A stretch of 38,893 nucleotides of DNA, from NCBI GenBank assembly GCA_020350785.1, contig CP070722.1, positions 297,438-336,330 on the forward strand. The letters run 5' to 3'. Below the pieces are notes generated by a model, which was given only the letters and a program-made list of their open reading frames with translations, did not search any database and was not told the origin of the DNA. Made by a program: the position numbers and the translations under genes. Shown here piece after piece: positions 1 through 38,893 of this stretch; the first letter of the stretch is position 1, and every line of letters starts with the position of its first letter. The DNA comes from Gemmatimonadota bacterium (GTDB lineage Bacteria; Gemmatimonadota; Gemmatimonadetes; Palauibacterales; KS3-K002).

Positions 1-235
1 AGCTGAACCTGGCTGAGTGAGACCTCCAAGCCTGGGAGGTCGGACCGTCGGCCTGAAAGAAGGACCGCGAAGCATTCTTCGGTGAGCTCGATCCGGATCT
101 GGATCGGCCCTTGGGGCGCGGTTTGAAGCATCGGCTCCGCGCCAGCGTCAATTTGAGCGGCGCTCTCAGCACTATCATATTGATATTAGGGAATGTTCGC
201 GCGTTCACCGATCACCCCGCGGGATAGAGGCTCAT
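1..235. other. Left-edge non-coding stretch
   Basis: All three forward frames meet a stop within the first 18 bases, and I see no convincing reverse gene. The stretch holds a small perfect hairpin near its start (21-27 paired with 35-41, seven-base loop) that has no T-run after it. It could be the end of an upstream transcript. The rest is the leader of the formiminotransferase gene. Confidence 0.5.
153..182 (+). promoter_or_regulatory. Weak candidate sigma70-like promoter before ftcD
   Basis: TTGAGC at 153-158 and CATATT at 177-182 are separated by 18 bases, inside an unusually AT-rich patch (171-190) of otherwise GC-rich DNA. Both boxes match the consensus only partly. The spacing and the position 50-80 bases before the ATG are the only support. 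Confidence 0.22.
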
Positions 236-2062
236 ATGGAGCAAATCGTAGAGTGCGTGCCGAATTTCTCTGAGGGAAGAAACGATGCGGTGATCAAGGA
301 GGTCGTCGACGTGATCGCGGGCGCGCCGGGTGTGCGACTTCTCGATGTCGATCCCGGCCGCGACACGAATCGCACAGTCGTGACGTTCGTCGGATCGCCG
401 GCGGCAGTGGCGGAGGCGGCGTTCATGGCGGTGAAGCGCGCCTCCCAGCTTATCGATATGCGTGAGCACAGTGGCGCCCATCCCAGGTTCGGCGCTACGG
501 ATGTCTGCCCCTTCGTTCCAGTGTCCGGCGTGACGATGGAGGATTGCGTCGAGATCGCGCGAGCGGTCGGGCGGCGGATCGGCGAGGAGTTGGGAATACC
601 GGTCTTTCTGTACGAGCATGCCGCCACGCGCCCCGAGCGGCGCAATCTTTCGAGAGTCAGGGCCGGCGAGTACGAGGGATTGGCGGAGAAGCTGAAGGAC
701 CCGGAATGGAAGCCGGACTTCGGGCCTTCAGCGCTCAACGCCACTGCCGGGGCCATTGCCGTGGGCGCTCGCGAGTTCCTCATCGCGTACAACATCAACC
801 TCAATACCACGGATCGCCGCTATGCTAACGAGATCGCTTACGTACTGCGCGAGCGCGGCCGCTGGAAACGGAAGGGGAACACCGAGCCGTTCTATTACAA
901 AGGCGAGGTCGTACGTTTCCCCGAGGACGGCTCCTACCCCTGCGGCCCCTGCGATTTTGTGGGAGGTTCGTTCGAGGAATTGGAGAAGCACTACAGCGAG
1001 TTTCACGGCGGAGACCTCGGTCGGCGATACGAGGATCTAGGCATAGATCCCGAGAGTCCGAGCGGTCCGGTCTTCACCGACGGAATGTTTGTCGCTGTCA
1101 AGGGCATTGGGTGGGTGATAGAGGAGTACAAGCGCGCCCAGATCAGTATGAACCTCACCAACTACAAGCTCAGCCCACCACACGCCGTGCTCGAGGCTGC
1201 CCGGGAGGAGGCGCGCGAGCGTGGGATCGTCGTCACCGGCTCCGAGATCGTCGGTGTCATTCCGTTCGATGCGATGCGTCGGGCGGCGCTCTTCTACTTG
1301 AACCGCATGCGCAAGTCTCCAGGCGTACCTGTTTCCGATCTGATGGAGACGGCTGTTCAATCGATGGGACTGCGTGACGTGGCTGCGTTCGATCCACAGG
1401 AGAAGGTTTTGGCGCTGCCGCGGGTGGAGGGCCCCCTGGTCCTGCGGCCGACCTTCGACTTTGTGGATGAAGTTTCGCGCGACACCCCGGCCCCCGGCGG
1501 CGGCTCGGTGGCCGCGCTCGCTGGAGCACTGGGCGGAGCACTGGCGGCCATGGTGGCGAATCTGTCGGTAGGCAAGGGCGAGTTCGATCAACATTACGGA
1601 AGGCTCTGCTCGATCGCCGAACGTGCTCAGCGGGTCAAGGACGCTCTGATCCGCGGCGTCGACGAGGACACACGTGCCTTCGACTCGGTGATCGAGGCCA
1701 TGCGTATGCCCAAGGACACGGCGGCGGAGCAGGCGGAGCGCGAGCGGGCCATGCAGGAGGGCTACAAGGCTGCGACCCGGGTGCCGCTGCAAACGGTCGC
1801 GGATTGTCGAGATGCTCTACGCCTTTGTCGCGAGATGTCAGAGCTGGCCGATCCGGAGATGGTGAGCGATGTGGGCACCGGGGCCCACATGGCGAGGGCT
1901 GGCGCCCACGCGGCGGCCTATAACGTTCGGATCAACCTTCGCCATATCCGCGATGGGGAGTTCGCAGCGCAGACGAGCGAGGAGATGAGCGTCTTGCTGG
2001 CCGATTGTGACGAGTTGGCGGGCGCGGTGATAGCAGAAGTGGAAAAGGTTCTGACGGCCTAA
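236..2062 (+). CDS. ftcD: Bifunctional glutamate formimidoyltransferase / formimidotetrahydrofolate cyclodeaminase
   Basis: This enzyme moves the formimino group of N-formimino-L-glutamate (from histidine breakdown) to tetrahydrofolate and then releases ammonia to give 5,10-methenyl-THF. The 608-residue protein has the transferase part first, with the HPRFGATDVCPF segment around His82, which aligns with the catalytic His of the family. The cyclodeaminase part starts near residue 405 with PAPGGGSVAALAGALG. The protein is about 65 residues longer than the usual two-domain form. The extra length lies around residues 208-275, between the RERGR and VKGIGW segments, and contains a classical C2H2 zinc-finger pattern. 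The ATG at 236 is preceded by AGAGG with a five-base gap. No other hut genes are in the window. The TAA stop overlaps the stop of the convergent gene. The function is secure; the role of the insert is unknown. Confidence 0.95.
   Translation: MEQIVECVPNFSEGRNDAVIKEVVDVIAGAPGVRLLDVDPGRDTNRTVVTFVGSPAAVAEAAFMAVKRASQLIDMREHSGAHPRFGATDVCPFVPVSGVTMEDCVEIARAVGRRIGEELGIPVFLYEHAATRPERRNLSRVRAGEYEGLAEKLKDPEWKPDFGPSALNATAGAIAVGAREFLIAYNINLNTTDRRYANEIAYVLRERGRWKRKGNTEPFYYKGEVVRFPEDGSYPCGPCDFVGGSFEELEKHYSEFHGGDLGRRYEDLGIDPESPSGPVFTDGMFVAVKGIGWVIEEYKRAQISMNLTNYKLSPPHAVLEAAREEARERGIVVTGSEIVGVIPFDAMRRAALFYLNRMRKSPGVPVSDLMETAVQSMGLRDVAAFDPQEKVLALPRVEGPLVLRPTFDFVDEVSRDTPAPGGGSVAALAGALGGALAAMVANLSVGKGEFDQHYGRLCSIAERAQRVKDALIRGVDEDTRAFDSVIEAMRMPKDTAAEQAERERAMQEGYKAATRVPLQTVADCRDALRLCREMSELADPEMVSDVGTGAHMARAGAHAAAYNVRINLRHIRDGEFAAQTSEEMSVLLADCDELAGAVIAEVEKVLTA
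941..1006 (+). other. C2H2 zinc-finger-like segment inside FtcD
   Basis: Codons 236-257 of ftcD spell C-x2-C-x12-H-x4-H (Cys236, Cys239, His252, His257). A Tyr lies two residues before the first Cys, and there is an L-x2-H spacing before the first His, as in classical C2H2 fingers. The segment sits in a hydrophilic insert between the two transferase lobes. The mammalian enzyme has only a short linker at this point. Metal binding is predicted from the pattern, not shown. Confidence 0.7.
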
Positions 2063-2379
2063 CCAGCTTGACGGTCTGAGCCGACTACTCTTTGCCAGAG
2101 AGTGTGTAACCAGAGGCGCCACTCATCGACGGCGGCCTCCTCGTCGGCCAGGTAGCCCAGTGCCAGGTTGACGGGAAGCTCGAATTCGAAAGCGGCGCCG
2201 ATTCCCGGGTAGACGCTGAGCCAGAAGGAACGATCGGCGCGCAGTTCCCGGGGTGGCTGGATCTCAACGCCGGGAGCAGCGGTCGCGCCGGCCAGTTCGG
2301 CCAGACACTCTTCGATTTCCTCAGCAAGCAGTTGGGCGGCTTCTTCGGGTCCCATGTCGGGATTCTGGCGCAAATCCAA
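2059..2379 (-). CDS. Small conserved-looking orphan protein
   Basis: This is an acidic protein of 106 residues if the TTG at 2379 is used, or 98 if the ATG at 2355 is used. Neither start has a clear ribosome binding site. It is rich in Glu, Ala and Leu at the N terminus, followed by a Trp- and Phe-containing stretch (SFWLSVYPGIGAAFEFELP) and a C-terminal WRLWLHTLW segment, as in a small folded alpha/beta protein. I do not recognise a family. No signal peptide or membrane segment is visible. Its TAG stop shares bases 2059-2061 with the ftcD stop region, so the two genes are convergent and overlap by four bases. A real gene is likely because the composition is protein-like and the region is otherwise empty. 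Confidence 0.5.
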   Translation of the reverse strand: MDLRQNPDMGPEEAAQLLAEEIEECLAELAGATAAPGVEIQPPRELRADRSFWLSVYPGIGAAFEFELPVNLALGYLADEEAAVDEWRLWLHTLWQRVVGSDRQAG

Positions 2380-2490
2380 CCGGGTGTCTAGGTTAGAGGG
2401 TTAGTCGAACCCCCGGGAGTCCCGCTCCAGAGGCACCAGACGGTTCAGGAGTCGTCCTACTGGATTCAACCACCCAAGGCGGAGGCCGCG

Positions 2491-2913
2491 ATGCCACGTC
2501 GCCCAACTCTGGAACTCATCGTCCTCATCGCCGCGCTACTGGCAGACGTCGTCGTGCTCCTCTATGTGAGGGACTCGGGCGCGCGAGTGAGTTTGGGACT
2601 GCTGCTCGTCGCTTTGATCGTCTGGGCTTCGGCGCGCGTGGGTGTCGTCGAGCTGGTGACCCAATCCCCGGCCGAGCGTGTGCAAAAGCGGCGCTTCACA
2701 CGGCTGCGGTCCCAGGTGCAGCAGTTACTGGATGAGATCAGGCGCCTGAACTGGATGGCCGTAGACGCTGAACGCGGCTTTCGCAGTCGAGAGAAGGCGC
2801 TGCAGGAGATGGACATGATCGAGGAGCGCCTGAAGAACCTCATCCAGGAGATCCGCAGCACGGCCGGCCATATGGAACTCGAGGGTGAAGAGGAGGAGCC
2901 GGCGAACGGCTAA
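2491..2913 (+). CDS. Membrane-anchored coiled-coil orphan, paralogue A
   Basis: This 140-residue protein has two closely spaced hydrophobic segments (about residues 8-24 and 33-52), a basic turn and a long helical, probably coiled-coil region (about 58-125) ending in an acidic tail. It starts at ATG 2491, five bases after a GGAGG. It has no recognised family. The helical part matches that of the gene at 4445-5101: both contain a block of the form R-[RK]-[FY]-x-RLRS-x(3-5)-LLD-x-[IV]-RR-[LM]-N, then a conserved A-x-D and a final S-x-AG. The gene lies 26 bases upstream of the 477-residue gene on the same strand and is probably co-transcribed with it. The function is unknown; a cytoplasm-facing membrane scaffold is a guess. 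Confidence 0.7.
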   Translation: MPRRPTLELIVLIAALLADVVVLLYVRDSGARVSLGLLLVALIVWASARVGVVELVTQSPAERVQKRRFTRLRSQVQQLLDEIRRLNWMAVDAERGFRSREKALQEMDMIEERLKNLIQEIRSTAGHMELEGEEEEPANG

Positions 2914-2939
2914 CCCGCCGTAGGCGGAACCAGCTATCC

Positions 2940-4373
2940 ATGAGCCCGAGCATACTGGACATTTTTGCTGCCGACGCGCGCAGATTCGTTGATCGCCTAC
3001 AGGAGGCGCTGAACACAGAAGGCGAGGCCAGCGCCGACGCCATCCGACGCGCGGCGCGCCGGCTGCACCACGCCGCCGTTTTGGCAAATCACGAGCCGGT
3101 CATGGACGCGGCTGCGGCGCTACAGAAGACGACGGTTCAGGTCATCGCCGGAAGGCGCGAATGGACGGCGGAGCTGAAGGACGTGATTAGGAATGTTGTT
3201 CGGGAGCTGGACTCGGTGGTGAACGCGCTGCCGGCCGGGGACGGCGGGGCGGAGTCGCGACTGCGCAGCGCGGCCGCGACCCTAGTCAGCGAGCGATCAG
3301 GTGAGAGCGCCTACCCGGCGCAGGTTGCCGAGCCGGTCGCTGGCGATGAGGCCGACGCGGTATTGGCGGCGCTGATCAGCGATCTGGGCGACGCGGTAGA
3401 GAGGTTGGAGAGCGATCCGCGCGATCGTGAGCCGCTTAAAACGATGCTTCGTAAGATTCGGCGCCTGCGTGAGCTGCAGCGTATAGAAGCTCTCTCGCCG
3501 GAAGATAGGGCCCTGAGCGCTGTGGAGGAGTTGATACTGCAGATCGCCGATCTCAATGCTACGGTGGGGCCGGGCTACCTCACTGTCTTTCGTCACACTC
3601 GCGAGTTGCTCCAGGGTCTGCGTGCGGGCGGCGCCAGCGCTCCCTCGGTGACCCAGATTGGCGGGCGTGCGGTCGAAGTCGATCGGCTAAAAGACAGCGT
3701 ATTGGAGAAGGTGAGGCGTGCTCGCCAGGTCGTTTGGGTCAGCGATCTCTTCTATCCAGACGGCCCCCACATCGTGGCGTGCCCGCTGGCCGAGGCCAAG
3801 GCGGGGTCGACCGAGCGCTACTTCAACCTCGAAGCCACGCAGCGACTTGAGCGCAGCGAGAGCCTGCGCAAGACGATGCTGGAGTCGGAGACGGAGCAAA
3901 TGCGTTTGGCCGGTGAGTCGTTGGCACACACGCTGCGCCATCTACGCGAGCGCGCCGCTGCCTTCGACCATGCCGCCCTGGGTCGCGTCGTGCGGCGGGC
4001 GGCTGCGGCGCTCCGGGCACAACTGGTACGCCCGCCGGCTCGTCTCAAAGCGCTCGCCAAAGGATTCGGTCCGGTCTTCGCCGGCTTGCGCTCTTACCTG
4101 GATACCGACGATCAGGCCGATCGCGCGAAGGCGGTAAGCGAGGCGGAGACGGCGCTTCATATGGCGATCCTGGGTGGAGAGCCAGATATTCCGGCGGAGG
4201 CTGCCGCGTTCGACCCGGACGCGGCGCTACAGCAGGCGCTCGTACTGAGGACGCGCATCGACGAGCGACTGAGTCGCCTGAGTGGGTCCGAGGTCGAGGA
4301 TCTGCGCGAGGACCTGGAGGAGCTGTTCGATCTGATAGCTCAGTACGTGTCCGCCGGTGCAGAACGCCACTGA
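2940..4373 (+). CDS. Helical 477-residue orphan, possibly Hpt-related
   Basis: The protein is almost entirely alpha-helical, charged, and lacks a signal peptide or membrane segment. Residues 1-65 look like a histidine phosphotransfer (Hpt) domain as found at the N terminus of CheA: ARRLHHAAVLANHEPVMDAAAAL gives a His (43 or 44) followed by a small-residue helix. The Lys-Gly that normally follows the phospho-His is missing, so any Hpt role is doubtful. Further on is a short beta-like stretch (RQVVWVSDLFYPDGPHIVACP, near residues 261-281), and then long helices. It starts at ATG 2940. The nearest Shine-Dalgarno-like run is GGCGGA at 2923-2928. Paralogues of one small membrane family flank it on both sides. 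It could be a signalling or scaffold protein; no catalytic motif is seen. Confidence 0.7.
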   Translation: MSPSILDIFAADARRFVDRLQEALNTEGEASADAIRRAARRLHHAAVLANHEPVMDAAAALQKTTVQVIAGRREWTAELKDVIRNVVRELDSVVNALPAGDGGAESRLRSAAATLVSERSGESAYPAQVAEPVAGDEADAVLAALISDLGDAVERLESDPRDREPLKTMLRKIRRLRELQRIEALSPEDRALSAVEELILQIADLNATVGPGYLTVFRHTRELLQGLRAGGASAPSVTQIGGRAVEVDRLKDSVLEKVRRARQVVWVSDLFYPDGPHIVACPLAEAKAGSTERYFNLEATQRLERSESLRKTMLESETEQMRLAGESLAHTLRHLRERAAAFDHAALGRVVRRAAAALRAQLVRPPARLKALAKGFGPVFAGLRSYLDTDDQADRAKAVSEAETALHMAILGGEPDIPAEAAAFDPDAALQQALVLRTRIDERLSRLSGSEVEDLREDLEELFDLIAQYVSAGAERH

Positions 4374-4389
4374 TGAGACGGTGGTCGGC

Positions 4390-4431
4390 GTGGCCGTTTC
4401 TCCGTAAAGACTAACCAGCCTTCCCGGCCAC
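4390..4431. terminator. Possible bidirectional terminator hairpin
   Basis: GTGGCCG (4390-4396) pairs perfectly with CGGCCAC (4425-4431) across a 28-base loop, between the convergent ends of the genes at 2940-4373 and 4445-5101. The loop is long and no T-run follows, so this is a modest candidate supported mainly by its position. Confidence 0.3.
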
Positions 4432-4444
4432 CCTGTCGCCGGAT

Positions 4445-5101
4445 TCACGCTTCGCCCGGATCGATACCCTCCTCTTTGCGCCGTGCGGCCTCGGCTTCCG
4501 CCTCCGCCTCGAGGGCGTCGAGCACGCGGTCGGTCTCGTCCCGGGGTGCCGGTTTCTCGGCTGGGGGCGGCGCCGTCTGACGGGCGGCACCCTCAGCGCC
4601 ACTCGACGGTGGACGGCCTTTGGGAAAGACGATCTTGGGTTGGACTACTTTTCCCGCCCTTTCGCCGGGCACTTCTGTCGGGGTGGGCACACCGGCGGAC
4701 TTACGAACATCGTCGATCGCGTCTTTCATGAGCCCCGCCAGCCGGTCCAACTCGGCCTGGGCGTGACGAGGGGCCATGCGACCTTCGCGGCCGTCGATGG
4801 CGATGCGGTTCATGCGTCGCACGTGGTCGAGGAGCCGGTCGGTCGACGAACGCAGTCGCCCATATTTTCGCCGGTCGAGCCCCTGTTGCTGGCTGCGCAA
4901 CTGGTCGAGCAGCGGGTTCTCGACGATCGCCTCCTCCCGGGTCCGCGACATGTAGATGGTCGCCACGAAGATGACCACGGCGGCAACGACGCGGATCAGG
5001 GCGCTGTCGGCCATGCCAACGGCGATCGCCAGCGCCAGCGTGCCAATTGCGACGACTGCCCAGTTGATGCCCGTGTCCTGTGTCGGCTTGCCTTCTGCCA
5101 T
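4445..5101 (-). CDS. Membrane-anchored coiled-coil orphan, paralogue B
   Basis: This 218-residue protein has two hydrophobic segments (about residues 13-30 and 34-50), then a helical region containing YGRLRSSTDRLLDHVRRMN, which aligns with paralogue A at 2491-2913. A Pro- and Ala-rich tail ends in a run of Glu/Ala repeats (about 150-218). The ATG at 5101 was chosen because GGGAGG lies eight bases upstream on the minus strand. A longer reading to 5158 has no such site. The extra tail is the main difference from paralogue A. It lies on the opposite strand, convergent with the 477-residue gene and divergent from nadE. The family is not recognised; the arrangement suggests a small lineage-specific membrane system. 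Confidence 0.7.
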   Translation of the reverse strand: MAEGKPTQDTGINWAVVAIGTLALAIAVGMADSALIRVVAAVVIFVATIYMSRTREEAIVENPLLDQLRSQQQGLDRRKYGRLRSSTDRLLDHVRRMNRIAIDGREGRMAPRHAQAELDRLAGLMKDAIDDVRKSAGVPTPTEVPGERAGKVVQPKIVFPKGRPPSSGAEGAARQTAPPPAEKPAPRDETDRVLDALEAEAEAEAARRKEEGIDPGEA

Positions 5102-5260
5102 AGCCCAGGCCTCCCGGCGGCGCGATCTTGAGAACTGGGTGCCCTGCGTGGCGGGCAACTCCGTATAGAATGCACTCTTACGGCGTTCAGCGCTAGTGGG
5201 TTGGCCGACGATTGCGCCGGCGCTCGTATGAGACAGATTGTCGATTGACGGCGTACCCGA

Positions 5261-5269
5261 AGGAGGAGG
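5261..5269 (+). promoter_or_regulatory. Strong ribosome binding site that sets the nadE start
   Basis: AGGAGGAGG lies eight bases before ATG 5278. It supports this start over the in-frame ATG at 5212, which would add 22 residues not expected in the family. Confidence 0.7.
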
Positions 5270-5277
5270 CCGAGAGC

Positions 5278-7038
5278 ATGATGGCGAAATCGCCTCCCGG
5301 CGAGGACCGGGTGATCCGAGTAGCGCTCTCTCAGCTCAACTGCGTCGTGGGCGACATCGACGGGAACGTCGAGAAGATTCGCCGGAGCCTTGTCCGAGCG
5401 CGCGAAGTTGGGGCCGATCTGGCCCTGTTTCCGGAACTGACGGTCACCGGGTATCCGCCAGAAGACCTGCTGCTCAAGCCACACTTTGCAGAGCGGGCGG
5501 AGGCGGCGCTGCGCGACCTTGCCGCTGAGGTGCGGGATGTGGTCGCCGTGGTCGGTTTCCCTGAGCTTTGTGATGACCTCTTCAATACGGCCGCGGTGAT
5601 CACCGGCGGACAGATCGCTGCAGTCTACAGGAAGCATTACCTGCCGAACTACGGCGTTTTCGACGAGCAGCGCTATTTTGCCCGGGGTGATGAGACCCTG
5701 GTGCTGGATATGGATGGCGTCAGGGTCGGCGTGACCATATGCGAGGATCTCTGGTACCCGGGCGGTCCCGCTCAGCGAGCGGTGGTCGATGGCAAGGCCG
5801 ATGTGCTTGTGAGTATCTCGGCCTCGCCCTACCACCGGGAGAAAGGCCCTTCTCGGGAGCAGATGCTGGCGACCCGCTGCATCGACTACGGCTGTTACCT
5901 GGCATTCTGTAACGCCGTCGGTGGACAGGACGAGCTGGTTTTCGATGGCCACAGTCTGGTAGTCGATCCGCGTGGAGTGATCCTGGCGCGAGGACGTCAG
6001 TTCGAGGAGGATGATGTTGTCGTCGATCTCGATCTGAGCGGCGTGTCACGCCGCCGGCTTCATGATCCGCGCTGGCGACAGCGGGGGCCGGGCGACGCGG
6101 CCATCGTTCGGGAAGCTGCGGTGCGGCGGCCGAGGCGGACGAAACCTGAACTGGATGTTTGCCTTCCGGTTGAGCTGCTGGGGCCGGAGGCGGAAGTGTA
6201 CCGGGCGCTCGTCCTGGGCACGTCCGACTACTTTGTGAAGAACGGTTTCGAGCACGCAGTGCTCGGGTTGTCCGGCGGGATCGACTCGGCTTTGGCACTG
6301 GCCGTCGCCGTGGATGCGCTCGGCCCGGACGCGGTGACCGCCGTCTCGATGCCGTCCCGCTACACGGCTCCCCTTAACCGCGAGGATGCGGTTGAGACGG
6401 CCCGACGCTTTGGCGTGGAGTTCCGGGAGATACCGATCGACGGGGTGTTCGGCTGCTATGTGGCAGCTTTGGAGGAGTCGTTCGCGGGGACGGAGGCCAA
6501 TGTGGCGGAGGAGAACATCCAGGCCCGGATCCGGGGCAACCTGCTCATGGCCTTATCGAACAAGTTCGGCTGGCTTGTCCTCGCCACCGGGAACAAGAGC
6601 GAGATGAGTGTGGGCTATGCGACGCTGTACGGAGACATGGCTGGCGGCTTCTCGATTATCAAGGACGTCTCCAAGACATGGGTCTATCGGCTTTCACGAT
6701 GGCGTAATCGTGAGAACGAGGTCATACCGCAGCGCATCATCGACAAGCCGCCCTCGGCGGAGTTGCGCGAGGGTCAACTGGATAGCGACACTCTGCCTCC
6801 CTACGACATCCTCGATCCCATCGTAGCGGCATACGTTGAGGAGGATCGCAACCCGGAAGAGATCGAGAAGCTTGGCTTCGATAGGGCGTTGGTCTATCAG
6901 GTGGTAGACTTGATTGATCGAGCCGAGTACAAGCGGCGGCAGGCCGCGCCTGGCATCCGCATCTCGCCGCGAGCGTTCGGCAAAGACCGGCGCCTTCCTA
7001 TCACGAACCGCTATCGGCCCGGCCCGCGCGCCGACTAG
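5278..7038 (+). CDS. nadE: Glutamine-dependent NAD+ synthetase
   Basis: This enzyme makes NAD+ from nicotinic acid adenine dinucleotide, ATP and glutamine, the last step of NAD synthesis. The 586-residue protein has an N-terminal nitrilase-type glutaminase with its Glu-Lys-Cys triad visible (Glu53 in FPELTVTGYPPEDLL, Lys119 in YRKHYLPNYGVFDE, Cys155 in TICEDLWYP). A C-terminal synthetase follows, with the pyrophosphate loop SGGIDS at 332-337 and the LATGNKSEMSVGYATLYGD block. The start at ATG 5278 is set by a GGAGG (5265-5269) eight bases upstream; a second ATG follows at once. Upstream in-frame starts are less well supported. The glutaminase domain means ammonia is supplied from glutamine. 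The length is normal for the two-domain class. Confidence 0.96.
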   Translation: MMAKSPPGEDRVIRVALSQLNCVVGDIDGNVEKIRRSLVRAREVGADLALFPELTVTGYPPEDLLLKPHFAERAEAALRDLAAEVRDVVAVVGFPELCDDLFNTAAVITGGQIAAVYRKHYLPNYGVFDEQRYFARGDETLVLDMDGVRVGVTICEDLWYPGGPAQRAVVDGKADVLVSISASPYHREKGPSREQMLATRCIDYGCYLAFCNAVGGQDELVFDGHSLVVDPRGVILARGRQFEEDDVVVDLDLSGVSRRRLHDPRWRQRGPGDAAIVREAAVRRPRRTKPELDVCLPVELLGPEAEVYRALVLGTSDYFVKNGFEHAVLGLSGGIDSALALAVAVDALGPDAVTAVSMPSRYTAPLNREDAVETARRFGVEFREIPIDGVFGCYVAALEESFAGTEANVAEENIQARIRGNLLMALSNKFGWLVLATGNKSEMSVGYATLYGDMAGGFSIIKDVSKTWVYRLSRWRNRENEVIPQRIIDKPPSAELREGQLDSDTLPPYDILDPIVAAYVEEDRNPEEIEKLGFDRALVYQVVDLIDRAEYKRRQAAPGIRISPRAFGKDRRLPITNRYRPGPRAD

Positions 7039-7071
7039 GGCGCAGGAGTGGCGGCTGGCGGCGGCGCCTAG
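7035..7071. terminator. Hairpin spanning both stop codons of convergent nadE and Lrp genes
   Basis: CTAGG(G)CGC at 7035-7043 pairs with GCGCCTAG at 7064-7071 with one bulged G and a 20-base loop. The left arm contains the nadE TAG stop and the right arm contains the Lrp-gene stop on the other strand. There is no T-run, so Rho-independent ending is uncertain, but the symmetry between two convergent genes suggests a shared end signal. Confidence 0.4.
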
Positions 7072-7532
7072 GGTGGTCCGGTCGGGCGCAGCGCCAGATC
7101 CGCGCGTTCTTTTGCCACGGACAGGACTATGGAAGTGTTGGTGCTCTCGATCTCAGGGTGGGCAAGCAGTCGCTTGATCTCGCGGTTCATCATGTCCTCA
7201 TCGAGGTATTTTCCGATGACGAGCACGTCGTAGTCGCCGGTGATCTCGTAGACGTCGACCAGCGTGTCATCTTGGATCAGCTCGGCAACGATCTTGGGTA
7301 TCTGGGTGCCCTTGGCTCTTATCTTCGTGATTGCAGTCAGCCGGTAACCCAGCTTCCCGTAGTCGATTATGGGCCGGTAACCCTTTATTATTCCCTCCGT
7401 TTCCATCTGCTTGACTCGATGGCTTACGGTGCTGGTTGAAACGCCGAGGTGTTCGGCGATGGTCCGCAGCGAGGCGCGGCCGTCGCGCCGCAACTCCTCG
7501 AGTATGTCGTAGTCGAGGCCCGCATAGGTCAT
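7068..7532 (-). CDS. Lrp/AsnC-family transcriptional regulator
   Basis: This 154-residue DNA-binding protein follows the Lrp/AsnC plan: an N-terminal helix-turn-helix (about residues 5-50, with LRTIAEHLGVSTSTVSHRVK) and a C-terminal ligand-binding RAM domain (about 65-145, with VYEITGDYDVLVIGKY, the Gly-Asp-Tyr-Asp turn usual in the family). Such proteins sense amino acids or related metabolites. It starts at ATG 7532 with GGAGG six bases upstream. It is transcribed divergently from the aminopropyltransferase gene, with 158 bases between the two starts, so control of its neighbour and of itself is plausible but not shown. The effector cannot be read from the sequence. Confidence 0.9.
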   Translation of the reverse strand: MTYAGLDYDILEELRRDGRASLRTIAEHLGVSTSTVSHRVKQMETEGIIKGYRPIIDYGKLGYRLTAITKIRAKGTQIPKIVAELIQDDTLVDVYEITGDYDVLVIGKYLDEDMMNREIKRLLAHPEIESTNTSIVLSVAKERADLALRPTGPP

Positions 7533-7690
7533 GAGATTCCTCCGGCAGCGTTAGCCGCAACTTCGGACCGTTGCCGCGAAACTGCAAGATCGGCGGCTGA
7601 AAGCCAGCGAGCTCTTGCGTTCCGAAGGCTCCACGGTCGCTTTCCGCTGAAGGTGGAGTCGATCCCATCGCCTGATAGGAGAAGGGCTGG

Positions 7691-8641
7691 ATGACCGACC
7701 TGACGACCTATTGGAAGCGCTTGACCGAGCTGCCCGGGATCGTCCGGAGGCCAGAAGCGGCGAAGCTGGAAGCGCTTGAGGACGCCGGCGCGCGTGCGTT
7801 GGTGGAGGAGCAAACGGAGTTCCAGCGGATACTGCTGCTGGAGACTCCCAGGAACGAGCTTCTCCTCCTGCTGAACGGGGAGATTCAGTTCTACAGCGGG
7901 GATGAGCACCGCTTTCACGAGTCGTTGGCGATCGTTCCGGTCCTGCATGTATCCGGGCCCGTGCGCCGGGTCGCGGTGATGGGGGGAGGAGATGGGTTGG
8001 CGGCGCGCGAGCTACTTCGCCACGTCGGGGACGAGATCGAGCTCCTCCGAATCGTGGATATCGATCCTGCGATGACCGATCTGGCCCGAACGCATCCGCG
8101 GCTCGTGGAGTTGAACCGCGGCAGCTTGTCCGATCCGCGAGTGGAGATTCTCAATGTCGATGCTCTGACCTATCGCTCGGACGAGCCTTTCGATCTCGTT
8201 CTCTGCGACCTGCCGGATCCAACGGCGCCGGTTCTGGCGCGACTCTACAGCCGGGAGTTCTTCAGCGGACTGCGAGACCAGCTGGCGGAGCCGCAGGGCA
8301 TCCTTGCGGCGCAGATCGTCTACGTTCCGCCGCTGTTCGACGGGGTGCTTGGCACGATGCGCTCCGTCTTTCCTTCGGTGAGAGAGTACGCCGTCTGGAT
8401 GTACAGCTTCGTTCGGGCCGGCTTCGCCCTCTGTGGCGGACTGCCGCTGCGGAAGCATCGCGATCTTCCGACCGGGACTCGCCATCTAACGCCGGAGGTC
8501 TTGGCCTCGATATTCTATTTCGCGCCGGACGAGCCGCGTGTTTCTGTGTCCGGCATAAGCACGGAGAAGAACGGTCTGGTGATGGAATGGTACGCAGCCT
8601 ATCTACGAGAGCACTTCGAGGAACGGATACTCTACTATTGA
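7691..8641 (+). CDS. speE: Spermidine synthase-like aminopropyltransferase
   Basis: This enzyme transfers an aminopropyl group from decarboxylated AdoMet to a polyamine acceptor such as putrescine. The 316-residue protein contains LNGEIQFYSGDEHRFHESLA, the AdoMet-type nucleotide loop VMGGGDG (97-102), acidic VDIDP (122-126) and catalytic DLPDP (173-177). DLPDP is the version seen in the membrane-bound SpeE2 group, where classical enzymes have DSTDP. The seven-helix N-terminal part of that group is absent here. It starts at ATG 7691 after a GGAGAAGGG run. It is convergent with the AdoMet decarboxylase gene, which makes its co-substrate. The acceptor could be putrescine, agmatine or another amine. 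Confidence 0.87.
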   Translation: MTDLTTYWKRLTELPGIVRRPEAAKLEALEDAGARALVEEQTEFQRILLLETPRNELLLLLNGEIQFYSGDEHRFHESLAIVPVLHVSGPVRRVAVMGGGDGLAARELLRHVGDEIELLRIVDIDPAMTDLARTHPRLVELNRGSLSDPRVEILNVDALTYRSDEPFDLVLCDLPDPTAPVLARLYSREFFSGLRDQLAEPQGILAAQIVYVPPLFDGVLGTMRSVFPSVREYAVWMYSFVRAGFALCGGLPLRKHRDLPTGTRHLTPEVLASIFYFAPDEPRVSVSGISTEKNGLVMEWYAAYLREHFEERILYY

Positions 8642-8684
8642 GGGCGAGCGCGGTGGCCCGGTCCGACGACGTCGGGTGAGGGGG

Positions 8685-8715
8685 CAGCGCTTTCCCCTGA
8701 TGGAGAAAGCCGCTG
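8685..8715. terminator. Bidirectional hairpin between speE and speD
   Basis: CAGCGCTTTC (8685-8694) pairs with GAAAG and CGCTG (8705-8709 and 8711-8715) with one bulged C and a ten-base loop. It lies between two convergent genes. A second small stem (8663-8667 with 8671-8675) lies just before it. On the plus strand there is no T-run after it, so the mechanism is uncertain. Confidence 0.45.
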
Positions 8716-8725
8716 GCCCGAGGCG

Positions 8726-9124
8726 TCAGGACTCGTTGTCTTCCAGAAAGCCCCTATAAACGATCTTGCTCTCCACGTGCCGGGCGCCGAGCCGATTGAC
8801 CACGAAATCACGTGCGCGATTGGCTCGCTCGGCGAGGGCGCAGCTGACGATGTCAGCGGACGCGTAACCGTGCTCTGGGTAGGTGTGAATGGCGAAGTGG
8901 GATTCGCGGATGGGAAGAAAGACGGTGAGACCTTGCTTCGGATAGCGGTAGATGGCCGGCTCGGCCAAAGGGTGCAGGCTGGCCGCGGCGGCGGCGCCGG
9001 TCAGGATCTCTCCGATCCGATCGGCGTCGTTCAGCGCCGCGGGATCGAGGCCGTACATGTCCAGCATGACGTGGGTAAGCACGGCGCTCTCCGTTGGCGC
9101 TTTCCGTGGAGCCACCTTGTGCAT
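8726..9124 (-). CDS. speD: S-adenosylmethionine decarboxylase proenzyme
   Basis: This pyruvoyl enzyme decarboxylates AdoMet to supply the aminopropyl donor for polyamine synthesis. The protein is 132 residues, the usual size of the short prokaryotic class. The self-cleavage site is visible as RESHFAIHTYPEHGYASAD: Ser75 should become the pyruvoyl group after the Glu74-Ser75 cut. His80 and Cys95 (DIVSCA) match the processing and proton-donor residues of the family. The ATG at 9124 is five bases after GAGGGGG on the minus strand; an upstream reading to 9214 adds 30 residues without support. It is convergent with the aminopropyltransferase gene, giving both steps of the pathway. No ornithine or arginine decarboxylase is in the window. 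Confidence 0.93.
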   Translation of the reverse strand: MHKVAPRKAPTESAVLTHVMLDMYGLDPAALNDADRIGEILTGAAAAASLHPLAEPAIYRYPKQGLTVFLPIRESHFAIHTYPEHGYASADIVSCALAERANRARDFVVNRLGARHVESKIVYRGFLEDNES

Positions 9125-9254
9125 TTTCACCCCCTCGCGTACCGGGTTAGAATGTTGTGGGATTCGACGGTTTGGACCGCTTCCTAAGAGAAGCCCGTGG
9201 CCCCTGGTACGCAACGGGAGGCTGCTCGCAAGCGAGGATCAAGGCTCTCCCTGC

Positions 9255-9782
9255 TCATGACGTCTCGAGGCGCGTCCGGAACGGGATGGGGTTCGTGATG
9301 CAGTACACTCCGGGACAGCGTTCCTCGGCAAGCTTCATGATTTCTTCGAGCTTCTCGACTGGCGTCTCGGATCGGACCTTCAAGGTCGCTTTCATGCCCT
9401 GGGTTACCGGCCGATCGGCGACGCCCATCGGCCGGCTCAGATCTATCTCGTTCTCGACCGTCACCTCCAACGAACTGATCTGGACGCCCTCCGCGGCGGC
9501 GACAGCCGCGTAGGTGCCGGCGAAGCAAGAGGCGAAGCCATACATGCAGTAGGAAACAGGGTCCGGCTTCAGGCCGGCGCCGCCCATGAAAGGGGCGAAG
9601 TCGGTCTCCGTCGTGAGCTTGCCTCTGGGATAATCGATGTCAGCCGAGAATTGAGGTTTTCCGTCAGTGAACACCCAGCGGCCGGTCACGGACTTCAACT
9701 TCTTTGCGGCACCGGGATCCTTGGCGATCTCAGCTGCGAAAGCGTGCATTGCGTCGACGTCAACGTTGTTGATCTTGGCCAT
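9255..9782 (-). CDS. OsmC/Ohr-family protein
   Basis: This is a 175-residue member of the OsmC/Ohr family, whose members reduce organic hydroperoxides using two cysteines. The likely pair is Cys86 (GFASCFAGTYAAVA) and Cys156 (ERCPGVYC). Two further cysteines (79 and 161) are unusual and could affect the redox chemistry. The start at ATG 9782 is set by AGGAGG six bases upstream. A longer reading to 9923 would add a low-complexity leader and is rejected. It is on the same strand as speD, with 130 bases between its end and the speD start. Divergent from it is the glycerate kinase gene. The peroxide substrate and reductant are not known. Confidence 0.87.
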   Translation of the reverse strand: MAKINNVDVDAMHAFAAEIAKDPGAAKKLKSVTGRWVFTDGKPQFSADIDYPRGKLTTETDFAPFMGGAGLKPDPVSYCMYGFASCFAGTYAAVAAAEGVQISSLEVTVENEIDLSRPMGVADRPVTQGMKATLKVRSETPVEKLEEIMKLAEERCPGVYCITNPIPFRTRLETS

Positions 9783-10002
9783 AGAGCGCCTCCTGCCTTG
9801 CTGTCCCTGCGATTGTGTCGCTGCGGACTCTGATCGGGCCGTGTCTGTAACGAGGGTCCGCGTCGAGTGGGCGGCTGGCGTGGGCCGGACGCCGGTTGCA
9901 TCACAAGCGGTCGGGATGCGCATCGGCGGACCTGCGATTGGCTGGAGCTGTCAGAGAATGCGGAGATCTTAGCTCACGGTCACGGAAGTGACAAGTAGCT
10001 CC

Positions 10003-11091
10003 ATGAGAAAAGTGATAGTGGCGCCAACGGCGTTCAAAGGCACTCTGGGTCCCAGCGCGGTCGCGCGGGCTCTTTCCGCGGGAGTCACCACCGTCTGGCC
10101 CGAGGCGAGCGTTATCGAGCTGCCCCTGGCGGATGGCGGCAATGGGACTCTCGAGTCGTACCGGGCACTGAGAGGTGGCAGGCTGGAGACGCTACGGGTC
10201 AGCGGGCCTCTGGGCGCGCGGGTGAGCGCGCGTCTCTTGCGGACGAAGTCGGATGCGGTGATCGAGTCCGCCGAGGCATGTGGTCTCCACTTGGTACCGC
10301 CGGGTCAGCGCGACCCCTTGCGCGCAAGTACGTTTGGTGTCGGCGAGTTGGTGCTGGCGGGAGCGCGTGGAGGCAGCTTCGACGTCATCCTGGGCCTGGG
10401 GGGCAGCGCGACCGTCGATGGCGGGACCGGAATGGCGCGCGCTTTGGGTTGGCGTTTCCTTGACGCGCGGGGGCGGCCGCTGCCCGAGGGTGGGGGCGCT
10501 CTCCGCGACTTGGCGCACATCGAGCCGCCGGCCCGTGAGCTGGAGGCAACGGCCCTGGCGCTCTGCGATGTCGACAACCCGTTAAGCGGCCGGCTGGGCG
10601 CCGCGCGCGTGTACGGACCACAGAAGGGTGCAGGGAGCGATGAAGTGGAGGCCCTGGAGGCCGGTCTGGTTCGATTGGCTGAGGTCCTTGAGTCGCAACA
10701 CGGGCTTACGCCAGGCGATCTACCGGGAGCTGGGGCTGCAGGCGGCCTGGGCTTCGGGGCCCGAGCTTTCCTGGGGGCGGATCTGGTCTCGGGCGCCGTC
10801 TGGATGATCGAGCGGGCCGGTCTGGTCGAGTCTCTGGCCGGGGCTGGCCTGGTGATCACCGGCGAGGGGCGCTACGACCTGCAGAGCGGGATGGGGAAGG
10901 TGACGGGGCGTGTGATGGAGGCGGCGCGGTCGGCGTTGCTGCCGGTGCTATTGGTCTGCGGTCGAATCGCCGGCCCCATTCCTCCGGGCGTGCTGCCCGT
11001 AGATGGTGGTGGACGCCAACTGACGGCCAACGACCTCGCGCTGCTCACCGGCTCGGGTTGCCGGGCCATCGCCGGTGAGGATAGACTGTGA
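10003..11091 (+). CDS. Glycerate kinase (GlxK/GarK type)
   Basis: This enzyme phosphorylates D-glycerate; members of this family usually make 2-phosphoglycerate, feeding glyoxylate or sugar-acid carbon into glycolysis. The 362-residue protein shows the family blocks in order: APTAFKGTL at the N terminus, PLADGGNGTLE, GLGGSATVDGGTGMARALG, CDVDNPLSGRLGAARVYGPQ and ITGEGRYDLQSGMGK. The ATG at 10003 is preferred because family members begin with the M-[RK]-x-VIAP strand at exactly this point. A GTG at 9988 is an alternative adding five residues. Neither has a strong ribosome binding site. No glyoxylate carboligase or tartronate reductase gene is nearby, so the pathway is not fixed by context. Confidence 0.92.
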   Translation: MRKVIVAPTAFKGTLGPSAVARALSAGVTTVWPEASVIELPLADGGNGTLESYRALRGGRLETLRVSGPLGARVSARLLRTKSDAVIESAEACGLHLVPPGQRDPLRASTFGVGELVLAGARGGSFDVILGLGGSATVDGGTGMARALGWRFLDARGRPLPEGGGALRDLAHIEPPARELEATALALCDVDNPLSGRLGAARVYGPQKGAGSDEVEALEAGLVRLAEVLESQHGLTPGDLPGAGAAGGLGFGARAFLGADLVSGAVWMIERAGLVESLAGAGLVITGEGRYDLQSGMGKVTGRVMEAARSALLPVLLVCGRIAGPIPPGVLPVDGGGRQLTANDLALLTGSGCRAIAGEDRL

Positions 11092-11199
11092 GGCTAGCGC
11101 TCTAGCTGACAGGAAACGGTATATCCGGCGCTTGAGAGACGGGACTCACGACTCAGGGCAGCGGCGAGCCATGCCGCGAATTGTCTGCGCAGGTGATCG

Positions 11200-12504
11200 A
11201 TGTCGAATGCGGACTTGATGGAAAAATTGGTGTCGCTGTGCAAGCGGCGCGGCTTCGTGTTTCAGTCGTCCGAGGTCTACGGCGGACTGGGTTCGGTCTG
11301 GGACTATGGTCCACTTGGTGTCGAGCTGAAGCGAAACGTCAAGGAGCGGTGGTGGAAGGAGATGGTGACCTCCCGGGCCGATATCGAGGGGCTAGATGCC
11401 GGCATATTGATGCACCCCGCTGTCTGGGAGGCGAGCGGACATGTCGAGGGGTTCACCGACCCGCTCATCGAATGCAAGAACTGTCATCGTCGGTTTCGCG
11501 CGGACGAAGTGAGAGATCAGTGTCCGCGATGTGGCGTTAGGGATCAATTCACGCCGCCCCGCATGTTCAACCTGATGTTTCGGACATTCATGGGGCCGGT
11601 CGAGGATGAAGCTGCGCAGATCTACCTACGGCCCGAAACGGCCCAGGGTATCTACGTGAACTTTCACAATGTGATGACATCGGCTCGGCAGAAGATCCCG
11701 TTCGGCATCGCGCAGATTGGCAAGGCTTTCCGCAACGAGATCACGCCGGGCAACTTCATTTTTCGGACTCGCGAGTTCGAGCAGATGGAGATGCAGTACT
11801 TCGTGAAGCCCGGCACGGACAAGGAATGGTTCGACTACTGGAGAAACGAGCGGTTGGAGTGGGTGAAGTCTTTGGGTATCCGGCCTGAGAAGCTCCGCAT
11901 GCAGCAGCATACACGTGAGGAGCTGGCCCATTACGCTTATGACGCTTACGACATTCAGTACGAGTTTCCCTTCGGCTGGCAGGAGTTCGAGGGAATTCAC
12001 AATCGGACCGACTTCGATCTAAGCGCTCATCAGGAGCGTTCTGGCAAGAAGCTGGAATATGTCGATGCGGCGGCCAACGAGAGGTACATCCCGTACATCA
12101 TCGAGACCTCGGGTGGGGTCGATCGATTGATGTTGGTGCTGTTGGCGGACGCGTACCGCGAAGAGGAGGTCGAGGGAGAGACACGCGTGCTTCTCAGCCT
12201 CCAGGCAGGATTGGCGCCCGTGAAGGTCGCGGTATTCCCGCTGGTCAAGAAGGATGGTATGCCGGAAGTGGCCCGCAAGATCGCCGACGATCTCATAGGT
12301 CGGATTCCGGTCTTCTACGACGAGTCCGGCTCGATTGGCAGGCGATATCGCCGGCAGGACGAGGCGGGAACTCCTTTCTGCGTGACTGTCGATGGGCAGA
12401 CGCTGGAGGACGGCAGCGTGACCGTGCGCGATCGAGATACGCTTCGACAGGACCGCGTGTCCAGCAGCAAGCTGTCGGAGTATCTGGCTGGAGCGCTCGT
12501 ATAG
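11200..12504 (+). CDS. glyQS: Glycyl-tRNA synthetase, single-chain class II type
   Basis: This enzyme charges tRNA-Gly. The 434-residue protein is the dimeric type of archaea, eukaryotes and some bacteria, not the separate alpha and beta chains of E. coli. It begins with GFVFQSSEVYGGLGSVWDYGPLG, shows a four-Cys zinc site (92, 95, 108, 111) after the first motif, the class II motif 2 region around AQIGKAFRNEITPG, and a C-terminal anticodon-binding domain (from about residue 345, KVAVFPLVKKDG). It starts at ATG 11200 after AGGTGAT. A short hairpin (11093-11106, GCTAG with CTAGC) follows the glycerate kinase stop. No T-box-like leader is seen in the 108-base gap. Confidence 0.96.
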   Translation: MSNADLMEKLVSLCKRRGFVFQSSEVYGGLGSVWDYGPLGVELKRNVKERWWKEMVTSRADIEGLDAGILMHPAVWEASGHVEGFTDPLIECKNCHRRFRADEVRDQCPRCGVRDQFTPPRMFNLMFRTFMGPVEDEAAQIYLRPETAQGIYVNFHNVMTSARQKIPFGIAQIGKAFRNEITPGNFIFRTREFEQMEMQYFVKPGTDKEWFDYWRNERLEWVKSLGIRPEKLRMQQHTREELAHYAYDAYDIQYEFPFGWQEFEGIHNRTDFDLSAHQERSGKKLEYVDAAANERYIPYIIETSGGVDRLMLVLLADAYREEEVEGETRVLLSLQAGLAPVKVAVFPLVKKDGMPEVARKIADDLIGRIPVFYDESGSIGRRYRRQDEAGTPFCVTVDGQTLEDGSVTVRDRDTLRQDRVSSSKLSEYLAGALV

Positions 12505-12558
12505 CCGAGATATTCTGAGCTCGCACCTCACCATCTCAGCCCGAACTGGGGCCGCGAC

Positions 12559-13530
12559 ATGCTGATCAGACGCCTCATCACGCTCGGCGCCGGAGCGGTC
12601 GCGGGCGCGTATCTGGTGGGCCGTTGGCGGCGCAATCAGGCCAAACCGCCGCGGCCTCTGAGAGACCACCGGGGTCGGACCTTGGAGCCGCTGCTGGTGG
12701 AGTTGGAAGGGGGCGACTGCGTGCCGGTGATCGTAGCCGGCGAGGGGCCGGCGGTGGTGCTGATACCGGGTCTGACGGGCGACAGTGGGATATTCAGGTA
12801 TCAGATACCGGCACTATCTTCCGACTATCGAGTCATAGCTCCCAATCTGCGCGTCGACTTCACGGGCGTGGAGAAGAGCTTCGACCAGTTCGCTCGTGAT
12901 CTAGCGAGAGTGCTGGACGCGGTGGGCGCCGATTCGGCATGCTTGTTGGGCCTCTCTTTTGGCGGTCCCATCGCGATGCGCTTCGCGACGCTCTACCCGA
13001 AGCGCGCCTGGGGGCTCGTTCTGACCAACACGCTCGCGCGGGTCGATCTGTCGCACGTCGGGCTCAATCGGACTCTGCTGATACCCGTCGCCCGCTGGAC
13101 GTCCCGCTTTCTGCCTGAACCGCTGATGCGCGAGCTGGCGCAGTACTGGGGTCGACTCGGTGTTTGGGTCTACGACCCCTCCGCCGGAAATGAGCGAATT
13201 ATCGATTACGAGTTGGAGGTCCCGGTGCGCGTGCCGATGTCGGTAGGTGGTGCGCGCATGGATACGTTCAAGGACTGTGATCTGAGGGGCGAGCTCCGAG
13301 GCCTGCAGCAGCCGGCGCTGGTGATCGCGGGATGCTCGGATACCTACACGCCCTGGGAGTGGCAGCACGAGATAGCAGGCCTGCTCGCTAACTCGACATA
13401 TGTGGAGATCCCCTACGGCGGCCATCTTCTGCTGATCTCGCATGCCGAGAGCTTCAACGAATTGGTGATGGAGTGGTTGGCTAGAGTGCGCAGGGCGACG
13501 CCTGTCGCTCTGCCGGACAACAGCTCGTGA
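12559..13530 (+). CDS. Membrane-anchored alpha/beta-hydrolase
   Basis: This is a 323-residue alpha/beta-hydrolase fold protein with a nucleophile elbow GLSFGG (Ser133), a likely acid Asp261 (GCSDTYTP) and a catalytic His289 (YGGHLLL). The N-terminal 21 residues are hydrophobic after two Arg residues and end in GRWRRN, so it is probably an inner-membrane anchor or uncleaved signal. The substrate cannot be predicted; esterase, lipase or haloperoxidase-like relatives all share this core. The stop at 13528-13530 overlaps the ribosome binding site of the next gene, so the two are probably translated together. It is in line with glyQS, 54 bases downstream. Confidence 0.85.
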   Translation: MLIRRLITLGAGAVAGAYLVGRWRRNQAKPPRPLRDHRGRTLEPLLVELEGGDCVPVIVAGEGPAVVLIPGLTGDSGIFRYQIPALSSDYRVIAPNLRVDFTGVEKSFDQFARDLARVLDAVGADSACLLGLSFGGPIAMRFATLYPKRAWGLVLTNTLARVDLSHVGLNRTLLIPVARWTSRFLPEPLMRELAQYWGRLGVWVYDPSAGNERIIDYELEVPVRVPMSVGGARMDTFKDCDLRGELRGLQQPALVIAGCSDTYTPWEWQHEIAGLLANSTYVEIPYGGHLLLISHAESFNELVMEWLARVRRATPVALPDNSS

Positions 13531-13532
13531 GG
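13528..13532 (+). promoter_or_regulatory. Ribosome binding site overlapping a stop codon, setting a TTG start
   Basis: TGAGG overlaps the hydrolase TGA stop and is followed by eight bases before TTG 13541. The first transmembrane helix of the symporter family begins only about nine residues after this TTG, so the next in-frame ATG (13580) would delete needed residues. This supports the TTG and suggests coupling to the upstream gene. Confidence 0.6.
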
Positions 13533-13540
13533 TAGAGGGA

Positions 13541-15025
13541 TTGAGTTCCAAATCCGAAGTCTTCGCTTCCCGCTGGGGGATGATGCTTGCCATGTTGGGC
13601 ATGGCCGTTGGGACCGGCAACATTTGGCGGTTCCCACGTATCGTGGCCACGAATGGTGGCGGCAGTTTTCTGGTTGCCTGGGTCGTCTTCCTGCTGGTTT
13701 GGTCGGTCCCCCTCATTCTGGTGGAGTTCGCGCTCGGCAAGAGCACGCGGTCCGGTACGATCGGCGCGTTCGGCAGGCTCATCGGCAGGCGGTTCGCCTG
13801 GATGGGAGCCTGGGTGGGTTGGTGTGCCACGGCGATCATGTTCTACTACTCGGTCGTCATGGGCTGGTGCATCCGCTATTTCGCCGCGAGCCTAACCGGC
13901 GAGATACCGGGCGCGACGCCTGGCGCTTTTTGGGACCGCTTTGCCGGTTCTTCAGGCGCCCTGCTGACCCACGCTGTGGCCCTGACTCTGGGTGTCCTGG
14001 TGGTCGCCTTCGGCGTTCGCGGGATCGAGCGCGTCGCGCGGGTGCTCATCCCCAGTTTGGTGGTACTCGTGGTCGTTCTGGCGGTACGCGCGGTGACGCT
14101 GCCCGGCGCGGTGCGGGGACTGGAGTTCATGTTTACGCCGGAGTGGAGCCAGCTTTCGAACTATCGTGTCTGGCTCGAGGCGCTGACCCAAAACGCTTGG
14201 GATACGGGGGCTGGTTGGGGACTCATCCTGACCTACGCGGTGTACATGCGCCGTAACGAAGATACGACGCTGAACGCGTTCACTCTCGGTTTCGGCAACA
14301 ATTCGATGTCGCTGTTGGCGGGAATCATGGTTTTGTGCACGGCGTTCGCGTTGAGACCGGACGTCGCTAATGAGATTGTCGGTGCTGGAAACGAAGGCCT
14401 CACCTTCATCTGGGTGCCTCAGCTGTTCGGGACGATGCCGGCTGGCCGTTTCTTCATGGCGCTGTTCTTCTTGGCGTTGGTCTTCGCCGCCTGGACCAGT
14501 CTCATTTCGATGATCGAGCTGGCGACGCGTGTACTGGTTGACTCCGGGATTCCCAGATACCGGGCGATTTGGTGGATCGGCGTCGTGGGGTTCCTGGCAG
14601 GTGTGCCCAGCGCACTCTCGCTCGAGTTCTTCCGCAACCAAGACTTCGTTTGGGGTGTGGGGTTGATGCTGTCCGGTTTCTTCTTCGCCTTTGCCGTCTT
14701 GAGGTACGGTGTGAGAAGATTCCGCCTCGAATTGGTCAACCAGCCCGGGGCGGATCTCAAGATCGGCGTTTGGTGGGAGTGGGCGATAGTCGTATGCCTG
14801 GTGAGCTCGGTGGTCTTGATCGTCTGGTGGTTCCTCCAAGTTCGGGGCGAGGGGTGGGGTGCGGCGTTCGATCCCTTCAGCACGTACAGCATCGGCACCG
14901 TTCTCATGCAGTGGGCGATCGTGGTGGCGGCGTTCTGGCTGGGCAACAATTGGCTGGCCCGGAGATCGGGCGTCGAGGATGGCGGGAGGCTCGAGACGGG
15001 CGTTGGTGAAGAACCGTTGGCTTAG
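13541..15025 (+). CDS. Na+-dependent neurotransmitter:sodium symporter (NSS) family transporter
   Basis: This LeuT-fold transporter of 494 residues brings in amino acids or related compounds with Na+. The family signature is at the start: FASRWGMMLAMLGMAVGTGN, then WRFPR, which builds the first broken helix and part of the Na+ site. About eleven hydrophobic helices follow. The WDTGAGWGLILTYAVYM segment fits helix 6. It uses TTG as start. The substrate is not readable from the motif alone. Tryptophanase lies about 3.3 kb downstream and a MetS-like small subunit candidate about 4.8 kb downstream. In Symbiobacterium an NSS transporter (TnaT) beside tryptophanase carries tryptophan, so tryptophan is a reasonable guess here. 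Confidence 0.92.
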   Translation: MSSKSEVFASRWGMMLAMLGMAVGTGNIWRFPRIVATNGGGSFLVAWVVFLLVWSVPLILVEFALGKSTRSGTIGAFGRLIGRRFAWMGAWVGWCATAIMFYYSVVMGWCIRYFAASLTGEIPGATPGAFWDRFAGSSGALLTHAVALTLGVLVVAFGVRGIERVARVLIPSLVVLVVVLAVRAVTLPGAVRGLEFMFTPEWSQLSNYRVWLEALTQNAWDTGAGWGLILTYAVYMRRNEDTTLNAFTLGFGNNSMSLLAGIMVLCTAFALRPDVANEIVGAGNEGLTFIWVPQLFGTMPAGRFFMALFFLALVFAAWTSLISMIELATRVLVDSGIPRYRAIWWIGVVGFLAGVPSALSLEFFRNQDFVWGVGLMLSGFFFAFAVLRYGVRRFRLELVNQPGADLKIGVWWEWAIVVCLVSSVVLIVWWFLQVRGEGWGAAFDPFSTYSIGTVLMQWAIVVAAFWLGNNWLARRSGVEDGGRLETGVGEEPLA

Positions 15026-15050
15026 CCGGAAAGCTGTCGGGCTTGGCGAG

Positions 15051-15851
15051 ATGGACAAGGAAGGAAGTGGCGGTCGCCTCACCCCCTTCGAGATGGTATT
15101 CGGGGTAGAGCGGCTTGCTGAGGAGGAGTTCCCGGCCATTGCCGAGGAAGCGCGGGCTCGCGCCATCACTGTGGAGCGTCCCTCCGGGTTCGCGCAGTTG
15201 GAGCGAGTCGCAGCGCTGCTTCAGAGGTTGCTTCCCGAGAATGTCGAGCCTGGCGCGTTCGAACGCTATGTCGAGGTCGCCTACCACTGTTTCCATTTCT
15301 GGAAAGCAGGTTGCCCGCTCCTGGTCCTCGAGGCGGCGCTGATCCGCGACCTCGTCGAGTCGCCGCCCGATCTTCGTGGCTGGAGGATCAGATCCGCCTC
15401 CCCGGCCTACTATTTGGAGTTGCCCAAGAACCTCTTCTGGGCCGGCATCGTAGGAGATGCTCCGCCGGAGCCTGTTGAGGGTATTTTCCTGAAGCTCGAT
15501 CCGGAGGATCCGGCCGGAGAGGTCCGGCTGCTGCTGGTTCTCGGCATGCGGCCTCAACGCTACGGGTTCAGCGCTGCGGGGCTGGCGGCCGATCTCGGTA
15601 GGGCCCGCGACCTGGATGAGCCGGCGGCGTTTCGATCGGACCTTCCGGGTGCGGACCTGGCGAAACTGTACTCCTTGAGCCGGAATTCCGAAGGACTGCT
15701 ATTGGTACTGCGGCTTCTGTGGTATCTGGGCATGTATCCGGAAAGCCTAGAGCGGGTAAAGGCCGGCAGCGGGGCGGTCACGGAGGACCTCGACGCTGCG
15801 ACGGCCCTTGACTACTGCAAGGTGCGGCTGATCGAGAGGAGCCGAGGATGA
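15051..15851 (+). CDS. Orphan protein coupled to site-2 protease gene
   Basis: This 266-residue soluble protein has no signal peptide or membrane helix and belongs to no family I recognise. The N-terminal half is helical (AEEEFPAIAEEARARAI, then a Leu-rich helix). The centre has a beta-like ELPKNLFWAGIVGDAPPEPVE stretch, with FLKLDPEDPAGEVRLLLVLG after it. The C-terminal part is helical again. The start at ATG 15051 is the most likely, 25 bases after the symporter stop, though its ribosome binding site is weak. A GTG at 15006 would overlap the symporter. The stop overlaps the next start as ATGA (15848-15851), so it is translationally coupled to the protease gene. It may be a partner or regulator of that protease; this is inference. 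Confidence 0.7.
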   Translation: MDKEGSGGRLTPFEMVFGVERLAEEEFPAIAEEARARAITVERPSGFAQLERVAALLQRLLPENVEPGAFERYVEVAYHCFHFWKAGCPLLVLEAALIRDLVESPPDLRGWRIRSASPAYYLELPKNLFWAGIVGDAPPEPVEGIFLKLDPEDPAGEVRLLLVLGMRPQRYGFSAAGLAADLGRARDLDEPAAFRSDLPGADLAKLYSLSRNSEGLLLVLRLLWYLGMYPESLERVKAGSGAVTEDLDAATALDYCKVRLIERSRG

Positions 15852-16972
15852 ACGGGGGGTTCCGAATCGCGAAGTTCTTTGGCTTTGACGTGCGCCTCGA
15901 TCTATCCTGGTTCGTGGTGTTCTTCCTGGTCCTTTGGACTTTCGCGGAGTCGGTATTCCCATACCGGCATCGCGGCCTGAGCTCGACCGAGTACGGGCTG
16001 ATGGCCGTCGCTGGCGCCCTTCTTTTCTTCGCATCGGTACTGCTTCATGAGTTGGCCCATTCGGCGGTGGCACGTGCGCGCGGCATCCAAGTTGAAGGCA
16101 TCACCCTCTTCATATTCGGGGGCATGGCCCGGATCCGCTCAGAAGCGATGAATCCAAAGGATGAGTTTCTGATCACGGTAGTCGGCCCCCTTTCGAGTGC
16201 GGCGATCGGACTGGCGCTATTGGTCACCGCGTCCATCGGGCGGAAAGTCGGTCTGCCGGTGACGGTAACCGGTGTGGCTGACTACCTGGCGTTGCTGAAC
16301 TTCGTGCTCGCCGTCTTCAACCTGATACCCGGATTTCCCTTGGACGGCGGTCGCTTGCTTCGCTCGCTCGTCTGGCACCTGACGCGTGATCTCCGCAAGG
16401 CGACTCGCTGGGCTTCTCTAACGGGTCGGGGTTTCGGCTTTGTCATGATCGGTCTGGGTATCGTCTATCTGTTTGGAAACAGTCTGATCTTTGGAATGTG
16501 GCTCGTCTTCATTGGCTGGTTCCTTTACCAAGCGGCCGAGTCCAGCTATCGGCAGTTGATACTGCGCAGGATTCTCGAGGGGGTTCGGGCTGAAGAGGCC
16601 ATGACGCGGCACCCAGAGGCTGTACCGGCTGAGCTGACGTTACGGGATCTCGTCGATGATTACTTCCTTCGTCGTCGCTTTGGCGCTTTTCCGGTCGAGG
16701 ACAGCGACGGTAGCCTGTTGGGCCTGATCACGCTCACGCAGGTCAAAGCCGTTGACCGTCATAAGTGGCCGACGATTCGGGTGCGTGAGGTCATGACGCA
16801 GATTTGCGAGGCTGTGAAGGTGCAGAAAGAGGACTCGCTGGCGGAGGTATTGACCAAACTGGAGAGTGCTGGAGTGGGCCGGGCGCTGGTTGTTGACGAT
16901 GGCCGGCTCGAGGGCGTGATCAGCCGAGCGGATGTGGCGGCTTGGCTGGACCGTTATCAGCAGCTCCACTGA
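15848..16972 (+). CDS. Site-2 protease family membrane metalloprotease with CBS domains
   Basis: This 374-residue intramembrane zinc protease belongs to family M50. The zinc motif HELAH is at 67-71 and the third ligand is in NLIPGFPLDGGR (Asp166). About six hydrophobic segments surround them. The C-terminal part (about 250-374) carries two CBS domains, which in related proteins bind adenine nucleotides and may regulate activity. This is the short S2P/CBS form, without the PDZ domains of E. coli RseP. It starts at ATG 15848, overlapping the stop of the preceding orphan by four bases. Possible roles include regulated cleavage of a membrane protein; no anti-sigma factor gene is nearby. Endonuclease III follows 11 bases later. 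Confidence 0.92.
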   Translation: MNGGFRIAKFFGFDVRLDLSWFVVFFLVLWTFAESVFPYRHRGLSSTEYGLMAVAGALLFFASVLLHELAHSAVARARGIQVEGITLFIFGGMARIRSEAMNPKDEFLITVVGPLSSAAIGLALLVTASIGRKVGLPVTVTGVADYLALLNFVLAVFNLIPGFPLDGGRLLRSLVWHLTRDLRKATRWASLTGRGFGFVMIGLGIVYLFGNSLIFGMWLVFIGWFLYQAAESSYRQLILRRILEGVRAEEAMTRHPEAVPAELTLRDLVDDYFLRRRFGAFPVEDSDGSLLGLITLTQVKAVDRHKWPTIRVREVMTQICEAVKVQKEDSLAEVLTKLESAGVGRALVVDDGRLEGVISRADVAAWLDRYQQLH

Positions 16973-16983
16973 GAGTCGAAGCG

Positions 16984-17685
16984 ATGGGAAAGCCTGCCGG
17001 GGCAGGAAGTCGGAAGCGCGGACGCAGTGTGAAAGCCAAGCGGGAGTCGGCCGCTGCGCTGCGCGAGCGTGCTCTGCGGATGGTAGAGGTGCTGAGTGCG
17101 AGCTATCCGGCGCGCATCGAGCTCAATTTCAGTGATCCGCTCGAGCTGGCCGTCGCCACCATTCTCTCGGCTCAGTGCACGGACCGGCGCGTCAACGAGG
17201 TGACGGAGCGGCTATTCAAGAGATATCGGACGGCGGAGGACTACGCGAACGCGGATCCTGAGGAGTTCGAGCAGGAGATCCGGCCGACGGGGTTCTTCCG
17301 GAACAAGACTCGCTCGATACTGGCTTTCGCGCGGACCTTGGTTGAGAGACACGGCGGCGAAGTTCCGGACACGATGGAGGAGCTGGTCGAGCTTGCGGGA
17401 ATAGGGCGAAAGACAGCCAATGTCATCTTGGGCTCGGCCTTCGACAAGAGGGAAGGCATCGCCGTCGATACCCACGTGAAGCGCGTGGCGCGACGGTTGG
17501 GATTGACGCGTGAGAGCGATCCCGATCATGTGGAGCAGGACCTGCTCGAGCTGGTCCCGAGAGAAGGTTGGACGGATTTCGGTCTTCGGCTGATCCAGCT
17601 TGGACGTTATACGTGCACCGCCCGCGGACCGAGGTGCCAGGCTTGTGCTCTTGAGGCGCTATGCCCTAGCGCGCACAGTCATTGA
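16984..17685 (+). CDS. nth: Endonuclease III (DNA glycosylase/AP lyase)
   Basis: This base-excision repair enzyme removes oxidised pyrimidines and cuts the abasic strand. The 233-residue protein has the helix-hairpin-helix block ELAGIGRKTANVILG with catalytic Lys143, catalytic Asp162 (AVDTHVKRVARRLGL) and a 4Fe-4S cluster motif C-x6-C-x2-C-x5-C (Cys211, 218, 221, 227). A basic N-terminal extension of about 20 residues (KPAGAGSRKRGRSVKAKR) precedes the fold. The ATG at 16984 is preferred; an upstream TTG inside the protease gene would add 14 residues. It lies in line with the protease gene. Confidence 0.96.
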   Translation: MGKPAGAGSRKRGRSVKAKRESAAALRERALRMVEVLSASYPARIELNFSDPLELAVATILSAQCTDRRVNEVTERLFKRYRTAEDYANADPEEFEQEIRPTGFFRNKTRSILAFARTLVERHGGEVPDTMEELVELAGIGRKTANVILGSAFDKREGIAVDTHVKRVARRLGLTRESDPDHVEQDLLELVPREGWTDFGLRLIQLGRYTCTARGPRCQACALEALCPSAHSH

Positions 17686-17686
17686 T

Positions 17687-17714
17687 TTGAGTCGCCGGCT
17701 GTGAATAGTATCTG
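17687..17714 (+). promoter_or_regulatory. Candidate promoter before HD-domain and tryptophanase genes
   Basis: TTGAGT (17687-17692) and TATCTG (17709-17714) are separated by 16 bases, in the short gap after the nth stop. The match to sigma70 consensus is partial. The following pair of genes is tightly spaced and would be read from here. Confidence 0.25.
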
Positions 17715-17755
17715 TTGTAGAACAACCACGTAGCGTCGATAGGGAGCTGAGGGTG

Positions 17756-18340
17756 ATGCCATTGGATCGCGGTAACGCACTGGCGCTAATGCAGGAGTAC
17801 ACGGCGAATGAGAACCTTCGCCGGCACATGTATGCCGTGGAAGCGGCCATGCGGGCCTACGCCAGGAAGTTCGGTGAGGATGAGGAGCTTTGGGGTATCA
17901 CCGGTCTACTTCACGATTTCGATTACGAGAAGTGGCCAAACGATCTGCACAGGCCGGATGACGAGCACCCGCTGACGGGTGTGAGGATCCTCCGGGAGCG
18001 GGGTTATCCGGCCGAGATGTTGGATGCTATTCTGGGCCACGCGGAGTACACGGGAGTGCCTCGCGAGAGTCGATTGTCGAGAACGCTGTTCGCGGTAGAC
18101 GAGCTTACGGGTTTCTTGACCGCTTGTGCGCTAGTGCGACCTACGGGACTCAGCGATTTGAAGGTGAAGTCGGTCAAGAAGAAATTCAGGGATGCAAGCT
18201 TCGCTCGTGGGGTGAACCGGGAGGATGTGGAGAAAGGTGTGGCTGAACTGGGCGTGGACTTTTCCGAACATGTACAACTCGTAATCGACGCCATGCGCGA
18301 GATCCAGGAAGATCTCGGCCTGGCGGGCACGGATAGCTGA
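17756..18340 (+). CDS. HD-domain metal-dependent hydrolase
   Basis: This 194-residue protein has the HD phosphohydrolase pattern: His24, His53-Asp54 (GLLHDFDYEKWP), His71, His95 (LGHAEYTG) and Asp115 (AVDELTGF), spaced as metal ligands. Relatives of this compact HDIG type are usually annotated only as phosphohydrolases. The nucleotide or phosphate substrate is unknown. The first codons read GTG ATG; AGGGAG (17741-17746) lies six bases before the GTG and nine before the ATG, so either may be used. Only 16 bases separate it from the tryptophanase gene, so the two likely share a transcript. Confidence 0.85.
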   Translation: MPLDRGNALALMQEYTANENLRRHMYAVEAAMRAYARKFGEDEELWGITGLLHDFDYEKWPNDLHRPDDEHPLTGVRILRERGYPAEMLDAILGHAEYTGVPRESRLSRTLFAVDELTGFLTACALVRPTGLSDLKVKSVKKKFRDASFARGVNREDVEKGVAELGVDFSEHVQLVIDAMREIQEDLGLAGTDS

Positions 18341-18356
18341 GGACGGCTGGTGGGCG

Positions 18357-19736
18357 ATGGCGATCAAGACGATCATCGAGCCATTCAGAATCAAGGCGGT
18401 GGAGCCTATACGGATGAGCACGCGGGAGGAGCGTGAGCGGAAGATCCGCGAGGCGCACTACAACGTGTTTCTGCTTCACGCCGACGATGTACTGATCGAC
18501 TTGCTGACCGACAGCGGAACCGGAGCCATGAGCGCAGATCAGTGGGCCGCCATGATGCGGGGCGACGAATCTTATGCGGGTAGTCGCTCGTGGTTTCGGT
18601 TCGAGGAGTCCGTAAAGCGGCTGTTCCCGTTCAAGCACATTATTCCGACGCACCAGGGTCGGGCGGCAGAAAGGATTCTCTTCTCTGTGACCTGCAAGCC
18701 AGGTGACATAGTACCCAACAACACGCACTTTGACACGACGCGTGCTAATGTCGAGTACCGTGGCGCCAGGGCGGTAGACCTGCCATGTGGCGAGTCGCGC
18801 CAGACGGGTGAGAGGCATCCTTTCAAGGGGAACATGGATGTGGCGGCTCTGGCGAGCCTCCTCGACGAAGAGCGGGCTGCAGTCCCGCTTGTGATGCTAA
18901 CCATCACCAACAACTCCGGCGGCGGCCAGCCGGTCTCGATGGCGAACGTACGCGCGGTGCATGAGATCTGTAAGCGTCACGGCGTGCCGCTCGACATAGA
19001 TGCCTGCCGTTTCGCCGAGAACGCTTACTTCATCAAGCAGCGCGAGGAGGGCTACGCTGGCAAGTCGGTAGCTGAGATTGCCCGCGAGCTCATGTCATAC
19101 GCGGACGGCTGCACGATGTCGGCCAAGAAGGATGGGCTGGCCAATATCGGCGGTTTTCTGGCGACTAACGATGAGGAACTGGCGCGTCAGGAGAGGGATC
19201 TGCTCATCTTGACTGAAGGCTATCCAACCTACGGGGGCCTGGCGGGCCGGGATCTGGAGGCCATAGCGGTAGGCCTGGATGAAGTGGTGCAGGAGGACTA
19301 TCTGCGCTACCGCATCGTGTCGACCGACTACCTCGGCAAGCACATAGCGGAGGCAGGTGTGCCGATCGTGCAACCGCCTGGCGGCCATGCTGTCTACATC
19401 GATGCGGGAGCGTTTCTGGGTCACCTGAAATCGCTGGAGTATCCTGGCATCGCGCTGGCGGTGGAGTTGTATCGTGAAGCGGGCATCCGAGCGGTCGAGA
19501 TCGGCAGCGTCATGTTCGCGCATTACGATCCCGAGACCGGCGAAGAAACAGCGGCCGAGAAGGAGCTACTGAGGCTTGCGATTCCGCGGCGTGTTTACAC
19601 GCAGAGCCACATCGATTTTGTAGTGGAGGCGATCATCGATGTGTGGAGGCGCCGCGAGGACATATCTGGATACCGCATCGTCTATCAAGCACCGTTCCTT
19701 CGTCACTTCACGGCCAGGTTCGAGCCGCTGACCTGA
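18357..19736 (+). CDS. tnaA: Tryptophanase
   Basis: This PLP-dependent beta-eliminating lyase of 459 residues splits tryptophan into indole, pyruvate and ammonia. The PLP lysine is Lys258 in CTMSAKKDGLANIGGF. The general fold is as close to tyrosine phenol-lyase as to tryptophanase. The residues known to separate the two all read as tryptophanase: Asp126 in HFDTTRA (Thr in phenol-lyase), Ile382 in AVEIGS (Arg in phenol-lyase) and His450 in LRHFTARF (Phe in phenol-lyase). Tyr73 and Arg102 are also in place. The start at ATG 18357 matches the family N terminus. No TnaC-like leader peptide fits in the 16-base gap. The gene sits between an HD protein and a MetS-like peptide, with an NSS transporter upstream. 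Confidence 0.9.
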   Translation: MAIKTIIEPFRIKAVEPIRMSTREERERKIREAHYNVFLLHADDVLIDLLTDSGTGAMSADQWAAMMRGDESYAGSRSWFRFEESVKRLFPFKHIIPTHQGRAAERILFSVTCKPGDIVPNNTHFDTTRANVEYRGARAVDLPCGESRQTGERHPFKGNMDVAALASLLDEERAAVPLVMLTITNNSGGGQPVSMANVRAVHEICKRHGVPLDIDACRFAENAYFIKQREEGYAGKSVAEIARELMSYADGCTMSAKKDGLANIGGFLATNDEELARQERDLLILTEGYPTYGGLAGRDLEAIAVGLDEVVQEDYLRYRIVSTDYLGKHIAEAGVPIVQPPGGHAVYIDAGAFLGHLKSLEYPGIALAVELYREAGIRAVEIGSVMFAHYDPETGEETAAEKELLRLAIPRRVYTQSHIDFVVEAIIDVWRRREDISGYRIVYQAPFLRHFTARFEPLT

Positions 19737-19785
19737 CCGAGGCGGTCGTGGGGGGCTCGAGGGGCGCGATTGTCGTGGGCTCAGG

Positions 19786-19796
19786 GGAGGAGAAGG
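19786..19796 (+). promoter_or_regulatory. Ribosome binding site of the 38-residue MetS-like gene
   Basis: GGAGGAGAAGG ends three bases before GTG 19800. Its GGAGG core (19786-19790) sits nine bases before the start. Such a strong site supports translation of an otherwise easily missed tiny gene. Confidence 0.6.
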
Positions 19797-19799
19797 TTT

Positions 19800-19916
19800 G
19801 TGAGTACGAGCGCGATTGTGGCTATGTTGCTGACCTGCGGCTTTATATGGGGCGGTTTCCTTATCCTCCTGGCGTATGCGATCCGACGGGAGAGGGACAA
19901 GTCGGCCCAGAGCTAG
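19800..19916 (+). CDS. MetS-like small subunit of an NSS transporter (38 residues)
   Basis: This tiny single-span protein starts at GTG 19800 and ends at TAG 19916. It reads MSTSAIVAMLLTCGFIWGGF, then a short hydrophobic continuation and a basic, charged end (RRERDKSAQS). The M-S-T-S-A-I start, the Met before the hydrophobic run and the W-G-G at residue 17 match the MetS/MaAIMP small subunit of bacterial NSS transporters, which is needed for transport by MetP in Corynebacterium. Normally it is encoded right after the transporter; here it follows tryptophanase, about 4.8 kb from the only NSS gene in the window. It lies 63 bases after the tnaA stop. A role as helper of a tryptophan transporter is inference. 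Confidence 0.72.
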   Translation: MSTSAIVAMLLTCGFIWGGFLILLAYAIRRERDKSAQS

Positions 19917-20032
19917 GCATGGCGCGGCGGCGCTGTTTGGCGCTGTCGTTGCTTGGACGTTTGCCGTGGGATTTGGGATCCTGTGTTGGGGATTATCGTT
20001 GTTGAGAACTGCAACTCAGAGAGGTGGGGGCA

Positions 20033-20929
20033 ATGGCAGATCCGATTATTCCACGCGAGTTTCACCGCGTCTCGCGGCCGTCGCTCATGCGTTCGCTGGC
20101 GATGGTGCCCGCTGCGGCCGTTCTTCTTTTTCTCGTGACCGTACCCTTTTCATGCACGACGGTGGCCGAGTACGAGGTCGCCGTTCTGAAGAACCCGATT
20201 AACGGAAACGTATCGCCGGAGTTTTTTCCTCAGGGTCTCTATTTCGCGGCGCCGGCCATCTTCTGGAAGCAGTACTCGAAGTATCCCACTCGCGAGATCC
20301 AGTATCCTCGCAGCGGCGGCAGTGAGCAGGCGCAGGCGCTGACCTCGGATCAACTAAGCATCATGGTCGACGCGGCCTACCGTTATCGGGTCGTGCCCGA
20401 GAACGTGGTGAGCTTGTTCCTGATCGTGGGTGACATGAATGACGTCGACGAATACGTCTATACCACATACCGTACGGCTCTGCGCGATGCGATTGCGGAG
20501 CTGAGCGGAACGGAGATTCTTTCGACCGACCGACTGAGAATCGCGTCGCGGGTCGAGGAGCTGATGGACGAGGAGCTGACGCCGAAGGGTGTCGAAGTTG
20601 TGCGATTTTTCGTGCGAGAGATCCAGCCGCCGCCGGCGGTCAGGCAGGCGATCGAGCTGAAGTTGCAGCGTGAGCAGGAAGTACAAGCTCAGAAGTTCCA
20701 GACGGAGATCGTCCGCGAGCAGGCGGAGCAGAAGAGGCAGGAAGCGTTGGGTATCCGCGACGCCCAGAATATCATTGGCGAGAGCCTGACGCCCGCGTAC
20801 CTGTCCTATTACTACATGCAGACATTGCAGGAAGTCGGCAACAAAGAGGGCAACGTGATCATCGCGCCGACGGAGGGGGGCAACCTCCTCTTCGACGTGC
20901 CCACGGCGGGCAGACGCTCGGGACAGTGA
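20033..20929 (+). CDS. SPFH/Band 7 (prohibitin-like) membrane protein
   Basis: This 298-residue protein has one N-terminal hydrophobic segment (about residues 18-40), then the SPFH/Band 7 domain (about 45-215, with PQGLYFAAPAIFWKQY and LTPKGVEVVRFFVREIQPP) and a charged helical region (EQEVQAQKFQTEIVREQAE). The end is a short tail. Members form oligomeric rings on membranes and act in lipid microdomains or hold proteases such as FtsH. No NfeD or FtsH gene is next to it. It starts at ATG 20033 with AGAGG eight bases upstream; a GTG nine bases earlier is possible. The Cys in the hydrophobic stretch does not form a clean lipobox. Confidence 0.87.
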   Translation: MADPIIPREFHRVSRPSLMRSLAMVPAAAVLLFLVTVPFSCTTVAEYEVAVLKNPINGNVSPEFFPQGLYFAAPAIFWKQYSKYPTREIQYPRSGGSEQAQALTSDQLSIMVDAAYRYRVVPENVVSLFLIVGDMNDVDEYVYTTYRTALRDAIAELSGTEILSTDRLRIASRVEELMDEELTPKGVEVVRFFVREIQPPPAVRQAIELKLQREQEVQAQKFQTEIVREQAEQKRQEALGIRDAQNIIGESLTPAYLSYYYMQTLQEVGNKEGNVIIAPTEGGNLLFDVPTAGRRSGQ

Positions 20930-20944
20930 AAGCCGGCCTTGCGT

Positions 20945-20983
20945 TCGGGCGCCCCAGGGGGAAAGATGTAAGGGGGCGCCCGA
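20945..20983 (+). terminator. Perfect 11-bp hairpin after the SPFH gene
   Basis: TCGGGCGCCCC (20945-20955) pairs without mismatch with GGGGCGCCCGA (20973-20983) across a 17-base loop. It starts 16 bases after the SPFH stop and ends just before the ribosome binding site of the next gene (20992-20997). There is no T-run, so it may be a Rho-type end, an mRNA stability element or a translation-controlling structure. Confidence 0.5.
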
Positions 20984-21005
20984 CAGGCATCAGGAGGCGA
21001 TCACA

Positions 21006-21671
21006 GTGAAGATGCGGTCTAGCCGTCCCTCTTTTTTCGGGGTCGCGTTGGGCGTTCTTATCGTGGCATGTGGCGGCCACACCCCACCTCCCTACGACAA
21101 TCCACCTGTGTTGGCAAATCGCGATGATATCGAAGCGGCGATGCGCGCCGTCGGAGCCGGCCTCGAGGCGCGGGTCGTGCTTTTCCTTCGCATCGATGCC
21201 AGCGGCCAGGTGCAGAGTGTTCGAGTGGGCCGGAGCTCAGGGAGCGTAGAGCTCGATGATGCGGCCATGTGGATCGGCCGCCAGATGCGTTTCGAGCCGG
21301 CTCGTAGCGAGGGGAAAGCGGTTCCTGCACTTGTCGAGATCCCGGTCACATTTGATGTCGTGAAGCAGGTAGTTCGATCGGCGCGTCTTCGGAACTCGGA
21401 GGAGATCGCGGCGCGGATCGTGCGCGAACACGGGGACGTTCGGGGCAAGGCGCGTTTTCGAATCCTCGTCGGTACCGAGGGCTGGGTCATCGACCGACAA
21501 GACCGCCGTCCCTTCAGCGAGGCGGCGCAAGCGGCTGCCCGAAAACTGATTGATGACGTGATGTTCACGCCTGCCTATCGTGGTGACCGGGCCATCGTCA
21601 GCTGGGTCATGCTGATATTCGAGTTTGCGGGACCCGAGACGCGGGTCTACATCGATGCCCCGGGTGCTTAA
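21006..21671 (+). CDS. Lipoprotein with two TonB_C-like domains, copy 1
   Basis: This 221-residue predicted lipoprotein has a signal ending in VLIVAC, with the lipid-attachment Cys at 22. After a Pro-rich linker, residues 45-115 form a TonB C-terminal-like domain (VVLFLRIDASGQVQSVRVGRSSG, then MRFEPARSEGKAVPALVEIP). A second, more diverged one follows at about 145-210 (RILVGTEGWVIDRQ, then FTPAYRGDRAIVSWVMLIF). TonB_C domains usually contact outer-membrane receptors. Here there is no TonB transmembrane anchor, only a lipid. It starts at GTG 21006, eight bases after GGAGG. Copy 2 follows 64 bases downstream. The function is unknown; a periplasmic adaptor is possible. Confidence 0.8.
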   Translation: MKMRSSRPSFFGVALGVLIVACGGHTPPPYDNPPVLANRDDIEAAMRAVGAGLEARVVLFLRIDASGQVQSVRVGRSSGSVELDDAAMWIGRQMRFEPARSEGKAVPALVEIPVTFDVVKQVVRSARLRNSEEIAARIVREHGDVRGKARFRILVGTEGWVIDRQDRRPFSEAAQAAARKLIDDVMFTPAYRGDRAIVSWVMLIFEFAGPETRVYIDAPGA

Positions 21672-21735
21672 CGGAGGCGGTACCGAGCGGCTGAGGGGGT
21701 CTATGCAGAGGCGAAGTGGGCGATGCGTAGGGTTA

Positions 21736-22404
21736 ATGCGCAGGCCTGACGAACCCTGGGCGTTTCTGTCTTTGGTGCTGTGCGTGTGTGCGGCGGCATG
21801 TGGGCATGCCCCTCCCACGTATGATGTGCCGCCGATCCTGGCGAATCGAGAAGAGGTTTCGGAGGTACTCGAGTCGTTGGGCGCCGTGCTCGAGGCACAG
21901 GTCGTATTGCTGATCGAGGTCGATGAGGAGGGTGTGCCTCGTCAAGTGCGTGTGGCCGAGGGTTCGGGTGATCGTCATCTCGACGCGCTCGCTGTACTCG
22001 CTGGACGGCAGATGCGCTTTCGGCCGGCGCGCTACCAGGGTCGTCCGGTCTCGGCGTGGGTGCAGATGCCCGTGAGTTTCGAGCTTCCGCCCCCTGTAGT
22101 GCAGCCGCCGACACTGCTGAATGGAGATGCGGTCGCGCAAATGATGGCGGATCTTCACGCCGATCTGCGAGGCTCGGTGCGGCTTCGCATACTGCTCAGT
22201 CCTTTGGGGATAGTCGATGATGTCAGGGCGCGCGAAGGGTCAGACCCAGAGGTGCGTGAGGCGGCGCTGGGCCTGGTCCCAAGGCTGCGTTTCGCGCCCG
22301 CCATGGCGGAGGGGCGGCCGACGGAGGCGCGCCTGGTCGTGTTGTTCACCTTCGCTGGGCCTACTTCCGAGGTGATCATCGAGCCTTCGGAGGAAGGCGA
22401 CTAG
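21736..22404 (+). CDS. Lipoprotein with two TonB_C-like domains, copy 2
   Basis: This 222-residue protein is homologous along its whole length to the gene just upstream, so the pair arose by tandem duplication. The shared blocks include PPTYDVPPILANREE, GRQMRFRPAR and the second-domain LRILLSPLGIVDD. The start at ATG 21736 is preferred because it puts the acylated Cys at position 22, exactly as in copy 1. An ATG at 21703, with a stronger GAGGGGG ribosome binding site, would make an overlong signal. The lipobox (AAAC) is weaker than in copy 1. The sequences have diverged strongly, which suggests different partners or tasks. It is convergent with the YheT-type hydrolase. Confidence 0.78.
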   Translation: MRRPDEPWAFLSLVLCVCAAACGHAPPTYDVPPILANREEVSEVLESLGAVLEAQVVLLIEVDEEGVPRQVRVAEGSGDRHLDALAVLAGRQMRFRPARYQGRPVSAWVQMPVSFELPPPVVQPPTLLNGDAVAQMMADLHADLRGSVRLRILLSPLGIVDDVRAREGSDPEVREAALGLVPRLRFAPAMAEGRPTEARLVVLFTFAGPTSEVIIEPSEEGD

Positions 22405-22456
22405 CGGTACGCCGCCATTCAACCGAGTCCTCTAGCCTTGCCCGGGTGGCCAAAGT

Positions 22457-23458
22457 CTACGGTCGTAGGGCTGGCACGAAACGGGTGAGGAATTCGATGG
22501 CGCGCCTCTCCGCCCAATAGATCGGCCGCCAGGGCAGGGCGCCCGCGATGAAACCGGCATGGCCTCCACGCGAAGTGAATTCCGATTCCAGCCATGGTGA
22601 ACCAGAGACGGACTCCTCGGGAAGTGATGACTCGGGGATGAACGGGTCATCACGGGCGTTGATCAGCAGCGTAGGTCTCCGAATACCCGTCAGGAAGTGC
22701 AACGAGCTGGACCGCCGCCAGTAGTCCTCTGCACCGCGGAAGCCGTGCAAGGGGGCGGTCACGGCATCGTCATACTCTCGCCAGTCTCGGGCACGGAGGA
22801 TCGCATCGCGGTCGAGTAGTCCCGGATACTCTTCCGCTTTGAGCAGTGCCTTGGCTTTGAGGGTGCGGAGGAAAAAGCCGCTATAGAACCGGCCAAGCCC
22901 CTTCGACATCTTGTTCGCCGCGGCTGCCAGGTCGAAGGGTGTGGAGATAGCCACGGCGGCCGCCACCTCCTCGGCCGCCAAGTCGCCCTGCTCCCCCAGC
23001 CATTTCAAGAGGACGTTGCCGCCCAACGAAACACCTATCGAGACGATCGGCGCGCCGGGGTCGCGTTTGACCAACTCTGAGATAACCCAATCGAGGTCGC
23101 CAGTGTCTCCCGAATGGTAAAGGCGAGGTGTCCGGTTGGACGCGCCGCCACAAGATCTGAAGTTCAAGGCTGCGCCGCGCCAGCCGCGGTCGGCGGCGAG
23201 GCTGAGGAGGCCGCGAACGTACTTTCGCTCCGACGATCCTTCGAGGCCATGCAGCAACAGCAGCTGGGGCGAAGCCAGAGGCCCGTCCAGGAAGTCGATG
23301 TCGAGGAAGTCGCCGTCTGGGGTAGTCCAGCGTGCTCGGCAGGTCTGCATCTTGACGACACGACGCAGAGTACGATTCCAGACGGTCTGGCCATGTCCGC
23401 CGGGAATCCACCAGGCCGGGTGGAAGTCCGCGAGCTGTCTAGGTCCGGCATCGTGCAT
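22457..23458 (-). CDS. YheT-family alpha/beta-hydrolase
   Basis: This 333-residue hydrolase belongs to the YheT/ABHD1-3 group. It starts with FHPAWWIPGGHGQTVWNRTL, typical of the group, followed by the oxyanion-side LLLLHGLEGSSERKYVRG. The nucleophile elbow is GVSLGGN (Ser144), the acid is in NARDDPFIP (Asp270 or 271) and the base is His300 in RGGHAGF. The substrate is unknown, though relatives are esterases acting on lipids or small esters. It has no signal peptide and is probably cytoplasmic. It starts at ATG 23458; the upstream GGAG is 12 bases away, so translation may be modest. It is convergent with the TonB_C pair. Confidence 0.88.
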   Translation of the reverse strand: MHDAGPRQLADFHPAWWIPGGHGQTVWNRTLRRVVKMQTCRARWTTPDGDFLDIDFLDGPLASPQLLLLHGLEGSSERKYVRGLLSLAADRGWRGAALNFRSCGGASNRTPRLYHSGDTGDLDWVISELVKRDPGAPIVSIGVSLGGNVLLKWLGEQGDLAAEEVAAAVAISTPFDLAAAANKMSKGLGRFYSGFFLRTLKAKALLKAEEYPGLLDRDAILRARDWREYDDAVTAPLHGFRGAEDYWRRSSSLHFLTGIRRPTLLINARDDPFIPESSLPEESVSGSPWLESEFTSRGGHAGFIAGALPWRPIYWAERRAIEFLTRFVPALRP

Positions 23459-23703
23459 GGGGAGTGGGGACTCCTTATGCCATGGCCTTCACGGACCGGG
23501 CGCATGAAGGTTCGTCCAGCTCGGCGCCGCGGTCGAGGCCGTATTGCGAAGGGGAGGGGAGTACCGGTTGGCAGGCGGGAGCCGGTGACCGGATCGACTT
23601 CAGCGAATCGGCGCTGGTATCCCAATCTCCGCTTATCTCATTATATTGCCCAACCTTGTGGCGGCGCGCCAGATTGTACTGAGCGATCGCCGGCGGCGCC
23701 TTT

Positions 23704-26700
23704 GTGGTTGACCACCTGAATCCAGAAATCGACAACGAGATGGATAGCGAGGAGAGGGTCGAGAGAAGCGAGGATGTGCTGGAAGCCATCCTCCAGTTGG
23801 CGGGGACGAGTGCTGATCCGGGAAAGACCCAGCAGGTCGAGGCATTCGCTCGGGCGTTGCTGAGTCGGGCGCCGGTGGGCTTCTTCCGCGGCCGCACGGA
23901 CGCCGATGTGGTAGGTGTCATCTTGGCTCACTATGAGCTGCTCGAGTCCACTGCGCCCGACGAAATCGGTGTACGCGTCTCGCGGCAGCCGGGCTACGGA
24001 CATACGGGGATAGCCGAGGTCGTCATCAGCGATCGAGCATTCGTGGTCGACACTCTTCGTCAGTTCTTGACGTCGAAGGGTTTCGAGATTCGCGCGGAGC
24101 TCCATCCGATAGTGATCGTGGATCGAGACGAGCGAGGGGGGGTTTCGGGGATTCGCGACTGGAAGGCCGATGGCCCGAGGTTCTCGGTTCCATTGTGCGA
24201 GTTTGAGGGCCATCTGGATGAGGGGATTGTGCAGTCGCTGGAGGAGGGGATCCGCGCCTGCATGGCCGATGTGATGGTGGTGACCAACGATTTCCAGGGC
24301 ATGCTCGACAAGGTGGAAGAAGTTTGTGGAAACTTGCGCCGAGCAGCTTCCTGTCTTCCGGAGAGTGCCGCTGAGGTCGAAGAGATCATCGCTTTCATGC
24401 AGTGGTTGCGGGAGGACGATTTTGTCTTTCTCGGCTACCGAGGCTACGACATCACACAAGGCGCGGACGGTCATCGCTATGTCGCGGTCGAGCGAGGTTC
24501 GGGCTTGGGCGTTCTGCGCTTGGAGGAGGAATCCTCTGCTTGGGAGCCGAGGCCGCTGGACGATCTACCGCCCGACCTGCGAGCCCGGGCGCTGCTTGGA
24601 CCGCTGCTGATCGTCTCGAAGGCGAATTCCGAGTCGCGTGTGCACCGCCGAGCTCGAATGGACTATATCGGCGTCAAGAAGGTGAACGCCAAAGGCGAGG
24701 TGGAGGGAGAACATCGCTTCTTGGGCCTCTTCACGTGGAAGGCGTACGCGGAGTATTCCGGCAACATCCCCATCCTGCGGCGCAAGCTCGAGCAGGTCCT
24801 CGAGGCGGAGAATGTGCCCAAGAAGTCGCATGACTACCGCGCCATTGTCCAGCTATTCAACGACCTGCCGAAGGAAGAAGTATTCCTTATCAGTGTCGAG
24901 GACTTGCGACGTGAGATTCGGGAAGTGCTGGCCACCGAGGACACGGGTGATGTCCGTCTCTTGCTTACGCCCGACATACTCGGACGCGGGGCCATCGTGA
25001 TCGTCTTGCTGCCGAAGCGGAACTACTCTGACGAGATCCGTGGTAGGCTTCAGCGCGAGCTGGCGGAAGCGCTGGGCGGAAGCGTTCTGAATGACCATCT
25101 GTCGATCGGCGATGGTGAGACGACGCGAATGCACTTCTACATTTCGTCTACGCCCGAACGAATTCAGGAGATCGACGTCGAGGCACTGCGGGAGCACGCT
25201 TCCGAGATAGTCCAGACGTGGAAGCAGCGATTACGTGGTGCGCTGGGCGACCGTCACGACGCCGAAGACGTGCAGAGGCTCGAGCAGACCTACTTCGATG
25301 CTTTCACGCCGGAATACGTGGCCACTGTGGATGTCGACACGGCCGTGGAGGACATCGGGCGCTTGGAGGCGCTGGAGCAGAGCGGCCTGATGCAGGTGGC
25401 CATCGAGCCTCACCGGGACGATGATCTGGAGGCGACTCAACTTCGCTTGTTTGTTCGGCGAGGGACCATGATTCTTGCCGACTCGATGCCGATACTGGAG
25501 AACTTGGGGTTAAGAGTTATCGAGGCGGCGGCTTTAGATGTCGAGGTGTCCGGAAAGGGTGCTACGATCCACACTTTCGTGGTCCAGGGGCCCGACCGCG
25601 AGCCGCTGGCTGTCGAACGCGTGGAGCCCATGTTGAGCGATACACTCCGCGCCGTTCAAGTGGGTCAGGCCGACAACGATCGGCTGAATCGTCTGGTCAT
25701 AAGCGCAGGCCTGAGTTGGCCCGAGGTCGCGGTACTACGTGGTTACTCATCTTATGCCTTCCAGGTCGGCGCCCTTCCCAGTCGCCGTGCGGCACCGGAT
25801 GCCCTGATCAGCCATCCTGGCGTTGCGCGCCTGCTCTTCAGATTGTTTCAAGCCAAGTTCGATCCTGGATTCACGGGCGATCGGGCGATCGCTGTTGGCG
25901 CGGCCAGCGAGAGGTTTCTCGACTCGCTGCAGCATGTGGATAGCATCGCTGATGACTTGACCTTGAGGCGGCTCCACAATCTCATCGAGGCCACGGTTCG
26001 AACGAGCTATTTCCGCAACCGGGCGCGCGCGGAGCCCTGTCCGCGTGTGACCTTCAAGATCGACTGTGCGGTGGTGCAGCAGATGACGCAGCCACGCCCC
26101 AGCCGAGAGATGTACGTGCACGGCAGTTGCACGGCTGGCGCCCATCTTCGCTTCGGGCCAGTGGCCCGCGGCGGTATTCGCTGGAGCGAGCGACCGGACG
26201 ATTATCGAACCGAGGTTCTCGGTCTGGTGAAGACGCAACAGGTGAAGAACAGCGTGATCGTACCCGCCGGTGCGAAGGGCGGTTTCTTCGTGAGGAGAGC
26301 ACCGGCCGAGCGGGCGGCGATGGGTGTGGCGGTTCAGACGAGCTATCGTGACTTCATTGCCGGCTTGCTGGACGTCACCGACAACGTTGTTGACGGTAAC
26401 GTGGTCCACCCTCCGGACACTGTGGTCTATGATGACGAGGATCCCTACCTGGTCGTCGCGGCAGACAAGGGCACGGCGGCCTTTTCTGATATCGCCAACG
26501 AAATCGCGGCCTCCTACGGATTCTGGATGGGCGATGCTTTCGCCTCTGGCGGCTCATACGGCTACGACCACAAGAAGGAAGCGATAACGGCGCGCGGGGC
26601 TTGGGAGTGCGTGAGAAGGCACTTCCGCGAGCTGGGCAAAGATATCAGCCGGGATCAGATTAGTGTCGTCGGCATCGGCGATATGAGCGGCGACGTTTTT

Positions 26701-28578
26701 GGGAATGGAATGTTGCTGAGTCGTGCGATCAAGCTGGTCGCGGCATTCGATCACCGACACATCTTCATCGATCCCAATCCGAATCCTGGGCGGTCGTTCG
26801 CGGAGCGCGAGCGGCTGTTTCGCCTGACCGCCTCAAGCTGGCTCGACTACGACACATCTTTGATCAGCGAAGGCGGAGGCGTTTATCCGCGTGGTGCCAA
26901 GGAGATTCGGCTTTCGCCAGAGGCGCGGCTGGCGCTGGGCACCGACGAGAGCGTCGTGAACGGGCAATCGCTTATCCGCCTGATTCTGCGGGCGCCTGCA
27001 GATCTTCTTTGGAATGGCGGCATAGGCACCTACGTCAAGGCGACGGGCGAGAGCCACGCCGATGTGGGTGATTCGAGCAACGACGACGTCCGCATCAACG
27101 CCGATGAGCTTCGAGTCAAAGCCATCGGCGAGGGCGGTAACCTGGGGCTGACACAACTGGCCCGTATAGAGTATGCCCTCGCCGGCGGGCGGTTGAACAC
27201 AGACGCAATCGATAATTCGGGCGGCGTCGACATGTCAGATCGTGAAGTCAACTTGAAGATCCTGCTCGCAAAACTGGTCGACAGAGGTGAACTCTCGTTC
27301 GAGGGTAGGAACGAGCTGCTCGGGACTGTGACGGACGAAATTTCGGAGATGGTGCTTGCCAACAACCGCTCGCAGAGTCGCGCCTTGAGCCTGGAGCAAT
27401 TGCGCGCCGAGGATCTGCTGAGTGAGTTTCGCGAAGCATCTTACTATCTCGAGCGGCGGGCAGGCTTGAAGCGCTCGCTGGAATTCCTACCGGGTTGGAG
27501 CCGGCTGCAGGCGCGTCAGGAGAGCGGCAAAGGCCTCACCCGTCCGGAGTTCGCCGTTCTACTCGCCTACTCGAAGCTGCATCTCAAGCGAGCGATAGTC
27601 GAGTCGGCGTTGCCGGACGATTCGCAGCTGCTGCGGGTCCTGCGAGGCTATTTCCCGGGCCAGATCGTCGCGCGTGTGTCGGAGGCTGACCTGCGCGGGC
27701 ATCGCCTGCAGCACGAGATCATCACAACCGTCATCACCAACAGACTAATCGATCTCATGGGCTGCACGTTCATCCCGCGGGTCTCTCGCGATACTGGCGC
27801 CAGTCCGGTCGAGGTCGCGCGAGCCTGGCTGGTCGCGGCGGAGATCGCTGGTGTGCAGGGGCTGCTCGAGCAAATCGATCGAAACGAGGCCCAGATTCCG
27901 GTGGCCCGGGAGTACCGTTGGTTGCGGGCCTTGGAGCAGGTACTGGAGCGAACGGTCCGTTGGGTGATCGAGAACCTCCCTGCCGAACTGGGGTTCGGCG
28001 GAGTGATCGAGGAGTTCAAGGAGCCGGTTGCCGAGTTGTTCGAAGCACTGCCGTCGATGGTACTTGGATCGCAGCGGTCGGCGTTCGAGGAGCCGCTGGA
28101 GGAGCTAAAGGCGGACGGAGTGCCGCCCGATACCGCGCAGCGGATCGCGGCCATGCAGTTCCTGGGTGAACTGATGGAGGTAACGCGCATTTCACGTGAG
28201 CGCGGCTACTCGGCGGCAGATGTCGGTCGGGCTTATTTTGCCGTGACCGACGAGGTTGACTTCGCCCTGCTGTTCGAGCTGCTCAAGATTGCGGCGGGCG
28301 AAGACGTTTGGGAGCAGCGCGCCGTACAGGGCTTGATCCAGGATTTGGGACAGGCGCGTCGAAATCTGACTCTGGCCGTGCTGGATGGAGATCGAGGCGG
28401 CGAGTCTATCGAAGACCGGCTAGCTGTATTTCGGAAAGAGTACGCGACGCGTTTGCAGGCGATGAGAGAGACTTTGGAAGAAGTGATGGTGTCCGATAAC
28501 ATCAACGTTGCCGCTCTGACGGTAGCCACCCGGGAAGTAGTAAGACAATCTCGCGGTATTCTCGAAGGGCGGTTCTAG
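23704..28578 (+). CDS. NAD-dependent glutamate dehydrogenase, large (about 180 kDa) type
   Basis: This enzyme converts glutamate to 2-oxoglutarate and ammonia with NAD+. The protein is about 1,624 residues and belongs to the large bacterial GDH family. A long N-terminal region, with ACT-like regulatory parts in relatives, covers about the first 700 residues. The catalytic core shows VARGGIRWSERPDDYRTEVL (from 820), then KTQQVKNSVIVPAGAKGGFF with Lys848 and Lys858 as substrate and catalytic lysines. The dinucleotide region VGIGDMSGDVFGNGMLLS starts near 989. EGGNLGLTQLARIEYALAGG lies further on. The start is uncertain: GTG 23704 is the longest, and ATG 23740 would remove 12 residues; neither has a good ribosome binding site. 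The 245-base gap before it has an AT-rich patch (23633-23648) that could be its promoter. Confidence 0.93.
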   Translation: MVDHLNPEIDNEMDSEERVERSEDVLEAILQLAGTSADPGKTQQVEAFARALLSRAPVGFFRGRTDADVVGVILAHYELLESTAPDEIGVRVSRQPGYGHTGIAEVVISDRAFVVDTLRQFLTSKGFEIRAELHPIVIVDRDERGGVSGIRDWKADGPRFSVPLCEFEGHLDEGIVQSLEEGIRACMADVMVVTNDFQGMLDKVEEVCGNLRRAASCLPESAAEVEEIIAFMQWLREDDFVFLGYRGYDITQGADGHRYVAVERGSGLGVLRLEEESSAWEPRPLDDLPPDLRARALLGPLLIVSKANSESRVHRRARMDYIGVKKVNAKGEVEGEHRFLGLFTWKAYAEYSGNIPILRRKLEQVLEAENVPKKSHDYRAIVQLFNDLPKEEVFLISVEDLRREIREVLATEDTGDVRLLLTPDILGRGAIVIVLLPKRNYSDEIRGRLQRELAEALGGSVLNDHLSIGDGETTRMHFYISSTPERIQEIDVEALREHASEIVQTWKQRLRGALGDRHDAEDVQRLEQTYFDAFTPEYVATVDVDTAVEDIGRLEALEQSGLMQVAIEPHRDDDLEATQLRLFVRRGTMILADSMPILENLGLRVIEAAALDVEVSGKGATIHTFVVQGPDREPLAVERVEPMLSDTLRAVQVGQADNDRLNRLVISAGLSWPEVAVLRGYSSYAFQVGALPSRRAAPDALISHPGVARLLFRLFQAKFDPGFTGDRAIAVGAASERFLDSLQHVDSIADDLTLRRLHNLIEATVRTSYFRNRARAEPCPRVTFKIDCAVVQQMTQPRPSREMYVHGSCTAGAHLRFGPVARGGIRWSERPDDYRTEVLGLVKTQQVKNSVIVPAGAKGGFFVRRAPAERAAMGVAVQTSYRDFIAGLLDVTDNVVDGNVVHPPDTVVYDDEDPYLVVAADKGTAAFSDIANEIAASYGFWMGDAFASGGSYGYDHKKEAITARGAWECVRRHFRELGKDISRDQISVVGIGDMSGDVFGNGMLLSRAIKLVAAFDHRHIFIDPNPNPGRSFAERERLFRLTASSWLDYDTSLISEGGGVYPRGAKEIRLSPEARLALGTDESVVNGQSLIRLILRAPADLLWNGGIGTYVKATGESHADVGDSSNDDVRINADELRVKAIGEGGNLGLTQLARIEYALAGGRLNTDAIDNSGGVDMSDREVNLKILLAKLVDRGELSFEGRNELLGTVTDEISEMVLANNRSQSRALSLEQLRAEDLLSEFREASYYLERRAGLKRSLEFLPGWSRLQARQESGKGLTRPEFAVLLAYSKLHLKRAIVESALPDDSQLLRVLRGYFPGQIVARVSEADLRGHRLQHEIITTVITNRLIDLMGCTFIPRVSRDTGASPVEVARAWLVAAEIAGVQGLLEQIDRNEAQIPVAREYRWLRALEQVLERTVRWVIENLPAELGFGGVIEEFKEPVAELFEALPSMVLGSQRSAFEEPLEELKADGVPPDTAQRIAAMQFLGELMEVTRISRERGYSAADVGRAYFAVTDEVDFALLFELLKIAAGEDVWEQRAVQGLIQDLGQARRNLTLAVLDGDRGGESIEDRLAVFRKEYATRLQAMRETLEEVMVSDNINVAALTVATREVVRQSRGILEGRF

Positions 28579-28584
28579 GCGGAA

Positions 28585-28609
28585 TTAGTCGCCTGCTGCT
28601 TTAGTCGCC
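28585..28609 (+). repeat. Short direct repeat between GDH and PLP-enzyme genes
   Basis: TTAGTCGCC occurs at 28585-28593 and again at 28601-28609, a 16-base period. It could be a regulator half-site pair or chance; nothing else supports a role. Confidence 0.3.
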
Positions 28610-28635
28610 GGCCCACACATCGAAAAGGAGGTTCT

Positions 28636-29844
28636 ATGTCAGGCGGGACGAAGGGAGATGATTCGTGGGGCTTGGCGACGAGGGCCATACACGCGGCCAC
28701 GGGCGCTTCCATCGATGCAGGACCCGGCAGGGGCGCGACGGTCAGTTCGGCGATCTGGCAGACGTCCACCTTCGAGTTTCGCGAGCCCGAAGATGTGGCG
28801 GACGCGGCTACGGCTTTCCGACACGATACTTTCTATACGCGCTATGGAAACCCGAACTTCACCGCGGTTGAGCAGGCGGTTGCGGGACTGGAGGGTGGCG
28901 AGGCGGCGTTGATCACAGGCTCGGGGATGGGCGCCCTGATGCTGATCTTCCTGGCGCTGCTGAAGAAGGGCGATCACATCGTCGCACAACGAACGCATTA
29001 CGTCGGAACGATGAAGGCCCTGCAGCAGTGGCTTCCGCGCTACGGGAACGAGGTATCGGTGGTTGAGCAAGGTGACCTGGCGGCCTTCGAGTCGGCCGTT
29101 CGATCCAACACGCGTCTCATCCTCGTCGAGACTCCGGCGAATCCGACGCTCGTGCTCACCGACCTGGCAGCGATCGGCGCGCTGGGTCGAGAGCGCGGTA
29201 TCACGACCTGTGCCGATAACACCTTCGCCACGCCGATAAACCAGCGGCCGATCGATCTCGGTATCGACCTCGTCTTTCATAGTGCCACCAAGTACTTGGG
29301 CGGACACAGCGATGTGACCGCCGGCGTGATTGTAGGGGACCAGGAGAGGCTCGCGACCCTTTGGCATGGACTCATCATCCATGGAATGATCTCGCATCCA
29401 TTCGAGGCCTGGCTGCTGGGCCGTGGGATTCAAACGCTGCCGTTCCGAGTCGCCCGACATAACCGCAATGCCGCCGCTGTGGCCGAGTTTCTCGAAGCCG
29501 ATTCGCGGGTCGAGAGGGTGTACTACCCGGGACTGCCGTCGCACCCGCAGCACGAGCTGGCGAAGAAGCAGATGAACGGTTTTGGCGGGATGGTGGTGTT
29601 CGAGCTGGCCGGTGGATTCGAGGCCGCGCGCAACTTTGCGGCGCGACTGAAACTGGCGCGGCGAGCCGTGAGCCTGGGCGGTACCGAGACGCTTGCCGTC
29701 CATGCGGCGTCGATGATCCACGCGCGGCTAACGCCAGAGCAGCGGGCGGAGGCGGGAATTTCCGAAAACCTCATCCGAGTCTCGGTAGGTCTCGAGGATC
29801 CCGAAGACATCATAGCGGACTTCGATCAGGCGTTGGGCGCGTAA
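28636..29844 (+). CDS. Cys/Met-metabolism PLP enzyme (trans-sulfuration family)
   Basis: This 402-residue fold-type I PLP enzyme belongs to the group containing cystathionine gamma-synthase, cystathionine gamma-lyase, methionine gamma-lyase and O-acylhomoserine sulfhydrylase. The PLP lysine is Lys219 in HSATKYLGGHSDVTAG, with phosphate-binding YTRYGNPN (67-74) and TGSGMGA (94-100). The ring-stacking Tyr122 is followed by VGT, whereas methionine gamma-lyase has GCT with its signature Cys and synthases have GGT. The exact reaction is therefore not settled by this site. It starts at ATG 28636, four bases after a near-perfect AAAAGGAGG. It is in line with NAD-GDH and 3 bases before the barrel protein gene. 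Confidence 0.9.
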   Translation: MSGGTKGDDSWGLATRAIHAATGASIDAGPGRGATVSSAIWQTSTFEFREPEDVADAATAFRHDTFYTRYGNPNFTAVEQAVAGLEGGEAALITGSGMGALMLIFLALLKKGDHIVAQRTHYVGTMKALQQWLPRYGNEVSVVEQGDLAAFESAVRSNTRLILVETPANPTLVLTDLAAIGALGRERGITTCADNTFATPINQRPIDLGIDLVFHSATKYLGGHSDVTAGVIVGDQERLATLWHGLIIHGMISHPFEAWLLGRGIQTLPFRVARHNRNAAAVAEFLEADSRVERVYYPGLPSHPQHELAKKQMNGFGGMVVFELAGGFEAARNFAARLKLARRAVSLGGTETLAVHAASMIHARLTPEQRAEAGISENLIRVSVGLEDPEDIIADFDQALGA

Positions 29845-29847
29845 GCA

Positions 29848-30696
29848 ATGCGGGTGTTGCCGGCAGCGTTGTTGGTGCTGGGCTTCTTCTCGCAGACAGT
29901 AGGTACAGCTCACGGGCAGAGCGCTTTGCGGCGCACAGCGGCTATCCAGCCCGTCGGTCTGGCCAGGAAAGGCGATCTGTTGCTCGGCGTCGGGGCGGCT
30001 TATGAGAGCAATGTCAGCCGCCCACTGGTGGCGGTATTCGGAGATCTCGGACACCTCGGGGCCTTGAAACTGGCTTGGGCCGTAGCAGACTATGTCTTGC
30101 TGGAGGTCGAAGGCGATCTACTCCGCGTGCTCACTGTCGATTCGATGGGAACCCCGCCGATCAACCCGCGGCCGGAGGTGTTCAACGGCAAGAGCACGGC
30201 CGCCGGCGACTTCTCGGTAGCGTTCTCCTTCCTGATCTTGGGCGACGGTGATGGTTTGGGGGTGGGTGGCCGCCTGAAGGTCGATTTGCCCAACAGCAAT
30301 CAGAAGGATGGGATAGGGACAAACACCACGAACGTTCATCTCAGCCTGCTGGGCAGCTACGGCAGAGGCCCCTTCCAGTTCACTGGGAATGTCGGTGTCG
30401 GGATTCTGGAGGTGCCGCTGGAGAGCTTCCGTCAAAACGATGTGATAGTCTATAGCGCAGAGATGTTAGTCTCTCCCCTCGCCGATGTTCGCTTGCGTCT
30501 GTTGGGGGGTGTCGACGGTCGTGCCAGCACACGCAACAAGGTGCCGATTGGTACTGAGGATCTTGGGGAAGCGTATCTCGGATTGGATTTCCGCTTCGGT
30601 GATTGGTTGATCGATGCGGCCGCCGGCCTCGGCTATGCGGGAAACTCGCCCGACTGGAAAGTCGAAGGGGGGTTGGCTTTTCTGATCAACGGTTGA
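29848..30696 (+). CDS. Secreted outer-membrane beta-barrel-like protein
   Basis: This 282-residue protein has a clear Sec signal (MRVLPAALLVLGFFSQTVGT, cut after about residue 23 at AHG). Alternating hydrophobic and polar strands with many Gly and aromatic residues follow (GDLLLGVGAAYESN, DFSVAFSFLILGD, GLDFRFGDWLIDAAAGLGY), as in small outer-membrane barrels. It resembles unnamed barrel proteins; I do not recognise a specific family or ligand. The last strand ends in GGLAFLING without the classical terminal Phe. It starts at ATG 29848 three bases after the preceding stop, so it is translationally coupled to the PLP enzyme gene although the products act in different places. Confidence 0.75.
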   Translation: MRVLPAALLVLGFFSQTVGTAHGQSALRRTAAIQPVGLARKGDLLLGVGAAYESNVSRPLVAVFGDLGHLGALKLAWAVADYVLLEVEGDLLRVLTVDSMGTPPINPRPEVFNGKSTAAGDFSVAFSFLILGDGDGLGVGGRLKVDLPNSNQKDGIGTNTTNVHLSLLGSYGRGPFQFTGNVGVGILEVPLESFRQNDVIVYSAEMLVSPLADVRLRLLGGVDGRASTRNKVPIGTEDLGEAYLGLDFRFGDWLIDAAAGLGYAGNSPDWKVEGGLAFLING

Positions 30697-30703
30697 GAAG
30701 CAA

Positions 30704-30731
30704 AGTGGGAGGCGGGATTCCGCCCCCCACT
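30704..30731. terminator. Strong bidirectional hairpin between convergent genes
   Basis: AGTGGGAGGCGG (30704-30715) pairs with CCGCCCCCCACT (30720-30731) over a GATT tetraloop, with a single A-C mismatch. It lies between the barrel gene (ends 30696) and the S46 peptidase gene (ends 30769 on the minus strand). Neither side has a long T-run, but stability and position make a shared terminator likely. Confidence 0.62.
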
Positions 30732-30768
30732 GCATTCTCCGCTGTCGAACAATCAGGGCCGAACTCTA

Positions 30769-33012
30769 CTATCGTCCCGCCGTCGCGGCGTCCGCCTCCG
30801 CCTCGGTGGGGACGAGCCTTCCAGTGGTCAACTCAAGCACCAGGCGATCGGCATCATAGATGTCATCGAGCGCTTCCAGCACGCCCCTTACATCAACGGC
30901 GATCGAGCGATTGACCTGCGGATCGTAGATGTAGTCGCCGGGCAGGCCCTCTACGTTGCCATCGAAGACGAGGCCAACGATCTCGAGGTCCTTGTTGATG
31001 ACCGGTGAGCCGGAGTTACCTCCGATCGTATCGGAAGTGCCGACGAAGTTCAGCGGCGTCGAGAGCTCGAAGCTCGACGGTGGGCTGAGCCAGCGCGCCG
31101 GCAGATCCCACTCGGTCCCCGGGCCATACGAATAGTAGTGGTCGTACAGTCCGTAGAACGTCGTGTAGATCGGCGCGATCGTGCCATTGTACTCGTAGTT
31201 GCGGACCACGCCGTCGGCTATGCGAAGTGAGAACGTCGCGTCCGGTGGAATCGTCGTGCTGTAGACATCGAAGCGGGCGCGACCCAGCTGATTGGCGATG
31301 CCGGCCTCCTGCTGCCCGAATTGCTGGAAAGCGGCCTGGTAAGAGCTCATCCGGTCGTTGATCGCGGCCACTACCTGGACGGCCGGGTCCTCCATCGTCA
31401 AGGCGCCGGTCGTGAGCGCGTCGGCGGCGCGGGCCGAGTCGGCGAGCACGGAATGGGCGAGGATGGCGTCCGCGGCTTCCTCTGGCGAACGGCCCTGCAA
31501 GATCTGGCGGCCGATCTCGCTATCGGCTCCCAGATGTTGTTCGAACTGGCGAAGCCGAGCCGCCAGCATCTCCTTCTGCAGGGAGGCCGGTTGGCCGCCG
31601 ATACGGAGGAAGTTTTCCCGGAGTTGCTCGAGAGCCTCTGCGGGCGCGCCCCCCTGGCTGGCCGTCATGTAGCGGAAGGCGAGATTCGCCCGGCTCAGGG
31701 CGGCCGCATCCCAGTTCGGGCTACCGAAGGCGAGGAACGCGCCGAAGTCTGGCCCGTACTGCATTCGCTGCTTCTGGATCTCGGCCATCTGATCGATCAG
31801 GCCGCCGTACTTTGCGGCCAGCTCGGGGGCGCTCTCCAAGGCCGCACGGAATTGGCGCTCGGTATCCATCCGGCGCGCCATGTACTCGGGATTGTGAAGT
31901 CCCTTCCAGCGGCCGTCAAACAGCTTCTCGGTGTTGCGCAGGCCGAAGATCTGGTTGCGGATGCCCATCTCTTCGCCGAGCTCCGGGTTCTGATTGTAGA
32001 AGTCCTGGAGGATGTTTGCTCGGCTACGGAAGAGGTCGAGGATGGCCTTCTCCCAGTACGCGGCGCGCCATTTCAGTTGGGCGACGGTTTGCAGCCGGCT
32101 CGAGCCACCCGGGTTGCCGATAACGAAGATGGCGTCACCGGCCTTCACGCCCTCGGTACTCCACTTGAAGTAATTGTCTGTCTTGAGCGGCTCACCGTTC
32201 TCGTCGTAGATACGGTAGAATGAGAAGTCGAGAGCGTAGCGTGGATAAGTGAAGTTGTCGGAATCTCCGCCAAAGAAACCCAGCTGCAGCTCGGGCGCTG
32301 CCACGAGGCGCACGTCGTTGTAACGGCGGAACACGTAAGCGGAGTACTTGGCTCCGTTCCAGAGCTCGATTAGCTGAACGACGATTCCGGCTTCCTCGCC
32401 GCCCTTCTGCTCGGCGATCCGGGCCGTCAGCGCCTCTTCGACCGAATCCATTGCAGCCGTGAGTGCGGCCCCCGTCTTGCCCTCCAGTGCTGCCTGGACT
32501 TCGGCGGTCACGTCCATGATCTCGATGAGCTGATCCGCCCTTTGGCTTGCCGACCGTTCCTCATCGAGGGTGGGGGCGTAGAAGCCGTTGTCCAGCAGAT
32601 TCTCGCCGGGCTGGCTCACCTCTGTGACACTGCCGCGCGCGCAGTGGTGGTTTGTGGCCACGAGGCCGTTGGGCGAGACGAAGGAGGCGGAGCAGCCCTG
32701 AATTCGGAGAGCGCTGAGCCTGGCCTTCTCGAACCAGGCGGCATCGGGCTGGAAGCCGTAGGCCTCGGCAAAGTACTCCAGCGGCGGATACTCGAACGTC
32801 CACATCTTGCCGTTGTCGAACTTGCCTGCCCGGATGGTATCGATGCCGGCCATGGCGGGAGCGGCAGATTCCGCCACGGGTTGGGCCGCGGGAGCGGGTG
32901 CGGGTGCGGGTTCTTGGGCCGGCGGCGCCGCGGTGCTGCAGCCGAGGGCCAGGAGCAGCAACGATCCTGGCAGCCAGCGACCCAAACGAGTCCGGTATCT
33001 CATGGTGTTCAT
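30769..33012 (-). CDS. S46-family dipeptidyl-peptidase, DPP7-type
   Basis: This 747-residue serine peptidase removes dipeptides from peptide N termini in the cell envelope. A signal with LLLLALGC (Cys25) suggests lipid anchoring. A Pro/Ala-rich spacer (29-53) follows. The catalytic His is in ATNHHCARGSV (His123) and the nucleophile is Ser667 in GGNSGSPV. Gly685 in FDGN, 18 residues after the Ser, corresponds to the pocket residue that is Gly in DPP7 (hydrophobic P1) and Arg in DPP11 (acidic P1), so a DPP7-like preference is expected. The start at ATG 33012 follows GTGGAG closely; ATG 33003 is also possible. It is divergent from carB. Confidence 0.93.
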   Translation of the reverse strand: MNTMRYRTRLGRWLPGSLLLLALGCSTAAPPAQEPAPAPAPAAQPVAESAAPAMAGIDTIRAGKFDNGKMWTFEYPPLEYFAEAYGFQPDAAWFEKARLSALRIQGCSASFVSPNGLVATNHHCARGSVTEVSQPGENLLDNGFYAPTLDEERSASQRADQLIEIMDVTAEVQAALEGKTGAALTAAMDSVEEALTARIAEQKGGEEAGIVVQLIELWNGAKYSAYVFRRYNDVRLVAAPELQLGFFGGDSDNFTYPRYALDFSFYRIYDENGEPLKTDNYFKWSTEGVKAGDAIFVIGNPGGSSRLQTVAQLKWRAAYWEKAILDLFRSRANILQDFYNQNPELGEEMGIRNQIFGLRNTEKLFDGRWKGLHNPEYMARRMDTERQFRAALESAPELAAKYGGLIDQMAEIQKQRMQYGPDFGAFLAFGSPNWDAAALSRANLAFRYMTASQGGAPAEALEQLRENFLRIGGQPASLQKEMLAARLRQFEQHLGADSEIGRQILQGRSPEEAADAILAHSVLADSARAADALTTGALTMEDPAVQVVAAINDRMSSYQAAFQQFGQQEAGIANQLGRARFDVYSTTIPPDATFSLRIADGVVRNYEYNGTIAPIYTTFYGLYDHYYSYGPGTEWDLPARWLSPPSSFELSTPLNFVGTSDTIGGNSGSPVINKDLEIVGLVFDGNVEGLPGDYIYDPQVNRSIAVDVRGVLEALDDIYDADRLVLELTTGRLVPTEAEADAATAGR

Positions 33013-33300
33013 AGCTCCACAGCTCGTCTGGAAGTTAAAGACCGATAGTGTCTCGAATGGGCATGAAATTGGTGGTTGGGCGCCGTTGCGGCAACCGCGT
33101 CTGGTAGGCAGCGAATCGCGCTCCCAAAAGTCTGAGGGTGGCCGGTTCGCCGGTCGGGCCGGGGGTTCGGATCTGGCGTCGGGTGGTCCCGGAGCAGCGC
33201 GACGGCGCGGGACCGGGTGGCGCGCACATCGGCGCCCGGGTACTATTCGGTCGGTGCCGGCGTGGCGGGCCTGAAAGATGGAGGGCATGACTGCGGATCG
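33013..33300. other. Divergent intergenic region between the S46 peptidase and carB
   Basis: These 288 bases separate two divergent starts and must hold promoters for both. I could not find a convincing sigma70 pair, riboswitch or long inverted repeat. A GGAGGG at 33280-33285 lies 15 bases before the carB ATG, rather far for a ribosome binding site. Open frames through this region look like low-complexity shadows. Confidence 0.5.
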
Positions 33301-36546
<3,246 letters not shown>

Positions 36547-36611
36547 GTCACGGGGTTGGCGGGAACGCGCTTCGAGTCTCGCATGATTTCTGACTATCTT
36601 TGGAGAAACAA

Positions 36612-36633
36612 CCCTCCGGGGTGGGGGCTTTTT
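36612..36633 (+). terminator. Candidate intrinsic terminator after carB
   Basis: CCCTC (36612-36616) can pair with GGGGG (36623-36627), including one G-T pair, over a six-base loop. This is followed by C and five T (36629-36633). The stem is short but GC-rich and is the only hairpin plus T-run seen near a gene end here. Confidence 0.4.
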
Positions 36634-36662
36634 GTAATGGTAGCGGAAGGACTGCCTGAGTC

Positions 36663-38594
36663 ATGAATCAACTTGTCGGACGGGTCGTCGCCACCGAGCG
36701 CAAGCCGAACACGACCCACGAGTTTCATTTTTGGACAGGTCACGAGGCGCCGATAGGAATCGGCTCGATCGTCAAAGTAGTGGCTCGCGGCCAGGTCGTT
36801 TATGGCGTCGTCGTAGAAGGTTTCAGCTACACCGACTTGGTCTCACCGCTCCACGACTATATCGGCTCAGATGCGGATCCCGACTCAGAGGCAAGGGCAC
36901 CGTCAATGCGGCCGGAAATCCGGCTATACTCGGCCGCCGTCCTCAGACGCGAGCCGGAGGAGCCGGTTCAGCCCGTGCCGATGGGCGCCGTCTACCTGGC
37001 CGATGATACTGATATCGTGGTGGGCCTGCGGATGGACTCGTACGTGGGTGGTGAGCGCGATACCGGAATCCCCCTCGGGCTCTACACGAGTGGTGGCCTG
37101 GAGGCGCCCGTTTACCTGGACGCCGATTTTCTGCTCGGCCCCGAGGCGGCTCACCTGAATATCAGCGGCGTCAGTGGTCTGGCCACCAAGACGAGCCTGG
37201 TCGAGTTCTTGCTTGCATCGATCTTCCAACACATGCCGAAAGCCAAGGGCTCTGTGGCGGCGGTCTGCTTCAATGTGAAATGTCCGGACCTCCTGTTTCT
37301 GGATCAGGCGGGTGATCTGGACGAGAACGATGTTCGCATGTACGGGCTGCTGGGTGTGCCGGCACAGCCCTTCAGCAATGTTCGCTACTACGCGCCTTAC
37401 AAAGCCGACGGCTGGAACTTGAACACTCTGAGAACGCACCCCGACCTGGTGGACAACGTCGAGCCACTGCGTTGGGGGCTGAAGGAGGTGCTCCAGTTCT
37501 CGGAGGTGCTGCTGACTCGCGACGACCTCGATGCAAAGGCGGATGCCCTGGTCGATTTCATCCGCGATCGAGTGCTCGATCAGCCCTTTGGCCCCAGCGC
37601 GGGCCATCCGGTGGCGCGCAACCACTTGGTGCGGACTTTTCAGGAACTGGAGGATTGGTTCGACGATGTACTGGCGGTCTGCGAACAGAACGGGACGGAC
37701 CGCTGGATGACCCATCATACGGCGACGATTCGCAAGGTACGCAATCGACTGAACGGTATAGTGAGTCGTGCCCACGGGCTGGTGGTCAACGATGATGCGG
37801 TCAGCGACCTGCCATGGGGTATCTTCGAAGACCGGGCTGTCTACGTTGTGGACGTGGCTAACGTCGAGCCGGAGGCCCAAGACTTGGTATTCGCCCGGGT
37901 CGTCTCGAAGCTGCGCGAGGGGCTGGAAGCGAACAGTCTCGGAGTGAACCACGTCATTGTGTTCGCGGACGAGCTCAACAAGTACGCACCTTCGGACGGT
38001 CCGGACACCTATGTCCGCAAGATGCTGCTGGACATCAGCGAGAGGGGCCGCTACCTGGGGCTTGTCCTCTTCGGCGCCCAGCAATTCCGCTCGCAGGTGC
38101 ACCGGCGTGTGGTCGGCAACTCGGGGTCGGCGGTCTACGGACGCATGGATATGGACGAGCTGGCCATGCCGGGCTACTCGGTGTTGTCAGCGGCGACCAA
38201 GACCAAGTTGGCCAGCCTGGCGAAAGGCGACCTCATGGTCCGGCACCCACACTTCACTCAGCCGATCTTCGTGCGGTTCCCAAAACCGGCGGTCATGCGG
38301 GGGCGCGATGGCATCGAACGGTTCCCGCCGCGCCCCGGACTGTCCTTTGAGGATGCGATCGCACAGGGACTACGCCGTATCGACCGGCGCACGCCCGTCA
38401 ATGAAGTGAAGGACCTGGTCGCGGGGCGCCAGACGGCCGAGGTGTTGTCGGCCTTCCACCAAACCGAGCGCCGCCGGCCGGATGATGCGTTCTCGTTCTT
38501 TCGTTCACAGCTGAGGCGGAAGGTTCAGACGGAGGTTGTGGAGGCCCCGCCGCGAGCCGTACCGGTTCCCGACGACCCTTACGCTCGCGGCTGA
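36663..38594 (+). CDS. HerA-like ATPase with HAS-barrel
   Basis: This 643-residue protein belongs to the HerA/FtsK superfamily. An N-terminal barrel (about 1-60, MNQLVGRVVATERKPNTTHE) like the HAS domain is followed by an ATPase. The P-loop region reads ISGVSGLATKTS (167-178). It has a Lys-Thr (176-177) but lacks the Gly normally before the Lys and seems one residue longer than the usual GxxxxGK[ST] loop. Walker B is clear: HVIVFADELNKYAP (Asp436, Glu437). The C-terminal region contains RYLGLVLFGAQQFRSQVH, like the sensor region of HerA. HerA relatives pump or process DNA, often with NurA nuclease, but no nuclease gene is adjacent. It starts at ATG 36663. A role in DNA processing is inferred from the family. 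Confidence 0.8.
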   Translation: MNQLVGRVVATERKPNTTHEFHFWTGHEAPIGIGSIVKVVARGQVVYGVVVEGFSYTDLVSPLHDYIGSDADPDSEARAPSMRPEIRLYSAAVLRREPEEPVQPVPMGAVYLADDTDIVVGLRMDSYVGGERDTGIPLGLYTSGGLEAPVYLDADFLLGPEAAHLNISGVSGLATKTSLVEFLLASIFQHMPKAKGSVAAVCFNVKCPDLLFLDQAGDLDENDVRMYGLLGVPAQPFSNVRYYAPYKADGWNLNTLRTHPDLVDNVEPLRWGLKEVLQFSEVLLTRDDLDAKADALVDFIRDRVLDQPFGPSAGHPVARNHLVRTFQELEDWFDDVLAVCEQNGTDRWMTHHTATIRKVRNRLNGIVSRAHGLVVNDDAVSDLPWGIFEDRAVYVVDVANVEPEAQDLVFARVVSKLREGLEANSLGVNHVIVFADELNKYAPSDGPDTYVRKMLLDISERGRYLGLVLFGAQQFRSQVHRRVVGNSGSAVYGRMDMDELAMPGYSVLSAATKTKLASLAKGDLMVRHPHFTQPIFVRFPKPAVMRGRDGIERFPPRPGLSFEDAIAQGLRRIDRRTPVNEVKDLVAGRQTAEVLSAFHQTERRRPDDAFSFFRSQLRRKVQTEVVEAPPRAVPVPDDPYARG

Positions 38595-38598
38595 GCGA

Positions 38599-38893
38599 AT
38601 GAGCACGAAGCCCTTCTTGATTGAAGGCATCGCTCTGTGGCTGATAACGGTTGCCGCGGGAGCTGGCCGGGCGCAGGAGGCGCCGTCTCGCGTTATCCTG
38701 CACCTCGCTTCGGACTCCAGTGTCGTCGGTCACTACCGCTTCCTAGCGAATGAGAAAAGCCGCTTGGTCTTCGACATACCGGATGACGATCCGAGGGTCG
38801 CGTTGTTGCGAGATGCTACGGCTCCGCGCCAGCTGGACACCGAGATAGGCGTAACGATCGTCTCTGTGCCGCGCGAAGAGGAGGAAGATCGGC
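38599..38893 (+). CDS. Secreted protein, N-terminal part only
   Basis: This open frame starts at ATG 38599, four bases after the HerA-like stop, and runs off the window end (98 codons visible). The first 24 residues form a Sec signal (hydrophobic EGIALWLITVAAGAG) likely cut after GRAQ or AGA. The following part has alternating strands and an acidic patch (FDIPDDDPR, PREEEED). I do not recognise the family. The tight spacing suggests co-expression with the HerA-like gene, odd for a cytoplasmic DNA-type ATPase and a periplasmic protein. Confidence 0.7.
   Translation, partial: MSTKPFLIEGIALWLITVAAGAGRAQEAPSRVILHLASDSSVVGHYRFLANEKSRLVFDIPDDDPRVALLRDATAPRQLDTEIGVTIVSVPREEEEDR

Follow-up and report, generated by a model that had tools for sequence, protein, structure and literature searches.

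A GTG-started open reading frame of 38 codons, located at positions 19800..19916 (+ strand) of the 38,893-nt stretch of Gemmatimonadota DNA analysed here (the window), was confirmed by sequence comparison to encode a genuine MetS-family small subunit of NSS (SLC6-type) sodium symporters. We consider it probable, at roughly 85%, that the peptide serves as small subunit to the NSS transporter whose gene is at 13541..15025 (+ strand), that the ancestral gene order was NSS-metS, and that other genes were inserted between the two later; its binding to the transporter, its topology and its effect on transport are proposed by analogy with a characterised pair. The peptide adds a member to an already known family, and the interesting part is that a small subunit detached from its transporter gene has been retained.

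The encoded peptide, MSTSAIVAMLLTCGFIWGGFLILLAYAIRRERDKSAQS, contains a FIWGG motif and has a basic C-terminus (RRERDK), and its 19-residue hydropathy peak of 2.41 predicts one transmembrane helix. The segment just 5' of the GTG, GGGAGGAGAAGG, carries a Shine-Dalgarno element recognised from sequence and duplex energy (GGAGGAGAAGG, 19786..19796, + strand). The duplex predicted between the 20 nt upstream of the start and the 16S tail has an energy of -11.9 kcal/mol, which was equalled or bettered by only 3% of 800 random ATG or GTG sites in the window. There is an alternative in-frame TTG at 19770, and the homologue alignments begin at the GTG.

The peptide passed the cut-offs of 2 curated models, with 29.4 bits against Pfam PF16951 (cut-off 26.2) and 31 bits against NCBIfam NF033493, the MetS family NSS transporter small subunit (cut-off 25), the latter alignment spanning residues 1-29. 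The same models recognised 20 and 23, respectively, of 24 homologues from the class at E <= 0.01. In the alignment of these 24 homologues, M1, W17, G18, and G19 were shared by all sequences and E31 and K34 by nearly all, and the single short helix together with the conserved WGG places the peptide among the MetS-like proteins. Assignment to the MetS equivalog of the methionine/alanine importer (NF033494) was rejected, at 25.7 bits against a cut-off of 70. A family profile gave 69.7 bits in the window, and its highest score in reversed sequence (1.28 Mb) was 12.3 bits; this profile contains the window sequence, while the curated models were built independently. Homologues were identified in 45 of the 60 nearest genomes (E <= 1) and in 124 of 295 genomes of the class. 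Comparisons with 4 relatives from the same family yielded dN/dS values of about 0.13-0.19, with the differences among the 5 genes falling mainly at third codon positions, as under purifying selection. A profile search against solved structures gave no match for the peptide, the best being an irrelevant 17-bit match. The strong ribosome binding site, the GTG-started frame and the single helix with the W-G-G features of NSS small subunits, all proposed in a preliminary description of the window, were thus borne out. That description had staked its proposal on a MetS-family profile match and on conservation in relatives with the tryptophanase gene tnaA; the matches are those given above, and the peptide was present in all 5 same-family genomes that contained tnaA, the window's own included.

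The window is part of a 4.09-Mb, single-contig genome with 3 NSS genes and one MetS. Every assigned gene from the alpha/beta hydrolase gene at 12559 to the end of the Band 7 gene at 20929 lies on the + strand. Downstream of the NSS gene are a frame whose protein has no Pfam match (15051..15851), which also separates the NSS and peptide genes in relatives from the family, and genes for an M50 peptidase with CBS domains (15848..16972), an endonuclease III-like protein named from its sequence (EndoIII, 16942..17685), and an HD-domain protein (PF01966, 17753..18340), the usual 5' neighbour of the peptide in the Gemmatimonadota. They are followed by tnaA (18357..19736), which is found between the HD and peptide genes in some lineages only, by the peptide gene, and by a gene for a Band 7/SPFH protein (PF01145, 98 bits; 20024..20929), which is a downstream neighbour only; all are on the + strand. 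The successive gaps, for which some start codons are the longest or nearest plausible choice, measure 25, -4, -31, 67, 16, 63, and 107 nt from the NSS gene to the Band 7 gene.

The NSS gene thus lies upstream of the peptide gene in the same directon, at a distance of 5 genes and 4.8 kb. The preliminary description had set the peptide apart from the NSS gene in a split module; the separation stands, but since the run from the NSS gene to the peptide is on one strand and no gap in it exceeds 67 nt, the split is that of a stretched operon, and the run would presumably be co-transcribed. A scan of 12500-21100 identified no sigma-70-like promoter, and terminator-like sites were not more frequent there than in shuffled sequences, which is weak evidence that speaks neither for nor against one run. 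In 3 same-family relatives (L040, L041, L042), an extra hydrophobic frame of ~150 amino acids was located between the peptide and Band 7 genes, and the hydrophobic frame in the ~107 nt that are left in the window (19917-20023) may be a remnant of it. Further downstream, at 21006-22404, 2 successive similar-looking open reading frames of 221 and 259 amino acids look like a lipoprotein-like gene that was duplicated in tandem.

The gene order from NSS to Band 7, including tnaA, was kept in 4 relatives from the same family. In another genome from this family (G002), in which tnaA was not found, the peptide gene is located directly 3' of the HD gene and the NSS gene is also kept. The peptide gene usually follows the HD gene in the sister family f2, where the NSS gene is ~8 kb to >40 kb away, mostly on the opposite strand, or is located on a different contig. 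Family f4 has the peptide gene 9-30 nt behind an NSS gene whose product is 63-67% identical to that in the window. The relatives matched with the NSS protein were mostly metagenome-assembled genomes (MAGs) of Gemmatimonadota, the closest among the matches listed being CP070815.1.

A scan with the NSS alignment of one genome per species (GTDB) yielded 80 loci, of which 36 were not titled Gemmatimonadota and represented Acidobacteriota, KSB1, Ignavibacteria, Bacteroidota, and others, one with an unassigned phylum; L134 and L154 were kept out of this count, as the phylum is not clear from their record titles. In 29 of these 36 loci, the start of the peptide is -1 to 158 nt past the end of the NSS match, whereas L168 was the only Gemmatimonadota locus of the scan with the peptide directly behind the NSS gene. 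In most Gemmatimonadota, genes lie between the two or the pair is unlinked, and both are retained. Intermediate layouts within the phylum were NSS-EndoIII-HD-peptide, with 1.5-1.7 kb between the pair (L112, L115), and NSS-ORF-HD-peptide (L113, L114). In 13 genomes, the 2 genes shared a contig but not a strand, and in G081 they were 0.95 Mb apart. Some of the NSS loci contained stop codons. In family f8 (L215 = G063, L216 = G263; G236), the NSS match was broken after about residue 280 with ~220 bp between the pieces, and the longer open frame together with this gap suggests an insert in the transporter.

The simplest reading of these layouts is that genes were inserted stepwise between NSS and metS, although the order of the steps is our inference. 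From an ancestral NSS-metS order, the genes for EndoIII, the HD-domain protein, the protein without a Pfam match and the M50 peptidase would have come between the two in the Gemmatimonadota, giving the stretched run, with tnaA probably among the later and more variable insertions and present in some lineages. In other Gemmatimonadota, the NSS and metS genes would then have become unlinked and both kept. The function, topology and binding of the peptide are modelled on the MetPS precedent from Corynebacterium glutamicum, in which metS is cg1167 (Trotschel et al. 2008, doi 10.1021/bi801206t, as cited in PMC2807442 and PMC6123352). If it resembles MetS in its relation to MetP, the peptide would be a single-pass membrane protein with a short N-terminus outside and the basic C-terminus inside, the F-[VI]-W-G-G face of its helix would pack against the transporter, and it would be needed for, or tune, Na+-driven amino acid uptake.

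The partner of the peptide is, with high confidence from sequence comparison, the NSS transporter of the window, because its orthologues in other phyla are directly followed by the peptide gene and because the two co-occur. Among the 295 genomes of the class, 118 contained both the peptide and an orthologue of the window NSS, 6 only the peptide, 9 only the NSS, and 162 neither (phi 0.90); counted by hand at the level of genera, the corresponding numbers were 48, 1, 3, and 69. These figures, obtained per genome and per genus, partly reflect shared ancestry. The NSS cut was set so as to leave out 5 genomes without the peptide whose NSS, at 44-47% identity, we regard as a non-orthologue; with these genomes counted in, phi is about 0.86 (hand calculation).

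Several of the exceptions look like assembly gaps: 2 of the NSS-only genomes have a tnaA gene that reaches the contig edge, 4 come from incomplete assemblies in which the HD locus is missing, and in one of the peptide-only genomes the NSS gene is cut by a contig edge. In G063, G263, and G292, which have both the NSS and HD loci, the peptide was not detected in the stretches read. No adjacent peptide was detectable at the orthologous NSS loci L178, L180, L184, L188, and L190; these transporters may do without the subunit or have another in its place. The peptide is encoded with the NSS transporter in one same-strand run without being adjacent to it, and the preliminary description, which had implied the positions of the NSS and tnaA genes correctly, was right to view it as a small subunit whose gene stands apart from that of the transporter.

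The NSS protein (494 amino acids) matched PF00209 with 198.4 bits (cut-off 27). Its AlphaFold2 model, computed on 40 orthologues (pLDDT 88, pTM 0.89), has a helix pattern that we read as 12 transmembrane helices and is closest to LeuT (TM-score 0.85), so that both the Pfam match and the predicted LeuT fold place it in the NSS/SNF family. MhsT was the best match among solved sequences, but the substrate-site segments of the window NSS are strongly unlike those of MhsT and LeuT: the subfamily has GMAVGTGN in TM1 and TQNAWDTGAGWG in TM6, where MhsT has GSAVGLGN and SQAFFTLSLGMG. Position 221, which the MhsT alignment equates with LeuT Thr254, is occupied by Asp in 32 and by Ser in 8 of the 40 orthologues. 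Position 253 (LeuT Asn286) is Asp only in 3 of the cases with Ser at 221, and position 257 (LeuT Glu290) is Ser in all 40. The combinations at 221/253/257 were D/N/S in 32, S/N/S in 5, and S/D/S in 3 sequences. Thr254 is a Na1-site residue in LeuT (PMC10707687), and we speculate that Asp-221 may be a relocated carboxylate that replaces the chloride-site carboxylate. A broader reading, which we offer tentatively and at somewhat less than even odds, is that the window NSS represents a widespread two-component NSS subfamily, defined by the above TM1 and TM6 segments and the TM6 carboxylate at the Thr254 position, which may depend on MetS strongly enough for both genes to be kept when unlinked, with assembly in trans from separate transcription units.

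The preliminary description had further joined the symporter, the small subunit and the tryptophanase into a module for tryptophan import and degradation. In a dedicated module of this kind, the NSS protein, with the peptide as its subunit, would import tryptophan, and TnaA would convert the tryptophan to indole, pyruvate and ammonia. The enzyme itself fits this role, with 698.8 bits against the tryptophanase subfamily model NF009709 (cut-off 285) and with D126, I382, and H450 as in solved tryptophanases; tyrosine phenol-lyases have T, R, and F at these positions, which we take to set the specificity. The subfamily model and the active-site residues together identify it as a tryptophanase, and it scored below the cut-offs of the TnaA equivalogs TIGR02617 (516.1 vs. 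825.8 bits) and NF053783 (604.3 vs. 750 bits) and of the tyrosine phenol-lyase equivalog (581.4 vs. 720.7 bits). A frame of 943 amino acids elsewhere in the same genome (G000:C1:601647-604289) contains 2 tandem tryptophanase-like domains, 45% and 33% identical to TnaA of the window, and similar long frames were seen in several relatives.

All 5 same-family genomes with tnaA have NSS, tnaA and the peptide gene in one run, tnaA is located 107-235 nt upstream of the peptide gene in 5 genomes of other families, and MhsT binds tryptophan, all of which would suit such a module. Across the class, however, 32 genomes contained both the peptide and TnaA, 92 only the peptide and 70 only TnaA (phi -0.16), and phi was -0.10 for NSS and TnaA. 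Of the 124 genomes that carry the peptide, 92 are thus without tnaA, and both the peptide and the NSS persist without it even within the same family (G002). The differences from MhsT and LeuT at the substrate site also speak against the module. The three genes stand together in the 5 same-family genomes with tnaA, but neither linkage nor co-occurrence of tnaA with the pair is conserved in the class, linkage being limited to some lineages. We reject the tryptophan module as a general explanation and consider a dedicated module improbable in the window itself; a local association in this family is possible, as the runs in these 5 genomes allow for a lineage-specific link, but such a link is not what maintains the peptide.

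It is more doubtful still that the peptide serves another of the 3 NSS transporters of the genome, or several of them. The 2 other NSS proteins are 33-34% identical to that in the window, and in G216 the start of a MetS-like peptide (L214, about 3104-3166) is located behind an NSS gene of another kind (34% identical), which suggests that members of the family may also have partners among other NSS types. However, no MetS gene was identified near the 2 other NSS genes of this genome, and it is the orthologues of the window NSS that carry the peptide gene directly behind them and co-occur with it. MetS was also absent beside the plasmid-borne NSS matches in Persicobacter and Haloferax.

A tna leader peptide or other regulatory frame, as might be suspected of a short frame with a Trp residue adjoining tnaA, has a negligible probability and was rejected, because the peptide gene lies 3' of tnaA, is conserved without it and matches a transporter-subunit family. 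Nor do we give any appreciable weight to a chance frame without a product, for despite the mere 38 codons and the GTG start, the curated family scores, the strong Shine-Dalgarno element, the dN/dS values well below 1 and the broad conservation led us to reject it.

Few studies have dealt with the small subunits of bacterial NSS (SLC6-type) transporters, and annotation readily misses them. The retention of the subunit gene in a phylum where it has moved off the transporter gene provides a natural experiment, and it argues for a functional partnership on grounds other than gene adjacency. The transporter-peptide pairs named here are candidates for structural work. As tnaA is a variable neighbour, the pairing bears on transporter biology and not on tryptophan use, and a neighbouring gene such as tnaA should not be read as indicating the substrate of the transporter.

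The open literature that we searched on MetPS, TnaT and NSS small subunits yielded almost nothing, and no paper on TnaT. The TnaT protein of Symbiobacterium is an NSS transporter encoded near a tryptophanase, an arrangement that the window resembles, although here the linkage to the tryptophanase gene is present only in some lineages and tryptophan transport by the NSS protein is putative. The predicted NSS structure shares the LeuT fold with MhsT and LeuT, but the model has 12 helices against 11 in MhsT, and TM1 (AVGTGN against AVGLGN) and TM6 differ from those of MhsT and LeuT, for which we know of no small subunit. The peptide fits the NF033493 family, from which we found no difference. As far as MetPS is described in the articles that cite the original study, it is alike in combining an NSS transporter with a small subunit that is short, has a single helix and belongs to the same Pfam family, whereas the window peptide is distinguished from MetS by its low score against the MetS equivalog and by a gene that is located 5 genes away from that of its transporter.
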